Translations under genes and position numbers: made by a program | The notes under the pieces: model-generated | What the model was told of the DNA's origin: nothing | The model's input: only the letters and a program-made list of their open reading frames with translations | Databases searched by the model: none | NCBI GenBank assembly: GCA_016841965.1 | Contig: JAEANN010000002.1 | Location: 62,001 to 126,000, forward strand | Source of the DNA: Candidatus Roseilinea mizusawaensis | Lineage (GTDB): Bacteria; Chloroflexota; Anaerolineae; J036; Brachytrichaceae | DNA: 64,000 bases | Direction: 5' to 3' | Part shown: piece by piece, positions 1 through 64,000 of the stretch | How positions within the stretch are numbered: position 1 is the stretch's first letter | Layout of the letters: every line of letters begins with the position of its first letter

Positions 1-2127
1 CTGTACATCTGCCTGGTTGCGCTTGGGCTGACTGCCATCGCGCTTGCCCTTACGCCAAACAACGCGCAGCGTACCGGCGCCGCCTCGCGCGTGGGCAGCG
101 CGATCTGGCTATTTGCGACGCTTGGCGCCGCCAGCCTTCTCGCAGTTGCACTCTCAGGCGCGCAACTGATCCCAACGCTGGAGCTGGCAGCGCACTCTGC
201 GCGTTCCGGTGGACTGCCCTACAACGAAGTGGGATCATTCTCTTGGCGGCCCTGGGTGATTGCGCGCGCGCTGATGCCCACGTATGGCGATCCGCTATTT
301 GCCGAGTATGTGGTGTACTTTGGCGCAGCCGGCCTGGCGTTGGCTGTGTTGGGCGCGCTGGCAGGGTTGCAATCAGCCTGGCGCGGCACGCCGACCGAAA
401 CACCAGCGCGCCTCAGTCGGGGAGTGGCGTCGGCGCTCGTGCTGACCGTCGCAGGCTTTGTGCTGGCGCTGGGCATTGCAACACCCCTGTTTGGAATCCT
501 GTATCAGTTTGCGCCGGGCTTTAATCTGTTCCGGGCGCAGGCGCGCTGGCTGGTCTTACTGGCAATCGGCGTATCGATGCTGGTCGGGTTGGGGATGCAG
601 GCGCTGGCGGAGGGCGTGTCGCGCCGGCTGAGCATGAGCTGGCTGCTGTCGTGGTGTGCGTTGGTCGCAATGGGCGCGCTGGGCGCATGGTTGGGCGCGC
701 GCATCTCACCAGAAACCGAGTATCAGACGTTGCCGGCTGCTGGCGTGCTGACAGGCTGGCTGGCGGGCATCGCCGGCGTTACGCTGTGGGGGGCCGGCCT
801 GCTCGTCGCACGGTTGAACAGTCGCGCCCAGGCAATCTGGCGGATTGGGTGGTTGGTTGCTTTATCGGCAGAGCTGCTCGCAGCCTCGCAGTTTCAGCCC
901 TATGCGCGGGCATCCGATCGTGAAGCAATCACCTCGCTGCGCCCGGCAACCGCGCATTTGCTGGCCGGGCAAGCCCTTTCAAGCGAACAGGCGGATGAGG
1001 GAGGGCGCATCCTGGCGCTGTCGGGCTTGTTCTTTGACCCCGGCGATCTGCCGGAACAGCGGCAGATCTATCAGAATCAATTGAGCGCAGATGAGCTGTA
1101 CGATCGCATCATTGCCTCGAAGCACAAAGAGATCCTGTCGCCCAATCTGGCGCTGTACTACCGGCTGCCGGGCGTCGACGGCTACGACGGCGGATTGCTG
1201 CCGTTGAAACGCTATGCCGAATTTGTGTCTCAGTTTGCGCCGCGCGAAGACGCGCGCACGCAAGATGGCCGACTGCGCGAATTTCTGACCGACGTGCCCG
1301 ACAGCGCCTGGCTATCACAGATGGCGGTGCAGCATATCATCGTCGATAAAACGCTGAATGTGCCTATCGACGCGGTGTTCTATGATCTGCAATTCAGCCA
1401 TACGCTGACACAGCCGGCCACCTTCCCGCTCGATCCGTTCGAATCGACTGCACTTGGGGTGGTGCTCAGCGCGCCCGGCAGCCGGCCCCGCACATCGCTC
1501 GGCGTGGCGCGCATCGACATGCCGGGGCACATATCCCGTGTGATCGATTTGACCGCCACCGAGGCTGTCACCCGGCCATTTTTTGCCTTGCGATTGAGCT
1601 TGGGCGCGCGCGCCTTAGCGCTTGCGCTCACAATTACCCCCAGCGCCCCCGCGCTGGTTGTGCGGGGGCTGGCCAGCATCGACGAAGATGCCGGCGCCTT
1701 TCTGACGCAACTGGCGCGCACCGATCGCGATTTGCGGCTGACGTATTCGGGGGATGTGAAAATCTACACGCGCACGCAGCCGGCACAACGGGCGTTGGTG
1801 CGCGATCGGGCCGGCGCGCGCGCGGGCAACGCGCGCATTGTGTCAGAGCAGCCCGAACGGGTCGAGATCGAGGTTCAGGCAGAGCGCGAGGGGCAGTTGG
1901 TGCTGCGCGATGCCTGTTATCCAGGCTGGAGAGCTGAGGTAAACAGCCGGCCGGCTAGCATATCCTGCACCGACATCCTGTTTCGGGCAGTCGCGGTGCC
2001 GGCCGGCGCAAGCCGGGTTGTGATGAGCTATCAGCCGGTCAGCGTGTCGCAAGGGCTGGCCCTGAGCGCAGCCGGCCTGGTGCTCTGGACGGGGCTGGCG
2101 GGGCTGGCCTGGGGCCGGCGCGCGTAG
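1..2127 (+). CDS. YfhO-family polytopic membrane protein (5'-truncated by window edge)
   Basis: The frame is open from the first base, so the start lies upstream; 708 residues are visible. The first ~260 visible residues hold several hydrophobic membrane segments, a long non-membrane region follows, and a last hydrophobic segment ends the protein. A luminal-loop-like stretch with 'MPTYGDP' and the C-terminal pair 'YPGWRAEV' ... 'FRAVAVPAG' followed by 'YQP' match the ending typical of YfhO (bacterial membrane protein, PF09586). That family resembles GT-C glycosyltransferases that use lipid-linked sugars outside the membrane; the substrate here cannot be read from sequence. The downstream leuD is convergent and only 8 nt away. 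Family call is fairly secure; function is inferred. Confidence 0.75.
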   Translation: MYICLVALGLTAIALALTPNNAQRTGAASRVGSAIWLFATLGAASLLAVALSGAQLIPTLELAAHSARSGGLPYNEVGSFSWRPWVIARALMPTYGDPLFAEYVVYFGAAGLALAVLGALAGLQSAWRGTPTETPARLSRGVASALVLTVAGFVLALGIATPLFGILYQFAPGFNLFRAQARWLVLLAIGVSMLVGLGMQALAEGVSRRLSMSWLLSWCALVAMGALGAWLGARISPETEYQTLPAAGVLTGWLAGIAGVTLWGAGLLVARLNSRAQAIWRIGWLVALSAELLAASQFQPYARASDREAITSLRPATAHLLAGQALSSEQADEGGRILALSGLFFDPGDLPEQRQIYQNQLSADELYDRIIASKHKEILSPNLALYYRLPGVDGYDGGLLPLKRYAEFVSQFAPREDARTQDGRLREFLTDVPDSAWLSQMAVQHIIVDKTLNVPIDAVFYDLQFSHTLTQPATFPLDPFESTALGVVLSAPGSRPRTSLGVARIDMPGHISRVIDLTATEAVTRPFFALRLSLGARALALALTITPSAPALVVRGLASIDEDAGAFLTQLARTDRDLRLTYSGDVKIYTRTQPAQRALVRDRAGARAGNARIVSEQPERVEIEVQAEREGQLVLRDACYPGWRAEVNSRPASISCTDILFRAVAVPAGASRVVMSYQPVSVSQGLALSAAGLVLWTGLAGLAWGRRA

Positions 2128-2135
2128 CGATTGCG

Positions 2136-2678
2136 CTAATCCTTGCCGCCGAAACTCAGCTCGGGCATGGGCAAATGCTCGGTGCCCAATTTGCGCCGCA
2201 GCATCGGAATCAGGCCGCCGGCATCCACGATAGCCATAACCGATGGGGACAGGGGGGGAAATTCGAACACACCGCGCGGCGTTGTCACCATGCCGGCCGC
2301 CAGGTCAACGGTGACAACGTCCCACTTTTGAATGGCGTCAACCGCCGGCGGACAGACAATTGGCAGCACGCCGTTGTTCACACAGTTGCGGAAGAAAATG
2401 CGCGCAAACGATTTAGCGATGATCACGCGCACACCGCTCATCTTGATGCACACGGCGGCCTGCTCGCGCGACGATCCACAGCCAAAGTTCCTGCCGCCGA
2501 CGATGATGTCGTCGGGTTGAACCTGGCGGGCAAAATCCGGGTCTAGATCTTCCAGCGCGTGCTGAGCAAACTCGTTGATGTTGGTGATGGTGTAGGTGTA
2601 TTTGCCTGGGAAGATGACATCGGTGTTGACATCGTCACCATACACCCAGGCCCTGCCTGAGATGTGTGTCACTGCCAT
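2136..2678 (-). CDS. leuD: 3-isopropylmalate dehydratase small subunit (LeuD)
   Basis: 180 residues, normal for the short LeuD/HacB class. It should pair with LeuC to isomerise 2- to 3-isopropylmalate in leucine synthesis. Visible family marks are '[14 protein letters not shown]' near residue 14, the swivel-domain signature '[13 protein letters not shown]' near residue 62, and '[11 protein letters not shown]' near 89. No leuC, leuA or leuB is in the window, so the large subunit must be encoded elsewhere, or the gene belongs to a homoaconitase-type pair. The ATG has an AGTAAAGAG-like purine stretch upstream but no strong Shine-Dalgarno. Confidence 0.9.
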
Positions 2679-2712
2679 AAAGCTCTTTACTCCGTAGGGG
2701 TCAAAAGAATGC

Positions 2713-2746
2713 CCGACTCCGCCCCGATGGATGTAGGCGGAGTCGG
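2713..2746 (-). terminator. Hairpin, likely terminator of the 2809-5205 gene
   Basis: Perfect 11-bp inverted repeat (CCGACTCCGCC / GGCGGAGTCGG) with a 12-nt loop. Read on the minus strand it follows the 2809-5205 gene and runs into ATTCTTTTGA, a modest T-rich tail, just before leuD. Confidence 0.6.
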
Positions 2747-2769
2747 ACGATCATCAGCATCATGCGCCG

Positions 2770-2805
2770 CATTGTGCGCCGCATTGTGCGCCGCATTGTG
2801 CGCCG
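2770..2805. repeat. 12-bp tandem repeat, three copies
   Basis: Three exact copies of CATTGTGCGCCG, preceded at 2761 by a shortened copy (CATGCGCCG). It ends just 3 bp outside the stop codon of the 2809-5205 gene and lies between that stop and the terminator hairpin. No function is evident; replication slippage is the simple explanation. Confidence 0.85.
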
Positions 2806-2808
2806 TCG

Positions 2809-5205
2809 CTAGGGGATTGGGGTGACGATGAGCGGCGGCGTTGGCGCTGGCGTGGGGGTCTCGCCCGGCATTGGAATCGGCGTTGGCCGCGCGGTTGGCG
2901 ACTCAGGTGTATCAGCGGTATGATCGGTTGGCGCGACAGGACCGATCAAGCCAGGCCACTGAAAAGCAGGCGAGGCAAGCATAAACTCGCAGTCCATCTT
3001 CACCGGCATCTCATTGCGGGTGTACGTTCCTTGCGGGCCAGATATCTTCAAGGTCAGGCCATAGTAGCCACGCGCAATGCCTGTGATTTGGCGCGACCCT
3101 TGGGGCACTGTCGGCGGGGCAAATGTCTCGGTGCGATCAGGCGGCTTGGGACAATTGCCAGCGCCGATGCCACGCAAGATTGCCTGTACCTGCGTGGCGC
3201 CCGGCGCGCCGTCCCAGTACACGGTGAGTTGCCCGCCTGAGTAACTGCCATTTCCGCAATTTACGTTTCCAGGCGGGAACGGCCAGCAGGTATTCATTTG
3301 CGGCGCCCAGCTCGAAGTAGACACCGTGAACGTGTACGGCGTACGGCTTTGAGCGCCGTCGATGGTAACGAAGCGTACCCAATACGTGCCGGCTGCCAAA
3401 GTGCGTTGAATCGCGCCAGAGGACGCATTGGCGACAAAAGCAGAACTATCGACCATGCTGTTGCTGGCGCAGGCGCCACCGCGCAGTTGTACCTGTCGTT
3501 GGCCGGCGTTGTAGCCGCTGAACTGAACCTGGACGGTTGTCTGCGCGCTCAGCGTGAACTGGTAGAAGTCGTTTTCAATGCCGACGCCCGAACCCAGGTT
3601 GAGATCGGGCCGGCTGTTCTCCGGGTAGGCCGTGTAGGTAGCGTTCACGTTGATCGTCGTCGGGGCGCAGGCGGTGTTGTTCGGCTCCAGGAAGGTGTAG
3701 CCGGGCGTGGCGCTCCAGCGGAAGGTCACGTTATTGCTGCCCGGCGTTGTGGTGGCGATGCGCACGTAGTACGTGCCGGGTGTGACGTTGAAATAGCGGA
3801 TCGAGGCGGCCCCGCCGGAGACCGGCTCGTAGTCAATCAAGCTGGTCGTGTGGCCAGGGCATGTGCTGAGGTTCGGCGTGCGGAACTGCAGTTGGCCGGT
3901 GGCGCCGGTGATCGACAAATCGACTGTAGAAGCCTGATTAACCACCAGGGCATAGTAGATGTCTGTGCGATCCTGCGGGGTGGTGTAGTCGACGTTCTGA
4001 GACGCAGCGCCGGCGCTGCATGGGTCTGTGCCGCCAGAGCCGGCCGGGGCCAAAAAGTTCCAGATATTGTTGATTGAGCCATTAGCATAGCTGAAACCGC
4101 TACCATTTCTGGCGCGCACATTCCAGAAATATGTTGTGCCGGGCGACAGCGCAGCAGGCTCGTAACTGGTGCTGCTGGTGTTGATCGTATAACCGCCAGG
4201 TGCGCCGCACGTGCTCACGTTGGTGCTCAGACAAATATCGTAGCCGGTCGCGCCCGAAGCAACGCCCCATTCTAGGCGCACACTCCCGGGTGCGCTGCCG
4301 CTGACCGGCAACAGTTTGTTGAAAGCGCCAGGCGCTGCTTCAGTGGTGAAGCTGTTAAGCGCCGCAACGTTGCCGTCGGCAAAGGCAAACCAACTGGTGT
4401 TGTCGGCTCGCACCTGCCAGTAATACGTGGTGTTGGCCAGCAGCGGCCCGGTAGCATAGCTGGTATTGGCGCCGGCGGCAAGGTTGTAGTCATTCCAGGC
4501 GCTGCAACCACTCGAAACAGTGGTCAGGCACACGTGATAGCCATCTGCATTTGGCGAAGCCGTCCAAGACAAGGTGACGCCGCTCAGCGCCGCATGATTC
4601 GTAGAACCACTAATGGGCTGGGTCTTGGAAAAAGCACCCGGCGCGGCTCGTGTCGAAAAGCTACGGGCCATGGCCTGGCTGCCGTCGGAGTAGGTGGTGC
4701 CAGAAGCATTGATTGCCCGCACATGCCAGAAGTATTGGGCGCCCGGCATCAATTGCCCTGTGCTCCAGCTCGTCTGCGTGGTAGTGTAGATGAAGCCGGC
4801 GCCGTCAGTGCAAGGGGTCACGACTCCCTGGCTCAGACAGATCTGGTATGCCGCCGCTGCATAGGACTGAGTCCACGACAGTACCACGCCAAGGCCTGCC
4901 GACAGTCCTGTAGCGCCATCGGAGGGTGACAACTTGGTGAAGGCAGCCGGCAAAGGGGGTTTCTGCACAATCGGCAGAAACACTGTGTAGGTGACTTGAA
5001 CTGAAGCCGGGCCGGCCTGCTGGTTGGCAGCCTCGGCTGCTGCAACAAGCGACGGCGTAGCCGGCGGCTCACCGGCCGAGCCGGCAGCAATAACCGGCAC
5101 AGCCGCCAGAGCAAAGATCGTCAGGGCGCCGGCCAGGATAGCCAACCATGCAATCCACTTCGCCGGCTTTTCGATAAAAATCGTTTGTTTAGAGCAACTC
5201 AGCAT
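2809..5205 (-). CDS. Exported multi-domain protein with FnIII-like and PPC-like repeats
   Basis: 798 residues from the ATG at 5205, chosen because AGGTGA lies about 10 nt upstream; an in-frame GTG at 5265 falls inside an inverted repeat and has no ribosome site. Residues 20-42 form a signal peptide or anchor. Around residue 72 is the tag 'VFLPIVQKPPLP'. Three repeats of about 105 residues follow, each with 'W....A.GYxxCLS' and 'TTYYW.VRA.N', typical of fibronectin-III-like modules. Two PPC-like domains follow ('YYVRIATT', 'TYWVRFVTI'), then a C-terminal domain and a Pro/Thr-rich tail. No catalytic motif is visible, so a surface or secreted binding role is inferred. Neighbour 5296-6879 has the same strand and architecture style. 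Confidence 0.75.
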   Translation of the reverse strand: MLSCSKQTIFIEKPAKWIAWLAILAGALTIFALAAVPVIAAGSAGEPPATPSLVAAAEAANQQAGPASVQVTYTVFLPIVQKPPLPAAFTKLSPSDGATGLSAGLGVVLSWTQSYAAAAYQICLSQGVVTPCTDGAGFIYTTTQTSWSTGQLMPGAQYFWHVRAINASGTTYSDGSQAMARSFSTRAAPGAFSKTQPISGSTNHAALSGVTLSWTASPNADGYHVCLTTVSSGCSAWNDYNLAAGANTSYATGPLLANTTYYWQVRADNTSWFAFADGNVAALNSFTTEAAPGAFNKLLPVSGSAPGSVRLEWGVASGATGYDICLSTNVSTCGAPGGYTINTSSTSYEPAALSPGTTYFWNVRARNGSGFSYANGSINNIWNFLAPAGSGGTDPCSAGAASQNVDYTTPQDRTDIYYALVVNQASTVDLSITGATGQLQFRTPNLSTCPGHTTSLIDYEPVSGGAASIRYFNVTPGTYYVRIATTTPGSNNVTFRWSATPGYTFLEPNNTACAPTTINVNATYTAYPENSRPDLNLGSGVGIENDFYQFTLSAQTTVQVQFSGYNAGQRQVQLRGGACASNSMVDSSAFVANASSGAIQRTLAAGTYWVRFVTIDGAQSRTPYTFTVSTSSWAPQMNTCWPFPPGNVNCGNGSYSGGQLTVYWDGAPGATQVQAILRGIGAGNCPKPPDRTETFAPPTVPQGSRQITGIARGYYGLTLKISGPQGTYTRNEMPVKMDCEFMLASPAFQWPGLIGPVAPTDHTADTPESPTARPTPIPMPGETPTPAPTPPLIVTPIP

Positions 5206-5238
5206 GTGCAAGTGTCTCACCTGACCTTGTTTAAGGGA

Positions 5239-5269
5239 TGATGTGCGCCTGAAAATCAGGCACACATCA
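5239..5269. repeat. Imperfect 31-nt inverted repeat between two exported-protein genes
   Basis: TGATGTG-C-GCCTGA-AAA-TCAGGC-A-CACATCA: two stem blocks of 7 and 6 bp separated by one mismatch, loop of 3. It lies between the stop of the 5296-6879 gene and the start of the 2809-5205 gene. No U-tract follows on the minus strand, so it may stabilise mRNA or be an operator rather than a terminator. Confidence 0.55.
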
Positions 5270-5295
5270 CATCAAACCTACCTGCAGGGCGTTTT

Positions 5296-6879
5296 TTAAG
5301 GAACTGGAGTGGCCGTCGGCGTGTTGATTGGCGCGGGTGTATTAGTCACCGCCGGCGTGTTGGTTGGGCTGACACCACAAGGCTGCACTTTCAGCGGCTT
5401 CTCGTCTTTCCAATACCAGTCGTTGTTATCGCGCTTAACCCTCAAGATGATCACGTGTCCGCCGGTGCTGTTGAACTTGATGGTGAGTGAGCCGCTCGGC
5501 CCAATAACCGGGCGCCAGCCGGTGGCGACATCGCCCGGCTCGACATTGACGCCCGACGTGGGAGCACACGCCACATCGCGCGGCTCGACGCGAATCCAAA
5601 TCCCCTGCGCGCCATCGAGGCCGGTCCAGTAGTAGGTGCAACTGCCACCGGCGCTGCCCAGCTCGGTGCAGGTATCGGGCGAGTCCCAGGCTGTGGTGCC
5701 GGCCTTGAACTTGGGGTTCCAGCCGGTCAAGCCCGGCGTCCCACCCCCGCTGCCTGACACCGTGATGAGGATCGAGTACACCGGCTCTTGACCATCCTTT
5801 TGCTTGACCTTCAGGCTGAGTGTGCGATTGGCGGTGATGTTAGTGACATCCATAGACCACTGGCCGGGCACACCCTGGAATCCGGCGCCATCGCCTTTGT
5901 CAAACCACACCCCGTCCACATTCTGCACACTCCACGACGCTCGCACCGTACCGCCAGATGCCACCATAGTGGTGTTGACACTCAGCGGTCCGCTGGACGA
6001 ACCCGGCGGAACGGTGGGCAGGACTGGCGGTGGCGCGGTGGGAGGTATGGCGGTGGGCACCACAACCGGCGGCGGCGCCGGCGGTTGCGTGGGCAGCGGG
6101 GGCGCAGCAGCCACCGGCACGCCTGCGGCAGCCGCATTGGCCCGCACATACTCGCCGAATACCCAGCCAATGCCACCCGGCCCGGCGGCATAGGTGATCT
6201 GCCACCACCGCCCGTCCGCGCTCTTGCCGCGCACCGGCGCGGTCTCGTTTTGATTCAGTCGGCCCAGTAGACGATAGGCCGTGTTGGGGCCTTCACGCAC
6301 ATTGACAAAATCGTTCGTCACCGTCAGGCTGGGCGCCTCGGGTTGCGGCGGCGGTTGAGTCGGGGCCGGCTGCGGCTGCGCAGGTTGGCCACCGCCCGTT
6401 GCAGGAGCCGGGGTGGGCTGTTGCTGGGCCGGCGGCGGGGGCGGTTGGGTGGCCGTCGGCACAGGCTGAGTGGGCACCACGGCCGCTTTTGCCTCTACCA
6501 CCAGCGGATCAGATTGCGCCAAGAGCCTGTCCTCGCTGCCAAACGCCTTCAATTGAATCGCGTGGCTGCCGGCCGATGTAGGCGTCCAAGGCACTTGCAC
6601 GGGGAAATTCGACACACCCTGGTTGTCCGGTGTATTGAGCGTAGCATAGGGCAACCCATCGATGACCACTTCAACTCGTACGATCCCGTCTCCGACGGCT
6701 TCGCCCTGGATGACGGTGCCTTGCCCCACGTTGATGGAGGTGCCGGGTGTTGGCGCAGTAATTCTGACTTCGGTCGGCGGCGGCCCGCCAGAACACGCAC
6801 TAAGCACAAGGCCGGCGACGACTGCGGCAGCGGCCAGCCTCAGGTCAAATTTGTTGTTGCCTGGTAGATCAATCCTCAT
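5296..6879 (-). CDS. SH3b-domain lipoprotein with Thr/Pro-rich stalks
   Basis: 527 residues from the ATG at 6879, which has AGGAGA 9 nt upstream. The N-terminus carries a lipoprotein signal ending in the lipobox 'LSACSGG', so it is probably anchored to the membrane outer face. An Ig-like segment ('ITAPTPGTSINVGQGTVIQGEA') is followed by a Pro/Gln/Thr linker. Then comes a bacterial SH3 domain with 'FVNVREGPNTAYRLLGRL' and 'WWQITY', then 'GWVFGEYV'. A second Pro linker leads to two unrecognised beta-rich domains and a tail rich in TNTP repeats. SH3b domains usually bind cell-wall or polymer ligands, so an envelope-sensing or binding role is inferred. Confidence 0.8.
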   Translation of the reverse strand: MRIDLPGNNKFDLRLAAAAVVAGLVLSACSGGPPPTEVRITAPTPGTSINVGQGTVIQGEAVGDGIVRVEVVIDGLPYATLNTPDNQGVSNFPVQVPWTPTSAGSHAIQLKAFGSEDRLLAQSDPLVVEAKAAVVPTQPVPTATQPPPPPAQQQPTPAPATGGGQPAQPQPAPTQPPPQPEAPSLTVTNDFVNVREGPNTAYRLLGRLNQNETAPVRGKSADGRWWQITYAAGPGGIGWVFGEYVRANAAAAGVPVAAAPPLPTQPPAPPPVVVPTAIPPTAPPPVLPTVPPGSSSGPLSVNTTMVASGGTVRASWSVQNVDGVWFDKGDGAGFQGVPGQWSMDVTNITANRTLSLKVKQKDGQEPVYSILITVSGSGGGTPGLTGWNPKFKAGTTAWDSPDTCTELGSAGGSCTYYWTGLDGAQGIWIRVEPRDVACAPTSGVNVEPGDVATGWRPVIGPSGSLTIKFNSTGGHVIILRVKRDNNDWYWKDEKPLKVQPCGVSPTNTPAVTNTPAPINTPTATPVP

Positions 6880-7241
6880 TCGCTGTACTCTCCTGGTTCG
6901 CCCGCGACACTTGGAATGTTGCCGGATCGGGCCATATCGATTGACTTGCGGAGCCATCAAAACACGACCGGTGCCGTGGCCCCTTTATGGACATTATCCA
7001 GTTGTTCCCATGCCCAGTCGAATTGAGATTATAAAGTCAACCCATATTGCGCCGCGCTTGCCTCAAAGCATACTACCGGGTTAGTACCCGACGCATCCAC
7101 TACGCAATCTCGACGATATCATGACAGCACCCGTAAAAGCGCGCATAGGCGCACATAATGCAGGCAGGCGCTTTAGCGCTAGAATGCGATTATTGAAAGA
7201 GGCGCCCGGTCAGGCGTACTTACCCAGATTGGGAGGCAATC
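6880..7241. other. Divergent intergenic region
   Basis: 362 bp between two diverging genes; no ORF stands out. On the plus strand TAGAAT (7180-7185) could be the -10 box of the ATP-grasp gene, and it overlaps the 12-bp palindrome GCGCTTTAGCGC (7169-7180), a possible operator. On the minus strand TATAAT (7032 to 7027) could serve the SH3b lipoprotein gene. No clear -35 boxes were found. Confidence 0.35.
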
Positions 7242-8705
7242 ATGTCAAATCCACTCTCGGCTGCTGACGAACGGGGTCTGAAAGGGTTATCGCTCGATAG
7301 CCGGCTGCGGCGGGCTTTCTTCGACTTGCCGGCCAGCACGATCTGGGAACTGGCCGAGGCTGTTCCCACGCGCGCCCGGCAGGCCGGCCTGACTTACTGG
7401 CGCGACGGCCAGGAAGAAGTCATCAATGTTTTGTTGCGCCCAACCGGTATCCTGGCCGAGCAGATGAACTACTTTCACACGGTGTCTGTCACGCTGCTGG
7501 AGGCGCTTAAGCGCGTGCCCGACATGTTCCTTGATAACCCGGCCGTGCGCGACGTGGTTGCCCTGACACCCGAAGAGGAAGCCTGGCTGCGCGAGTTGTG
7601 GACGCCGGCCCATCGCAACGGCCATTGCGTGTACGGGCGACTGGACGCCATGATTGATTTCACCAGCCCGACATGGAAAGACACGCTCGCCTTCGTCGAG
7701 CCGAACCTGGTGGGCGTGGGGGGCATCGTGCTCATTCCCGGCGTCGAGCAGGTCATGCTCGACATCATCGTGCCGGCCTTGCAGCGTGTGGCGCCTGATC
7801 TGCATCTCGAAGGCACAGAAGACTCGCGCGAGGCTTTTTTGCGCGAACTGATGGATCATCTGGAACTGATCGGCCGGCCCGGCGGCGCGATCGCCCTGTG
7901 CGACTACAAATATTCCGGCGATGGGCCGGCCGAGTTTGCGGCGCTGGCGCAGTATTACACCGCGCGCGGCCATCGCGTGTTCTATATCGACCCCACCGAG
8001 TTGACCCTGCGCGACCGCAACGGCGAGCCAGAGGTGTTTTACGAAGACCATCAGATCGATCTCGTCTATCGAGACTACGAACTGCGCGACTTCATCAATA
8101 TCGCGGATGAAGGCGGCGACCCGGCTGTGGCTCGCTTGCTTTTCCGGCGCAACCAGGTTGTGTCCTCGATGGCCGGCGACTTTGACCACAAGAGCACGTT
8201 CGAGCTGCTGACGGATTCGCGCTTTGCGCACTTCTTCACGCCCGGCGAGCGCCAGTTGTTGCGCCGGCATGTCCTGTGGACGCGCGCGCTCACAGCCCGC
8301 AAGACCACCGATCCCACCGGGGATGAGGTCGATTTGCCTGAGTTCACCCGCATGAACCGCGATCAACTGGTGATCAAGCCAAACCGCTCATACGGCGGCG
8401 ACCGCGTCATGATCGGCCCCTCGGTCAGCGAGGCAGAGTGGCTGGACGCGATTGACCATGCCCTGCTGGAGCCGGGAGAGTGGGTGGTGCAACGCATGGC
8501 GCGCATGACAGCCTATGAATTCCCCATCGTGCAACCGGACCGATCTATCAGCGTGCAGCCGTTCTACATGGTGGTTGGCTTTGCGCCTACCAAGTACGGC
8601 ACATCCATTCTGGGCCGGGCCTCGCAAAAGCAAGTGGTGAACGTGGCCCAGCGCGGCGGCATGTGCGCAGTGCTGGTGGGCCGGCACAGCGAAAGACTCA
8701 AGTGA
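7242..8705 (+). CDS. ATP-grasp-like protein, function unknown
   Basis: 487 residues; ATG with GGGAGG 5 nt upstream. The arrangement resembles circularly permuted ATP-grasp proteins related to glutathionylspermidine synthase: a central 'GGAIALCDYKYSGDGPAEFAAL' Rossmann-like piece, 'VFYEDHQIDLVYRDYELRDF', then 'LVIKPNRSYGGDRVMIG', the nucleotide-binding loop typical of ATP-grasp, and 'EPGEWVVQRMA' plus 'SVQPFYMVVGF' near the end. A C-N or C-S ligase acting on a peptide or amine is plausible, but the substrate cannot be read. No biosynthetic partner genes flank it. The 3' end abuts the repeat element at 8709. Confidence 0.6.
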   Translation: MSNPLSAADERGLKGLSLDSRLRRAFFDLPASTIWELAEAVPTRARQAGLTYWRDGQEEVINVLLRPTGILAEQMNYFHTVSVTLLEALKRVPDMFLDNPAVRDVVALTPEEEAWLRELWTPAHRNGHCVYGRLDAMIDFTSPTWKDTLAFVEPNLVGVGGIVLIPGVEQVMLDIIVPALQRVAPDLHLEGTEDSREAFLRELMDHLELIGRPGGAIALCDYKYSGDGPAEFAALAQYYTARGHRVFYIDPTELTLRDRNGEPEVFYEDHQIDLVYRDYELRDFINIADEGGDPAVARLLFRRNQVVSSMAGDFDHKSTFELLTDSRFAHFFTPGERQLLRRHVLWTRALTARKTTDPTGDEVDLPEFTRMNRDQLVIKPNRSYGGDRVMIGPSVSEAEWLDAIDHALLEPGEWVVQRMARMTAYEFPIVQPDRSISVQPFYMVVGFAPTKYGTSILGRASQKQVVNVAQRGGMCAVLVGRHSERLK

Positions 8706-8708
8706 TGA

Positions 8709-9078
8709 CTAGCCACCTGACAGATTTCCACCACGCCCCGGTGGCCGGCCTCGAGGACGAGGCCGCTGAGCGCTGGCAATCGGCTCTCGCGCCGCGTCTG
8801 CGCGCCGCGTCTGCGCGCCGCGTCCGTGCGGCGCAACCCGCTTACGCCTCGGTGGCCGGCCTCGAGGACGAGGCCGCTGAGCGCTGGCAATCGGCTCTTG
8901 CGCCGCGTCTGCGCGCCGCGTCCGTGCGGCGCAACCCGCTTACGCCCCGGTGGCCGGCCTCGAGGACGAGGCCGCTGAGCGCTGGCAGTCCGCTCTCGCG
9001 CCGCGTCTGCGCGCCGCGTCCGCGCGGCGCAACCCGCTTACAATCCGTCACTGTTTTCAAAATCTGTCGGGTACCTAG
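8709..9078. repeat. TIR-bounded repeat element, copy A
   Basis: Ends form a 19-bp terminal inverted repeat: left CTAGCCACCTGACAGATTT, right (reverse complement) CTAGGTACCCGACAGATTT, 16 of 19 identical. Between them lie three direct repeats beginning at 8740, 8851 and 8949 (basic period 98 bp; the first copy has an extra 13-bp duplication). Each repeat contains the hairpin GGCCTCG-AGGA-CGAGGCC. A related, shorter copy lies at 32829-32954. There is no transposase; frames crossing it are repetitive and lack coding signs. It looks like a non-autonomous MITE-like element or a structured intergenic repeat. Confidence 0.8.
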
Positions 9079-9109
9079 ACCTTTTGTGATTGCCTGCTTG
9101 CAGGTTGGA

Positions 9110-9883
9110 TCAGCTCGTCAATTCGATCAGTGCGCCAAAACGTCCGGTTTTGCCCTGCTCGGCGCGATGTGAAAACCACTCGTGGGTGTTGCTGGCCGTG
9201 CACAGGCCGGCGATTTCGATCTCGCCCACGCCGGCTTCGTGTAACTGCGAGCGCGCGGCTGCCCATAGATCGACATGTGGCTTGCCGTTGCCGGCCAGAA
9301 TCACCGGCTCGCGCACAGCGGATTGGATGCGCGCTGCTACATCCTCACCCACTTCAAACCTGGCCGGCCCGATCGACGGCCCAATGCAGGCGCGGATGTC
9401 GCGCGGTTTGCAGCCATAGGCCGTTACCATGGCGTGCACGGTGGCCGGCAACACGCCGCATTCGATACCCAGCCAGCCGGCATGTGCAATGCCGATCGCC
9501 TCGCGCGCCGGATCATGCAACAGCACCGGCACACAATCGGCAAAGCGCAACGTGAGCGCAATGCCCCGCCGGTCGGTGATCATCGCGTCGGCGTGAACGT
9601 CGTTCTGACCCAGGTCGTCCTCGGTGATAACGCGCACTGTGTTGCCATGCACCAGCCACGAAGTGACGGCGCGCTCGGCCTGCGTTGACAGGACCGCGTA
9701 CATGCGCCGGCGGTTTTCGGCCACCGCTTCGGCAGTGTCGCCGGTGCTGCGGCTTAGATTCAATGAGTGATAGCACCCCTGGCTGACGCCGCCCAGCCGG
9801 GTGAAGACGCCGTGCTTCAAGCCGGGGAATAGCAGCGATTCAAATTGATAGTAGGCGATCTGGCCCTGGGTCAAGCGTCGCAT
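9110..9883 (-). CDS. YfiH/LACC1-family multicopper-type oxidoreductase or nucleoside phosphorylase
   Basis: 257 residues from the ATG at 9883. Family marks: 'GVFTRLGGVSQG' (near 27), 'VHGNTV' (His ligand), 'RFADCVPVLL' (Cys), 'IAHAGWLG' (His), 'CIGPSIGPARFEVG', and 'FSHRAEQGKTGRF' near the end. These are the metal-site and core motifs of the YfiH (COG1496, PF02578) family, first called polyphenol oxidase and later shown to include purine nucleoside phosphorylase/adenosine deaminase activity. No Shine-Dalgarno is present; a CACAAT box ends 7 nt before the start, suggesting a leaderless transcript. An upstream in-frame start at 9946 is possible but less like the family N-terminus. Confidence 0.85.
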   Translation of the reverse strand: MRRLTQGQIAYYQFESLLFPGLKHGVFTRLGGVSQGCYHSLNLSRSTGDTAEAVAENRRRMYAVLSTQAERAVTSWLVHGNTVRVITEDDLGQNDVHADAMITDRRGIALTLRFADCVPVLLHDPAREAIGIAHAGWLGIECGVLPATVHAMVTAYGCKPRDIRACIGPSIGPARFEVGEDVAARIQSAVREPVILAGNGKPHVDLWAAARSQLHEAGVGEIEIAGLCTASNTHEWFSHRAEQGKTGRFGALIELTS

Positions 9884-9890
9884 TGCGCCG

Positions 9891-9896
9891 ATTGTG
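9891..9896 (-). promoter_or_regulatory. Putative -10 box 7 nt before start (leaderless)
   Basis: CACAAT on the minus strand, 7 nt upstream of the ATG at 9883; no ribosome site between. One of a recurring set in this window. Confidence 0.4.
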
Positions 9897-9992
9897 CCAC
9901 ACCCCCGCGCCGACACCCTGCCCGTTTTCGACATGTGCGATGACACTTTTCATCATGTTTGATGATGAGCCGGCGCGTCTGCGATGCTACAA

Positions 9993-10022
9993 ACAGGCCA
10001 CAGGCTGCGGCCTGTAGTTTTT
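9993..10022 (+). terminator. Terminator-like hairpin in the leader of the 10043 gene
   Basis: ACAGGCC / GGCCTGT stem (7 bp, 9-nt loop) followed by AGTTTTT. It sits only 20 nt before the start of the next gene, just ahead of its AGGAGG, so it is either an attenuator or a structure shielding the ribosome site. Confidence 0.5.
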
Positions 10023-10042
10023 GAAAATTAAGGAGGTTTTGT

Positions 10043-10978
10043 ATGAATCTGATCGGTTCGTTCTCGCGTTTGCGTATGAGCATGGCCGCGCTGGCTGCGT
10101 TGACAGCGGTCAGTGCGTTGCCGGTCGGCCCTGCACTTGGGCAGACCCGGCCTACCCCAACGCCCACCGTCGCGCCCGCCCAACAGGCCGGCGATCTAAT
10201 CCTCACGCCCACCCCTCGGCCCGATTATTACGACCGCCTGCCCAAAGATAGCGCGGGGCGCGTATTTGGATTTCCTATTGCGCCGGTGTTGAACTACACA
10301 ACGACCATGATCACCGGCAAGCCCTGCCGCCGTGTCACCAGTTGGAAGGTGCGCCAGGTTGTTCCCGAACCGCCTGCCAAGCCTTTTGGCGCGTATAGCG
10401 ACCCCTGTGTCGTTCAAAATGCGCTGGATGACACGCTGGCCGCCTTGTTCTTCTATCCGTTTGGGCATTCCAGCAGCAAGGATTACCGTGAACAGATCCT
10501 GCCAATGTTATCCAAGGATCCTGTCGCAAAACGTGTGTTTGAACAGCAATCCATTAAGATGTACACCGAATTGACTGATCCCAAAAAGCGGGATTGGCGC
10601 ATTGTCTGCGACAAGCCGGTCTATTTGCTGTTGGATGCCGACAAGGACTTGCCCGTTTACTTCCATGAAAATTCGCAGAAGTACTGGACCCGAAACGTGC
10701 ATATGAAGGTCTATATGGCAGCCGGCAACGCCGAACCGTTCACCTGCAAGTGGTATGACGCAAAAACCGGCGAAGTTTTTTGGGAAACCGGTGCGCGCGA
10801 GCAGGACATGATCGGCCCGATCGACAGCTCACGCTCTCTTGTAAAAGAGATGTGGCTGTTCTATCGGCCAAACTTGCGACGGTGGGTGTGGGTCATTATG
10901 GGCAATCCCTTGGATCCACTGACTAATTACCGCGAACGCGTGTTGGCGCTGCTTGACAAATCGCCGATCAAGCCGTGA
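10043..10978 (+). CDS. Exported protein of unknown function
   Basis: 311 residues; ATG preceded by AAGGAGG with 7-nt spacing. Residues 1-34 form a signal peptide ('AALAALTAVSALPVGPALGQ'), then a short Thr/Pro stalk (TPTPTVAP). The mature part has four cysteines that could form disulphides ('GKPCRRV', 'SDPCVVQ', 'IVCDKPV', 'FTCKWYD'). No catalytic motif or known family was recognised. The next gene, a secreted papain-like protease with an inhibitor domain, follows on the same strand after a strong hairpin, so the two may be expressed together outside the cell. Confidence 0.75.
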   Translation: MNLIGSFSRLRMSMAALAALTAVSALPVGPALGQTRPTPTPTVAPAQQAGDLILTPTPRPDYYDRLPKDSAGRVFGFPIAPVLNYTTTMITGKPCRRVTSWKVRQVVPEPPAKPFGAYSDPCVVQNALDDTLAALFFYPFGHSSSKDYREQILPMLSKDPVAKRVFEQQSIKMYTELTDPKKRDWRIVCDKPVYLLLDADKDLPVYFHENSQKYWTRNVHMKVYMAAGNAEPFTCKWYDAKTGEVFWETGAREQDMIGPIDSSRSLVKEMWLFYRPNLRRWVWVIMGNPLDPLTNYRERVLALLDKSPIKP

Positions 10979-10987
10979 GCATTCTGT

Positions 10988-11028
10988 GCGCCGGCGCCGC
11001 CTGCGTAGCAGTTGGCTGGCGCCGGCGC
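10988..11028 (+). terminator. GC-rich hairpin between the two exported-protein genes
   Basis: Perfect 11-bp stem GCGCCGGCGCC / GGCGCCGGCGC with a 19-nt loop, right after the stop codon of the upstream gene. No U-tract follows, so it could attenuate or merely protect the mRNA end. Confidence 0.5.
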
Positions 11029-11073
11029 GCAATTAAAAGGACAAATTCAGAGTTGAGTGTGATTGACCTGCAT

Positions 11074-13047
11074 ATGCAAATCCGAAATGTTCCTTTTATC
11101 GCACACGCTATCTGCGCGCTGATCCTGATGCTGACGCTGTGGCCGGCGGCGCCCGGCATGGCCCAGTCAACGTCTGTAGATGATGAAGAGCTGACGCCTG
11201 AAACGTCTGTCGAGACAGGTCTTGTTTCTCAAGATACCCCGGTGCTGCTGGATGTTCAGGTAGGCCAAGATGGAAGCTGGGCGGCGGTTGAGAGCGGGCC
11301 GGCTTCTTCTGGCGCGCTGCAAACGCAGCAGACGCTGTCAAGTGGCGCGTCGCTGGACACATTGTCCACCTGGTTGCATAGCGACGTCGACCGACTGCTG
11401 GGTCGCGTGGGCAGCGCTGCGCTGACCCTGCGGGGCCAGGTCAAAGCGGGGGAAACGTTCAGCCTGACCTTGCCGTGCAATCCCTCCACCGGCTTCCTGT
11501 GGCAGGCCCAGGCCAGTACAGCTCATGTGTCGGTTTCTCCGACGCCCGACGCGATTCATCCCATCACACGTCTGGTAGGCAGCCCGGCAATGTGCGCCTT
11601 TGCCGTTGCGGCGCTGGGCGATGGCGAGACAGATCTGACGCTGACCCACAGCCGGCCCTGGCTAGGCCAACAGGTCATCGCGCGGCGTGCGCAGTTCACG
11701 GTCGGCAGCGGTGGGGTCACGCTGGCGGCGTTGGCCCAGGCGATCAGTTGGCCGTTGCCCGACCCGCTGCCGGACCAGCCGCCCGTCTTTCCCAGCGACG
11801 CGCAGACTCGCCCTGCTGATGAGACCGACGAAACGCCGGCCAATCTGTCCCCGGCTGCGCTACAACAGCTTCCCGGTTACTTCAACTGGTGTCAACACAA
11901 CAAGTGCCCGCCCATTCGAGACCAGGGCTGGTGTGGCAGTTGCTGGGCCTTTGCGACGGTTGGGGTGATGGAGTCCGCTGTGTTGATCGCCCGACCTACG
12001 CTCAATCCGAATAACGTCAACTTTTCGGAGCAGTTTCTGGTCTCCTGTAATCGCAGAGGGTGGGGATGCGATGGCGGCTGGTGGGGCCATGACTATCACA
12101 CCAACTTGCGGATTGCAAGCGAACCGATGGCCGGGCCAGTAGGTGAGGTCGCTTTCCCTTATCAGGCAACTGATGCGCCGTGCAATGGTCCGTATCCACA
12201 TCGTTGGCAAGGGCGGGTCTGGAACTACATCAGGCCAGGTGATCCATACTCGGTGCCTGGTGTGAATGAGCTGAAGCAGGCTATTCTGCAATATGGCCCT
12301 GTGGCTGTTGCGGTGCAGGTCGGGCCGCAGTTCGCAAATTACACCGGCGGCGTGTTTGCTATCAACGAGGCGAGCGGCCCGCACGACATTAACCATGGCG
12401 TCGTGCTCGTCGGTTGGGATGACAACGTGCAGGCCTGGATTTTGCGCAACTCATGGGGCGCCTGGTGGGGCCAAGGGGGCTACATGCTGATCCGGTATGG
12501 CGTCTCGAACGTTGGCTATGGAGCTTCATACGTCAACGGTGCGCGCCTGTTCAACCGCCAGGTTTACTTGCCTGTGGTGCGCAGGTCGAGTCCTACAAAC
12601 GGGGCGTTCATCTTCCCAATTCCCGATGGCGATTTTGAGCGTCAGGTGGAAGCCTGGTACAACACGTCGGGGATTACTAACTGGCAACGGCGCAGCGGTA
12701 ATTGGGCTGCTTGGTTACGGGCCTATCGGTATAACCGAACACCGACCATCTGGCAACCGGTGACTGTGCCCTCGACGGCGAACGCGCTGCGGTTCTGGTA
12801 TCGTGTCTATCGCTATCCCAACCAGACCTGTGGCCAGGACTACGCGCGCGTCAAGCTGGGTGTGAACGTAATTCAGCAATACAACCTGTGTGACTCGGCC
12901 ATGCCCACAACATACTGGGCCGTGCAAGATGTCAATGTGCAGGCCTGGCGCGGTCAGCGTCTTACGCTTGTCTTCGAGGCCAGCACAAACAGCTCAGGTG
13001 ATGCGCCTGTTGCGTTGATGCTGGATGACGTGCAGTTCATCCGCTAA
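11074..13047 (+). CDS. Secreted papain-family (C1A) protease with N-terminal chagasin-like inhibitor domain
   Basis: 657 residues from the ATG at 11074; no strong ribosome site, and start codons upstream are possible. Residues 1-31 are a signal peptide. Residues ~112-210 look like the chagasin/ICP fold (PF09394): 'CNPSTGFLW' (L2 loop, NPTTG-type), 'VGSPAMCAF' (L4) and 'THSRPWLG' (L6, RPW-type). Residues ~270-490 are a C1A peptidase: oxyanion Gln and Cys in 'RDQGWCGSCWAF' (Cys290), 'CDGGWWGHDY', catalytic His in 'DINHGVVLVGWD', Asn in 'LRNSWGAWWGQGGY'. After the tag 'VYLPVVRR' a ~150-residue beta-rich domain ends the protein. The inhibitor domain sits where a propeptide would be, which suggests autoinhibition. 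Confidence 0.85.
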   Translation: MQIRNVPFIAHAICALILMLTLWPAAPGMAQSTSVDDEELTPETSVETGLVSQDTPVLLDVQVGQDGSWAAVESGPASSGALQTQQTLSSGASLDTLSTWLHSDVDRLLGRVGSAALTLRGQVKAGETFSLTLPCNPSTGFLWQAQASTAHVSVSPTPDAIHPITRLVGSPAMCAFAVAALGDGETDLTLTHSRPWLGQQVIARRAQFTVGSGGVTLAALAQAISWPLPDPLPDQPPVFPSDAQTRPADETDETPANLSPAALQQLPGYFNWCQHNKCPPIRDQGWCGSCWAFATVGVMESAVLIARPTLNPNNVNFSEQFLVSCNRRGWGCDGGWWGHDYHTNLRIASEPMAGPVGEVAFPYQATDAPCNGPYPHRWQGRVWNYIRPGDPYSVPGVNELKQAILQYGPVAVAVQVGPQFANYTGGVFAINEASGPHDINHGVVLVGWDDNVQAWILRNSWGAWWGQGGYMLIRYGVSNVGYGASYVNGARLFNRQVYLPVVRRSSPTNGAFIFPIPDGDFERQVEAWYNTSGITNWQRRSGNWAAWLRAYRYNRTPTIWQPVTVPSTANALRFWYRVYRYPNQTCGQDYARVKLGVNVIQQYNLCDSAMPTTYWAVQDVNVQAWRGQRLTLVFEASTNSSGDAPVALMLDDVQFIR

Positions 13048-13079
13048 GCGATCAACAGCCGGCTGACCGACAGGGAGAA

Positions 13080-13112
13080 GGCAGTGTGGCGCAGAGTGTG
13101 CCCCACACTGCC
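13080..13112 (+). terminator. Hairpin after the protease gene
   Basis: GGCAGTGTGG / CCACACTGCC, perfect 10-bp stem with a 13-nt loop, 33 nt after the protease stop codon. No T-run follows. Confidence 0.5.
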
Positions 13113-13176
13113 GAACCTGTCGCCGGTCACACGACCGCGCAGAGAATCGCGCGCTATGCCGCCTGACCGCGCATGT

Positions 13177-13182
13177 TAGAAT
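13177..13182 (+). promoter_or_regulatory. Putative -10 box for pyrB
   Basis: TAGAAT; it lies between the protease terminator hairpin and the U-tract hairpin, so the second hairpin would be inside the pyrB leader. The -35 is not recognisable. Confidence 0.35.
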
Positions 13183-13191
13183 CTCTGCGCG

Positions 13192-13323
13192 ATGCGTGCG
13201 ACTTTGTCAGCATTTACCAGGCCTTTGGTGTTCCAAGGGCCTTTTATTTTGTCTGTCACCGGCGCGCGTCCAAATCGGATGGAAGAGGGTGCACAACCAG
13301 ATGAACTCACTCAAAAATCGTGA
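13192..13323 (+). CDS. Possible 43-residue pyrB leader peptide
   Basis: ATG nine nt after a TAGAAT box; 43 codons, ending 23 nt inside pyrB in another frame. Codons 10-17 form the terminator hairpin at 13219-13242, so a ribosome translating this ORF just behind RNA polymerase would prevent the hairpin. The layout, though not the sequence, recalls E. coli pyrL of the pyrBI operon. No ribosome site is present and the peptide has no recognisable motif, so this may be a chance ORF. Confidence 0.35.
   Translation: MRATLSAFTRPLVFQGPFILSVTGARPNRMEEGAQPDELTQKS
13219..13252 (+). terminator. Intrinsic terminator/attenuator upstream of pyrB
   Basis: AGGCCTTTGG / CCAAGGGCCT stem (10 bp with one G-T pair), TGTT loop, followed by TTTATTTTGT. 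It ends 49 nt before the pyrB start. It may be a backup terminator for the protease gene or a pyrimidine-responsive attenuator; no PyrR-type binding loop was seen. Confidence 0.65.
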
Positions 13324-14233
13324 CCTGATCAGCATTGCAGACCTGAGCAAGCAAGAGATTCAGGATGTGCTGGCCCAGGCTGCCGAGTTCGAGCAGCGCC
13401 TAGCCAGCGGCGAAGTGTTACGTCTGTGCGATGGGCGTATTTTGGCCACCGTGTTCTACGAACCGAGCACGCGCACCCGGCTGTCATTCGAGAGCGCCAT
13501 GCATCGCCTGGGTGGGCGCGTTATCAGTGTGGCCGAAGCTAAAACCAGCAGCAGCGCCGCCAAAGGCGAGACCATCGAAGATTCGGCGCGCATGTTGGCC
13601 GGCTATGCCGATGTCATTGCGCAGCGCCATCCGGCGGTTGGCTCGGCGCGTGCGCTGGCCGACGCCGCCGATGTGCCCGTTATCAACGCCGGCGATGGAA
13701 CGGGTGAGCATCCCACCCAGGCGCTGCTCGATTTGTACACCATCGAGCGTGAGAAGGGCGCTCTGGATGGTCTGACTGTCGCCATGGTGGGGGATCTCAA
13801 GAATGGCCGCACGGTGCACTCGCTGGCGCGCGCGCTGGCGCACTGGCAGGTCGCCCTCGACTTTGTGTCTCCGCCAGAGCTGGCCATGCCGCCGGCGCTG
13901 GTGGCTGAACTACGATCGCGCGGCATGGTGGTGCGCGAAACATCGAACATGGACGAGGCGCTTCAGCGCGCCGATGTGGCCTACATCACGCGCATTCAGC
14001 AGGAACGTTTCATCACGCCGGATGAGTACCTGAAGTACAAGGGCGTGTATGTCATCACCGCCGATGTCGTGCGGCGCGCCAAACCAGGCGTGTCTATTCT
14101 GCACCCCTTGCCGCGCGTCGATGAAATTGCCGCCGATGTGGACAACCTGCCCAATGCCGCCTACTTCCGCCAGGCGCGCAACGGCGTGTATGTGCGCATG
14201 GCGCTGTTGGCAATGGTGTTGGGCGCAATCTGA
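13301..14233 (+). CDS. pyrB: Aspartate carbamoyltransferase catalytic chain
   Basis: 310 residues from the ATG at 13301 (GAAGAGGG lies 12 nt upstream). Cytoplasmic enzyme joining carbamoyl phosphate and aspartate, the first committed step of pyrimidine synthesis. Signatures visible: 'FYEPSTRTRLSFESA' (carbamoyl phosphate site, STRTR), 'KTSSSAAKGET' (the Lys of the 80s loop), 'GEHPTQALLDLYTI', 'GDLKNGRTVHS', and 'HPLPRVDEI'. No pyrI regulatory chain or pyrC follows; downstream aroQ is convergent with a 2-nt gap. Expression is probably controlled by the leader hairpin at 13219-13252. Confidence 0.96.
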   Translation: MNSLKNRDLISIADLSKQEIQDVLAQAAEFEQRLASGEVLRLCDGRILATVFYEPSTRTRLSFESAMHRLGGRVISVAEAKTSSSAAKGETIEDSARMLAGYADVIAQRHPAVGSARALADAADVPVINAGDGTGEHPTQALLDLYTIEREKGALDGLTVAMVGDLKNGRTVHSLARALAHWQVALDFVSPPELAMPPALVAELRSRGMVVRETSNMDEALQRADVAYITRIQQERFITPDEYLKYKGVYVITADVVRRAKPGVSILHPLPRVDEIAADVDNLPNAAYFRQARNGVYVRMALLAMVLGAI

Positions 14234-14235
14234 GA

Positions 14236-14682
14236 TCAGGCCGCTTTCTGCTGGCTCAGCAGGTCGAGCAGCGCGCTGAGACCCAACAGATAGCTGCGCC
14301 AGCCGAAGCCGGCAATCGTGCCGGCGCACACCGGCGAGATGTAAGAGTGGTGTCGAAACGGCTCGCGGGCGTAGATGTTGGACAGATGCACCTCGACCGT
14401 CGGTAGCCCGACGGCGCTGATAGCGTCGCGCAGGGCTATGCTGGTATGGGTGTAGCCGCCGGGGTTGATCAAGATGCCGGCAGCCTGTTCGCGCGCAGCC
14501 TGAATTTCGTCAATTAACACGCCCTCGTGGTTGGACTGCGTGATGCGCAACGTTGCGCCGCGCGACTGCGCCAGCGCGCTCAGCCGTGCGTTGATCTCGC
14601 TCAGCGTGATGCGCCCGTACACCGCCGGCTCGCGCAATCCCAGCAGATTCAGGTTAGGGCCGTGCAGCACCAGAATGTTCAC
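14236..14682 (-). CDS. aroQ: 3-dehydroquinate dehydratase, type II
   Basis: 148 residues from a GTG at 14682, chosen because GGAGG lies 7 nt upstream and the family N-terminus ('[14 protein letters not shown]') begins there. Dodecameric cytoplasmic enzyme dehydrating 3-dehydroquinate to 3-dehydroshikimate. Catalytic Arg and Tyr are in 'GLREPAVYG', with '[10 protein letters not shown]', '[16 protein letters not shown]' and '[14 protein letters not shown]' all conserved. This shikimate step is separated by about 10 kb from the main aromatic operon, which lacks its own dehydroquinase, so aroQ completes that pathway. Confidence 0.96.
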
Positions 14683-14840
14683 ACCATTTCCTCCATGCCG
14701 GCTGGCCAAGTATCGCGCCGGCCTGCCGTAGTATTTACGATAGCGCCAAAGCCGGCAGTATAGACAATTGCCACACCAATGCCTGGGTAGCCATGCATGA
14801 CACACGCGATACGACCGGCGTGGCTACAATGTGAGCCACT

Positions 14841-15617
14841 ATGCAACTTGCACTCACCAACAAAGTCGCGCTCGTCACCGGTGCCGGCTCTGGCATTGGC
14901 AAGGCCGCCGCGCTCCTGTTCGCCGCCGCCGGCGCCAGAGTCGGCGCCCTCAGCCGCACCGAAAGCGAAGTGCAACGCACCGTCGAGGAAATCCGGCAGG
15001 CCGGCGGCCAGGCGCTCGCCCTCAAGGCCGACATCGCCGACGCCGACCAAATGTCCGCCGCCTTCCAGCGCATGATGGATCACTGGGGCCGGCTCGACAT
15101 CGTGTTTGCCAATGCCGGCGTCAATGGGGTGTGGGCCAAAATCGAAGACCTGACGCTGGAAGACTGGAACAATACCCTCGCCATCAACCTGACCGGCACA
15201 TTCATCACGCTCAAGCTGGCTGTGCCGCTCATCAAGCAACATGGCGCAGGCGGCTCGATCATCGTGTGCTCGTCGGTCAATGGCACGCGCGTGTTCAGCA
15301 ACACCGGCGCCACTGCCTACTCCTGCACCAAGGCGGCGCAGGTGGCGATGACCAAAATGCTGGCGCTGGAGCTGGCGCCCAGTCGCATCCGTGTGAATGT
15401 CATTTGCCCCGGCGCCATCTATACTGAGATTGGCGACAACACCGAGTACCGCAACCTGCAACGCCGGCAGGACGTCTATATTCCGCTCACCGGCAAACCC
15501 GGCACATCAGAGCAAGTAGCCCGGCTCGCCTTGTTCCTTGCTTCCGACGCATCCGATCACATCTCCGGGACCGAAGTCTGGATCGACGGGGCCGAGTCGC
15601 TGATTCAGGGATTCTAG
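14841..15617 (+). CDS. Short-chain dehydrogenase/reductase
   Basis: 258 residues. Classical SDR marks: 'VTGAGSGIGKA' (cofactor loop), 'FANAGVNG' (NAG), 'NLTGTFITLK', 'VCSSVNGTRVFSNTGATAYSCTKAA' (catalytic Ser, then Tyr-x-x-x-Lys) and 'VNVICPGAIYTEI'. The residue after the second strand ('GALSRTE') has Arg, which favours NADP(H), but substrate is not predictable. A TACAAT box (14825-14830) lies 10 nt before the ATG with no Shine-Dalgarno. It stands alone between aroQ (divergent) and ligA. Confidence 0.9.
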   Translation: MQLALTNKVALVTGAGSGIGKAAALLFAAAGARVGALSRTESEVQRTVEEIRQAGGQALALKADIADADQMSAAFQRMMDHWGRLDIVFANAGVNGVWAKIEDLTLEDWNNTLAINLTGTFITLKLAVPLIKQHGAGGSIIVCSSVNGTRVFSNTGATAYSCTKAAQVAMTKMLALELAPSRIRVNVICPGAIYTEIGDNTEYRNLQRRQDVYIPLTGKPGTSEQVARLALFLASDASDHISGTEVWIDGAESLIQGF

Positions 15618-15749
15618 TCCGTCATCACTAGTCAGACAGAATGCACAACCCGCATTGCCTCGCTGGTCACCACAATCCTGATGAACGGCTGGCTGCCCTC
15701 AAAGAATAGCGCCAACGATTACTTGCCGATACTGCATAGCCGGCTGATT

Positions 15750-17819
<2,070 letters not shown>

Positions 17820-17951
17820 TCGGCCCTCGGCCAGGACGATGACGTGGTCGCGCGCGCCAGACGTGACCTCCAAAATACTGGCGGTGGCGCTGCGCCGGCT
17901 GTCTGGTCGCAGGTTATAGCCGAGCCAACGGCGCGGCGCAATATGCAGGCG

Positions 17952-19490
17952 CTATCTCAGTTGTGGCCCGTCAGGCGCCTGCGTTGGCGGAGTCTGCTCG
18001 CTTGCCTGAACAACAACGCCGATCGCGGCCAGCTCTGCTACATGCCTGGGTGTAAACGTCATTGGCTGGAGACGGCTGTGCGATGCCGCGCCGGGCGCGC
18101 CGGCCAACACAGCGCGCGGTGTGACCGTCAATGTGTATTCGTTCGCGCTCACGCCCGTGAAGGTGTAGACGATCAGCACATATTCTGCGCCGGCCACAAG
18201 CTGGCCTCGCACCGGCCACACAAAGGGAGTCTGAGGGGCGATCACTGTGTTGGTGACCGGCTCAACCGACATCGTTCCCGTGGCGCTGCAGCCGTCAGCA
18301 GTGATCCGCCGCAACAACAAGCTGCCGGTCGCAGTCACCGGGTAATTGCGCATCGTGATGTCGTAAGAAGCTGACCCGGCGCGGAAGCGATACACGTTGA
18401 AGGTGTTGTCGGGCGCCTGATCAAACGTGGCCGGCGGATTGAGGAATAGGGCTGTGCACAAGGTGTGGTTGTTGAGCGGGGGATAGCGATAGAGCGCCAT
18501 CGGTAGGTGCGCCCGACGTGGCGTGAAGAAGCCGGCGATGACGAGCGCGTTTGTGACAAAGCCCTGTGCTGTGGCTGCCGGCGATACCAGCGCCGATACG
18601 CGAATGGTGGAAGTGATGGTTTGTGTCACCGATCGCAGCGTGCTGGTTAGCCCACCGCTATATGATCCATCCGGCCCGGTCAACCCAAAGTGCGGCACGA
18701 TTGCGCATACCCCTGAACAGGTCACAGACAGCGTCACCGGCGTGCCGGCGCTCACTGCGTTGCCATAGCGATCAGCGACGGTGACGGTCACTGCGCTGCG
18801 ACTCACGCCGTCGGTGCTCAGGCTGCCCGGTTCAGCGCGCATTGCCAGCGATGCCGGCAGACCCGGCGTGATTGTGAACGGAACACTGGTCGACCCGCCC
18901 CCTGGCCCCGTGTTGCTCACTGTCAGCGCGTACACGCCCGGCGTGGTGAACGTGTCCGACGGGCCGATCACGCTGAGTGTTGTGGTTGTTTGCTTGATCA
19001 CTGCGAAGGGCACAGCGCCCAGGGCCACTTGCGTGTCGCTGACGAATCCCGATCCGATGAGGGTGACTGTCAAGGGCGCGCCGGCTACCGACGTGTCAGG
19101 CAAGACTATGTCGATGACGGGTACAGGATTCTCGATTGTAAACGTGAATGGCTGGGAGGGGCCATTCACGGTGTCGCTCAGTGTGATTGCTGCCGTGCCG
19201 GCGCTGGCCAGATAGGGCGCCGGCACAGTTGCGGTGAGTGTTGTGGAATCGACCACGCCGGCTTCGAGCGCAACACCGTTCCACGCCACTGTCACGCTTG
19301 CGGTGTCGAAATCGCTGGCAGTGATTGTCAACAACAGATCGGGGCTGCCGGCCAGCGTGTCTGGCGGCGACACGCCGATGATCGAAGATGCCGCCGCCAT
19401 TCGAACTGCCGCAACCAACAATAGAGTGGGAAGCAAAACCAGCCCTGCCTGCACGAAATACCTAGACTGATGCGCGAGGGTGGCTCTCAT
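17952..19490 (-). CDS. Exported IPT/TIG and Ig-like surface protein
   Basis: 512 residues. Signal peptide at residues ~10-34 ('QAGLVLLPTLLLVAAVRMAAA'). Two IPT/TIG-type modules follow ('IIGVSPPDTLAGSPDLLLTI', 'IDIVLPDTSVAGAPLTVTLIG'), then a Big_1/invasin-like Ig domain ('GSLSTDGVSRSAVTVTVADRYGN'), the tag 'RRAHLPMALYRY', and a C-terminal PPC-like domain ('FNVYRFRAGSASYDITMRNY'). No enzyme motif is seen; a surface adhesive or structural role is inferred. Its ATG overlaps the stop of the upstream PP2C-like gene (ATGA), so the two are translationally coupled. Confidence 0.8.
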   Translation of the reverse strand: MRATLAHQSRYFVQAGLVLLPTLLLVAAVRMAAASSIIGVSPPDTLAGSPDLLLTITASDFDTASVTVAWNGVALEAGVVDSTTLTATVPAPYLASAGTAAITLSDTVNGPSQPFTFTIENPVPVIDIVLPDTSVAGAPLTVTLIGSGFVSDTQVALGAVPFAVIKQTTTTLSVIGPSDTFTTPGVYALTVSNTGPGGGSTSVPFTITPGLPASLAMRAEPGSLSTDGVSRSAVTVTVADRYGNAVSAGTPVTLSVTCSGVCAIVPHFGLTGPDGSYSGGLTSTLRSVTQTITSTIRVSALVSPAATAQGFVTNALVIAGFFTPRRAHLPMALYRYPPLNNHTLCTALFLNPPATFDQAPDNTFNVYRFRAGSASYDITMRNYPVTATGSLLLRRITADGCSATGTMSVEPVTNTVIAPQTPFVWPVRGQLVAGAEYVLIVYTFTGVSANEYTLTVTPRAVLAGAPGAASHSRLQPMTFTPRHVAELAAIGVVVQASEQTPPTQAPDGPQLR

Positions 19491-20581
19491 GGGCTTGGCG
19501 GCGGATTAGGTGAGGGGATTGACGAGGGGATTGACGAGGGGATTGACATTGACGTTGTCGTTGTCGTGGAAGTTGGTTTGGGTGGCGGTGTGCCGGTTGG
19601 TGATGGAGTGGGGTTGGGTGTCGCGCTCGGTGCGATGGTGGATGAGGGTGTTGGTGTGGATTTGTGCGCCGGCCAGGTGAATGAAGGAACGAGCTGCTGA
19701 ATCCACTGTGCGAAGCTGCCTGAAATGCTCTCTCCGCTTGCGCCTGTGTCGCCGATGTCGCTGCCGGCCAATAGCGCCGTGGCCAGCGTCGCAGCGGCAA
19801 CGAGTACGACAATACTCAGCCCGATGGGCAACATGGCCTGCGCGATCGGAGTGTCGTACCTCAGCACGGCTGCCGAGACGCCCTTTGGCGCCTCGAACTG
19901 GACTGCCGAGCCGAGCAAAGCAGCGACGATGTGACGAGTGGACTTCTCTTGCCGCAGCGCTTTGGTGATGCGTTGCTCGCCAATAGCCTGCAACAGCGCA
20001 TCGGTGACCAGCAGCAGCGTATCGCCGCTTGCCAGCTTGTGCTGTGTGAAGCCGATTTCTTGTGAATTTAGGGACTGGCTGGCGACAAGACTGAGCCGGC
20101 CTTTGCGCCACACAAAGGCGTGGCACGCGCCGATGTACGCAATAGAGACCATCCCCCGATGCGCGGCTGCCGCAATCATGTTCACCCGCTCTGGTTGAGC
20201 CGCCGCCGGCCCTGCCTGCGCGTCAGTCCCCTGAGTCAGAACCGAGGAGGACTCGCGGTTGCTTGCCGCTGCCCGAACCAGCGCCGATTGCCAGCTTGCG
20301 CCCAGTTGTGCGAATTGCGCCGCATCCTCGAAAGCGGCGCGTAGGGCGTCGCTGGCGGTGACAATTCTGCTCGCCGGGTCGTAGAAGATGTTGAATAACG
20401 TATCGGCTGCGAGCAGCGCCGCCTGATGGCGGCCGGTATGTCCGGGGTGCACGCTGCACACGAGCAGCAAGACACCCCGGCGCACAATGTCTGCGCGCCG
20501 TCTATTCACCGTGGCGAGAACGATGTCGTCATTGGGGTGATGCGCGCCATCCACTTTGCCGATGTCCCACTTTAATCCCAT
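19487..20581 (-). CDS. Membrane-anchored degenerate PP2C-like protein with Thr/Pro tail
   Basis: 364 residues from the ATG at 20581 (GGGAGG about 10 nt upstream). Residues ~1-250 follow the PP2C phosphatase layout: 'SVHPGHTGRHQAALLAAD' where active enzymes have a DGxGGH motif, 'IAYIGACHAFVWRKGRL' and 'GDTLLLVTDALLQAI' where active enzymes have G-D-SDG. Two metal-binding Asp residues appear to be missing, so it is probably a pseudo-phosphatase. One membrane segment ('MLPIGLSIVVLVAAATLATALL') follows, then a Ser/Thr/Pro tail in which a repeated GAGGGGATTGAC gives SIPS units (19512-19551). Coupled by ATGA to the surface protein gene. Confidence 0.65.
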   Translation of the reverse strand: MGLKWDIGKVDGAHHPNDDIVLATVNRRRADIVRRGVLLLVCSVHPGHTGRHQAALLAADTLFNIFYDPASRIVTASDALRAAFEDAAQFAQLGASWQSALVRAAASNRESSSVLTQGTDAQAGPAAAQPERVNMIAAAAHRGMVSIAYIGACHAFVWRKGRLSLVASQSLNSQEIGFTQHKLASGDTLLLVTDALLQAIGEQRITKALRQEKSTRHIVAALLGSAVQFEAPKGVSAAVLRYDTPIAQAMLPIGLSIVVLVAAATLATALLAGSDIGDTGASGESISGSFAQWIQQLVPSFTWPAHKSTPTPSSTIAPSATPNPTPSPTGTPPPKPTSTTTTTSMSIPSSIPSSIPSPNPPPSP

Positions 20582-20630
20582 CAAGCCAGCCCCTCCCTGT
20601 TGCGATGGGCACATTCGGACGAACAGATTC

Positions 20631-20664
20631 ATTCTAGCAGAGCACTAGCAGAGCACTAGTAGAG
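20631..20664. repeat. 11-bp direct repeats with -10 box
   Basis: TAGCAGAGCAC occurs twice in tandem and a third time degenerate. On the minus strand the array ends in TAGAAT (20636 to 20631), a likely -10 box for the PP2C-like gene, 50 nt before its chosen start. Confidence 0.5.
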
Positions 20665-20785
20665 CCGCCCCAAGAGCGTGCTCAGACAGCTTTCGCAGGC
20701 CGGCCAGAGTCTGCGCAGAGATTTGTGTGTGCTGCAACAGCAGCGCCATTGCTCGGCTTGTCAAAGAAAAAGGCGATGTGACTTT

Positions 20786-20814
20786 TTGGTTATCGCGTTT
20801 GGTATGCTTATACT
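20786..20814 (+). promoter_or_regulatory. Promoter of the LOV hybrid kinase gene
   Basis: TTGGTT, a 17-nt spacer, TATACT. It lies 48 nt before the ATG, which has GAGAGG just upstream. Confidence 0.5.
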
Positions 20815-20862
20815 GATCTGTGAGCGACATGCTGCCTGTCTGTCTGCGCATCGAGAGGACAT

Positions 20863-23727
20863 ATGCAAGACAAGCACAAGACCAAAGCCCAACTGATCGA
20901 GGAATTGACCGCGCTCCGGCAGCGGGTTGCTGAACTTGAGCAAGCCGAAGCTCAAAGACAGGAAGCGGAAAAGATTCTGCGCGACACCGATCGGCGTTTC
21001 CGGGCGCTGCTCCAATCCGCGTCAGCGGCCATTGTGATTATCGACAGTCAGGGGCGTATCACCATGGTCAATGCGCGCGCCGAAAACTTGTTCGGTTACG
21101 CGCGCGATGAGCTGATCGGCCAACCGCTAGAAATGCTGTTGCCCGAGCGTTATCGCGAGATTCACACGAGGCATCGCGCCGAGTTTGTGGCACACCCGCG
21201 CATCCGCCCGATGGGAACTAATCTGCATCTGGTGGGCCGGCGCAAGGATGGCAGCGAATTCCCCATCGAAGTTGGCCTGAGCTATATCGAAACAGAAAAT
21301 GGCTTGCTGGCGATGAGCTTCATCCTCGACGTGACCGAGCGCAAGATCGCTGAAGAAGGTCTGCGCCTCACCCAGCGCGCCATCGAATCGGCGGCCAACG
21401 GCATCGTCATCGCCGACGCCCAGCAACCGGATATGCCGATCATCTACGTCAATCCGGCCTTCGAGCGCATTTCCGGCTATAGCCGCGACGAAGTTCTCGG
21501 GCGCAATTGCCGCTTCCTGCAAGGCAGTGACCGCGATCAGCCGGCGCTCGAAACGCTGCGCGCCGCGATCAAAGCTGGGCGTCCCTGCCAGGTCACCCTG
21601 CGCAACTACAAGAAGGACGGCACGTTATTCTGGAACGAGCTTGACATCGCGCCGGTGTACGACGAGGAAGGCCGGCTGACTCACTTTGTCGGCATTCAAA
21701 ACGACATCACCGAACGCAAGCTTGCAGAAGAAGAGCTGGCCCACAAGAATCGTGAACTCGACCAGGCCCTCGAAGCTGCCTCGGCGGCTACGCGCGCCAA
21801 ATCCGAGTTTCTGGCCAATATGAGCCATGAGATTCGCACCCCTCTCAACGCCATCATCGGCATGACCGGCTTGTTGCTGGACACAGCCCTAAGCAAGGAA
21901 CAGCGCGAATACGCCGAGACCGTGCGCATCAGCGGCGACGTGCTGCTGTCGGTCATCAACGACATCCTCGACTTCTCCAAGATCGAAGCCGGCAAGATGG
22001 AGATGGAGCAGCAGCCGTTCGATCTGGTGGACTGTGTGAAAGCCTCACTCGATCTGCTGGCGCCGAACGCGGCCGAGAAGGGCATCGAGATGATCTACAC
22101 AATCGATGAGCGCACGCCAACTATCCTGATTGGCGATGTGACGCGGTTGCGCCAGGTGCTGGTGAACTTGCTGAGCAACGCCGTCAAATTCACCGCGCGC
22201 GGCGAAGTGGTTGTGTCGGTCGATTCACGTCTGATCGGCGACCCGCAGGCTGCGCCGGCGGAGTACGAAGTTCATTTCTCGGTGCGCGATACCGGCATCG
22301 GTATCCCCCGCGAGCGGCTTGGGCGGTTGTTTCAGCCGTTCAGCCAGGTGGATGCTTCGACGACCCGCCGCTATGGCGGCACCGGCCTCGGTTTGGTTAT
22401 CAGCAAGCGTCTGGTCGAAATGATGGGCGGCAGCATCTGGGTGGAAAGCGAACCCGGCAAAGGCTCTCTGTTCCACTTCACCATTCGCGTGCAGGCGCCG
22501 CCGCAACAACAGCGCGTCCCTCCGGCTGGCGCGCAAACCGAGATGGTTGGCAAGCGCGTCCTGATCGTAGACGACAACACCAGCAACCGCACCATTCTCA
22601 CTCGCCAGATCCAGTCGTGGGGCATGCAGACACAAGATGCGGCATCGGGGCCGGCTGCCCTCGCCTACATTCGTGCCGGCATGCAATTCGACATCGCGGT
22701 GCTCGATATCCAGATGCCCGACATGGACGGCCTGATGCTGGCCGACGAGATTCACAAACTGTTGCCCGGTTTGCCCCTGATCATGTTGAGTTCCATTGGC
22801 GCGCGCGAGCCTGACGACCTGCGCCCCTGGATCAGCGCCTATCTCACCAAGCCGATCCGCCCCGTGCAGTTGTACGGCATCATGGTCAACGTGTTGCGCG
22901 GCCAGCCCATAGCCGTGCAGAAATCGGCGTTTGATGTATCGCTTGACTCCCAAATGGCGCAGCGGCACCCGTTGCATATTTTGCTTGCCGAAGACAATAT
23001 CGTGAATCAGAAGGTCACGGCGCGCATCTTGGAGCGGCTGGGTTACCGGGCCGACATCGTCGCCAATGGCTACGAAGTGATCGAAGCCCTAGAGCGCCAG
23101 CGTTACGATGTAGTGCTGATGGATGTGCAGATGCCGGAGATGGACGGCCTCGAAGCCGCCCGGCGCATTTGCCGGCGCTGGCCGAAGGAGGAGCGCCCAC
23201 GTCTGATCGCCATGACCGCCTATGCGCTGGAGGGCGACCGTGAATGGTGCCTGGCAGCCGGCATGGAGGACTACATCACCAAGCCCGTCAAGATCGAGGA
23301 ATTAGTCGAAGCGCTCGAGCGTTCCCGGCCGGTGCTGCCTCCCCCCACAGAAGCGCAGACAGTTGCCCTAGACAGCACCCCCATCCTGGATCGCAGTGCG
23401 ATTGACGGTCTGGTCGCTGTGATGGACAAAGAAGTCACCGAAGTGCTCGATGTATTTGTGGAAAATGCAGCCAGGCTGATCGGCGAGATCGAGCAATCGG
23501 CGCAGCAGGGCAACGCCGAGGGGTTGAAGAGCGCCGCCCACACGCTCAAGTCGAGCAGCGCCATGTTCGGCGCACTGCGGCTCTCCAACGTGTGCAAGGA
23601 GCTTGAGCTGATGGGGCGAACTGACACGTTGGAGGGCGCCCGCGAAAAGGTCGCGTGCGCCAAAACCGAGTATGAACAGGCGATTGCTGCCCTGAAAGCG
23701 GCGCGTGATCAGATCGCTCAGGCGTGA
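20863..23727 (+). CDS. LOV-domain hybrid histidine kinase (PAS-LOV-HisKA-HATPase-REC-REC-HPt)
   Basis: 954 residues, no membrane segment. A coiled coil (residues 1-40) leads to a PAS domain (~44-155). The second PAS (~168-285) is a LOV domain: 'GRNCRFLQ' with the flavin-adduct Cys216, and the flavin contacts Asn248 ('LRNYKKDG'), Asn258 ('FWNEL') and Gln279 ('VGIQND') at LOV spacing. Another coiled coil joins it to HisKA (His322 in 'NMSHEIRTP'), HATPase_c (N box ~435, 'DTGIGIP', 'GGTGLGL'), REC1 (Asp615), REC2 (Asp754) and an HPt domain (His893 in 'AAHTLKSSSA'). It is a predicted blue-light-sensing phosphorelay kinase. The receiving output protein is not encoded nearby. Confidence 0.93.
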   Translation: MQDKHKTKAQLIEELTALRQRVAELEQAEAQRQEAEKILRDTDRRFRALLQSASAAIVIIDSQGRITMVNARAENLFGYARDELIGQPLEMLLPERYREIHTRHRAEFVAHPRIRPMGTNLHLVGRRKDGSEFPIEVGLSYIETENGLLAMSFILDVTERKIAEEGLRLTQRAIESAANGIVIADAQQPDMPIIYVNPAFERISGYSRDEVLGRNCRFLQGSDRDQPALETLRAAIKAGRPCQVTLRNYKKDGTLFWNELDIAPVYDEEGRLTHFVGIQNDITERKLAEEELAHKNRELDQALEAASAATRAKSEFLANMSHEIRTPLNAIIGMTGLLLDTALSKEQREYAETVRISGDVLLSVINDILDFSKIEAGKMEMEQQPFDLVDCVKASLDLLAPNAAEKGIEMIYTIDERTPTILIGDVTRLRQVLVNLLSNAVKFTARGEVVVSVDSRLIGDPQAAPAEYEVHFSVRDTGIGIPRERLGRLFQPFSQVDASTTRRYGGTGLGLVISKRLVEMMGGSIWVESEPGKGSLFHFTIRVQAPPQQQRVPPAGAQTEMVGKRVLIVDDNTSNRTILTRQIQSWGMQTQDAASGPAALAYIRAGMQFDIAVLDIQMPDMDGLMLADEIHKLLPGLPLIMLSSIGAREPDDLRPWISAYLTKPIRPVQLYGIMVNVLRGQPIAVQKSAFDVSLDSQMAQRHPLHILLAEDNIVNQKVTARILERLGYRADIVANGYEVIEALERQRYDVVLMDVQMPEMDGLEAARRICRRWPKEERPRLIAMTAYALEGDREWCLAAGMEDYITKPVKIEELVEALERSRPVLPPPTEAQTVALDSTPILDRSAIDGLVAVMDKEVTEVLDVFVENAARLIGEIEQSAQQGNAEGLKSAAHTLKSSSAMFGALRLSNVCKELELMGRTDTLEGAREKVACAKTEYEQAIAALKAARDQIAQA

Positions 23728-23749
23728 TCACCCACGACGCCGGCCACAA

Positions 23750-24205
23750 TCACAGCCGGCCAGGCCCCGCTGTGTTTGTTGTCACTTCTTCCTCGTCGAA
23801 TGCTGAGCGGTCGTCGCGCAACACCCATGCGGTCATGTCGGTCGCTTGCCCCTGCCGCACCGACACAATCACAAATGAGATCACCGGCAGCGCAAATTCA
23901 CGGTCGGTTTCTGAGGGCCGGGCCGGATGGTCGGGATGCGAATGGAAGAAGCCGATGATGTCCAGTCCACGCCGGCCAGCTTCGCGATCGGCGCGCACAA
24001 AATCATCCGGCGCGATCAAGTAGCGGTTGCGCTGGCTCTCGCGCTCATTCTCAACAGACCAGGCGTTGGGGGCCAAATATAGGTCGCGCGCGATTTTTCG
24101 ATCGCCCTCGATGCTGCCGATCAGTATGCCACATGCTTCGCGCGGGTAGCCGGCCTCCAGGTGTGCGCGCATGCGGCTGGCCAACTCATCGGTCAAAATG
24201 AGCAT
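23750..24205 (-). CDS. JAMM/MPN-domain metalloprotease
   Basis: 151 residues. Complete JAMM zinc motif: Glu in 'YPREACGILIG' and 'HSHPDHPARPSETD' (HxH, Ser and Asp). 'GLDIIGFFHSHPDHPA' and 'YVVSV'-like 'SFVIVSV' fit the bacterial Mec/JAB group that trims C-termini of sulphur-carrier or ubiquitin-like proteins in cysteine, thiamin or molybdopterin routes. No ThiS/MoaD-like gene is adjacent, so its target is unknown. TAAAAT lies 9 nt before the ATG. It converges on the hybrid kinase gene with a 22-nt gap. Confidence 0.88.
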   Translation of the reverse strand: MLILTDELASRMRAHLEAGYPREACGILIGSIEGDRKIARDLYLAPNAWSVENERESQRNRYLIAPDDFVRADREAGRRGLDIIGFFHSHPDHPARPSETDREFALPVISFVIVSVRQGQATDMTAWVLRDDRSAFDEEEVTTNTAGPGRL

Positions 24206-24304
24206 GAGGGCGTCATTTTACCTGCCCTGTGTGACTGCCCCTCGTGCAAGCGCACAACGAGCGCACAACGCTTTGCAGGCGCTTCAAGGCTCTGGCCAGG
24301 CTTG

Positions 24305-25930
24305 CTAGAGCTGTGGCTGTGTCACAAGCGAGGCGATTGCGCGGCGGGCGTCTTGTTCATCAACGTCGCTGGTGACAAATGCGTCACCAGGCGCCCGGAG
24401 CAACACGAAGCGCACTTTCCCACCGCGTTTTTTCTTGTCTGATTGCATCAAGCGCCACACGGCATCGACATCGATCGCAGGCAGCGACACCGGCAGGCCG
24501 GCCTGCGCCAACACATGGGTGACAGCCCGGGTTGTGTCGCGGTCGCACGTTCCCATCGCCTCTCCCAGACGCATGGCGCACAGCGTGCCCAGTGACACCG
24601 CCTGGCCATGTTTGATGGTGAAGTTGCTCCAGCCTTCGATGCCATGCCCGAACGTATGACCCAGATTCAGCAATGCCCGCCGGCCCTGCTCGAACGGATC
24701 TTCCTCGACCACATCGCGCTTTAGCAGGATTGCGTCGCGCAGCGATTGTATGAGCGACGCTCGGAGATGAGGGTTAGCCCTCAATTGCCAGTCGTCCGGC
24801 GTCATCTGTTGGATGCGCTCCCACGCCGCGCCTCCGCGCAGCAATGCTGCCTTCACAATCTCGGCCCAGCCGCACTGCAACTCAACCGCCGGCAGCGATT
24901 GCAGCAGCTCGTAGTCCATGAGCACCAGGTCGGGCTGTTTGAACGCGCCGACCAGATTCTTGCCGAACGGCGTATCCACCCCCACTTTGCCGCCAATGCT
25001 CGAATCGGCCATTGCCAGCAGCGAGGTGGGCATTTGGACAAAAGAGACCCCCCGCATAAACGTGGCGGCGGCAAAGCCGGCCACATCGCCCACCACGCCC
25101 CCGCCCAGCGCAATCACCGCCCCATTGCGTTCCAAACCGTTCAGCGCAAAGCTTTGGTACATCTCCTCGACCGAGCGCAGGGTCTTGTGGGTTTCGCCGG
25201 CCGGCATGATGTGAACAAAACTGGCCAAGCCGGCCCGGCCGAGCGCGCGTTGCAGCCGGCCGGCATACAGCGGCCCGACCTCGCTGTCCGACACAATGGC
25301 CAGTGGCGGCGACCAACCGCGCGGCGCCAGCGCAAAGCCGGCCTGGTCGATCACGCCCGTGCCCATCACGATGTCGTATTGGCCGGCCGGATGGCGCACC
25401 GCAATCCGCTCTTGTTCGGCGCGATAAATGTCGAGCGCGCAACGGGCTGCCTCTTCGGCGCTGCGATGGGTGGTGTCAAGATGATAGTGCAGCTCGGCAT
25501 AAGCCGGCGCGCGCGCTTTGAGCAATTGCGCCACGCGGTCGTGGACCTTCTCGCCTGGTTGCGTTGGGCGCAACAGCGGGCGCGTCGAGGCGTCTACCCG
25601 GCGCAGAATCGCTTCAGGCGCAGCCGTCAGGCAGATGACAATGCCGGCCTGCAACAGCGCAGCGCGGTTGGCCGCATCCACGATCATGCCCCCGCCGGTG
25701 GCAATCACAATGCGCTCGCGCCCGACCACTTCCCTGACCAGAGCCGACTCCAGGGCGCGGAAGTGCGGCTCGCCTTTCTGATCGAAGATCTGCGCAATGC
25801 TCAGACCGGCGCGCTGTTCGATCTCGGCGTCGGTGTCGATGAAGTCGTAGCCGAGTTGGGCGGCGACGATCTTGCCGATGGTGGTTTTGCCGGCGCCCAT
25901 GAAGCCGGCCAGAATGAGCGGTTTACTCAT
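24305..25930 (-). CDS. aroKB: Shikimate kinase - 3-dehydroquinate synthase fusion
   Basis: 541 residues from the ATG at 25930. Residues 1-~172 are shikimate kinase: P-loop 'GFMGAGKTTIGK', 'DTDAEIE', 'GGGMIVD', and 'RPLL' lid Arg. Residues ~180-541 are 3-dehydroquinate synthase: 'GGGVVGDVAGFAAATFMRG', 'PTSLLAMADSSIGGKVGVD', metal ligands in 'EIVKAALL' and 'LNLGHTFGHGIE', and 'DKKKRGGKVRFVLL'. The fusion links pathway steps 2 and 5. Its start overlaps the aroC stop by 8 nt, so it is the last gene of the aromatic operon. Expression as one chain should fix a 1:1 ratio of the two activities. Confidence 0.95.
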   Translation of the reverse strand: MSKPLILAGFMGAGKTTIGKIVAAQLGYDFIDTDAEIEQRAGLSIAQIFDQKGEPHFRALESALVREVVGRERIVIATGGGMIVDAANRAALLQAGIVICLTAAPEAILRRVDASTRPLLRPTQPGEKVHDRVAQLLKARAPAYAELHYHLDTTHRSAEEAARCALDIYRAEQERIAVRHPAGQYDIVMGTGVIDQAGFALAPRGWSPPLAIVSDSEVGPLYAGRLQRALGRAGLASFVHIMPAGETHKTLRSVEEMYQSFALNGLERNGAVIALGGGVVGDVAGFAAATFMRGVSFVQMPTSLLAMADSSIGGKVGVDTPFGKNLVGAFKQPDLVLMDYELLQSLPAVELQCGWAEIVKAALLRGGAAWERIQQMTPDDWQLRANPHLRASLIQSLRDAILLKRDVVEEDPFEQGRRALLNLGHTFGHGIEGWSNFTIKHGQAVSLGTLCAMRLGEAMGTCDRDTTRAVTHVLAQAGLPVSLPAIDVDAVWRLMQSDKKKRGGKVRFVLLRAPGDAFVTSDVDEQDARRAIASLVTQPQL

Positions 25931-27092
25931 ATCCAAATTGCCACGGCGTGTTGTCCATCGGCAGCTCGTCCAATCGCAGCCGGCGCAGCGTCTGGAAACG
26001 GGGGCGCATTTCGTCTATCGAGTCGCCGCCCAGCTTTTCCAGCAACGCATCGGTCAGCACGATGCACAGCATCGCTTCGACAATCGGCACAGCGCGCGGC
26101 ACCTGGCAGAAGTCGCTGCGCTCATACTGTGTGGCTGCCGGCCGGCCGGTTGCCAGATCGACCGATTGCAGTGGGGTAAGCGTGGTGGCGATCGGCTTCA
26201 AGGCGGCGCGCACCACGATGGGCGCGCCGTTGGTGATGCCGCCCTCCAGCCCGCCGGCGTGATTGCTCGTTTGACGAATCTCGCCCTGCTCGACGATCAG
26301 TTGATCCTGCGCCTGGGTGCCGGGGCGGCGTGTTTCGGCAAAGCCGTCGCCGATCTCCACGCCCTTCATGGCGTGAATGCTCATCACCGCGGCTGCGATG
26401 CGCGCCGACAGCCGGCGATCCCAATGCACATGGCTGCCCAGGCCGGGCGGCACGTTCAGCGCCACGCATTCGACCACTCCGCCGAGTGTGTCTTTGGCCT
26501 GCATGATCTGGCGAATGGCGTCGCGCATACGCTCGGCTGTTTGGGGGTCATAGCAGCGCACGTCACAGGCTTCGGCAGCCTGGAAGCGCTCTTCGTAGCT
26601 CAGGTTTGATGGCCCGACCGACACGTTGCCTACGCTGACGACATAGCCGCCCACAACAATGCCAAACTCGGCCAGCAGTTTGCGACAGACTGCGCCGACA
26701 GCCACGCGCATGGTGGTCTCGCGGGCCGAGGCGCGCTCCAGGGCCAGGCGCAACTCGCGGTAGCCATACTTGACAGCGCCGGTCAGGTCGGCGTGGCCGG
26801 GGCGGGGAATTGTCATCGGCGCAATGTCGCGCGCGCGCCATTTAGCATGATCGAGATTTTCTACGCTCAGGGCGATTGGCCCCCCGGTAGTTTTGCCGGC
26901 CATCACGCCGGCGGTGATGCGGGCGTGGTCACGCTCGATCTTCATGCGCCCGCCGCTGCCAAAGCCTTGTTGCCGGCGCGCCAGATCGGCGTCGATGTCG
27001 GCGGATGACAATGCCAGGCCGGCCGGCATTCCTTCCAGAATCGCCGTGAGCGACGGCCCGTGCGACTCGCCGGCGGTGAGAAATCGGATCAT
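25923..27092 (-). CDS. aroC: Chorismate synthase
   Basis: 389 residues from the ATG at 27092. It makes chorismate from EPSP and needs reduced FMN. Signatures: 'GESHGPSLTAILEGMPAG', 'RRQQGFGSGGRMKIE' (near 48), 'RPGHADLTGAVKYG', 'RASARETTMRVAVGAVC', and 'RSDFCQVPRAVPIVEAML' near the end. The start codon directly abuts a degenerate GATTGGG array instead of a Shine-Dalgarno, so translation may rely on coupling or an unusual site. It is the penultimate gene of the operon and overlaps aroKB. Confidence 0.96.
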   Translation of the reverse strand: MIRFLTAGESHGPSLTAILEGMPAGLALSSADIDADLARRQQGFGSGGRMKIERDHARITAGVMAGKTTGGPIALSVENLDHAKWRARDIAPMTIPRPGHADLTGAVKYGYRELRLALERASARETTMRVAVGAVCRKLLAEFGIVVGGYVVSVGNVSVGPSNLSYEERFQAAEACDVRCYDPQTAERMRDAIRQIMQAKDTLGGVVECVALNVPPGLGSHVHWDRRLSARIAAAVMSIHAMKGVEIGDGFAETRRPGTQAQDQLIVEQGEIRQTSNHAGGLEGGITNGAPIVVRAALKPIATTLTPLQSVDLATGRPAATQYERSDFCQVPRAVPIVEAMLCIVLTDALLEKLGGDSIDEMRPRFQTLRRLRLDELPMDNTPWQFGYE

Positions 27093-27176
27093 TGTTTGAT
27101 TGGGTGATCGGGCCATCGGGCGATTTGTTGATGGGCGCAACGACTCAACCGCCCGATGGCTCAAGGACTGAATGGC

Positions 27177-28535
27177 CTAATCTGCACTCGCCAGCGCGCC
27201 CATCGGGTCCCACGGCGGCAACCGCACCGGCTCCGATTCGAGAATCGGCAACAATTCTTGCGGCACGTACTGCTTCTCGACGGCTATCTCGTACATGTAC
27301 TCGTCGAACCAGGCGTCGTTCATCACCAGGAAGCCCTTGTCGCCCAGCTTGTCACCCCAGCTATTCTCGACGCGCCACTTCACCGGCCGGCCTTGCTCGT
27401 CCAGATCGACGCCGGTGAAGACCATGGCGTGGGTCATCACGCTCTGCCCATATTCGACGCGCTCGGCTTTGTCTGCGCGGAATGGCGCGCCGTATACCGA
27501 GGCGTAGTCGTACAACTGCGTATGCAGAATGCCCAGATCGCGCTCCAACATCTTGCCTACGTCACAGCCAAACCACACCGGCTTGCCATCCACAATCTGC
27601 CGGACTGCCGCCTGCTTGAACACCGGCATCTCCACATTCAGATAGCGGATGATCTGGCCTTCGGCCACGTTCCCCAGATACGAAATGGTGTATAGCCTGT
27701 TGAACGGCTTGTCAGCGGTGGGGCAGTGAATCAGGCAGGCCATCGAGTCCAGGTCGAACTGGACATAGCGGTTGAAGAACTGCTGGGGGGTAATGAGGCC
27801 GTCGCGGTGAAACACATCGTCTTTGTCGCGCCATTGCCAGTAGAACTCGTGCGGGGGCTGGCCCAGGTGAATCGTCAACATGCGATAGATGTCGGACATC
27901 ATGTCCACCTTGCGCGCGCGCAGATCGGCCATGCCGGCGCCTCGTGCGCTCATGCGCCGCAACTCGGCGGCGTCTTCGCGCAGCCGGTTGGTGATGAGTG
28001 ATGTCATCACCCACGAGTTGCTGCTGCTCTCCGCCTCCGGCATGAAGCTCTTTGGCACAACGCCGTACTTCTTCACCAGATTGACGAACATGTCCCATTG
28101 CCCGCCATCCTGAATCGGGTTTTGCAACAGGAACATGATCAGCCGGCCATCGGTTGGCTCGCTCAGCGTGTCCAGGATGCTCTCCAGAAAATAGTTGGCT
28201 TTCTCCAGCTTGTCCCAGAACATCATGTAGTTTTGCGACAGCTCGAACTTGTCTACGTTGAGGCGCTTCATGGCCTCGACGCGAAACAGGTTCAGGCCGG
28301 CAAACAGCCAGCACCGCCCGCTGCGCTCCTGAGCGGTTGCCTCATTGCTTTTCAGCATGTGCGAGTACACGTGGTTGACACTGGCGACTACCTCGCGGTT
28401 CAACGCCACCGCATGCACCGGGTTCTTGGTGACGGCGTTCATCGCCATGCGGTTTTTCGGGTCGCCCTCGAACTGCGACTGATACTGTTGCAAATGTTCG
28501 CGTGTGATGGGGCCTGCTGCGTGTGTGGCATTCAT
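27177..28535 (-). CDS. Bleomycin hydrolase-like aminopeptidase C (peptidase C1B)
   Basis: 452 residues from the ATG at 28535, which has GGAGG 6 nt upstream. Cytoplasmic papain-fold peptidase: Cys in 'ERSGRCWLFAGLN', His in 'THAMVFTGVD' and Asn in 'WRVENSWGDKLGDKGF'. 'KFELSQNYMMFWDKLEKANYFLE' and 'PIQDGGQWDMFVNLVKKYGVVPKSFMPE' are typical of PepC/bleomycin hydrolase. It sits between aroE and aroC on the same strand with gaps of 50 and 84 nt, so it should be co-transcribed with the shikimate genes although no metabolic link is obvious. Amino acid recycling is the only shared theme. Confidence 0.9.
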   Translation of the reverse strand: MNATHAAGPITREHLQQYQSQFEGDPKNRMAMNAVTKNPVHAVALNREVVASVNHVYSHMLKSNEATAQERSGRCWLFAGLNLFRVEAMKRLNVDKFELSQNYMMFWDKLEKANYFLESILDTLSEPTDGRLIMFLLQNPIQDGGQWDMFVNLVKKYGVVPKSFMPEAESSSNSWVMTSLITNRLREDAAELRRMSARGAGMADLRARKVDMMSDIYRMLTIHLGQPPHEFYWQWRDKDDVFHRDGLITPQQFFNRYVQFDLDSMACLIHCPTADKPFNRLYTISYLGNVAEGQIIRYLNVEMPVFKQAAVRQIVDGKPVWFGCDVGKMLERDLGILHTQLYDYASVYGAPFRADKAERVEYGQSVMTHAMVFTGVDLDEQGRPVKWRVENSWGDKLGDKGFLVMNDAWFDEYMYEIAVEKQYVPQELLPILESEPVRLPPWDPMGALASAD

Positions 28536-28585
28536 TGAGATCCTCCAAAAGGTGATACAGAGATTACGTGGATTGGGCCGGCCCG

Positions 28586-29491
28586 TCAAGCTGATAGAAC
28601 CCGGCGCATGATGTCGGCAACCTCGGCGATGGAGAGGGGGAGTGTCAGGTTGGCTGTCCACAAGGCGAAGGCGGCTGCGCCCTGCTCGGCCAGCATCCCG
28701 ATGCCGCCGATTGCGCGCAGGCCGGCGGCTTCAGCCTGGCGCATCAGCCGGGTCACGCGCGGTTTGTATACCAGGTCATACAGCACTGCCTCGCGCGGGA
28801 AGGGTATTCCATCCACCCAGGGCGTGCTATCCTCGTTCGGCTCCATGCCGGCCGAGGTGCAATTCACAATCAGGCGCGCGTCCTGCGCAGCGCGGCGCAA
28901 TCCGTCTGCATCCAGCGCCAGCGCAGACAGGCGGCTGTCTGGAAACACTGCGCGCATGTCATCGACCAGCCGGCGCGCTCGCGCCACGTCGCGGTTGACC
29001 ACGCGGATCGACCAGCCACTGTATGCCAGCGCATACACGATGCCGCGCGCCGACCCGCCCGCGCCGAGCACCAGCGCCGTGCAATGCTCCGCAGCCGCCC
29101 CCGGCCCGCTGTCTACGCCGTGCCAGCGCAGATCGTTGAGGAAGCCGATCCAGTCTGTGTTGTCGCCGATTAAGCGGGGCGCGCCGCCCGGCGTGTCGCC
29201 CGGCGTGTCGCCCGCTGCCTTGATGATGGTGTTCACTGCCCCGATCGCCTCGGCATGCCGGCTGATTTCGTCCAAAAACGGCATGACATTGACTTTGTGC
29301 GGCACGGTCACGTTGGCCCCAGCAATGCTAATGTCATCGCGGATGCGCCACACCCGCTCGGCCAGCTCTTCCAGCGGCGTATGCCACAGTTCATATTGCC
29401 AGTCCATGCCGGCGGCGGCAAATGCGGCGCCCTGCATGCGCGGCGACGCGCTGTGCGCCACCGGACAGCCGATCAATCCAATCCGTTTCAC
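28586..29491 (-). CDS. aroE: Shikimate dehydrogenase
   Basis: 301 residues from a GTG at 29491 with GGAGG 7 nt upstream. It reduces 3-dehydroshikimate with NADPH. Visible: shikimate site 'GCPVAHSASPRMQ', catalytic Lys in 'GANVTVPHKVNVMPFLD', 'GAVNTI', 'IGDNTDWIGF' (catalytic Asp), nucleotide loop 'LGAGGSARGIVYAL', 'VNRDVARA', and 'NCTSAGM'. The start overlaps the aroA stop as GTGA, so it is translationally coupled. A short DTPGDTPGG repeat lies in the loop before the Asn-Asp motif. Confidence 0.95.
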   Translation of the reverse strand: MKRIGLIGCPVAHSASPRMQGAAFAAAGMDWQYELWHTPLEELAERVWRIRDDISIAGANVTVPHKVNVMPFLDEISRHAEAIGAVNTIIKAAGDTPGDTPGGAPRLIGDNTDWIGFLNDLRWHGVDSGPGAAAEHCTALVLGAGGSARGIVYALAYSGWSIRVVNRDVARARRLVDDMRAVFPDSRLSALALDADGLRRAAQDARLIVNCTSAGMEPNEDSTPWVDGIPFPREAVLYDLVYKPRVTRLMRQAEAAGLRAIGGIGMLAEQGAAAFALWTANLTLPLSIAEVADIMRRVLSA

Positions 29492-30786
29492 GAAACAGCC
29501 TCCGGGCACAGCGTAGCCAGATCGTTGAAAAATCCCGGATACGTTTTGCTCACACACTCTGCGCCGGTGATGAGCGTTTCGCCATCGGCCACCAGCGCGG
29601 CCACAGCCAGCGCCATTGCCATGCGATGATCCCCCCGGCCATCGACCACTGCGCCGCGCAAGCGGGTTGGCCCCTCGACGATGAATCCATCGGGCGTGGC
29701 CTCGATGCGCGCGCCCATCTTGCGCAACTCTTCCACCAAGCCGTCGATGCGGTTGCTCTCTTTCACGCGCAACTCTTCCGCATCGCGCACCACGGTTGTG
29801 CCGTGCGCCTGGGTGGCGGCCACAGCAAAGACCGGGAACTCATCGATCATGCGCGCCACCAGTTCGCCGCCGACGTCGATGCCGCGCAGCGCGCTGGATG
29901 AGACGACGATATCTCCCACCGGCTCGCCGCCGGCATCGAGGGCGTGCGCCTCAACCTCGATCTGCGCGCCCATGGCTTGCAAGGCGTCGAGCAGGCCGGT
30001 GCGCGTGGGATTCAGGCCGAGGTGCGTCAGACGCAACCGGCTCTGAGGATGGATGCACCCGGCGACGAGAAAGAACGCCGCAGAGGAAAAGTCTGCCGGC
30101 ACATGCATCTCCAGGGGGCGCAGGCCGGCCTGCGGCGCTTCGGTCTCGATCAACCCGGCCGGGTCGCGCCGGACAGACGCTCCCATTGCCGTCAGCAGGC
30201 GCTCGGTGTGATCGCGGGTCATGGCCGGTTCTGTGATGCGGGTGTGTCCCTCGGCATACAGCGCTGCCAGCAACAACGCCGATTTGATCTGCGCGCTGGC
30301 AATGGGCAAGGTATAGGCGATGCCGTGCAGCGAGGCGCTTTCGATGTGTAACGGGGCGCAGCCGTCGGTGTCTGTGATACGCGCGCCCATGTGGCTCAGC
30401 GGTTGGGTGACACGGCGCATGGGCCGCCGGCGCAACTGCGCGCTGCCATCCAACACGCTGCCGAACGATTGCCCGGCCAGCAGGCCGGCCAGCAGGCGCA
30501 TGGTTGTGCCCGATGAATCGCAGTACAACGGCTGGCCGGCCGGCTTCAACCCGCGCAGTCCGCGCCCTGCAATCAGTAGCGTCTGCTCGCGCTGCTCGAT
30601 GGCCACGCCTAGATGTTGCATGATGCCGATCGCTGCGCGCGTATCGTCGCTGTCCAGATACTCGCGGATGCGGCAGGCGCCATTGGCGATGCTGCCCAGC
30701 AATACCCCGCGCACGGTAATGCTGCGATCGCTCGGCGCGCGCAATGCACCGGCGAGTTGGCGGGGCGGATAAATAGATTGGTTCAT
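29488..30786 (-). CDS. aroA: 3-phosphoshikimate 1-carboxyvinyltransferase (EPSP synthase)
   Basis: 432 residues. Adds enolpyruvate from PEP to shikimate 3-phosphate. Most signatures are intact: 'SGTTMRLLAGLLAG', 'LRRRPMRRV', 'SAQIKSALLLAAL', 'MTRDHTERLL', 'DFSSAAFFLVAG', 'LRVKESNRI' and 'GDHRMAMALAVAAL'. The N-terminal motif is unusual: 'APSDRSITVR' instead of PG(D/S)KS, with Arg21 where nearly all enzymes have a substrate-binding Lys. Overlaps aroE by 4 nt (GTGA); tyrA lies 60 nt upstream. A heptad-like stretch (CAATTGACGATTGAG) lies just before the start. Confidence 0.94.
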   Translation of the reverse strand: MNQSIYPPRQLAGALRAPSDRSITVRGVLLGSIANGACRIREYLDSDDTRAAIGIMQHLGVAIEQREQTLLIAGRGLRGLKPAGQPLYCDSSGTTMRLLAGLLAGQSFGSVLDGSAQLRRRPMRRVTQPLSHMGARITDTDGCAPLHIESASLHGIAYTLPIASAQIKSALLLAALYAEGHTRITEPAMTRDHTERLLTAMGASVRRDPAGLIETEAPQAGLRPLEMHVPADFSSAAFFLVAGCIHPQSRLRLTHLGLNPTRTGLLDALQAMGAQIEVEAHALDAGGEPVGDIVVSSSALRGIDVGGELVARMIDEFPVFAVAATQAHGTTVVRDAEELRVKESNRIDGLVEELRKMGARIEATPDGFIVEGPTRLRGAVVDGRGDHRMAMALAVAALVADGETLITGAECVSKTYPGFFNDLATLCPEAVS

Positions 30787-30846
30787 CTCAATTGACGATT
30801 GAGTATTGAGGATGCAGGCAATGGCCGAGTCACCCAGCGTCTCAGT

Positions 30847-31737
30847 TCAGAAGTGCGCCTTGCGGGTTGTGGCTGCGCCGGCCAGATAGGCGCGCAGGCC
30901 GGCCTCGTCTTTGCGTTCGATCATCGCTGTGAGCTGGTCGAGTGAAAACTGGAAATCGCGGATGGCCCCCGTGACCGCGTTGGCGTTGGTCAACAGAATG
31001 TCCAGCATCATGGTCACATCGCTGGCAGCCACGCGGCTGGTGTCGCGGAAGCCGCTGGCGGTCACCTGCCACAGCGCCGGGTCGTTCAGGCCGGCCTGAT
31101 CGGCTGCTGTGACCAGCGCCACAGCCAGCGCGTATGGCAGATGGCTGGCGAAGGCCACCAGCATGTCGTGCCGGGCTGGGTCCAGCTCCAGCGTGACGGC
31201 CCCGGCATGTTCTGCCAGCGTTTTGACGGCTGCCAAGGCCGCGTCGTCGGTGCGAGTCGAACGGGTCAAGATCCACGTCTTGTTGCGATACAAATCTGCA
31301 TCGGCGGCATCGAGGCCGGTTACCTCCTTGCCGCACATCGGGTGCGAGCCAACCGCGCGCAAAGAATCAGGCAACCGATTCATGGCGCGGACGATCTCCG
31401 ACTTGGTGCTGCCCAGGTCGGTGATGATGGCGCCGGCTTTGGCTGCGCCGGCCAGATCGCCCAACTGTGTAATGATTGTGCGCACCGGCGTGGCCAAGAT
31501 CACCATGTCAGCGCCGGCCACGCCCTCTTCCAGGCTGGTTGTGGCGGCGTCGACGATGCCGCGCGCCAGTGCCTCGTGGGCGGTCTCGGCGCGCCGGGCT
31601 ACGCCGGTGATATGCGCATAGTGGCCCCGCACGGCCAGCGCCAGCGACGCTCCCATCAGCCCCAACCCGACGACACAAACGGATGATTGGCGATTGGCAA
31701 TTGCGGTTGGCGGATTAACGATTGACGATTGGCTCAC
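30847..31737 (-). CDS. tyrA: Prephenate dehydrogenase
   Basis: 296 residues from a GTG at 31737. Makes 4-hydroxyphenylpyruvate (or, if arogenate is used, tyrosine) with NAD(P). The dinucleotide loop is 'VVGLGLMGASLALA', and the prephenate site is 'GSHPMCGKEVTGLDAADADLY' with the catalytic His; 'FASHLPYALA' and 'SGFRDTSRVAASD' are family marks. The first ~18 residues, with 'SIVN' and 'IANRQSS', are encoded by seven GATTGGC-type heptads (31685-31733), so the native N-terminus was built from, or lies after, a repeat array. No ribosome site is visible. It follows aroF with a 25-nt gap. Confidence 0.93.
   Translation of the reverse strand: MSQSSIVNPPTAIANRQSSVCVVGLGLMGASLALAVRGHYAHITGVARRAETAHEALARGIVDAATTSLEEGVAGADMVILATPVRTIITQLGDLAGAAKAGAIITDLGSTKSEIVRAMNRLPDSLRAVGSHPMCGKEVTGLDAADADLYRNKTWILTRSTRTDDAALAAVKTLAEHAGAVTLELDPARHDMLVAFASHLPYALAVALVTAADQAGLNDPALWQVTASGFRDTSRVAASDVTMMLDILLTNANAVTGAIRDFQFSLDQLTAMIERKDEAGLRAYLAGAATTRKAHF
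31685..31733. repeat. Heptad array, seven units, encoding the TyrA N-terminus
   Basis: GATTGGC, GATTGGC, AATTGCG, GTTGGCG, GATTAAC, GATTGAC, GATTGGC: strict 7-bp period over 49 bp. Confidence 0.85.
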
Positions 31738-31762
31738 AGGCTGATTGTACGAGATGCCGCCT

Positions 31763-32794
31763 TCACACGGTGCGATCGACTGCCTCGGCCACCCGGCGCA
31801 CGCGCGCCACTAGGTCGGCGTAGCGCGCCGGCGTCAAAGACTGCGCGCCGTCGGACAGCGCCTGCTCTGGGTGGGGATGCACCTCGACGATCAGGCCGTC
31901 TGCGCCGGCGGCAATGGCAGCCTTCGAGACGGCGGTGACATACTCCCATTTGCCGGTGCCGTGGCTGGGATCGACAATCACCGGCAGGTGGCTGAGTTGT
32001 TTCAGCACCGGCACCGCGTTGATGTCGAGCGTGTTGCGGGTGTAGGTCTCGAAGGTGCGGATGCCGCGCTCGCACAGCATGACGTTGTAGTTGCCCTGCG
32101 ACATGATGTACTCGGCAGCCATGAGCAGCTCTTCCAGTGTGCTGGACATGCCGCGTTTGAGCAGCACCGGCTTCATGCTGGCGCCGGCGGCGGTGAGCAG
32201 CGGATAGTTCTGCATGTTCCGCGCGCCAATTTGCAGGATGTCGGCGTAGCTGGCCACAAGGTTCACCTGCTCCGTCGCCATCACTTCGGTCACGATCGCC
32301 AGCCCGTATTCCGCGCGCGCCTGGGCCAGCCATTTCAAAGCGTCTTCGCCGTAGCCCTGGAACGAGTAGGGCGAGGTGCGCGGCTTGTACGCACCGCCGC
32401 GCAGAATGCTTGCCCCGGCTTCCTTCACCATGCGCGCGCTCTCCATGATCTGCTCGCGGCTCTCGGCGGAACACGGGCCGGCCATCAGGGCAATTGCTGC
32501 TGGAGGCCCGCCGACCTGCACCGTGTGCCCGTTGACCCGAATCGAGATAATCGTGTCATCTTTCTTAAATTCGCGGCTGGCCAGTTTGAAGGGCCGCAAG
32601 ATAGGCACCACACGCTCCACCCCGCTGAGCAGCTCGAACAAGTCGCGGTTGACCGGCCGGTCGTTGCCCACCACGCCGATGATGGTGCGCTCCTCGCCCT
32701 GTGACAGGTGCGCTTTCAGGCCGATCTCTTCGATGCGTTTCACCACTGCCCCGACTTCGGCGGTCGAGGCGTCGGATTTCATGATGATGACCAT
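31763..32794 (-). CDS. aroF: DAHP synthase, second tandem copy
   Basis: 343 residues from the ATG at 32794. Condenses PEP and erythrose 4-phosphate, the entry to the shikimate pathway. An N-terminal ferredoxin-like domain (residues 1-~68, '[22 protein letters not shown]') precedes the barrel: '[10 protein letters not shown]', '[18 protein letters not shown]', 'QIGARNMQN', 'KPVLLKRG', 'CERGIRTFE', 'VDPSHGTG'. This is the short type I-beta form found in Thermotoga and Bacillus, where the N-domain mediates Tyr/Phe inhibition. It is about 70% identical by eye to the adjacent copy at 33015-34043, a tandem duplication. Repeat element copy B lies in the 220-nt gap between them. Confidence 0.95.
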
Positions 32795-32828
32795 CTTTCT
32801 ATTTCCGATTTTAGATTTGCGATTCTGG

Positions 32829-32954
32829 CTACCTGACAGATTCCCACGACGCCCGGTCAACTGCGCTCGGTCGCCGGCCTCGCGGACGAGGCCGGGGAGC
32901 CAGTAAGCGGCACACAGACAATCAGTCACTGTTTTCAAATCTGTCGGGTAGCTG
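32829..32954. repeat. TIR-bounded repeat element, copy B
   Basis: Left end CTACCTGACAGATTCCCAC; right end reads, reverse complemented, CAGCTACCCGACAGATTT. The inside keeps one GGCCTCG-CGGA-CGAGGCC hairpin and the CAGTCACTGTTTTCAAA segment also found at the right end of copy A (8709-9078). It is flanked on both sides by the same 15 bp, GATTTGCGATTCTGG (32814-32828 and 32955-32969). Those flanks are heptads of an array, so the duplication may be target-site duplication or a property of the array itself. Confidence 0.75.
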
Positions 32955-33014
32955 GATTTGCGATTCTGGATTGGGCGCGCGTGCCACCCGGCAACAATCC
33001 ACAATCCAAAATGC

Positions 33015-34043
33015 CTATAGGCTGCGGTCCATAGCCTCGGCGATCCGCCGTGATTGCCGCACCAGATCGGCAAATTCTTCGGGCTTCAGCGATTGCGCGC
33101 CATCGGACATCGCCTGCGCCGGGTCGGGATGCACCTCGACGATCAGACCATCTGCGCCGGCGGCAATCGCGGCTCGGCTGGCGGCGGTGACGTATTCAGA
33201 TTTGCCGGTGGCGTGGCTGGGATCGACGATCACCGGCAGGTGACTGAGCTTCTTCAGCACCGGCACCGCGTTGATGTCAAGCGTGTTGCGGGTGTAGGTC
33301 TCGAAGGTGCGAATGCCGCGCTCACACAACATGACGTTGTAGTTGCCGCGCGACATGATGTACTCGGCGGCCATGAGCAACTCTTCGATGGTGTTGGCCA
33401 TGCCGCGCTTGAGCAGCACCGGCTTCATGCTGGCGCCGGCGGCGTTGAGCAGCGCAAAGTTTTGCATGTTGCGCGCGCCAATCTGAAGCACGTTGGCGTA
33501 TTGCGCCACCAGCGACACTTGTTCGGGCGACATGACTTCGGTCACGACGGCCAGGCCGGTTTGTTCGCGTGCTTCGGCCATCCATTGCAGCGCCTTTTCG
33601 CCGTAGCCCTGGAACGAGTAGGGCGAGGTGCGCGGCTTGTACGCGCCCCCGCGCAGCCCTTTGGCGCCGGCTTCTTTCACCGCGTGCGCTGCTTCCAACA
33701 CTTGCTCGCGGCTTTCGGCAGAACACGGCCCGGCAATGATGATGATCTCGTTGCCTCCCATCTTGACGCCGTGACCGTTCATGCCGATCAGTGTCACGGT
33801 CGTGTTGTCCGGCTTGAACTCACGGCTGGCAAGTTTGAATGGTTTGAGGATCGGCAGCGTCGCCTCAACGCCGGGCAACGTCTCGAAGATGGTGCGATCG
33901 ACTGGCCGGTCATTGCCAACCAGCCCAATCACCACGCGTTCTTCGCCGTAGATCGGATGGGCCTGAAACCCCAGCGACTCGATGCGCGCCATGATGGCGC
34001 CGACTTCTTTGGTAGTTGCGCCTGCCTTCATGATGATGACCAT
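33015..34043 (-). CDS. aroF: DAHP synthase, first tandem copy
   Basis: 342 residues; ATG with AGGAG 7 nt upstream, the better ribosome site of the two copies. Same domain order as its neighbour: N-terminal regulatory ferredoxin-like domain ('[22 protein letters not shown]'), then the barrel with '[10 protein letters not shown]', '[18 protein letters not shown]', 'QIGARNMQN', 'KPVLLKRG', 'CERGIRTFE', 'VDPSHATG'. Differences cluster in the N-domain and its linker, where feedback ligands bind in related enzymes, so the two copies may differ in inhibition by Tyr, Phe or chorismate. Second gene after the attenuator, 87 nt behind aroH. Confidence 0.95.
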
Positions 34044-34130
34044 TTCACACTCCTGGATTCACCCAATGAATGATTGTGCGATTGAACAATGCCCTTGCCC
34101 TAATGTCTGAATGATGTCTGAATACTGTGC

Positions 34131-34499
34131 TCAGCCTTCGCGAATCCTGTCTGGGCGCAGTTTCTCTGCGCCCCGGATGTAGACATGTTTGATCTCGCTG
34201 GCCGGCTTGTCCGTGTTCCAGTGGATCAGGATACGCACACAGCGCGGTAGGTCATGTGGCACATCCATTTCGTGCATACACATCAGCGCGGTCTCTGTCC
34301 AGCCGAGCTGGCGCGCCGCAACGGCAGGAAACTCGGCGTTTAGGTCGCGCGTGGTGCTGAAGAAGGCGCTGGCAATGTGCTCGGCTTGAATGCCGTTTGC
34401 CTCAACCAGTTTCTCCAGCAACTCGCGGGTTGCCTCAATGATTGCCGTTTTGGTGTTCTCGGTTGCTACTGTCGCTCCACGCACGCCGCGTAATCCCAT
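34131..34499 (-). CDS. aroH: Chorismate mutase, AroH class
   Basis: 122 residues; ATG with AAGGAGG about 11 nt upstream. Converts chorismate to prephenate. Matches the Bacillus-type trimeric fold: 'GLRGVRGATVATENTKTAI' (active Arg), 'ATRELLEKLVEANG', 'ASAFFSTTRDLNAEFPAVAAR', 'MCMHEMDVP' and 'LPRCVRILIHWNT' (Arg of the active site). First structural gene of the aromatic operon, right behind the attenuator. Having chorismate mutase and tyrA but no prephenate dehydratase here points to tyrosine as the main end product of this operon. Confidence 0.95.
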   Translation of the reverse strand: MGLRGVRGATVATENTKTAIIEATRELLEKLVEANGIQAEHIASAFFSTTRDLNAEFPAVAARQLGWTETALMCMHEMDVPHDLPRCVRILIHWNTDKPASEIKHVYIRGAEKLRPDRIREG

Positions 34500-34583
34500 A
34501 TCTTGATAGTCCTCCTTAAGTTTTGTTTTTTGTGCCAGCCGACATGCTCAACCGCCTGCCTGGTCTGTCAGTCGCACAACAAA

Positions 34584-34614
34584 AAGAGCGCGGGGCTTAC
34601 TGCTCCGCGCTCTT
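34584..34614 (-). terminator. Attenuator terminator of the aromatic operon
   Basis: On the minus strand AAGAGCGCGG / CCGCGCTCTT, perfect 10-bp stem, 11-nt loop, then TTTGTTG: an intrinsic terminator lying between the leader ORF stop (34637) and aroH (34499). Its 5' arm and loop can instead pair with the leader (see the antiterminator entry). Confidence 0.9.
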
Positions 34615-34677
34615 GATTCCCTGAAATCCGTCTACTTCAACTGGTCAATCCCTTCGTAGACTCGCGTGGGAGTAAGC
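34595..34677 (-). promoter_or_regulatory. Antiterminator pairing of the aromatic attenuator
   Basis: Leader GCTTACT (34677 to 34671) and CGCG (34666 to 34663) can pair with AGTAAGC (34601 to 34595) and CGCG (34609 to 34606), separated by a 4x4 internal loop. This pairing uses the 5' arm and loop of the terminator, so both cannot form. The same leader CGCGAGT (34666 to 34660) can pair with ACTCGCG (34741 to 34735), giving the classic 1:2, 2:3 and 3:4 alternatives. Confidence 0.75.
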
Positions 34678-34744
34678 TGCCTTTGCCGGCGGCAAAGTAG
34701 CCGTAAAACCAGAAGTAGCTAAACGAGAAAACTCCGCGAGTCAT
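34637..34744 (-). CDS. Aromatic-rich leader peptide of the aro operon
   Basis: 35 codons starting with ATG at 34744 and ending in TGA. Residues 6-17 are FSFSYFWFYGYF, nine aromatic of twelve, covering Phe, Tyr and Trp. The later part ('AAGKGSLLPRE') is encoded by the RNA segment used in the antiterminator. A ribosome stalled at residues 6-17 for lack of aromatic aminoacyl-tRNA would mask ACTCGCG and free the antiterminator; a ribosome reaching the stop codon would cover that segment and let the terminator form. No Shine-Dalgarno; the predicted transcript start is only about 8 nt upstream, so translation is nearly leaderless. Confidence 0.88.
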   Translation of the reverse strand: MTRGVFSFSYFWFYGYFAAGKGSLLPRESTKGLTS

Positions 34745-34759
34745 TGCTAAGCGGACGAG

Positions 34760-34788
34760 ATGGTAATTCATGCCGGGTGGTGTGTCAA
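34760..34788 (-). promoter_or_regulatory. Promoter of the aromatic operon
   Basis: TTGACA (34788 to 34783), 17-nt spacer, TACCAT (34765 to 34760) on the minus strand; the leader ORF begins 15 nt after the -10 box. Confidence 0.75.
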
Positions 34789-34814
34789 GAGGGATTTTTC
34801 CAGTTTGGGCGTTT

Positions 34815-34820
34815 TACAAT
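34815..34820 (+). promoter_or_regulatory. Putative -10 box 7 nt before start (leaderless)
   Basis: TACAAT, then CCCGGCC and the ATG at 34828. The same CCCGGCC-ATG follows TATAAT at the 49451 gene. Confidence 0.5.
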
Positions 34821-34827
34821 CCCGGCC

Positions 34828-35478
34828 ATGCCGCGCTACATTGCCCTGTTCAAGCCCTACGGCGTGCTATCGTCGTTTACCCACGAGGCGCAGCCGGCCG
34901 ACGCCGCAAAGCGCACACTGAGCGAGTTTGGCCTGCCGCCCGGCGTCTACGCAGCCGGCCGGCTGGACTACGACAGCGAGGGCCTGCTGCTCCTCAGCGA
35001 TGACGGCGCTTTCATCCATCGCCTGACCGACCCGCGCCATAAGCTGCCCAAAACATACTGGGCGCAGGTCGAGGGCGAGCCGGCCGAATCTCAACTGAAC
35101 CAGTTGCGGCGCGGCGTGCTGGTGCGCGGCTATCGCACGCGGCCTTGTCGGGCGCGCGTGTTGGCGGCCGGCATTGCGCCGGCTCAGGCCAACAGCCCTT
35201 TGGCGCCCTTGTCGCTGGCCGGCCAGCAACTGGCCGGCCAGCAACTGGCCGGCCAGCCCATCGCATTGCCCCCGCGCGACAAGCCGGTGACGCCGCACGG
35301 CCCCACAGCCTGGATCGAGTTGATCCTGACCGAGGGCAAGAAGCGCCAGGTGCGCCATATGACTGCCGCTGTCGGACTGCCCACCTTGCGACTGATTCGT
35401 GTAGCGATTGGCCGGCTGACCCTCGCCGGTTTGGCGCCGGGGCAGTGGCGCGATGTCTGGCCGGCGGATATCCTGTAG
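34828..35478 (+). CDS. RsuA/RluE-type rRNA pseudouridine synthase
   Basis: 216 residues from the ATG at 34828. Lacks an N-terminal S4 domain, like RluE/YmfC and other short members. Motif I is 'IALFKPYGVLSSF', the catalytic Asp is in 'AAGRLDYDSEGLLLLSDDG', and 'TYWAQVEG' and 'TEGKKRQVRHMTAAVGLPTLRLIRVAIG' are typical of the family that modifies 16S or 23S rRNA uridines. A family-atypical insert 'LAGQQLAGQQLAGQ' comes from a 15-bp repeat (35215-35256). No Shine-Dalgarno; TACAAT lies 7 nt before the start. Confidence 0.88.
   Translation: MPRYIALFKPYGVLSSFTHEAQPADAAKRTLSEFGLPPGVYAAGRLDYDSEGLLLLSDDGAFIHRLTDPRHKLPKTYWAQVEGEPAESQLNQLRRGVLVRGYRTRPCRARVLAAGIAPAQANSPLAPLSLAGQQLAGQQLAGQPIALPPRDKPVTPHGPTAWIELILTEGKKRQVRHMTAAVGLPTLRLIRVAIGRLTLAGLAPGQWRDVWPADIL
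35215..35256. repeat. 15-bp in-frame tandem repeat containing GGCCGGCC
   Basis: CTGGCCGGCCAGCAA, 2.8 copies, inside the pseudouridine synthase gene; each unit contains the palindrome CTGGCCGGCCAG. Confidence 0.9.
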
Positions 35479-35543
35479 GGGCAAGTCACTAGATTTGCCC
35501 CAAGTCGCCAGACTTGCCTGTGGGACAAGCCGGCGGCTTGTCC
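35478..35543. terminator. Two hairpins between convergent genes
   Basis: GGGGCAA / TTGCCCC (35478-35501) and GGACAAGCC-GGC-GGCTTGTCC (35523-35543, 9-bp perfect stem). They lie between the stop codons of two converging genes and probably act for both directions. No U-tract is present. Confidence 0.6.
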
Positions 35544-35551
35544 TGCACCCG

Positions 35552-38500
35552 CTAGCGCACAACGATGGGCAGGAAGCGAGTTTGCAGGCCAGGTGACACC
35601 CACAGCGCGCTCTGGCTGATCTGGCCTGTGCCGTCGTAGACAAGTACGGCGTGATAGAAGTCGCGCTGGGGCAGCCGTAGCGCCGGCGCACTTACGGCAT
35701 ATGTCAGGCTGATCGAGGCTCCCCCGGCCAGCGCGCCCGTCCAGCCGATGCGGTTGTGTGCCAGGGCTGTGCTTCCCGTCCCCGGCCCTTGCACTGTGTG
35801 TGTGAGCAATGTCAGGCCGGTGGGAATCACAGCCGTCAGCATGGCCGTTGGCGCAGCTACGCCGCCGGTGTTGGTCACCCGTGCGGTAAAGGTGATCAGA
35901 CTGCGCCAGCCAGGCCCAGCCGGCTGCATCTCCAGCGACGAAATCAGCTCTGGTGACGCTACCCGCAGCGCCGCATGGCGAGTGAAGCGAATATCCGGCT
36001 GTTGCAGGGCAATATGCAGCGTGGCTGTGAGCGACGCGCCGGCGGGCAGGGCGGCGCTGGTGGTGGCTACGAATGTCCAGGTCATGCTCATGCCGGCTTG
36101 CAATGCCCCACTCCATGTCCCGCCAGTGTGCGTTGTCCAGCCCGGCAACGTCGATGAAATCACAAACAGGTCTGCCGACGCCGGCGCCGAAAGCGTCACT
36201 GTGGGTGTAATCGCAAGCGGGGACGAGATCACATCATCTGCGCGCAGCGCAATCGTGAAGGTCACATGGTCGCCGGCGGCAATGCGATCTCGATCTGGGG
36301 CAAGCGAGGAGCGCCCTGCCCACGATAACCAGCCGACAATGCGATTCATCAGATCGTCGCGCACGGTTGTGGTGAGCGCCTCGAACGCAAAGGGCAGGAA
36401 TGACGCGCGCCACCCTGAGCCGGCCGTTTGCTCGCGCGCCAGGCCGGCCGGCTGGCCGCTGTCGCCACGCAAGATCACCTGTGTGTGGCTCAGCGGTTGC
36501 ACAGCGGTGCTCAGGTTCCACGCATACGGGAACTGGCCAAAGCCATTCAACAAGCTGCCCCCGGCGAAATCGTTGCCGATCACGCCGGGCGCGCCTGTCA
36601 CGTTCGAGAAAACATCCTCGTAATCGATCGCTGCCACGCCCAGATAATTTTGATTGAATGCGCTTAGCTCGGTGTAGAACAGCGCCGCCTGCGACGAGAA
36701 CAGCAAGCGTCCCCCGCCCTCCAGATATCGTCGCAGGGCATCCTGTTCGGCAAGTTGAATGGGATCGAACCAGTCATAGCCGTTGAACCATACCACCAAC
36801 GGATACATGCGCAGAGACGTGATTGGTGGAGAATTGGCAACGCCAACCCCCCAGCGCGTGTCCCAGCGATCGGCAAGATTTCCCTGCGCCCCCAGTGCGT
36901 CGAGATAATCGTGTTCACGGTTGTAGAAGCGATCGTCGTCCACCAGCAAGATGCCGGCCGGCGTTTTGCTGGTGAAGCTGATGCTTGACTGCATGGCCGG
37001 CGACACAACCGGCCAAGCCGTCACCGTCAGCGCGTCCGATGTGTTCCAGCCGGTAGAGAGCGGGAGGGTAACGCTGATGACCACCAAGGCCGATGCGCAC
37101 GGCGACAGGGTGACTGTGGCGCTGACGATACTGGCAGGCCAGCTATGGCCGCTTAGGGCAAGCGCGAACGTTTGTGTGACGCCGGCCTCTCCGGTATGGC
37201 GGATGCGCGCCAGGTGTGTCACCACCTCACCCGGCAGGCCGATGGCCGGGCCGGTGAAGTAGCTGTCGCGTGAGAGCAACTCCACTCCCAGCGTCGGGCG
37301 TGGCGCGTCGAACGCCGCCAGCGTGCGCCTGAGCGTCTCGGCTCGGTCGGCTGCATGATTAATGGCCTCGAAGCCGAAAGCAAAGTAAGCCGACTTGTAC
37401 TTCAGGCATTGCCCTGCGTACACGCCGGCTGCATCCAGCGTCGTTGAGTCGGCGCTATAGCGGCCCAACGCATGGCCCTGGTCGGGGTTGACCACGCGCG
37501 CGACATCCACCAGGTATTGATTGTTTGCGCCGTCGCCGCCGGTGAGGGTAAGCGTTAGGCCGGCCAGCAGCGAGCCGTCTGCGCCGGTGACCACCCGCGA
37601 CGGCGTGTCGTCGGCCATGTATACCGCGTTCAGGCGGTTGAAATATGGCGCAAAGAGAAACCCGCCGCCGTCGTAGAACGCGATGTCCTGCCCGCTGAGC
37701 ATCAGGTTGCGCCCGCTGGCGAGGTAACGCGAGATGACATCGCCGGCGCCAATGTACTCCGGCGAGTCAAACGGGGCCGACCAGATCACTGTGTCGTAGC
37801 GCAGCAATTGCGTGATGGTGGGCGTGTCGGCCGGCACGCGCTTGACGCGCAGCTCGTCATAGGCCAGCCGCAGATCGTCCAGCGCGCGGCGGTAATAGGG
37901 CGCTGCACTGGCGTAGTACCATGCCCCGCTGTCCACCAGCGCGATGCGCTGCGTGGGCGTTAATCCAAAGTTCAGCGCTGTGATGCTGCCGTCGCTCACC
38001 ACAACGGTTTGTGTTTGCACACCATAGCCGAGCAGGCGCGCCTCAATGGTGTACACGCCGGCCGGCAGATTCAGCGCATAGTAACGCGGCGGAAAACCAC
38101 CGTTGGCCAACGAGGATTCGGGCGTGCCCAGCGCGCGCACGATGGTCTGCGTCAGGTACACCCCGCTGACCACGTCTGTCACCACACCGCGCACGATGCC
38201 GGACGGCAGCGCCGTCAGATTAAAGTTGACAAGGGTTGCGCTGTTGGTAATGACGAGCCGTGGGGTGGAGGTGGCCGGCTGATAGCCAAAAGCCGCAGCC
38301 GTCACAGTGTAGATGCCAAACGGCGCCGCGATCGCGTAGATTCCCTCTGCGCCGGTAAGTGCAGACAGGTGCTGCGCGCCCGACCATGCGATGACCTGCG
38401 CGCCGCTGATGGGTTGCGCCCCATCGAACACGCGCCCGGTGATGACGCCGGTGCTGATGACCGAGAGCACGGCGTTCCAGGCGTCCACACGCCCCCAGCC

Positions 38501-40021
38501 GCTCTCGTTGTTAGGCAGCGTGGTGGAGAGGGGGACAGCAGTGCTGGTCAGCGCGCGCGTCACGCTGACCACGCTCAGGGCCGGATTGGCGCTCAGCACC
38601 AGCGCGGCGACGCCGGCCACATGGGGCGTCGCCATCGAGGTGCCGTTGGCTGTAGCGTATACCCCGCCGGGGAAAGTGGACACGACCCCCACGCCTGGCG
38701 CAACAATATCTGGGCGCACCGGCCCGAAGGGCGACGGCCCCCGGCTGGAGAAATAAGCCACATCATCATCCGAATCGGTTGCGCCCACGCCGAACGCGGC
38801 GGGCAGGCTGGCCGGCGCGCCGACTGTGCCTGCTCGCGGCCCATTGTTGCCGTTGGCAAACACCACTACGATTCCGGCGGCGCGCAGCGCGGCGATATCT
38901 GCCGCAAACTCATCGTCCAGGCCGTCGTTGCTGCCCCACGAGTTGCTCAACACGTCTGGCGCATAGGCCGGGTTGCCGCCCGGCGCCAGCATAAACTCAA
39001 ACGCGGCGTGCAGCCAGCTATACAAGCCGTACCCCGATCCGTTCAGGCCTTTGGCCGCCATCCAGCGCGCGCCCGGCGCCACGCCCACTCCGCCACTGCC
39101 AACGATGCTCCCCATGGTGTGTGTGCCATGTCCGTGCATGTCTGTGGGGTAGGCCGCCGCTTCGTTGGTCGCATCGAACCAGTTGTGCAGGTGATCGGCT
39201 ACCGGCCCGTATCCCCAGCCCCGATAGCTGCTGCGCAGAGCAGGGTGATTCCAGTCCACGCCGGTGTCGATATTGGCCACCACAACGCCTGTGCCGGTGA
39301 TGTTGAAGCCGCGCCACACCTGATCGGCGCGAATCTGCGCGATCCCCCAGGTCGTTTCGCCAGGGGCTGGGGGATCGCTCATCACGGTGTTGCTTAATGT
39401 CGCGCTGATGGGTGAGCGGGCAGGTGAGGTAGACGCGCCCGCGCGCGGCGCACGGGCCAGCAATGGGCTTGGGATGCCGACGGGTGGGTCATCGGCCTCG
39501 ATCCAGCGTCGCCACACATCCAGGCCGATCGAAGCTACGTCGTCGCGGGCGGCGATGGCTTTGATCACTTCTGGCGTGGTATGGAGCGCTATGCCGTTGA
39601 AAATCCAGAATGCACGCGACGCGCTGACGTGTGGGGCGATGTCGGGCCGCGACAGGAAGGCGCGCAGGCCGGCCTGGGATTCTTGCGCATGTTGCTGCAA
39701 CGACGCGGCCAGGGCCTGCCGGCGCGTCAGCATCTGTTCCCGCGACACTGCCTCAGGCTCGCTCTGCGCCAGGGCGGTGAGCAAGGGGGAAGGCCGGCTG
39801 TCGCGCAACCGAACGATCACGCGCAACATCGCGCCGGGCAGGGCTGCTTGCAGCGCTTGTTGCAGGCCGGGTGATTCGATTTTCGATTCTGGATTTTGGA
39901 TTTGCGATGGCAGGTTGCGCGCAGGGATGGGGTGCGACAGGCTGATTGCGCGGCTGTCAGCAGGAGCCAGCATCATGCACCACAAGGCAGTCAGCAGCGC
40001 AATTCGGATTGGCTTGTTCAT
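35552..40021 (-). CDS. Large secreted subtilisin-like (S8) protease
   Basis: 1489 residues from the ATG at 40021 (a GTG at 40054 is possible). Signal peptide ~1-24, then a propeptide region and an S8 domain: Asp252 in 'VANIDTGVDWNHP', His298 in 'HGHGTHTMGS', oxyanion Asn in 'LSNSWGS', Ser462 in 'ANGTSMATPHVAG'. Two carboxypeptidase-regulatory-like modules follow ('ITGRVFDGAQPISGAQV', 'VRGVVTDVVSGVYLT'), two ThuA/GATase-like segments ('RIALVDSGAWYY', 'GILLVDDDRFYN'), a PKD/DUF11-type domain and a C-terminal 'RFLPIVVR'. A heptad array (39871-39911) encodes 'SQIQNPESKIES' just before the propeptide. Likely a surface or secreted protein degrader. Confidence 0.9.
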   Translation of the reverse strand: MNKPIRIALLTALWCMMLAPADSRAISLSHPIPARNLPSQIQNPESKIESPGLQQALQAALPGAMLRVIVRLRDSRPSPLLTALAQSEPEAVSREQMLTRRQALAASLQQHAQESQAGLRAFLSRPDIAPHVSASRAFWIFNGIALHTTPEVIKAIAARDDVASIGLDVWRRWIEADDPPVGIPSPLLARAPRAGASTSPARSPISATLSNTVMSDPPAPGETTWGIAQIRADQVWRGFNITGTGVVVANIDTGVDWNHPALRSSYRGWGYGPVADHLHNWFDATNEAAAYPTDMHGHGTHTMGSIVGSGGVGVAPGARWMAAKGLNGSGYGLYSWLHAAFEFMLAPGGNPAYAPDVLSNSWGSNDGLDDEFAADIAALRAAGIVVVFANGNNGPRAGTVGAPASLPAAFGVGATDSDDDVAYFSSRGPSPFGPVRPDIVAPGVGVVSTFPGGVYATANGTSMATPHVAGVAALVLSANPALSVVSVTRALTSTAVPLSTTLPNNESGWGRVDAWNAVLSVISTGVITGRVFDGAQPISGAQVIAWSGAQHLSALTGAEGIYAIAAPFGIYTVTAAAFGYQPATSTPRLVITNSATLVNFNLTALPSGIVRGVVTDVVSGVYLTQTIVRALGTPESSLANGGFPPRYYALNLPAGVYTIEARLLGYGVQTQTVVVSDGSITALNFGLTPTQRIALVDSGAWYYASAAPYYRRALDDLRLAYDELRVKRVPADTPTITQLLRYDTVIWSAPFDSPEYIGAGDVISRYLASGRNLMLSGQDIAFYDGGGFLFAPYFNRLNAVYMADDTPSRVVTGADGSLLAGLTLTLTGGDGANNQYLVDVARVVNPDQGHALGRYSADSTTLDAAGVYAGQCLKYKSAYFAFGFEAINHAADRAETLRRTLAAFDAPRPTLGVELLSRDSYFTGPAIGLPGEVVTHLARIRHTGEAGVTQTFALALSGHSWPASIVSATVTLSPCASALVVISVTLPLSTGWNTSDALTVTAWPVVSPAMQSSISFTSKTPAGILLVDDDRFYNREHDYLDALGAQGNLADRWDTRWGVGVANSPPITSLRMYPLVVWFNGYDWFDPIQLAEQDALRRYLEGGGRLLFSSQAALFYTELSAFNQNYLGVAAIDYEDVFSNVTGAPGVIGNDFAGGSLLNGFGQFPYAWNLSTAVQPLSHTQVILRGDSGQPAGLAREQTAGSGWRASFLPFAFEALTTTVRDDLMNRIVGWLSWAGRSSLAPDRDRIAAGDHVTFTIALRADDVISSPLAITPTVTLSAPASADLFVISSTLPGWTTHTGGTWSGALQAGMSMTWTFVATTSAALPAGASLTATLHIALQQPDIRFTRHAALRVASPELISSLEMQPAGPGWRSLITFTARVTNTGGVAAPTAMLTAVIPTGLTLLTHTVQGPGTGSTALAHNRIGWTGALAGGASISLTYAVSAPALRLPQRDFYHAVLVYDGTGQISQSALWVSPGLQTRFLPIVVR
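39871..39911. repeat. Heptad array inside the subtilase gene
   Basis: GATTTTC, GATTCTG, GATTTTG, GATTTGC, GATGGCA with 7-bp period, in frame, in the linker after the signal peptide. Confidence 0.8.
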
Positions 40022-40084
40022 GTGAAAATGTGTAGACAATACAACACAAGACACTTCGGTTTCAGGACACAGGGCGCAGGGATC

Positions 40085-41164
40085 TCACCGGTCGGCGATG
40101 CGGGCAATGGCCCAGGCGGCGTGTTCACGCACGAGAGGTTCTTCGTCGTTCAGCAGCGCGCGCAGCGCCGGTAATGCTTCGGGGCTGCCCCAGTTGCCGG
40201 CAGCCACACAGGCGTTGCGCAGCAGGCCACGCCGTTTGGCGCGCATTACGGCTGTGCCCTTGAAACGTGCGTTAAAGGCGGCCCGATCCCAGCTCAGCAC
40301 ATCAAGCAGGCGCGGGGCCATGCGCCATTCTGCCGGCGGATAAAACGCCCGCTCGCGGGTCGGGCGCGCGTATTGCCGCACGTAGGGACATACCTCCTGG
40401 CACACATCGCAGCCAAAGATCCAGTTGCCCATCAAGGGGCGCAAATCGGGTGGGATGCTGCCTTTCAGCTCGATGGTGAGATAGGAGATGCAGCGCCGCG
40501 CATCGAGCACAAACGGTTCTGGAAAGGCTTGGGTGGGGCAAGCGACCAGGCAGCGCGTGCAGTTGCCACACCCGCACTTCGATTTTCGGTTCGCGATTTG
40601 CGATTTTGGAAGGTTTGTGCTCAGGGGATCGCTCGGCGCAGGTCGATCCACCTGTATTTCGACCGGCGCTAAGATTGCGCCGAGGAAGAAGTACGAGCCG
40701 CGCGTGCGGTGGATGAGGCAGGTGTTCTTGCCGATAAACCCCAGGCCGCAATACTCGGCCCAGGCGCGTTCGAGCACCGGGCCGGCGTCTACGTAGGCCC
40801 GCGATTCGCGCGCGATGGCCTCGCCGAGTTGTCGCAAGCGGGGCGTCAGCGTGTCGTGATAGTCGGCGCCCCAGGCGTAGCGCGCAATCCGTCCGCGCGC
40901 GGGATCTGTCAACCATTCGGCCGGCGCAGCCAGCGTGTCGTAGCTGACGCCGACCAGGATAACCGTGCGCGCGCCGGGCAGCGCCAGGCGCGGATCGGTG
41001 CGCTTGTCGGCGCTGCGTTGCAGATAGCTCATCTCGCCGGCATAGCCCAGCGCAAGCCAGCGCACGAAGCGATCGGCGCCGGGGGTGGGGCCGGCTGGGG
41101 CAAAGCCGATCAGATCGAACCCCAGCGCCAAAGCCTGCTCTATAACCAGTTGGGCTGTCAGCAT
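40085..41164 (-). CDS. queG: Epoxyqueuosine reductase
   Basis: 359 residues. Cobalamin- and Fe-S-dependent enzyme that makes queuosine in tRNA from epoxyqueuosine. The substrate/cobalamin core is 'YVDAGPVLERAWAEYCGLGFIGKNTCLI' (catalytic Asp). Two 4Fe-4S motifs follow: 'CGCGNCTRCLVACPTQAF' and 'CDVCQEVCPY'. A HEAT-like tail ('RNACVAAGNWGSPEALPALRALL') ends it. A heptad array (40580-40614) encodes the insert 'LPKSQIANRKSK' immediately before the first cluster. No queA, queF or tgt lies nearby. Confidence 0.94.
   Translation of the reverse strand: MLTAQLVIEQALALGFDLIGFAPAGPTPGADRFVRWLALGYAGEMSYLQRSADKRTDPRLALPGARTVILVGVSYDTLAAPAEWLTDPARGRIARYAWGADYHDTLTPRLRQLGEAIARESRAYVDAGPVLERAWAEYCGLGFIGKNTCLIHRTRGSYFFLGAILAPVEIQVDRPAPSDPLSTNLPKSQIANRKSKCGCGNCTRCLVACPTQAFPEPFVLDARRCISYLTIELKGSIPPDLRPLMGNWIFGCDVCQEVCPYVRQYARPTRERAFYPPAEWRMAPRLLDVLSWDRAAFNARFKGTAVMRAKRRGLLRNACVAAGNWGSPEALPALRALLNDEEPLVREHAAWAIARIADR
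40580..40614. repeat. Heptad array inside queG
   Basis: GATTTTC, GGTTCGC, GATTTGC, GATTTTG, GAAGGTT, five units in frame, upstream of the first Fe-S motif. Confidence 0.8.
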
Positions 41165-41211
41165 GGTTGCTCATGCGCGCGGCGGCGCATCCGCCACAGT
41201 TTGGGGCGCCT

Positions 41212-41243
41212 TTATTTAACCTCGCAATTATTTAACCTCGAAA
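41212..41243. repeat. 16-bp tandem duplication at the end of the 41228 gene
   Basis: TTATTTAACCTCGCAA followed by TTATTTAACCTCGAAA, 15 of 16 identical; the second copy is the coding end with the stop codon. Confidence 0.85.
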
Positions 41244-42106
41244 TTGGCGATAAACTGCAACTGGTCGTCAAGAAAGACCCGCACTTCGTATATGCCGCGA
41301 TCGAAGCCATTTGGGGGCGACCAGTTGATGGCAGCATTGCCGCTCCCTGTGCGCTCCCAGGGCAAAGACTCGAAGTACACACTGCCGCCATCGCGGAACC
41401 AGTTGTGCCGCAGTCGCCTGCCTTCGGGCACGTTCTGAAAGTCGAAGAAGATATAAATGGATGGGACGCCTGTGTCGAATTGCAGGGATGGATTGATGGG
41501 CAGACCGGAGGCATCGATCCCGCTGGCAATGGCGCGCAACGTGAAATGCTTGTCGCCAAGCGCCGGCGCTGGTGTCGCGGTCTCGATCTCGGTGAGTGCG
41601 GGGACGTCGGTGGGCGCTTGTGCTGTGTTGACTGCAGTGGCTTGGGGCGAGAGCGAGGATGGCTCGGCGGTAAATGTTGGCGCTCGTGTTGCTGTGTCAG
41701 ATGGGGCTGCGTCGGTGGGTGTTGATGGCATTGGAGAGGCATCCGTTGCAGAGAGCTGGGTGGATGGTTGCTGCTCTGTGCTGCGCGCAAGGTCAGGCGT
41801 CTGCAGCATGGTGGTGAGGATGACCACTGTTGGGTTTATGGTCGGCGGCCCCTCGCGCGCGGCGGCTTGATCGGGCCGGGCTTCCTGCGGGATAATCCAA
41901 CTGGCGATAAACGCGCCGGCTGCAATGACAAGAAGCAGCATCGCCCAGATCAACTGCCGGTTGGCGGTATCCTGTGCCTGGCGGCGGGTGACATAGTAGG
42001 CTGCCTGGCGCGCGTGGCGTGCTTTTTGGACGGCGATGCCAAAGAGAATGATGGCGAGTGCGGTAACGGCGGCAGCGATTGCAGTCAGGCTGTCGTGCGT
42101 TGTGAT
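41228..42106 (-). CDS. Two-TM membrane protein with Thr/Pro stalk, unknown function
   Basis: 292 residues from a GTG at 42106, chosen because TATAAT lies exactly 7 nt before it as in other putative leaderless genes here; a GTG at 42157 would add 17 residues. Two membrane segments ('LTAIAAAVTALAIILFGIA', 'LIWAMLLLVIAAGAFIASWII') flank a basic loop. A ~90-residue Ser/Thr/Pro stalk leads to a C-terminal ~110-residue domain ('VPSIYIFFDFQNVPEGRRLRHNWFRDGG') that looks beta-rich and was not recognised. It diverges from a histidine kinase gene, whose sensor it might assist, but this is only inference from position. Confidence 0.65.
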   Translation of the reverse strand: MTTHDSLTAIAAAVTALAIILFGIAVQKARHARQAAYYVTRRQAQDTANRQLIWAMLLLVIAAGAFIASWIIPQEARPDQAAAREGPPTINPTVVILTTMLQTPDLARSTEQQPSTQLSATDASPMPSTPTDAAPSDTATRAPTFTAEPSSLSPQATAVNTAQAPTDVPALTEIETATPAPALGDKHFTLRAIASGIDASGLPINPSLQFDTGVPSIYIFFDFQNVPEGRRLRHNWFRDGGSVYFESLPWERTGSGNAAINWSPPNGFDRGIYEVRVFLDDQLQFIANFEVK

Positions 42107-42116
42107 CACCCCAGAG

Positions 42117-42122
42117 ATTATA
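42117..42122 (-). promoter_or_regulatory. TATAAT box 7 nt before a GTG start
   Basis: Perfect -10 consensus on the minus strand, then CTCTGGG and the GTG at 42106. The -35 is not clear. Confidence 0.5.
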
Positions 42123-42209
42123 CGGTTGATTGGCCGGCGCTTCAGGTTGGAATGCACTGTTCTCGCGCAGATGGATCATGGTTTGTTTGTGCGAGGTGTG
42201 TGATGACAC

Positions 42210-43673
42210 ATGATTGACCAGTTGCAGCGATTCTTTGTCGCCAACGATAGCCTGGTGCAGTTCGTGCATGGCCAGGTGTTCATGATTTTGGGTGTGGCGA
42301 TGTGGCTGCAATGGCAACAGCGCAGCCAGTTGGAGTTGGCGCGCGCGCTGCCTTGGCTGGCCGCTTTTGGCGTCTTGGAAGCTTTCTCTGTGTGGGCCAA
42401 TGTGTTTGTGCCGTTGCAAGCGCGCTTGTTGTCTTCGGACGCCATCGAGGCGTTGCGCTTTTTGCAGTTGCTGTTGACGCTGGGCGCATTTGTCGCGTTG
42501 CTGGGTTTCGGCTTGAAGTTGAATGAGCCGTCGTTGCCGCCTTGGTCGACTTGGTATATCCCCCTGCTGGTTGCGCTCGTCGTAACAGTTGTGCTGGCGC
42601 TGCAGCGCATCTTTGCGTTGCAGCCGGGCATGGTGCGCAATGCGACCAACGAGGCTTTTCTGCGCTATGCCATCTGCGCGCCGGCGGCGCTGCTGGTGGC
42701 GCTTGGGCTGCGTCAGCAGGCCGGCCGGCTCATCGGCCCGCTCAGGATCGAGCGGATTGTGCGCGCGTTGCGTGTGGCCGGCTTTGGGTTTGTCCTCTAC
42801 GCCGTGCTGGAGGGGCTGCTGGTGCCGCTGGCTCCATTCTTCCCGGCTAATGTGATCAACGAGGTTGCTTTGTATCGGATGACCGGCATCCCGGCGGGTG
42901 TACCCCGCATTCTGGCGGGGGGGGTTATCGTCTGGTCCTTCCTGCGCGCGTTGGAAGTCTTTCGGGTCGAAGCTGACCGCGTGGCTCAGGCGCTGCAACG
43001 CGAGCAGTCGTTGAACGCCGAACGCGAGCGGATTAGTCGCGAGTTGCACGATGGCACGATCCAGTCTATCTATGCCGCCGGCCTTGCGCTCGATGACGCC
43101 TATCATGCGCTCGAATCATTGCGCACCCCGCCCCAGGCATTCGCCCCTGAGGATGCGGCGGCCCTGTCGCACGCCCGCGCGCAGATGCGGGTCGTGATGG
43201 ATGCGCTCAATCGAACGGTGCAGGATATCCGCCGCTACATCTACGATTTGCGGGCCGCCGGTATGGAAGAAGACCTGGCGCGCGGATTGGTGCAGATCGT
43301 GAATGAGTGGCGCATGCGCACACACTTGCCAATCGAGTGGTCGCTTGAAGGCCAGCCGCTGCGAGACTTGACGCCGGAGCAACGACAGCATGTTTATCAG
43401 ATTGCCCGCGAAGCACTAAGCAACATCGCCCGGCATTCGGGCGCAACCCGTGCGCGCGTCGAATTGCGTTACGGCCGTTGCGGCAATAGCCCGGCTGACC
43501 TGTGCTTGAGAATCAGCGATAATGGGAATGGCCAAGCGCTCACGGCAAGCCATAAGGGTTATGGCTTGCGCAACATGCGTGAGCGTGCGCGCATGCTGGG
43601 CGCGCAATTCAGCATCGAAAGTGCGCCTGGCGTGGGAACTGTCGTGATGTTGCAATTTGAATCACAGAATTGA
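42210..43673 (+). CDS. NarL-system sensor histidine kinase with multi-TM sensor
   Basis: 487 residues. The first ~240 residues hold about seven membrane segments and resemble a 7TM sensor ('[30 protein letters not shown]'). After a linker comes HisKA_3 with phospho-His in '[20 protein letters not shown]', then HATPase_c: '[20 protein letters not shown]' (N box), 'ISDNGNG' and '[16 protein letters not shown]'. Signal unknown; the kinase overlaps or directly abuts the response regulator gene, so they form one two-component system. Confidence 0.92.
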
Positions 43674-43681
43674 GTGGAACT

Positions 43682-44335
43682 GTGGGTAAGCTGAGAGTCA
43701 TCCTGGTGGACGACCATGAAGTGGTGCGTGTGGGTCTGCGCACCCTGCTGAGCCGCAACCCAGACCTGCAAATTGTGGACGAGGCGTCGAGCGGCCAAGA
43801 GGCCGTGCGCAAAGCGTTGATGCACCGGCCCGATATTGTGGTCATGGATATTCGGTTGGCCGGCATGAGCGGCATCGAAGCATGCCGCGAGATCACCCAA
43901 GCTGCTCCGGCCATCAAAGTCATCATGCTGACCTCTTACGGCGACGATGACACGCTGTTCGAAGCCATCGCTGCCGGCGCATCGGGCTACGTGCTCAAGC
44001 AGATCGGCAGCAACGACCTGGTCAAAGCTATCGAAACCGTTGGGCGCGGCGACGCGGCGCTCGATCCGGCCACTACCTCGCGCGTATTTGCGCGTATGCG
44101 CGAAGAAGCGCGCAAGAAGGAACAGAGCGCCTTTTCAGAATTGACCGAGCAAGAATTGCGGGTGCTGTCTTTGCTGGTCGAGGGGCGCACCAACCGCGAA
44201 ATCGCCGATACGCTGACGCTGGGCGAAGGTACGGTGCGCAACTATGTCAGCTCAATCTTCTCCAAGCTTCACGTCAACAATCGCGCCGAAGCGGCGGCAT
44301 ATGCAGCGATGCATAACATCCGAGATTATCTGTGA
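43682..44335 (+). CDS. NarL/FixJ-family response regulator
   Basis: 217 residues from the GTG at 43682 (a TTG at 43670 overlaps the kinase stop). Receiver domain: '[13 protein letters not shown]', phospho-Asp in '[12 protein letters not shown]', Thr/Ser in 'VIMLTSYGD', Lys in 'GYVLKQIG'. The LuxR-type helix-turn-helix follows: '[48 protein letters not shown]'. DNA-binding partner of the upstream kinase. Target genes are unknown; the divergent membrane protein gene (42106) is a candidate. Confidence 0.94.
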
Positions 44336-44592
44336 CGTCGCGCATACTGTGTCGCAGAACGAACTCGGCGCGCACAATCTCCGTGATTGTTAGCCGATAA
44401 GTGGCCTTGGCGGTGGAGAACGCCCTGCGCGCAGATAAATCCAATACAACACAACGGCCTTCTACGCATCGGGCTGCGTCAGCACGCGCACAATCTGATC
44501 GCGGATGCGCTCAAGGTCAGGCATGAGGTCGGTCTGCGCGCGCCCATGGTGATAGCGGTGGTCAGTGTAGCCGAAGACGCGCGCGCCCGCGC

Positions 44593-44598
44593 TACAAT
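44593..44598 (+). promoter_or_regulatory. Putative -10 box 7 nt before start (leaderless)
   Basis: TACAAT, then GCGCCCC and the ATG at 44606; no ribosome site. Confidence 0.45.
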
Positions 44599-44605
44599 GC
44601 GCCCC

Positions 44606-47600
44606 ATGCCAACTGCTAATAGCTCGCTCCAGCAGGCATTGAGCCGGCATGTCGCCGGCGAAGTGCGTTTCGATGATGCGATGCGTGTGCTGTACAGCAC
44701 CGACGCCAGCAACTATCAAGTGTGGCCGCAGGGCGTGGTATTGCCTAGAACTGCCGATGATGTGATTGCCGCAATCAATCTGTGCGCCGAACACGGTGCG
44801 CCCGTCATCCCGCGTGGCGGAGGGAGCGGCTTGTGCGGCCAGGCCATCGGCCCCGGCGTCATCCTCGATTTCTCTAAATATATGAATCAGGTGTTGGATG
44901 TGGATGCGACGGGCCGGCGTGCACATGTTCAGCCTGGTGTTGTCCTGCAGCAGTTGAACAAGAAGCTGGCGCCGATGAAGTTGCAGTTTGGCCCCGACCC
45001 GGCCAGCGGCGAGCGGGCGGTGATCGGCGGGATCATCGGCACCAATGCCACCGGCGCGCACTCCATCCGCCATGGCATGACCGCTGACCATGTCATCGCT
45101 ATGCGCTGTGTGCTGGCCGATGGCACGCTGGTGGAGTTCGGCCCGCGCGAGAACGGCCCGCAGGGCAAGCTGGAACAGGCTGTCGCCGAAATTGCGCGCC
45201 GGTACCATGCCGCCATCCGGCAAGATTTTCCCAAAGTTTGGCGACGCGCCAGCGGCTATAACCTGGATTTTGTCGCCGAGATGCTGGCTTATGATCCGGC
45301 CCACCCCGAAGCCGGCCTCATCGACGCCAGCCGCAATCGTCAATCGCTCAACTACCAGTCACACCTGGACATGATCAGCCGGTTCAACTTGTCTCCGCTG
45401 ATCGTGGGGTCGGAAGGCACCTTGGCTGTTGTGCTCGATGCCACGCTGAAGTTGATGCCAAAGCCGGCCCGCACCGGCCTGATGGTGTGTGCGTTCAACT
45501 CACTCTACGAGGCCATGGATGCCACGCCGGCCATGCTCACCAGCGACCCCTCCGCGCTGGAGCTAATGGATGGGCTGATGGTGCGACTGGCGCGCGGCTT
45601 GCCCGAGCAGGCGCGCAAGATGACTTGGTTGAGCGGCGACCCGGACGCCGTGTTAATTGTGGAATTTGACGGCGAGACGGAAGACGAAGTGAAGGCCGGC
45701 TTCGAGCGCCTGAAGCACGTGCTGGCGCAAGAACACATCCCCTGCTCGGTCGCCGAGTTGATCGATGCGCAGGCGCAGGCCGATGTGTGGGCGGTGCGCA
45801 AAATTGGGCTGGGCATTTTGCTCAGCATCCGCAGCGACCACAAGCCGATTTCGGTGATTGAAGATGTGGCGGTGCCGGTGGCCCGGCTGGGCGAGTATGT
45901 GCGCCGCATGCGCGAGGTGTTCGCCCGCCACAAGACCGACGGCGCATTCTACGCGCACGCCAGCGCCGGCGTGCTGCACGTGCGCCCTCTGGTCAACCTG
46001 AAAACCGTCGAGGGCCTGCACGCGATGGAGGACATCGGCCTCAGCGCCCTGGCGCTCTGCCGCGAGATGGGCGGCGCGCTGAGCGGCGAGCACGGCGACG
46101 GCTATGAGCGCACGCGCTGGAACGAGCCGCTGTATGGCAAAGCGGTGTATCAGGCGTTCTGCGAAATCAAGGACGCCTTTGACCCACGTGGTCTGCTCAA
46201 CCCCGGCAAAAAAGTGCGCGGCCAAGCGATGGAAGACTTCATGCGCATCGGGCCATGGCTGAAGATGAAGCCGTATTCGAGCGTGTTCACCTATCAGCAA
46301 GATGGCTCGTTCGCCGGCCTGGTGGAGCAATGCAACGGCAACGGCATTTGTCGCAAGGTAGATGGCGGTGTGATGTGCCCCTCGTACCGCGCCACGCTCG
46401 ATGAAACGCACAGCACGCGTGGGCGCGCCAATCTGTTGCGCCACTTCATCACCGATCCCGCAACGTGGAACAAAAACGGCCACCCGCCGGCGCACAGCAA
46501 CAGCGCGGCCTCCCCAATCGCTCAATCGTCAATCGTCAATCGTCAGTCCGACATCCCCGTGATCTCGATGGACGACGTGAAGTCTGCGCTGTCATTGTGC
46601 CTGTCGTGCAAAGCCTGCCACACCGAATGCCCCTCCAGCGTGGACATGTCGAAGCTGAAGAGTGATTTTCTGGAGCACTATTACGCCGAGCGCGGCAAAC
46701 CGCTGCGGGCGTGGATGTTCGGTCATTTCGCCAATCTCAGCGCGCTGGCTGCGCCCTTCGCGCCGCTCGCCAACTGGGTATTCAAGCTCGGCGTCACCAA
46801 GTGGGTGATGAGGCAGGCAGGTGTTACAGACCAGCGTCCCTTCCCGCACTTCGCGTCGCAGACTTTCAGAGCGTGGTGGCGGCGGCGTCAGCAGGTAGGA
46901 GACAGGAAACAGCAGTCGAACGGGTCGCCAATCCAAAATCCAAAATCCAAGATCCAAAATCAGCGGTCTGTGGTGCTGTTCGCCGATACGTTCGCCAATT
47001 ACAACCACCCGCATGTGGCGCAGCAGGCTGTGGCGTTGCTGGAGGCAGCCGGTTATCGCGTCATCGTGCCGGATTGCAAGTGCTGTGGGCGCACGCTGGT
47101 GTCACAGGGGCAGCCAGGCGAGGTTGTGCCGCTGGCCAAACACAATATTAAAACGCTGGCGCCGCTGGCGAAGCAGGGCTTGCCCATTCTGGGTCTGGAG
47201 CCGAGCTGCATCGCGATGTTCAAGGATGACTATCTGGACATGCTGCCCGGCGACGACACCAAAGCCGTGGGCGACGCTTTCATGGGTGTCGAGGATTTTC
47301 TGGCGCGCGAGGCGGCCGGCGGCGAGCGCGGCTTCAAACTGACCATGCGTTTCCCCAACAACGCAGACGTGCTGGTGCACGGTCACTGTCACCAGAAGGC
47401 CGGCTGGGGCACGCAGGGTATGAAGCAGGCCATGACGATGGCCGGCTATCGCGTCAAAGAGATCGATTCGACATGCTGCGGCATGGCCGGCGCGTTTGGC
47501 TACGAGGCCGAGCACTTCGAGGTCTCGAAAAGGGTCGGTGAGCTGTCGGTGTTGCCGGCGGTGCGCGCTGCCTCTGCCGAGACGCTGATCGTGGCGCCCG

Positions 47601-47683
47601 GCACGTCTTGCCGTGAACAAATCGAGCAACTGGGCGGGCGTACGCCGCTGCACCCGGTGGAAATCCTGGAAGTGCAGCGATAG
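44606..47683 (+). CDS. YdiJ-like FAD-linked and Fe-S D-2-hydroxyacid dehydrogenase
   Basis: 1025 residues, a GlcD-GlcF-type fusion. Residues ~20-260: FAD-binding type 4 ('PRTADDVIAAINLCAEHGAPVIPRGGGSGLCGQAIGPG', 'GGIIGTNATGAHSIRHGMTADHV'). Then the FAD-oxidase C domain ('GALSGEHGDGYERTRWNE', 'FDPRGLLNPGKK'). Two Fe-S binding segments follow: 'CNGNGICRKVDGGVMCPSYRATLDE' region and 'CLSCKACHTECPSSVDM'. The tail has two CCG-type domains ('CKCCGRTLVSQG', 'HCHQKAGW', 'STCCGMAGAFG'). Likely oxidises D-lactate, D-2-hydroxyglutarate or glycolate and feeds electrons to quinone. Two heptad arrays (46515-46548, 46929-46962) code for linkers beside the Fe-S domains. Confidence 0.9.
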   Translation: MPTANSSLQQALSRHVAGEVRFDDAMRVLYSTDASNYQVWPQGVVLPRTADDVIAAINLCAEHGAPVIPRGGGSGLCGQAIGPGVILDFSKYMNQVLDVDATGRRAHVQPGVVLQQLNKKLAPMKLQFGPDPASGERAVIGGIIGTNATGAHSIRHGMTADHVIAMRCVLADGTLVEFGPRENGPQGKLEQAVAEIARRYHAAIRQDFPKVWRRASGYNLDFVAEMLAYDPAHPEAGLIDASRNRQSLNYQSHLDMISRFNLSPLIVGSEGTLAVVLDATLKLMPKPARTGLMVCAFNSLYEAMDATPAMLTSDPSALELMDGLMVRLARGLPEQARKMTWLSGDPDAVLIVEFDGETEDEVKAGFERLKHVLAQEHIPCSVAELIDAQAQADVWAVRKIGLGILLSIRSDHKPISVIEDVAVPVARLGEYVRRMREVFARHKTDGAFYAHASAGVLHVRPLVNLKTVEGLHAMEDIGLSALALCREMGGALSGEHGDGYERTRWNEPLYGKAVYQAFCEIKDAFDPRGLLNPGKKVRGQAMEDFMRIGPWLKMKPYSSVFTYQQDGSFAGLVEQCNGNGICRKVDGGVMCPSYRATLDETHSTRGRANLLRHFITDPATWNKNGHPPAHSNSAASPIAQSSIVNRQSDIPVISMDDVKSALSLCLSCKACHTECPSSVDMSKLKSDFLEHYYAERGKPLRAWMFGHFANLSALAAPFAPLANWVFKLGVTKWVMRQAGVTDQRPFPHFASQTFRAWWRRRQQVGDRKQQSNGSPIQNPKSKIQNQRSVVLFADTFANYNHPHVAQQAVALLEAAGYRVIVPDCKCCGRTLVSQGQPGEVVPLAKHNIKTLAPLAKQGLPILGLEPSCIAMFKDDYLDMLPGDDTKAVGDAFMGVEDFLAREAAGGERGFKLTMRFPNNADVLVHGHCHQKAGWGTQGMKQAMTMAGYRVKEIDSTCCGMAGAFGYEAEHFEVSKRVGELSVLPAVRAASAETLIVAPGTSCREQIEQLGGRTPLHPVEILEVQR
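46515..46548. repeat. Heptad array inside the FAD/Fe-S gene (1)
   Basis: CAATCGC/TCAATCG-type units (CTCAATC, GTCAATC, GTCAATC, GTCAGTC), encoding 'PIAQSSIVNRQSDIP' between two Fe-S segments. Confidence 0.85.
46929..46962. repeat. Heptad array inside the FAD/Fe-S gene (2)
   Basis: CAATCCAAAATCCAAAATCC-type heptads, encoding 'SPIQNPKSKIQNQRS' just before the CCG domains. Confidence 0.85.
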
Positions 47684-47695
47684 GCCGGCATACAG

Positions 47696-48505
47696 ATGTC
47701 TCTCATCACCAGCCGAAGCAATGCGCGCGTCAAGCAGATACGCGCGTTGCGGCAGCGCAAGGAACGCGACGCCACCGGCCTATGCCTCATCGAAGGCGTC
47801 CGCCATGTGAGCGAGGCTGCCGAAGCCGGCGTAACGCTCGAAGCCATCGCCTATGTCCCCGACCAGCTCACCAGCCCGTTTGCCCTGTCATTCATCGCGC
47901 AGCAGGCCGCGCGCGGGGTGCCCTGTCTGCCGCTGACAGCCGAGGTCTTTGAGTCCATCGCAGACAAAGACAGCCCGCAGGGGATGCTGGCAATTGCTCG
48001 CCAGCGCAAAGCCAGCCTGGCAGAGATGTCGCCGGCCGGCGCCGATCTGGTGGTTGCGCTGGTCGCCCCGCAGGATCCCGGCAATGTCGGCTCCATTCTG
48101 CGCACAATCGACGCAGTGGGCGCCGGCGCGTTGATGCTGCTTGATGCGTCGGTTGACCCGTATCATCCCACCTGTGTGCGCGCCAGCATGGGCGCCCTGT
48201 TCTGGCATCCGGTGGCGATGGCGGCGTTCGATGAGTTTGTGGCCTGGGCGCGCCGGCATGGTTATCGCATCGTCGGCACCTCGGCGCGCGGCGCAGTCGA
48301 TTACCGACAGGCCGATTACACGCGCCCGCTTGTGTTGTTGATGGGCAGCGAACGCGAGGGATTGTCCGAGGCGCAGAAGGCAATCTGCCACCAGTTGGCG
48401 CGCATGCCAATGCAGGGCCGGGTCAGCTCCCTCAACCTCTCTGTGGCGACCGGCGTGATGTTGTACGCGGCGCTGGCGGCGCAATCTGACACAACAACAT
48501 CTTGA
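47696..48505 (+). CDS. SpoU/TrmH-family RNA 2'-O-methyltransferase
   Basis: 269 residues. N-terminal substrate-binding domain ('ITSRSNARVKQIRALRQRKERDATGLCLIEGVRHV') then the SPOUT knot: motif 1 'LVAPQDPGNVGSILRT', motif 2 'LVLLMGSEREGLS', motif 3 'MQGRVSSLNLSVATGVMLY'. Methylates a ribose in 23S rRNA or tRNA; the exact site is not readable. It follows the FAD/Fe-S gene by 12 nt and may be read from it. Its last 74 nt overlap, in the opposite direction, the 3' end of the next gene. Confidence 0.92.
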   Translation: MSLITSRSNARVKQIRALRQRKERDATGLCLIEGVRHVSEAAEAGVTLEAIAYVPDQLTSPFALSFIAQQAARGVPCLPLTAEVFESIADKDSPQGMLAIARQRKASLAEMSPAGADLVVALVAPQDPGNVGSILRTIDAVGAGALMLLDASVDPYHPTCVRASMGALFWHPVAMAAFDEFVAWARRHGYRIVGTSARGAVDYRQADYTRPLVLLMGSEREGLSEAQKAICHQLARMPMQGRVSSLNLSVATGVMLYAALAAQSDTTTS

Positions 48506-49451
48506 GATACGGTTGCGCGCCAGCAGCCACGGGGAAATCAATCTCAGGCTCATGCAGGGCGCGCACGATGCGCCCCTGCACCCCGGCCAGCCCTTCGGTC
48601 ACGCGGGCGCGAAAGGCGCGCAGCGTGAGCTGGTGCTGATTGGTGGCTGCGATCAGCCAGCCGCCCGGCTGCGTCACCTGGGCTGCCAGCGCTACCAGGC
48701 CGGCCATATCCCGTTCGACCGAAAAGCGCGATTGGCGCGTGGTCGAGAAGCTGGGCGGATCGAGGATCACGATGTCGAAGCGTTGTCCGCGCCGGGCGAA
48801 ACGGCGCAGCCAGTCGAACACGTCGCCGGCCACGAAATCCGTCTTCACCGGCTGCAAGCCGTTCAGCGTGTAATTGTGCGCGCCCCAGTCTAGGATGCGC
48901 CGCGAGATGTCGAGGTTGAGCGCGCGCGCCGCGCCCCCCGCCAGCGCCGCGACGCCAAACCCACACGTGTAGGCGAACGTGTTCAGCACGGTTTTGCCGG
49001 CGGACACCGATCGCAGCCAGGCGCGCGCCTCGCGCATGTCGAGGAACAGGCCGGGATTCAAGCCGTCGCCGGGGCGAATCTCAAAACGCAAGCCGTTTTC
49101 CAGCGCCGTGACGGCCTCGACCGGTTGGCCCAGAATTGGCGCAGGCGGAGCCAGCGCCCGACGCGCGGCGTCATCCAGGGTGTTGGCCTGCGCCGGCCGA
49201 TATTTCACATAGACGCTGCGCGCGCCGGCGCGTTCGGCCAGTGCGCGCAGACTGCCCATGGGCGGGGCGACAATGGCGCCCTCGCTGTACACATGCGCAA
49301 CCAGCGCGTCGCCATAGCGGTCTACGGCCAGATCGGGAAACCCATCGGCGGCGCGGTTGATGAGCCGGTAGGCGGTGGTATGGAGCGCGCTGTGTAGCGC
49401 GGCGCGACGGTGCCAGGCTGTGTCGAGCAGGCCGGCGAGGGGAGCTGGCAT
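48432..49451 (-). CDS. RlmI-like 23S rRNA (cytosine-C5) methyltransferase
   Basis: 339 residues from the ATG at 49451, which has TATAAT 7 nt upstream. N-terminal PUA-type piece ('YRLINRAADGFPDLAVDRYGDALVAHVYSEGA'), then a class I methyltransferase: 'GLNPGLFLDMREARAWLR', SAM loop 'VLNTFAYTCGFGVAALAGGA', 'LDISRRILDWGAHNYTLNG', catalytic 'DIVILDPPSFSTTRQ'. Like RlmI it probably methylates a cytosine in 23S rRNA. The C-terminal tail ('RTTSRRSPQRG') lies in the 74-nt antisense overlap with the TrmH-family gene and may be an extension by loss of an earlier stop. Confidence 0.88.
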   Translation of the reverse strand: MPAPLAGLLDTAWHRRAALHSALHTTAYRLINRAADGFPDLAVDRYGDALVAHVYSEGAIVAPPMGSLRALAERAGARSVYVKYRPAQANTLDDAARRALAPPAPILGQPVEAVTALENGLRFEIRPGDGLNPGLFLDMREARAWLRSVSAGKTVLNTFAYTCGFGVAALAGGAARALNLDISRRILDWGAHNYTLNGLQPVKTDFVAGDVFDWLRRFARRGQRFDIVILDPPSFSTTRQSRFSVERDMAGLVALAAQVTQPGGWLIAATNQHQLTLRAFRARVTEGLAGVQGRIVRALHEPEIDFPVAAGAQPYLKMLLCQIAPPAPRTTSRRSPQRG

Positions 49452-49458
49452 GGCCGGG

Positions 49459-49464
49459 ATTATA
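49459..49464 (-). promoter_or_regulatory. TATAAT box 7 nt before start (leaderless)
   Basis: Perfect -10 consensus on the minus strand, followed by CCCGGCC and the ATG at 49451, the same context as at 34828. Confidence 0.55.
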
Positions 49465-49492
49465 GCGACGGGGATTTTGCTCTGATCGGTGC

Positions 49493-50140
49493 TTAACTCA
49501 CGCGCGCTGCGCGTCCCGCCATCGAATAGATCACCGGCGCGGCGATCCACACGATGATGGGAAGCCACGGGCTGATCAGCGCAAGGGGTATCGAGACGAG
49601 AAAGACGGCGGGTTTGCTAAGCTCCACAAGGGTGAATCGGCGCACGTAGCCGGCCGGGATGGCGCTATCCAGCAACCGTCCGCGATAGGCGGCATACAGC
49701 CATGTCACGTCTCTGGAGAACAGCATGATGGCCACACCGCCGGCATACAACATCTGCGCGAAGGGCAGGTTGCCATATTCGCCCACAATGGCAGTGGCGA
49801 AGGGCGCAAGCGCCACGAGCATGAGGTGAACGAGGTTCAGCCACAGCAGAGGGCGATCGTGGCGGCGAATCATGCGAAACATGGCATGGTGGCTGATCCA
49901 GTTGCCGCCGATGATGGTGAAACCGATGAAATAAGCGAGCAGTTTGGGCCACAGATCAAGCACCGCGCGCGGCAGTTCCTGGGCAGCCAAACTGTTGGCT
50001 ATCTCCGGCACTTTGATTTCAAGGGCAAGCAGCGTGATGGCGATGGCCATCACTGCGTCGCTGAAAAACACCAGGCGCTCGAACTCGAGTCCCTTTTCAG
50101 CGTCCTCTGGGGTGTGCGTCTCAAGGTTGCTCATGGGCAT
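49493..50140 (-). CDS. TMEM175-like (DUF1211) membrane protein
   Basis: 215 residues with six hydrophobic segments. The first carries 'RLVFFSDAVMAIAITLLALEIKVP', the F-S-D signature of TMEM175 potassium channels; bacterial members have one six-TM unit and work as tetramers. 'FIGFTIIGGNWISHHAMFRMIRRHDRPLLWLNLVHLM' also fits. It should conduct K+ across the cytoplasmic membrane with weak selectivity. No ribosome site is visible at either ATG (50140 or 50134). Confidence 0.85.
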   Translation of the reverse strand: MPMSNLETHTPEDAEKGLEFERLVFFSDAVMAIAITLLALEIKVPEIANSLAAQELPRAVLDLWPKLLAYFIGFTIIGGNWISHHAMFRMIRRHDRPLLWLNLVHLMLVALAPFATAIVGEYGNLPFAQMLYAGGVAIMLFSRDVTWLYAAYRGRLLDSAIPAGYVRRFTLVELSKPAVFLVSIPLALISPWLPIIVWIAAPVIYSMAGRAARVS

Positions 50141-50174
50141 GCGTGCAAGAGTGTGCCCGCATTATGCCGTGAAA

Positions 50175-50201
50175 TCTCCCGGCGGCGATGTCGCCGGGAG
50201 A
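50175..50201 (-). terminator. Hairpin after the GIN lipoprotein gene
   Basis: TCTCCCGGCG / CGCCGGGAGA, perfect 10-bp stem, 7-nt loop, with ATTTCAC after it on the minus strand. Confidence 0.6.
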
Positions 50202-50232
50202 TTGGGCCGGTTAAGCCGGTTAAGGACGACGG

Positions 50233-50973
50233 TCAGCGGGGCCGGATGCTGCCGCTGCCGCTGTCGGTCTGGCGGACAACCGGGTTGCCGGCGTAGGTGA
50301 TCGAGCCGCTGCCGGACACCGTTGCGTCGAGGTCGCCGGTGACGGTCACGTGCGCGTCACCGGAGCCGCTGGTGCGAACGATTGCCTGTCCGGCGGTCAG
50401 GCCGCTGCCGTTGTACGACCCGCTCCCGCTGACGGTGACATCCAGTGTGTCGGATGCGCCGTTGACGGTGACGGAACCGGAGGCAGTCAGGTGGGCCTTG
50501 AGCGCGCGGACATTCAGTGTATCGATGCTGAGGTTGCCCGATCCGTTGACGCGGAGGGTCAGATCGCCGGCTTCCAAGCTGCGCGCAGTGATGTTGCCGG
50601 AGGCCGTGGCAACGATCTCATTCAGGTTCCTGACCGTGAGCCGGAACACGATGGGGCGCATGGCGCGAATACTGGTGTTGGGCTTGAAGCCCAGAACCAG
50701 CCGGCCATTGCGCACGTCGCTGGTGAGCAACGGCAGGATGTTGTCCTCGGCTTCGATTTCCAGCGATTCGGCGTTGCCTTGCGTGATCTCCAGGTTGCCC
50801 GAGTTGGTCAGCTCGACGGCGGTGACGCCGCTGATCTGGCGGGTCTGTGTCTTGACGTTGCCGGAGCCGGTGACGCCGGCGAACCTGTTGGGAAATGTGG
50901 CGGGCCGGCAGCCGACGAGCGCGATGGACGAAATGATGAGTGCGCCAAATACGATTGGGGTGAAGCGATGCAT
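50233..50973 (-). CDS. GIN-domain (DUF2807) lipoprotein
   Basis: 246 residues from the ATG at 50973 with AAGGAG close upstream. Lipobox 'SSIALVGC' puts it on the outer face of the membrane. The mature part is a putative auto-transporter adhesin head GIN domain (PF10988): right-handed beta-helix-like repeats of 'SGNLEITQGN', 'ASGNITARSLEAG', 'GSGNLSIDTLN', 'SGSVTVNGASD', 'GSGSYNGSG', 'GSGDAHVTVTGD', 'GSGSITYAG'. Function in most bacteria is unknown; adhesion or envelope stress roles are guessed. Ends in repeats rich in Gly-Ser. Confidence 0.88.
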   Translation of the reverse strand: MHRFTPIVFGALIISSIALVGCRPATFPNRFAGVTGSGNVKTQTRQISGVTAVELTNSGNLEITQGNAESLEIEAEDNILPLLTSDVRNGRLVLGFKPNTSIRAMRPIVFRLTVRNLNEIVATASGNITARSLEAGDLTLRVNGSGNLSIDTLNVRALKAHLTASGSVTVNGASDTLDVTVSGSGSYNGSGLTAGQAIVRTSGSGDAHVTVTGDLDATVSGSGSITYAGNPVVRQTDSGSGSIRPR

Positions 50974-51188
50974 GGTGCTCCTTGTTGAAAGTCGATCTGG
51001 TGTGATCGGGAGTCTGATCGTGACGCGGGCAGCGTAGCGCGACGGGGCGCTCGCGGCATCCGACGAATGGGCGAGGCGCTGCTGGTGCTTGGTCGGAAGG
51101 CGGTTGTGGGCCATCTGGGGGCGGTTGCGACCGCAATTTCGACGCAATGGGAGCCAAAAAGCGCCTGTGGCCGGCGAGGTGCTTGTGA

Positions 51189-51226
51189 TAAAATGCGCAA
51201 ACTCGCCAGGCCGGAACCCGGCCTGG
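51189..51226 (+). promoter_or_regulatory. nuo operon leader: -10 box and hairpin
   Basis: TAAAAT (51189-51194, preceded by TGTGA, extended -10 style) and a perfect 9-bp hairpin CCAGGCCGG-AAC-CCGGCCTGG (51206-51226), 20 nt before the nuoA start. The remaining bases from 50974 hold no gene that I can support. Confidence 0.4.
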
Positions 51227-51246
51227 CTCAATCATGGAGTGGCAAG

Positions 51247-51621
51247 GTGTCGGAGTATTGGTCGATTCTGGTGCTGTTCGTGCTGTCTGTGGCGTTGGCG
51301 GTGCTCGTCGTCCTCATCTCCATCCTGTTCGGCCCCCGACGCCGCGCGAAGCTGGCTCGTAAGCAAGCGCCCTATGAGAGCGGCATGATGGCGATTGGGG
51401 CAGCCCAGCGCCGGCTGCCCGTGCGCTTTTATCTGATTGCTGTCTTGTTTATCTTGTTCGATGTCGAGGTGATCTTTCTCTTCTCGCTTGCTGCGGCATT
51501 GCGCGATCTGGGCTGGCCGGGATTCTTTGCCCTGTTCGTATTCGTAGTTGTGCTGCTCTTGGGCGATGTATGGTTGTGGAAGAAGGGTGCTTTTGAGTGG
51601 GAGACGATGGACAAGCCGTAA
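51247..51621 (+). CDS. nuoA: NADH-quinone oxidoreductase subunit A
   Basis: 124 residues from a GTG at 51247 with GGAG 8 nt upstream. Three membrane helices; conserved 'KQAPYESGM' and 'RLPVRFYLIAVLFILFDVEVIFLFSLA' (Asp and Glu of the quinone-end switch loop). First gene of complex I, which couples NADH oxidation to proton pumping. Confidence 0.95.
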   Translation: MSEYWSILVLFVLSVALAVLVVLISILFGPRRRAKLARKQAPYESGMMAIGAAQRRLPVRFYLIAVLFILFDVEVIFLFSLAAALRDLGWPGFFALFVFVVVLLLGDVWLWKKGAFEWETMDKP

Positions 51622-51681
51622 GTAGCACAACATTAATTTTGTGCTACACAAAGCTCAGCGATCTTGTTTTAAGGTAAAGGT

Positions 51682-52164
51682 ATGGGTCTGGAACAAAAAC
51701 TGGGCGATATGGGGGTGGTGACCACTTCGCTGGAAAAGGCGGTTGGCTGGGCGCGCTCGAATGCGATCTGGCCGATGCTATTCGGTCTGGCATGTTGCGC
51801 TATCGAAATGATGAGCACGCAGGCCAGCCGCTATGACCTGTCGCGTTTTGGCATGGAGTTGATGCGGGCCAGCCCGCGCCAGTCTGACCTGATGATTGTC
51901 GCGGGGCGCGTCAGCCGCAAGATGGCGCCGGTGCTGCGCACGCTGTACGACCAGATGCCGGATCCAAAATGGGTGATTGCCATGGGCGATTGTGCGTCGT
52001 GCGGCGGCGTGTTTAACAACTACGCCATCGTGCAGGGTGTGGATGAGGTTGTGCCGGTAGATGTGTATGTGGCCGGCTGCCCGCCCCGGCCCGAGACGCT
52101 CATCGAGGGCATCCTGAAACTCCAGGACAAGATCAAGCAGGAGCCGCTAAAAAAGTGGCAGTGA
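51682..52164 (+). CDS. nuoB: NADH-quinone oxidoreductase subunit B
   Basis: 160 residues. Holds the terminal N2 4Fe-4S cluster that reduces quinone: tandem Cys in '[10 protein letters not shown]', '[10 protein letters not shown]' and 'VAGCPPRPE'. AAGGTAAAGG precedes the ATG. A heptad array fills the gap to nuoC. Confidence 0.97.
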
Positions 52165-52165
52165 C

Positions 52166-52193
52166 GATTTTAGATTTGGGATTTTGGATTGTT
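52166..52193. repeat. Heptad array between nuoB and nuoC
   Basis: GATTTTA, GATTTGG, GATTTTG, GATTGTT, four units just after the nuoB stop. Confidence 0.85.
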
Positions 52194-52203
52194 GGCTGCC
52201 GAT

Positions 52204-52728
52204 ATGCCGGACACTCTAACTTCACTTGCTGATCTTTCGCGCATCGCAGCCGAGCTGGGCGATGCAGTCGTTGAAACCGTTGTCGCGCACGGCGAGATTA
52301 CGCTTATCACCACCCGCGAACGTCTGGTAGCGGTGTTGACCTGGCTGCGCGATCGACAGCAGTTCGAAATGCTGACCGATGAAACCTGCGTGGACTACTA
52401 TCCGAGGGAACCGCGCTTTGCGATTGTGTATCAGCTCAATTCACTATCGCGCCGGTTGCGTCTGCGCGTCAAGGTTTTCCTCAGCGAGTACGACAAAGTG
52501 GTCCCGACCGCGACCGGCGTGTATGCCGGCGCCAACTGGCTGGAGCGCGAGATCTACGATCTGTTTGGCGTCACGTTCGAGGGGCATCCTGATTTGCGAC
52601 GCATTTTGATGCCGCTCGGCTATGAAGGGCACCCGTTGCTGAAGGAAGTGCCGGTGACAGTTGAGGAAGTTGCGTTTTCATTCAACCGCCGGCGCATTGA
52701 CAGCGACAAGCCCTATGTCCGTGAATAA
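52204..52728 (+). CDS. nuoC: NADH-quinone oxidoreductase subunit C
   Basis: 174 residues from the ATG at 52204 (a TTG at 52189 is possible). Peripheral-arm subunit; marks are 'CVDYYPREPRFAIVYQLNSL', 'VPTATGVYAGANWLEREIYDLFGVTFEGHPDLRRILMPLGYEGHPL'. Separate from nuoD, unlike the fused nuoCD of enterics. No Shine-Dalgarno. Confidence 0.96.
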   Translation: MPDTLTSLADLSRIAAELGDAVVETVVAHGEITLITTRERLVAVLTWLRDRQQFEMLTDETCVDYYPREPRFAIVYQLNSLSRRLRLRVKVFLSEYDKVVPTATGVYAGANWLEREIYDLFGVTFEGHPDLRRILMPLGYEGHPLLKEVPVTVEEVAFSFNRRRIDSDKPYVRE

Positions 52729-52786
52729 CCTGTTGCTTGCAGCATCTGCCGTCTGACTAGCGGCTACTGACTTCTGATTACTCACG

Positions 52787-54067
52787 ATGGTCGCAGAACC
52801 TACCCTTCAAGAAGCGCCGCAGAGCGTGCTGACCGAGTCCAACGCGCAGTTGGACATCACGCTTGAACAACTGAAGAAGCTGGTCAGCCCGCGCGCCTTC
52901 ACCGGCGAGACCATGCTGCTGAACATGGGGCCGCAACATCCCTCCACGCACGGCGTGTTACGCCTGCTGCTGGAGCTAGATGGCGAGACCATTGTCAGTT
53001 GCATCCCTGACATCGGATTTCTGCACACCGGCATCGAAAAGACGCACGAAGGCAAGACCTACACCAAGGGCATCCCGCTCACCGACCGCATCGACTATCT
53101 TGCCCCACTGTCAAACAACATGGCCTATGTTGGCTGCGTCGAGAAGCTGCTGGGGCTGGAAGTGCCGTTGCGCGCTCAGTACCTGCGCGTCATTCTGCTC
53201 GAACTGACGCGCATGAACAGCCATTTGGTGTGGCTGGCGACCCATGCGCTGGACATCGGCGCGATGAGCATGTTCCTGTACTGTATGCGGGAGCGTGAGA
53301 TGATCTTGGATGTGTACGAGCTGGTGGCCGGCGCGCGCATGATGACCAGCTACTTCCGCGTGGGCGGACTGTGGCGCGACGTTCCCGCCGGCTTCACCGA
53401 TCTCGTGCAGAAAATTCTCGACGTTTTCCCCAAGCGCCTGCTGGAGTACGAGAAGCTGCTGAAAGACAACCCGATGTGGAAAGAGCGCACGGTTGGCATC
53501 GGCGTCATCAGCAAAGAGGATGCCATTGCTTACGGTATGACCGGCCCTTCGCTGCGCGGCAGCGGCGTGAACTACGATGTGCGCAAAGCGTACCCCTACA
53601 GCAGCTACGATCAATTCGAGTTCAGCGTGCCGGTTGGCTCGAATGGCGACGTGTATGACCGCTACCGCTGCCGGATGGAAGAGTTTTCCCAAAGCCTGAA
53701 GATCATTGAGCAGGCGATGAAGCGTCTGCCGGCCGGCCCGGTGATGGTGGACAACCGCAAGATTGCGCCGCCGCCCAAGCACGAGATCGCCTACTCGATG
53801 GAGTCGCTCATCCACCATTTCAAGCTGTGGACAGAGGGTTTCTCGGTGCCAGAAGGTGAAGCCTACTTCGCGGTCGAGAGCGGCAAGGGTGAATTTGGCT
53901 GCTACATCTCGGCCAATGGCGGGCCGAAGCCGCGCCGCGTCCATTTCCGCGCCCCTTCGCTGTGTAACCTGCAGGCGTTGCCAACTATGAGCAAGGGCTG
54001 CCTGATCGCAGACATGGTGGCTATCGTCGGCTCAATCGACATTGTGCTGGGCGAAGTGGATCGCTGA
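52787..54067 (+). CDS. nuoD: NADH-quinone oxidoreductase subunit D
   Basis: 426 residues. 49-kDa-type subunit forming the quinone site: 'LNMGPQHPSTHGVLRLLLELDGE', 'HTGIEKTHEGKTY', 'RTNSHLVWL'-like 'TRMNSHLVWLATHALDIGA', and C-terminal 'LPTMSKGCLIADMVAIVGSIDIVLGEVDR'. The extra ~25 N-terminal residues ('EAPQSVLTESNAQLDITLEQ') are not typical. Confidence 0.97.
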   Translation: MVAEPTLQEAPQSVLTESNAQLDITLEQLKKLVSPRAFTGETMLLNMGPQHPSTHGVLRLLLELDGETIVSCIPDIGFLHTGIEKTHEGKTYTKGIPLTDRIDYLAPLSNNMAYVGCVEKLLGLEVPLRAQYLRVILLELTRMNSHLVWLATHALDIGAMSMFLYCMREREMILDVYELVAGARMMTSYFRVGGLWRDVPAGFTDLVQKILDVFPKRLLEYEKLLKDNPMWKERTVGIGVISKEDAIAYGMTGPSLRGSGVNYDVRKAYPYSSYDQFEFSVPVGSNGDVYDRYRCRMEEFSQSLKIIEQAMKRLPAGPVMVDNRKIAPPPKHEIAYSMESLIHHFKLWTEGFSVPEGEAYFAVESGKGEFGCYISANGGPKPRRVHFRAPSLCNLQALPTMSKGCLIADMVAIVGSIDIVLGEVDR

Positions 54068-54129
54068 CGCCTGCTACGCAATACACACCACCTGACCCTA
54101 TCTTGCGTTTCGCGCATTGAGCACCTGAC

Positions 54130-54609
54130 ATGTTGAAAGAGAAGCGTGCATCCGACATCCAGAAGACGCTGGCGAAGTATCCCAGCAAGCGCAGCGCCGT
54201 CATGCCGCTGCTGTACATGGCGCAGCAGGAGTACGGCTACTGCGATGACAACGCCATTCGCGACGTGGCAGAGATTCTGGGGCTGGACCCGACCGAAGTC
54301 AAATCGATTGTCGGCTTCTACACCATGTTCCATGAAGAGCCGACCGGCCAGTATGTGATCGAAGTCTGCGATGACCTGCCGTGCGCGTTGCGCGGGGCAG
54401 ATGACTTCGTGGCGCATTGTGAGCGCAGGCTGGGTATCAAGGCCGGCCAGACTACGCCAGACGGCAAATTCACCCTGCGTACCGTCATGTGCATTGCTGC
54501 TTGCGACCGCGCGCCGGTGGCCCAGGTAAACACCGAGTATCGCTATGCGCTGACGCCCGAAAGCTTCGACCAGATGATTGAAGAGTTGAAAGGACAAGAC
54601 ATCAAGTGA
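54130..54609 (+). CDS. nuoE: NADH-quinone oxidoreductase subunit E
   Basis: 159 residues, thioredoxin-like 24-kDa subunit. 2Fe-2S (N1a) ligands: 'EVCDDLPCALRGADD' and 'VMCIAACDRAP'. N-terminal helical part 'KYPSKRSAVMPLLYMAQQEYGY' is typical. Stop codon overlaps the nuoF start (TGATG). Confidence 0.96.
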   Translation: MLKEKRASDIQKTLAKYPSKRSAVMPLLYMAQQEYGYCDDNAIRDVAEILGLDPTEVKSIVGFYTMFHEEPTGQYVIEVCDDLPCALRGADDFVAHCERRLGIKAGQTTPDGKFTLRTVMCIAACDRAPVAQVNTEYRYALTPESFDQMIEELKGQDIK

Positions 54610-55886
54610 TGGACAAGCACATATTGCTGCGCGATCTGGATGTGCCGAATATCCGCGAGCTGGCAGTGTATCAGGCCAACGACGGCTATGCTGCTTGGCG
54701 CAAGGCGCTTACCGCGATGAAGCCGGAAGAGGTGGTCGCCGTTGTCAAAGATTCGGGGCTGCGCGGGCGCGGTGGGGCCGGCTTTCCCGCCGGCCTGAAG
54801 TGGAGCTTCATCCCAAAGGACATCTTCCCCAAGTACGTCGTCGTCAACGGCGACGAAAGCGAAGCCGGCACGTTCAAGGATCATCAGCTTCTCGACAACA
54901 ACCCGCACCAGGTGATCGAAGGCACAGCCCTATGCGCCTATGCGGTGCAGGCTAACACCGCCTACATCTATCTGCGCGGCGAATTTCTAGAGCCGTCGCG
55001 CACCTTGCAGCGAGCAATCGACGACGCGTATGCAGCCGGCTTGTTGGGCCAGAACATTCTGGGCACAGGGTACAACCTGGACATTCACATTCACCTGGGG
55101 GCCGGCGCCTACATCTGCGGCGAAGAGACTGCTTTGCTCTCGTCGCTGGAAGGCCAACTTGGCCAGCCGCGCCTGCGCCCGCCGTTTCCTGCCGTGCAGG
55201 GGTTGTACGCCAAGCCGACCGTCATCAATAACGTCGAGACGCTGGCGAATGTGCCCCCCATCGTGTTGAACGGCGCGCAGTGGTATCGCCAGTTCGGCAC
55301 CGAGAAAAGCCCCGGCACGAAAATATTCTGTGTCAGCGGCCGGGTGAACAGGCCCGGCAATTATGAGCTGCCGCTGGGTCAGTACACCATCCGTGAACTG
55401 ATCGACATGGCCGGCGGGACGATCGACAATCGGCCCGTGAAGGGCATCCTGCCGGCGGGGTCGTCGGCGCCTATTCTGCCGGCCAGCGCACTCGACACAA
55501 AGCTCGACTACGAAAGCATGCAGGCAGCCGGCTCCCTGCTCGGCTCCGCGTCCTTCGTCATTCTCGACGACACCGTGGACATTGTGTGGGCGGCGCGCAA
55601 GATGGTGCGCTTCTTCAAGCATGAATCGTGCGGCAAATGCACGCCATGCCGCGAAGGCACGCACTGGGCCATGAAGCTGTACGACAAGATCGTGAGCGGG
55701 CAAGGTTCGCTTCAGGATGTGGAGATGCTAGGCGAGGTGGCCAATAGCATGGCCGGCAAATGCTTTTGCCTGTTGGGCGAATTTGCCACCAGCCCGATCC
55801 TGAGCACGCTCAAGCACTTCCGGCCCGAATACGAGGCATGGGTGTCCGGCGCAAAGACGCCCGCCGGCGCATCATTCCATACATAG
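54609..55886 (+). CDS. nuoF: NADH-quinone oxidoreductase subunit F
   Basis: 425 residues from the ATG overlapping the nuoE stop. NADH- and FMN-binding 51-kDa subunit: 'GLRGRGGAGFPAGLKW' (NADH), 'NGDESEAGTFKDHQL' (FMN), 'GAYICGEETALLSSLEG', and N3 cluster 'ESCGKCTPCREGTHW'. Entry point for electrons. The next gene on the operon is not nuoG but two exported OB-fold proteins after a 170-nt gap in which no gene could be supported. Confidence 0.97.
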   Translation: MDKHILLRDLDVPNIRELAVYQANDGYAAWRKALTAMKPEEVVAVVKDSGLRGRGGAGFPAGLKWSFIPKDIFPKYVVVNGDESEAGTFKDHQLLDNNPHQVIEGTALCAYAVQANTAYIYLRGEFLEPSRTLQRAIDDAYAAGLLGQNILGTGYNLDIHIHLGAGAYICGEETALLSSLEGQLGQPRLRPPFPAVQGLYAKPTVINNVETLANVPPIVLNGAQWYRQFGTEKSPGTKIFCVSGRVNRPGNYELPLGQYTIRELIDMAGGTIDNRPVKGILPAGSSAPILPASALDTKLDYESMQAAGSLLGSASFVILDDTVDIVWAARKMVRFFKHESCGKCTPCREGTHWAMKLYDKIVSGQGSLQDVEMLGEVANSMAGKCFCLLGEFATSPILSTLKHFRPEYEAWVSGAKTPAGASFHT

Positions 55887-56056
55887 CATGGCGCAGTTTG
55901 CCTGCGTCTTCAAAAGCGGCAATGCCGGCCCGCCATGACTGAAAAGTACGCAAGGAGGTGGATCGTATCTGGTAATAGCGGCAGATGGTAGCTGCGTCAT
56001 ACGACTAATGAGGTGTGCGAATGTGGATAATTCCCCACGTCTGAAACAGGAGCGAT

Positions 56057-56776
56057 ATGAATTTGCGCACCCTCATTTTGTCTTTTGTGGTTGCTGCATT
56101 GGGAATGCCGTTATCGCTGCCCAGCGCAAAAGCTGCCGGCGCTCAGCCGCCCCCAATCGTGCCGTTGGCAGAGATTTCCCCGGCCGATGAAGGCAAGACG
56201 CTCACCGTCGAAGGCACAGTGGTTGGCACAGAGAATTTCGCATCTGGCTTCAAGTTGCACATTAACGATGCCTCGGCGCAGGTGGTTGTGCTGATCTGGG
56301 AAAGCGACTGGGATCATATCTACGACTCGTATCACATCAACGTCGGCGCAGTCGTCCGTGTGACCGGCAAAGTTGATGTCTATCGCGGACAGATCGAGAT
56401 CGTGCCCAAATGGGGCAGCGACCTGAAGGTGCTGAAGTGGGCCAAACGCAACTGGCGCAAGTATGCGCTGGGCGGCATGAATGGCAACGATCACAATGCT
56501 GTGGTGTGGGTCGAAGGCTGGATTGCCGATATCACGCCGGCCAGCGACGGCGCATACCTGTTGATCTATGACCAGACCGGCGCGCAGAAAGTGCACCTCT
56601 ACGATGTGGTGGCCCGACGCATCCCACGGCGCGAACAATTGTGGATCGGTCAGCGGGTGAGCATTGTCGGACGCGTGCGCGCCAGGCGGCGCGTGGGCAT
56701 TGAAATCGTGCCGGCGCTGCCCCATGACGTGTATGTTGCAGCCGGCGACGCAGGCGCAGGAGGCGATTCAAAATGA
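56057..56776 (+). CDS. Exported double OB-fold protein, unknown function (first of pair)
   Basis: 239 residues; ATG with CAGGAG upstream. Signal peptide ~1-27 ('LILSFVVAALGMPLSLPSAKAAGA'). Two OB-fold-like units: one with 'ADEGKTLTVEGTVVGTENFASGFKLHINDASAQVVVLIW' and 'INVGAVVRVTGKVDVYRGQIEIVPK', one with 'AVVWVEGWIADITPASDGAYLLIYDQTGAQKVHLYDV' and 'IGQRVSIVGRVRARRRVGIEIVPAL'. This matches the tRNA_anti-like/YhcR OB type seen in exported nucleic-acid or ion-binding proteins. It sits between nuoF and nuoG, overlapping its paralogue by ATGA. Confidence 0.75.
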   Translation: MNLRTLILSFVVAALGMPLSLPSAKAAGAQPPPIVPLAEISPADEGKTLTVEGTVVGTENFASGFKLHINDASAQVVVLIWESDWDHIYDSYHINVGAVVRVTGKVDVYRGQIEIVPKWGSDLKVLKWAKRNWRKYALGGMNGNDHNAVVWVEGWIADITPASDGAYLLIYDQTGAQKVHLYDVVARRIPRREQLWIGQRVSIVGRVRARRRVGIEIVPALPHDVYVAAGDAGAGGDSK

Positions 56777-57453
56777 AGACGCGCTTCTGGGCCACCGGCT
56801 TGAGTGTGCTGGTCGCGCTGATGAGCGCGGGTATTGTGTGGGCCGCCGGTCGTCCCGTGACGCCGATCGGAAAGGTGAGCGCAAAAGACGTAGGCGCAGT
56901 GATTGCAGTAAGCGGTGTGATCAGCGACGCGAGCAACTTTTCCGCCGGCTTCAAGTTTGTGATTTCGGATGCGACCGGCGTGATGCCGGTGACTGTGTTC
57001 ACCCGACTGTACGACGAAATCAACGCCCCGGCCCGGCTGAATGTCGGCGCGCTGGTTACAATGACCGGCAAGCTGAATCAGTACAAAGGCGTGCTCGAAC
57101 TGGTGCCGGCCAGGTTATCGGATGTGCAGATCGGCGCCCTGATTGCGCCATCGCCGGCGCTGACGCAAACGACAGGCCGAATCACGGCCCGGCAGGGCGA
57201 GCGGGTTGTCATATCTGGCACGCTTGACAAAGTCGAACCGTTCAAGTCGGGCGTGAAGTTGATCGTGGATGATGGCAGCGGCCCGCGCCGGGTGACGCTG
57301 TTCGACACGGTACACGAGCGCGTTCCTGCCGGCGATAGGCTGACGCCCGGTGCGCGAGTGCGCGTGATCGGCAAAGTAAATGTGTATCGCAAGGTGGCCG
57401 AGATTGTTGTCGCCTTGCCATACGACGTGATAGTGTTGGAGAGCAAAAAGTAG
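56773..57453 (+). CDS. Exported double OB-fold protein, unknown function (second of pair)
   Basis: 226 residues; start overlaps the previous stop (ATGA), and nuoG begins 5 nt after its own stop, so all are on one transcript. Signal peptide ~1-25 ('LSVLVALMSAGIVWAAG'). Two OB-like units with the same 'G-V-I-S-D-A-S-N-F-S-A-G-F-K' and 'LNVGALVTMTGKLNQYKGVLELVP' patterns as its neighbour, then 'GARVRVIGKVNVYRKVAEIVVALPYDV'. A clear paralogue by tandem duplication. Being exported, it cannot bind the cytoplasmic complex I arm; it could contact the periplasmic face of the membrane arm. Confidence 0.75.
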   Translation: MKTRFWATGLSVLVALMSAGIVWAAGRPVTPIGKVSAKDVGAVIAVSGVISDASNFSAGFKFVISDATGVMPVTVFTRLYDEINAPARLNVGALVTMTGKLNQYKGVLELVPARLSDVQIGALIAPSPALTQTTGRITARQGERVVISGTLDKVEPFKSGVKLIVDDGSGPRRVTLFDTVHERVPAGDRLTPGARVRVIGKVNVYRKVAEIVVALPYDVIVLESKK

Positions 57454-57458
57454 GTTCC

Positions 57459-59750
57459 ATGGCTGACCTGGTGAATCTCACAATCGATGGACGATTGGTC
57501 GCCGTGCCGAAAGGCACGGTGATCGTTGATGCGGCCAAGAAGCTGGGCATTGATATTCCGGTGTTTTGTTACCACCCCAAGCTCAAGCCGGTTGGCATGT
57601 GCCGGATGTGCCTGGTCGAGGTCGGCACGCCCAAGGTTGACCCGGCCACAAAGCAGGTGGTGAAGGATGAGGCCGGCAACGTCGTCATTGCCTGGATGCC
57701 CAAGCTGCAAACCGCCTGCACCACAACGGTGAGCGAGGGCATGTCGGTGCGCACCAACACCCGGCAGGTGGCCGACGCGCGCGAAGACATTCTGGAATTC
57801 CTGCTCACCAGCCATCCACTCGATTGCCCCATTTGCGACAAGGGCGGCGAGTGCCCGCTGCAAAATCTCACCATGGGCTATGGGCCGGGCGTGAGTCGGT
57901 TCGATTACGACGCCAAGCAGCACAACGACAAGCACGTGCCGCTGGGCGACCTGATCTTCCTCGACCGCGAGCGATGTATTCAGTGCGGGCGCTGTGTGCG
58001 CTTTCAGGACGATGTGGCCGATGACCATGTGCTGCAATTCCACGAGCGCGGCCGGCACATGGAGATCATCACGTTCAGCGATCCCCCCTTCGACTCCTAT
58101 TTCAGCGGCAACACCACCGACATTTGCCCGGTCGGCGCGCTGACCACGGCCGACTTCCGCTTCAAGGCCCGGCCCTGGGAACTGGCCAGCGCCCAGAGCG
58201 TGTGCGCGCACTGCCCGGTCGGCTGCAATATCACGCTCAACACGCGCCTGGAGACACGCACGGGTGGCTACGAGATCAAGCGCGTCATGCCGCGCCAGAA
58301 CGAGCAGGTCAACGAGATCTGGATGTGCGACAAGGGGCGCTTTGTTCATCATTTCACCCGCGCCGAAGATCGTTTGAAGACGCCCCTGATGCGCGACGCC
58401 AACGGGCAACTGGTTGAGGCCACCTGGGAGGACGCGCTGAGCCGCGTAGCGCGCGAGTTAAGCGCCGCTGCGTCGGTGGCCGGCGTAATCGGCGACCGCC
58501 TGCCCAACGAAGACGCTTTCCTGTTTGCGCGGGTGTTCCGCGATCTGTTGGGTGCAGCGGTGCAGCAGCAAGCCGGCCTGTTCGTCTCGCCGCGCGTGCC
58601 GGCTGCCTATGCCGACATCGCGCGTGACTACGGCATTGGCGCAACTGCCGACTTCAAGGCGCTAGGCAAAGGCGATGTCATTCTCCTCGTCAATGGCGAT
58701 GTGGAAGAAAGCGCGCCGGTGTGGTTCCTGCGCCTGCGCCAGGCTGTGGTTGAACGTGGCGCCACGCTGATTGTGGCCCACTCGCGCAGCACCAAGATGC
58801 ATCGCTACGCATCGCAAATCTTGCGTTACGACGCCGGGCAGGCCGCCCAGTGGGCAGAGCACGTAATACGCAATACGCAACACGCAACCCCGCCGCTCGA
58901 TCTGGAGCAAATCAAGGGCGCACGCAACCTGCTGATCGTGTTCGGCGATGAAAAGCTGAACGAAGCCGGCGCACGTGCGCTGGCGCGCAGCCTGGCTAAT
59001 TTGCTGATCCTGGCCGGCCACGCCGGCAAAGCGAGCAGCGGCCTGTTGCCGCTTTACCCGCACGCCAACACGCAGGGCGTATGCGACATGGTAGGCCGCG
59101 CCGGCCCGTTGCCCGAACGTGTGGATGTGGCCTGGCTGGTGGGCGTAGGTGACGCCGAAGATGTGCCGCAAGCTGCCTTCGTCATCGCCCAAGACTTGTT
59201 CCTCACCGACCTGGCTGCCCGCGCCGATGTAGTGTTGCCGGCGCTCAGCTTTGCCGAACGCGACGGCACATTCACCAGCGGCGATCGGCGCGTGCAACGC
59301 TTCTATCGCGCTTTGCCGCCGCTGGCCCAGGCCAAGCCCGACTGGTGGATCATTCAAGAAATTGCCAGACGCCTGGGCGCAAAGTGGCGCTACAGCGGCG
59401 CGGAGGCCATTTTTGGCGATCTGACTGCGGCTGTGGCCGGCTATGCCGGCCTGACGTATCCAGTGCTCAGCGAGACGGTCGAGCAGTGGCCGCCGATGGG
59501 CCGGGCCGATTTGTACTATGGCGGCACGGTGTATGACAACACCGGCGGGCTGGGCATGCGCTATCCGGCCGGCGTCGAGCAAACCGGCTTCACGCCGCAC
59601 GTCGAATGGTTGCCTGCCCCAGAGCCAACCGTTGACGCCCTGCGCCGGCCTGTCCCTGCGTTGTATCGTGATGGCGAGTTGATTCGTCGCAGCCATGTGC
59701 TGGCCGGTCACCTGATCGCCCCAGGCGAAATTCCTGTCCTGGCGAAATAG
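57459..59750 (+). CDS. nuoG: NADH-quinone oxidoreductase subunit G
   Basis: 763 residues. N-terminal 2Fe-2S domain ('CYHPKLKPVGMCRMCLVEV'), then 4Fe-4S motifs 'CPICDKGGECPLQN' and 'RERCIQCGRCVRFQ', and 'CAHCPVGCNI' of the extra N7-like cluster. The rest is a molybdopterin-oxidoreductase-like domain without cofactor, with 'HSRSTKMHRYA' and 'LPALSFAERDGTFTSGDRRVQRF'. A heptad array (58861-58888) encodes the insert 'HVIRNTQHATP' in that domain. Confidence 0.96.
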   Translation: MADLVNLTIDGRLVAVPKGTVIVDAAKKLGIDIPVFCYHPKLKPVGMCRMCLVEVGTPKVDPATKQVVKDEAGNVVIAWMPKLQTACTTTVSEGMSVRTNTRQVADAREDILEFLLTSHPLDCPICDKGGECPLQNLTMGYGPGVSRFDYDAKQHNDKHVPLGDLIFLDRERCIQCGRCVRFQDDVADDHVLQFHERGRHMEIITFSDPPFDSYFSGNTTDICPVGALTTADFRFKARPWELASAQSVCAHCPVGCNITLNTRLETRTGGYEIKRVMPRQNEQVNEIWMCDKGRFVHHFTRAEDRLKTPLMRDANGQLVEATWEDALSRVARELSAAASVAGVIGDRLPNEDAFLFARVFRDLLGAAVQQQAGLFVSPRVPAAYADIARDYGIGATADFKALGKGDVILLVNGDVEESAPVWFLRLRQAVVERGATLIVAHSRSTKMHRYASQILRYDAGQAAQWAEHVIRNTQHATPPLDLEQIKGARNLLIVFGDEKLNEAGARALARSLANLLILAGHAGKASSGLLPLYPHANTQGVCDMVGRAGPLPERVDVAWLVGVGDAEDVPQAAFVIAQDLFLTDLAARADVVLPALSFAERDGTFTSGDRRVQRFYRALPPLAQAKPDWWIIQEIARRLGAKWRYSGAEAIFGDLTAAVAGYAGLTYPVLSETVEQWPPMGRADLYYGGTVYDNTGGLGMRYPAGVEQTGFTPHVEWLPAPEPTVDALRRPVPALYRDGELIRRSHVLAGHLIAPGEIPVLAK
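58861..58888. repeat. Heptad array inside nuoG
   Basis: ACGTAAT, ACGCAAT, ACGCAAC, ACGCAAC, exact 7-bp period, in frame. Confidence 0.9.
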
Positions 59751-59764
59751 CCGTCTTGTCCAGT

Positions 59765-59799
59765 ACGTAACACGCACCACGTAACACGTAACACGCACC
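59765..59799. repeat. Heptad array abutting the nuoH start
   Basis: ACGTAAC, ACGCACC, ACGTAAC, ACGTAAC, ACGCACC, then directly the ATG; it leaves no Shine-Dalgarno. Confidence 0.9.
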
Positions 59800-60801
59800 A
59801 TGAATCCGATCCTCGAAGCATTGATAAAGTCTGTGGCGGTTCTGGCTGTAGCCCTGGCCGGATTTGCCTACATGACCTGGGTCGAGCGCAAGTTCATCAG
59901 CCGGCTGCAAGCGCGCATCGGGCCAAACCGCGCCGGCCCGTTCGGGCTGCTACAGCCGGTGGCAGACGGCATCAAGCTTATTTTCAAAGAGAGCATCACC
60001 CCGGCCAATGTGGATGTGCTGGTGTATTTCCTGGCCCCGATTGTGGCAGTGGTGCCGGCGTTGGTGCTGTTTGCCGTGATCCCCTTTGGCAGCGATCCGG
60101 CCTTCCAGTTGGCGTCGAACATCAACGTGGGCGCCTTGTATGTAATGGCTGTGCTGGGTGTGGGCATCTACGGCATGATTCTGGCCGGCTGGTCATCCAA
60201 CAACAAGTACGCCCTGTTGGGCGGATTGCGCGCCTCGGCGCAGGTGATTTCCTATGAGCTGGGGCTGGGGCTGGCCGTGCTGTCTGTCATCATGATGGCG
60301 TCGAGCGCCAGCCTGAACGATATCGTGGCATACCAGCAGCCTGGCAACATTCTGGGCTGGCTGATCTTCCGTCAGCCGATTGCAGCGGTCATCTTTGCGA
60401 TCACGGCCTTGGCTGAATTGGCCCGTGCGCCGTTCGATCTGGTGGAGGCCGAGCAAGAGCTGACCGCCGGCTTCATGACCGAATATGGCGGCATGAAGTT
60501 CGCGCTGTTTTACATGTCCGAGTATGTCAAGATGATCGGCATGAGCGCGCTGTTCGTCACGTTCTTCCTGGGCGGCTGGTCCGGGCCGTTTGTGAACGAG
60601 GCGCCGGCGCTCTCGCTGGTTTATTTTGCGATCAAGGTGCTGGCCTGTCTGCTGGTCATGGTGTGGGTGCGCGCCACGCTGCCGCGCTTCCGCTATGACA
60701 AGCTGATGGGCTTCGGCTGGAAGGTGCTGTTGCCGCTGGGACTGTTGAACGTGGTAGTCACGGCGCTGCTGATTGTGGCCGGCGTTCCCGGCTATAAGTG
60801 A
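59800..60801 (+). CDS. nuoH: NADH-quinone oxidoreductase subunit H
   Basis: 333 residues, eight membrane helices. Joins the membrane and peripheral arms; quinone-tunnel marks 'ERKFISRLQARIGPNRAGPFGLLQPVADGIKLIFKE', 'GWSSNNKYALLGGLRASAQVISYELGLGL', 'LAELARAPFDLVEAEQELTAGFMTEYGGMKFALFYMSEY' are conserved. Start follows a heptad array. Confidence 0.97.
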   Translation: MNPILEALIKSVAVLAVALAGFAYMTWVERKFISRLQARIGPNRAGPFGLLQPVADGIKLIFKESITPANVDVLVYFLAPIVAVVPALVLFAVIPFGSDPAFQLASNINVGALYVMAVLGVGIYGMILAGWSSNNKYALLGGLRASAQVISYELGLGLAVLSVIMMASSASLNDIVAYQQPGNILGWLIFRQPIAAVIFAITALAELARAPFDLVEAEQELTAGFMTEYGGMKFALFYMSEYVKMIGMSALFVTFFLGGWSGPFVNEAPALSLVYFAIKVLACLLVMVWVRATLPRFRYDKLMGFGWKVLLPLGLLNVVVTALLIVAGVPGYK

Positions 60802-60840
60802 ATGGATTGAGCCATTGATTCATGGAACCATTGAGTCAGT

Positions 60841-60867
60841 GGGTGATTGGGTGATTGGGTGATTGGG
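60841..60867. repeat. Octad array before nuoI
   Basis: GGGTGATT three times plus GGGT, directly before the nuoI start; degenerate units (ATTGAG, ATTCATGG) extend it back to the nuoH stop. Confidence 0.85.
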
Positions 60868-60868
60868 T

Positions 60869-61399
60869 ATGTCGATGATGGACAAATTTGTTGCGGTGGT
60901 GACGAAGATCCCGGTCGGCTTTGCTACGGTGCTGAAGACGTTTTTTCGCAAGCCGGTCACCATTCAGTATCCTGAGCAGACCAAGCCGATGTCGGCGCGC
61001 TTTCGCGGGCGTCATCATCTCAAGCGGTACGATGACGGTCTGGAGAAGTGCATTGGTTGCGCGTTGTGTGCAGCAGCCTGCCCGGCCGACGCCATCTACG
61101 TCGAAGCCGCCGAGAACACCAACGAACAGCGTTACTCGCCGGGCGAGCGCTACGCCAAGACCTATGAGATCAACATGCTGCGCTGCATCTTTTGCGGCTA
61201 CTGCGAAGATGCCTGCCCGACCAACGCCATTGTGCTCGAGCCGATGGAATTTCCAACCGGCTACACACGCGATAGCATGATCTACGTGAAGGACATGCTG
61301 TTGGAAGCGCCGCCGCCTGGCGCGCCGGCCACGCCGCAGCAAACCCCGCCCGGCAAATACGACCGCGCGATTCTGCCGTTCCCGCCCATCACAGATTGA
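60869..61399 (+). CDS. nuoI: NADH-quinone oxidoreductase subunit I
   Basis: 176 residues from the ATG at 60869 (ATGs at 60875 and 60878 are alternatives). Carries two 4Fe-4S clusters N6a/N6b: '[16 protein letters not shown]' and '[16 protein letters not shown]', with '[18 protein letters not shown]' before them. C-terminal Pro-rich tail. Connects nuoG electrons to nuoB. Confidence 0.96.
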
Positions 61400-61442
61400 G
61401 CCATTGCATGATCACGCGCTTGACGCATCGAGTCATCGGTCG

Positions 61443-61477
61443 AATCCAAAATCTGAAATCGCAAATCCAAAATCCAC
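61443..61477. repeat. Heptad array abutting the nuoJ start
   Basis: AATCCAA, AATCTGA, AATCGCA, AATCCAA, AATCCAC, then directly the ATG. Confidence 0.9.
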
Positions 61478-61981
61478 ATGTCACCTGACCTCTTGCTTTT
61501 CCTCATCATTGCGCTGGTCGCCGTCGCAGCGGCGCTGGGCATGTTGTTCAGCCGTAGCGCCCTCTACGCGGCCCTGTTTCTCATCATGAATTTTGGGGCC
61601 GTGGCCGTGCTGTACCTGCTGCTGAACGCCCCATTTCTGGCGGTGGTGCAGGTGAGTGTGTACGCCGGCGCAATCATGGTGCTGTTTCTTTTCGTCATCA
61701 TGCTGCTGGGCGCCGAGCGGCTGGGCCGCGATCCAGAGCCGGCCACGATGCGCTGGCAGCGCCCGCTGGCGATTGTGCTGGCGGTGGTGCTGATTGTTCA
61801 GGCGGTCTATGTGTTTGCCGCGCGCGCCGGCGCGGCGCCGGCGGTTGCCGAAGCTGTTGACGCCGGCCCGCTGAATATCGGCAAAACGCTGATTAACAGT
61901 TACCTGCTGCCATTCGAGGTGATCGCTATTGTGCTGCTGGCGGCCATGATCGGCGCCGTTGTGCTGACGCGAGACAAGTAA
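61478..61981 (+). CDS. nuoJ: NADH-quinone oxidoreductase subunit J
   Basis: 167 residues, five membrane helices. Conserved 'YAALFLIMNFGAVAVLYLLLNAPFLAVVQVSVYAGAIMVLFLFVIML' (pi-bulge helix). ATG placed directly after the heptad array, without ribosome site. Antiporter-side membrane subunit. Confidence 0.95.
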   Translation: MSPDLLLFLIIALVAVAAALGMLFSRSALYAALFLIMNFGAVAVLYLLLNAPFLAVVQVSVYAGAIMVLFLFVIMLLGAERLGRDPEPATMRWQRPLAIVLAVVLIVQAVYVFAARAGAAPAVAEAVDAGPLNIGKTLINSYLLPFEVIAIVLLAAMIGAVVLTRDK

Positions 61982-62023
61982 AGCCGGCCCGTTGCCGGCC
62001 CTGCAACTCTGGAGACTGTAATC

Positions 62024-62326
62024 ATGGACACTGCAATGCCCTATGTGTTGCTCTCGGCCATTCTGTTCGCGTTGGGCGTGATGGGTGTGCTGATTCGCCG
62101 CAATGCGTTGATGATCTTCATGTCCATCGAGTTGATGCTCAACTCGGCCAATCTGGCTTTGGTCGCCTTTGCCCGGCAATGGGGTCAGCTCGACGGCCAG
62201 ATGTTTGTGTTTTTCATCATGACCGTTGCGGCTGCCGAAGTCGCCGTCGGCCTGGCGCTTATCGTGACGATCTTCCGCGCTCGCCGCAGCACCAACGTGG
62301 ATGACCTGGCGCAGTTGAAAGGCTGA
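62024..62326 (+). CDS. nuoK: NADH-quinone oxidoreductase subunit K
   Basis: 100 residues, three helices. Key Glu residues in '[30 protein letters not shown]' and '[14 protein letters not shown]'. CTGGAGA lies ~12 nt before the ATG. Confidence 0.96.
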
Positions 62327-62351
62327 AGCGATGAGCGCCGTTGCGCCCTTG

Positions 62352-62400
62352 AGCCAATCGCCAAATCGCCCGCTGACTCAATCACACAATCAGACAATCC
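62352..62400. repeat. Octad array before nuoL
   Basis: CTCAATCA, CACAATCA, GACAATCC after degenerate CCAATCG/CCAAATCG units; ends 4 nt before the nuoL start. Confidence 0.75.
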
Positions 62401-62404
62401 CGCG

Positions 62405-64000
62405 ATGAATCAACTTCTATTCATCTCTCCGATTCTGTTTCCGCTGCTGGGTGTGCTGATCAACGCCACGCTCGGCAAACGCATGAGCGAGAAGGCCATT
62501 GGTTGGCTGGCGTCGCTGCTGGTGGTCGCTTCGTTTGGCGTCTCGCTGATCCTGTTCGCGCAACTGGGCGGCGCGCCGGAAGACGAACGCCTGACATGGG
62601 GCGCGATCAGCCTCGGCATCCCCTGGATTCAGGCCGGCGCGCTGAGCGTGCCGTTCGGCTTCCTGATCGATCCCCTCAGCGCGACCATGATGCTGGTGGT
62701 CACCGGTGTGGGGGCGCTGATCCACATCTACAGCATCGGCTACATGCACGGCGACCCGCGCTTTGCGCGCTTCTTCGTTTACCTGAACTTGTTCGTCGCC
62801 TCGATGCTGGTGCTGGTGATGGCCGACAGTTTCCTGCTGATGTTCGTCGGCTGGGAGCTGGTGGGCTTGTGCTCTTATCTGTTGATCGGTTTCTGGTTCA
62901 CGAACATCAAAAATGCCGAAGCCGGCCGCAAGGCGTTTGTGGTCAATCGCATTGGCGATGTGGCGTTCATTCTGGGCATCCTGCTCACGTTCGTCACGTT
63001 TGGCGCGCTGACGTTTGCCGACGTGTTCGCCGGCGTTGCGCGTAGGGGCGAATCTGTTCAGGCGGCTGTGGCAGCCATCACGTTGTTGTTGTTCATCGGG
63101 GCCACCGGCAAGAGTGCGCAGATTCCGCTGCACGTGTGGTTGCCCGACGCCATGGCCGGCCCGACGCCCGTCTCGGCGCTGATCCATGCCGCGACCATGG
63201 TGACCGCCGGCATCTACATGATGGCGCGCACCCACGTCATGTTCGAGGCCGCCCCATCCACCCAGGCGGTAGTGGCCCTGGTCGGCGCGCTGACGGCGCT
63301 TGTGGCCGGCTACACGGCGCTGACTCAGTTCGACATCAAGCGCGTGTTGGCCTACTCGACGATCAGCCAACTTGGCTTCATGGTGGCTGCGGCCGGCCTG
63401 GGAGCGTATGTGGCCGGCATGTTCCACCTGGTGACGCACGCCTTCTTCAAGGCGCTGTTGTTCCTGGCCGCCGGCTCGGTCATTCACGCGATGGAGCATC
63501 ACGGGCATCATCATCATCCTGCTGACCCGCAGGACATGCGCAACATGGGCGGCTTGCGGGCGAAGCTGCCGCTCACGTTCGTGGTGTTTCTGATCGGCGG
63601 GTTGGCGCTGGCCGGCGTGCCGCCGCTGGCCGGATTCTTCTCCAAAGACGAGATCGTGCTCGACGCGCTGAAGCATAACCTGCCGGTCTTTGTGCTGCTC
63701 ACCATCTCGGCCATCTTCACTGCGTTCTATGTGGGCCGGCAACTGGTGATGGTGTTCTTTGGGCAGCCGCGCAGCGACATGGCGCGCCATGCCCAAGAGT
63801 CGCCGGCTATCATGACCGCCCCGCTGGTTGTGCTGGCCGCGTTGACTGTGCTGGGCGGCGCGCTCAATCTGCCCGGCGTCGGCGCGCTGGGCTATTGGCT
63901 GTCGCCGGCAGTCGGCGAGTTCAAGACGCATCCGCTGGATGTCGGTCTGGCCGGCCTGTTTACGCTGATCGCGCTGGGGGGGCTGGCGGCCGGCTGGCTG
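62405..64000 (+). CDS. nuoL: NADH-quinone oxidoreductase subunit L (3'-truncated by window edge)
   Basis: 532 codons visible from the ATG at 62405; the frame stays open to the last base. Large antiporter-like proton channel: 'FVGWELVGLCSYLLIGFW' (key Glu), 'AIGWLASLL', 'GATGKSAQIPLHVWLPDAMAGPTPVSALIHAATMVTAGIYMMAR' (Lys channel), 'LAYSTISQLGFM', 'THAFFKALLFLAAGSVIH'. The loop after that has an extra His cluster, 'EHHGHHHHPADPQDM'. The C-terminal lateral helix lies beyond the window. Confidence 0.96.
   Translation, partial: MNQLLFISPILFPLLGVLINATLGKRMSEKAIGWLASLLVVASFGVSLILFAQLGGAPEDERLTWGAISLGIPWIQAGALSVPFGFLIDPLSATMMLVVTGVGALIHIYSIGYMHGDPRFARFFVYLNLFVASMLVLVMADSFLLMFVGWELVGLCSYLLIGFWFTNIKNAEAGRKAFVVNRIGDVAFILGILLTFVTFGALTFADVFAGVARRGESVQAAVAAITLLLFIGATGKSAQIPLHVWLPDAMAGPTPVSALIHAATMVTAGIYMMARTHVMFEAAPSTQAVVALVGALTALVAGYTALTQFDIKRVLAYSTISQLGFMVAAAGLGAYVAGMFHLVTHAFFKALLFLAAGSVIHAMEHHGHHHHPADPQDMRNMGGLRAKLPLTFVVFLIGGLALAGVPPLAGFFSKDEIVLDALKHNLPVFVLLTISAIFTAFYVGRQLVMVFFGQPRSDMARHAQESPAIMTAPLVVLAALTVLGGALNLPGVGALGYWLSPAVGEFKTHPLDVGLAGLFTLIALGGLAAGWL

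Follow-up and report, generated by a model that had tools for sequence, protein, structure and literature searches.

A probable ribosome-mediated attenuator with an aromatic leader peptide upstream of a shikimate gene row in Chloroflexota

The attenuators of the E. coli trp and pheA operons combine an open reading frame (ORF) carrying codons for the end product, the alternative helices 1:2, 2:3 and 3:4, and a terminator placed before the biosynthetic genes, while the E. coli ilvGMEDA leader is a single peptide that pools codons for more than one of the end products to which a branched pathway leads. The nearest described case to the element presented here is the AroR leader of Corynebacterium glutamicum aroF, which, in the account of Neshat et al. 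(2014) given in PMC11802643, contains a Phe-Tyr-Phe motif and answers limitation of Phe and not of Tyr. Upstream of Acholeplasma aroF lies uORFC-13-1, a candidate upstream ORF that contains one or more Phe codons, comes with an apparent terminator and has 24 representatives (PMC8632094). The authors of a 2010 survey of premature terminators, who described leader-peptide systems in Firmicutes, knew of no earlier ones beyond Proteobacteria and Actinobacteria (PMC2965389). A 2013 survey based on Rfam, which covered five Chloroflexi genomes, found riboswitches in these and proposed a gamma-proteobacterial origin for leader motifs (PMC3766115). Leaving aside the survey of Lopatovskaya et al. (2010, Mol. 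Biol. 44:128), our literature search found no description of such a leader in Chloroflexota; an earlier note on this DNA, made from its letters alone, likewise knew of none.

In the current study, we analysed a 64,000-nt stretch of a Chloroflexota genome (the window) together with related loci, and we conclude that a leader upstream of its shikimate genes is very probably a ribosome-mediated transcription attenuator of the trp/phe type. Like the E. coli trp and pheA leaders, it consists of an end-product codon ORF, the three helices and a terminator before biosynthetic genes. It differs from them in that it shows no match to the Rfam leader families (Trp_leader RF00513, Phe_leader), in that Phe, Tyr and Trp codons are mixed, in that the pairing of segment 2 extends across the terminator loop as far as the 3' arm, and in that, within the family, the leader ORF lacks a Shine-Dalgarno sequence and lies very near the predicted start of transcription. 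With AroR, as far as that system is described in the account cited above, it shares a leader of Phe and Tyr codons before a DAHP synthase gene, stalling on which raises transcription in AroR; however, the short Phe-Tyr-Phe motif there contrasts with 5-10 aromatics in 12 codons here, and a DAHP synthase operon of Actinobacteria with a whole shikimate row of Chloroflexota, and we would not expect the two to be homologous in sequence. uORFC-13-1 is similar in that a DAHP synthase gene follows a Phe-codon ORF and what looks like a terminator, but belongs to another phylum; ilvGMEDA likewise pools codons, but for branched-chain amino acids and in an unrelated sequence. The mechanism is thus a known one, while the RNA family is apparently undescribed, the phylum apparently new and some features apparently variants. 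The coordinates are collected in Table 1.

Table 1. Elements of the leader and genes of the downstream row (positions are those of the window)
Feature	Position	Strand	Remarks
Sigma-70-like promoter TTGACA-N17-TACCAT	34760..34788	minus	10/12 matches
Leader ORF MTRGVFSFSYFWFYGYFAAGKGSLLPRESTKGLTS, 35 codons, without Shine-Dalgarno	34637..34744	minus	conserved in family and class
Segment 1 of the long-range pairing (codons 2-5), ACTCGCGGAGT; partner at 34673-34660	34731..34741	minus	fold and cognate test
Control region, codons 6-17, FSFSYFWFYGYF	34694..34729	minus	5 Phe, 3 Tyr, 1 Trp
Short 1:2 hairpin, GGC-TAC-TTT-GCC (last aromatic codons) with GGC-AAA-GGC-AGC-TT	34675..34702	minus	family covariation
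Segment 2, antiterminator strand GCTTACTCCCACGC	34664..34677	minus	ribosome placement and family covariation
Segment 1 partner ACTCCCACGCGAGT, overlaps antiterminator strand	34660..34673	minus	fold
Intrinsic terminator (3:4), AAGAGCGCGGAGC-AGTAA-GCCCCGCGCTCTT and T tract	34581..34614	minus	purpose-made search
aroH, chorismate mutase type I	34131..34499	minus	PF07736, E 8e-48
DAHP synthase with ferredoxin-like domain, copy 1	33015..34043	minus	PF00793, PF18152
DAHP synthase with ferredoxin-like domain, copy 2	31763..32791	minus	PF00793, PF18152
tyrA, prephenate dehydrogenase	30847..31737	minus	PF02153, PF20463
aroA, EPSP synthase	29488..30786	minus	PF00275
aroE, shikimate dehydrogenase	28586..29557	minus	PF08501; start codon uncertain
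C1-like (bleomycin-hydrolase type) peptidase	27177..28661	minus	PF03051; start codon uncertain
aroC, chorismate synthase	25923..27164	minus	PF01264; start codon uncertain
aroKB, shikimate kinase-dehydroquinate synthase fusion	24305..25936	minus	PF01202, PF01761

Both the promoter and the 35-codon ORF claimed by the earlier note are present at the tabulated positions, with the ATG at 34744 and the stop codon ending at 34637. The whole unit spans 34788-34581, so that the upper end of the interval proposed there (34584-34788) was correct and the lower end lay 3 nt short. An in-frame ATG upstream of 34744 sits in the promoter spacer and adjoins the -10 element, which makes 34744 the first usable start of the leader. 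The arrangement is a family trait: TTGACA, a spacer of 16-17 nt and TAnnnT ending 12-20 nt 5' of the leader ATG were found in 23/25 family leaders, and a Shine-Dalgarno-like stretch before the ORF in none of the 25. If transcription is assumed to begin about 7 nt past the -10 box (a promoter prediction and not a mapped 5' end), the 5' untranslated region of the family leaders would be about 5-13 nt long, with a predicted start about 10 nt before the ATG. In other families, the distance from the -10 box to the leader ATG is mostly 26-43 nt. Close to the leader promoter, at a distance of about 40 nt, a divergent pseudouridine synthase gene (PF00849; 34828-35478, plus strand) begins, and a promoter-like site (34813-34842, plus strand) overlaps its start.

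Codons 6-17 of the leader read F S F S Y F W F Y G Y F, which bears out the nine aromatic residues in twelve counted by the earlier note, at a density unmatched in the window: among the ca. 98,500 stop-free 12-codon windows in the six frames of the 64 kb, only the leader run exceeded 6 aromatics (9; windows overlapping it held 7 or 8), and the best unrelated window reached 6. In the 25 family leaders, the last seven codons of the run (positions -6 to 0) are the most constant, and positions -6, -4 and -3 are aromatic in 24-25 of the 25 with synonymous codons mixed; the leaders as a set contain 265 TTY against 44 TTR in frame, versus 118 against 121 in frame +1. (A spaced pattern of Phe/Tyr codons was rejected as evidence by itself, for it also matches elsewhere in the genome, at control level.) The earlier proposal that all three aromatic tRNAs are sensed at once fits most family leaders, in which Trp lies inside the run in 20/25 (at position -4 in 14 and at -5 in 6), but not the leaders elsewhere, where the run is mostly Phe and Tyr and includes Trp in only 7/32. 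Judged from sequence, then, the phylum-wide signal would be Phe plus Tyr, with Trp mainly a feature of the window's family. The composition of the run also differs by lineage, from Phe/Tyr/Trp in the window's family to Phe-rich in L048 and seven Tyr in L147. Nearly all-Tyr runs occur in L147 (around 287, YYYYYYY) and L148 (around 368, YCYCGYYYYAYA), and from these it seems that the amino acid sensed differs between lineages.

The strong intrinsic terminator that had been placed before aroH is indeed there. Its stem comprises 13 positions with one A-C mismatch near the AGTAA loop, and a simple terminator scan of the window's leader missed it, probably because of that mismatch. The leader RNA as a whole folds 2.9 sd better than shuffled versions. 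The competing helices were assessed in an alignment of the 25 family leaders, with counts of compensatory changes set against shuffles. In this alignment, the terminator is paired in 98.5% of cells, with compensatory changes. The short 1:2 hairpin (RGC-UAC-UUU-GCC), which the last aromatic codons form in addition to the long-range 1:2 pairing, is paired in 93% of cells, with compensatory changes at 4 pairs and 18 compensatory cells versus 5.1 in shuffles, and its 3' strand enters segment 2; unaided, RNAalifold recovered this hairpin and the terminator, which together hold 43 compensatory cells versus 12.6. Segment 2 (GGSAGCUUACU) in turn pairs with AGUAAGCUCC, that is, with the terminator loop and the apical part of the 3' arm. 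Taken with the hairpin, this pairing shows 25 compensatory cells versus 7.8 in shuffles and both-sided changes at 9 pairs versus 3.1 (0/500), and 89% of cells are paired versus at most 54% in slid controls. Duplex folding indicates that the helix usually extends into the terminator 5' arm. It excludes the terminator, as is required of an antiterminator. All three stems, 1:2, 2:3 and 3:4, therefore co-vary, as the earlier note had suggested they should if the leader is an attenuator.

That note had also envisaged a leader segment able to pair with either the start of the leader or the terminator 5' arm. The first alternative was found (ACTCGCGGAGT with ACTCCCACGCGAGT), whereas the conserved antiterminator goes beyond the 5' arm and through the loop. 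An antiterminator made only of leader CUCC and terminator GGAG is available in the window but is not kept so in the family, and it was accordingly replaced by the longer helix. Striking cases of segment 2 and its terminator partner changing together are L104 (GAGCUUGCC/GGCAAGCUC), L105 (GGCUUGCCAG/CUGGUAAGCC) and L110 (GGAGC-G-GGCUG/CAGCC-A-GCUCC).

The last of these bears on a different reading of the leader, in which a conserved K-G-S-L-L-x-R tail of the peptide would stall the ribosome on a free aromatic amino acid, much as TnaC does with tryptophan. The residues after the run (KGSLL/KASLL) are in fact conserved within the family. However, segment 2 and the hairpin 3' strand make up the very RNA that encodes the tail, and this suffices to explain why the peptide is conserved; L110 retains the RNA pairing with the frame shifted by one and a different peptide (QVERAVV). 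Tails in other families are unrelated, and induction of the TnaC type would be the opposite of the logic expected for biosynthetic genes. Given that the RNA accounts for the tail and that the tail is lost in L110 while the pairing is kept, we consider an arrest peptide improbable.

Returning to attenuation by alternative helices, we also compared the duplex energy of each segment 2 with its own terminator and with those of other leaders, a test that needs no alignment. Across 38 non-redundant leaders, the cognate pairings averaged -30.4 kcal/mol versus -24.8 kcal/mol for permuted ones (z -9.4; 0/20000). Among family leaders, head:segment 2 and core:segment 2 gave z values of -5.0 and -4.9, versus 0.0 and 0.1 for the two pairings that the mechanism ignores (head:terminator and core:terminator); permutation removes kinship among the leaders only in part, but kinship would touch these negative controls as well. 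In the non-family part of this first set, the two 1:2 pairings were weak (z -1.1 for the head and -1.8 for the core). The same comparisons in 25 further leaders, drawn later as a second set and belonging to other families, gave -5.8 for segment 2:terminator, -4.7 for head:segment 2 and -4.4 for core:segment 2, with negative controls at -0.4 and -0.2. The window's own segment 2:terminator duplex is average (-23.8, with 16/37 foreign terminators equal or better), and that of its sister L091 is strong (-33.1; 0/200 shuffles). Shuffling segment 2 alone proved a weak test (mean z -2.3) because GC-rich terminator arms pair with anything, and it was replaced by the cognate-versus-permuted comparisons with their negative controls.

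The consequences of ribosome position were modelled on the window's leader by equilibrium folding of the RNA up to 5 nt past the terminator loop; the values that follow are thus products of a model and not measurements. With no ribosome, segment 2 pairs upstream with a probability of 0.43 and with the terminator 5' arm and loop with one of 0.08. A ribosome on codon 4, 11, 14 or 17 raises the latter to 0.61-0.71, and one past segment 2 reduces it to 0.00. When the complete terminator is included, it prevails at equilibrium for every ribosome position (0.88-0.89), and therefore the decision must be a kinetic one, made during transcription, as in trp.

Together, the end-product codon run, the terminator before the first gene, the mutually exclusive helices, the in silico placement of the codons and the Pfam identities of the downstream genes, which serve the amino acids sensed, point to the following course of events. 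Polymerase would start about 10 nt 5' of the leader ATG, and a ribosome would enter the ORF while the leader RNA is still being made. When charged Phe-, Tyr- and (here) Trp-tRNA are ample, the ribosome would cross the aromatic codons and come to sit on segment 2 at the time that polymerase synthesises the terminator; alternatively, it would depart, whereupon the leader head and the final aromatic codons would capture segment 2 (1:2). Either way, covered or captured, segment 2 would leave the terminator to form, and transcription would end before aroH. Should one of these tRNAs be uncharged, the ribosome would halt on the aromatic run, between the leader head and segment 2, where it would hide the head, stop the core from pairing and free segment 2. 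The latter could then form the 2:3 helix with the loop of the terminator together with its 5' arm and the upper part of its 3' arm, so that the terminator would be blocked and the aroH-DAHPS-DAHPS-tyrA-aroA-aroE-peptidase-aroC-aroKB row transcribed. In this scheme, we infer both that the leader ORF is translated and that stalling is caused by uncharged tRNA.

Identification by Pfam agreed with the earlier assignment of the downstream genes to shikimate and Tyr/Phe biosynthesis, and their order and spacing suggest that aroH through aroKB form one transcript under the terminator. aroH itself has a good Shine-Dalgarno sequence (TAAGGAGG, 34518-34511). The peptidase between aroE and aroC (27177-28661, minus strand) has no obvious role in a shikimate row. 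The tandem DAHP synthases (31763-34043, minus strand) are both of the ferredoxin-domain type and about 74% identical; genomes of genera g1 and g3, like most of those of g4, likewise carry two, and g8 mostly one.

A covariance model built from the 25 family leaders found one strong copy in 26/28 family genomes (E 1e-26 to 9e-14), followed by a gap to 6e-6, and no second strong match in any of these genomes; in the window's own genome, the next match had an E value of 0.25. In the two family genomes that the model did not match, matches to DAHP synthase were either lacking or truncated. The leader peptide is present in nearly all family genomes with a complete locus, regardless of the first gene, which in the loci examined is always AroH or a DAHP synthase: aroH in genera g1, g4 and g6, a ferredoxin-domain DAHP synthase in g2 and g3, and an AroG-type DAHP synthase followed by a ferredoxin-domain one in g5, g7 and g8. 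The leader is thus common to loci headed by all three (compare L102-L112 and L096-L101 with L089-L095), and it would appear that the switch was retained while the head of the operon was swapped. Conservation of the aromatic run in relatives, on which the earlier note had made its reading depend, holds both in this family and in others.

The wider spread was examined among public genomes, where small ORFs with 5-9 aromatics per 12 codons were found upstream of aroH in 39/43 Chloroflexota loci, and in 301 genomes drawn from the phylum, 157 of which have aroH; 79 loci were then read with upstream sequence. Among these 79 loci, aroH is preceded by the leader and terminator in each of the eight families sampled from the window's class and in four further families (f71, f81, f107 and f110), and the combination is absent from most other Chloroflexota families. 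On the reverse strand of the same stretches, at least 6 aromatics occurred in 2/79, and in random 450-nt stretches of such loci in 16/1160, some of which may be the leader itself. Carriers include Chloroflexus islandicus (L030), Kouleothrix aurantiaca (L015) and Oscillochloris (L028), and the second large branch looks like Chloroflexia. Class-wide matches to the covariance model near or above 1e-5 need reading; L146-L148 are true and L149 is false.

This distribution is hard to square with a constitutive leader, in which the ORF and terminator would give a fixed readthrough or aid reinitiation with no sensing at all. A role in reinitiation has been proposed for bacterial leader genes generally (PMC4833913), but here 137 nt and a terminator separate the leader stop from the aroH start, and such a role would explain neither why an aromatic run is kept over two large branches amid changing surroundings nor why the mutually exclusive helices co-vary. 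We accordingly give it very little credence, less than the arrest peptide. Least credible of all is a leader in which the terminator serves another sensor, such as a T-box, a riboswitch or an RNA-binding protein (e.g., TRAP), the ORF being incidental. T-boxes or TRAP do control aromatic biosynthesis genes in other phyla, but the ORF occupies most of the leader RNA 5' of the terminator. At the gathering cutoff, no Rfam family, T-box RF00230 included, was found in the window; at a relaxed threshold (E up to 10), no leader or sensor family, again including T-box, was found in the leader, and seven related loci yielded only tRNA and 6S genes located elsewhere.

An attenuator it therefore very probably is, and a broader proposal can be framed around it: that in two Chloroflexota branches, a single leader peptide pools Phe and Tyr codons (with Trp in the window's family), and thereby makes the entire shikimate operon respond to any aromatic tRNA that runs short, and that in this family, the ORF on which the ribosome initiates is almost leaderless and free of a Shine-Dalgarno sequence, so that initiation is tied to the fresh 5' end. 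As a whole, we rate the chances of this proposal at about even. An attenuator in these two branches would mean that coupled transcription-translation serves regulation there. The distinct variants of the switch, of which there are more than 60, would constitute a natural set in which run composition and antiterminator geometry vary, and the element may offer a regulatory handle on aromatic biosynthesis in Chloroflexota, the cultured Chloroflexus included.

In Planctomycetes, no conserved aromatic ORF was found upstream of aroH. Their AroH proteins (L009-L011, L013 and others) are up to about 68% identical to that of the window, as are many from Chloroflexota, which suggests that aroH was transferred between the two phyla without the leader. 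Given that such close AroH proteins occur with no aromatic ORF, the leader does not merely travel with aroH. Finally, L205 and L206 (f74) carry an aromatic ORF (FAGFYFYAY) before aroH for which a simple search found no terminator; these may possibly represent a translational version of the switch.
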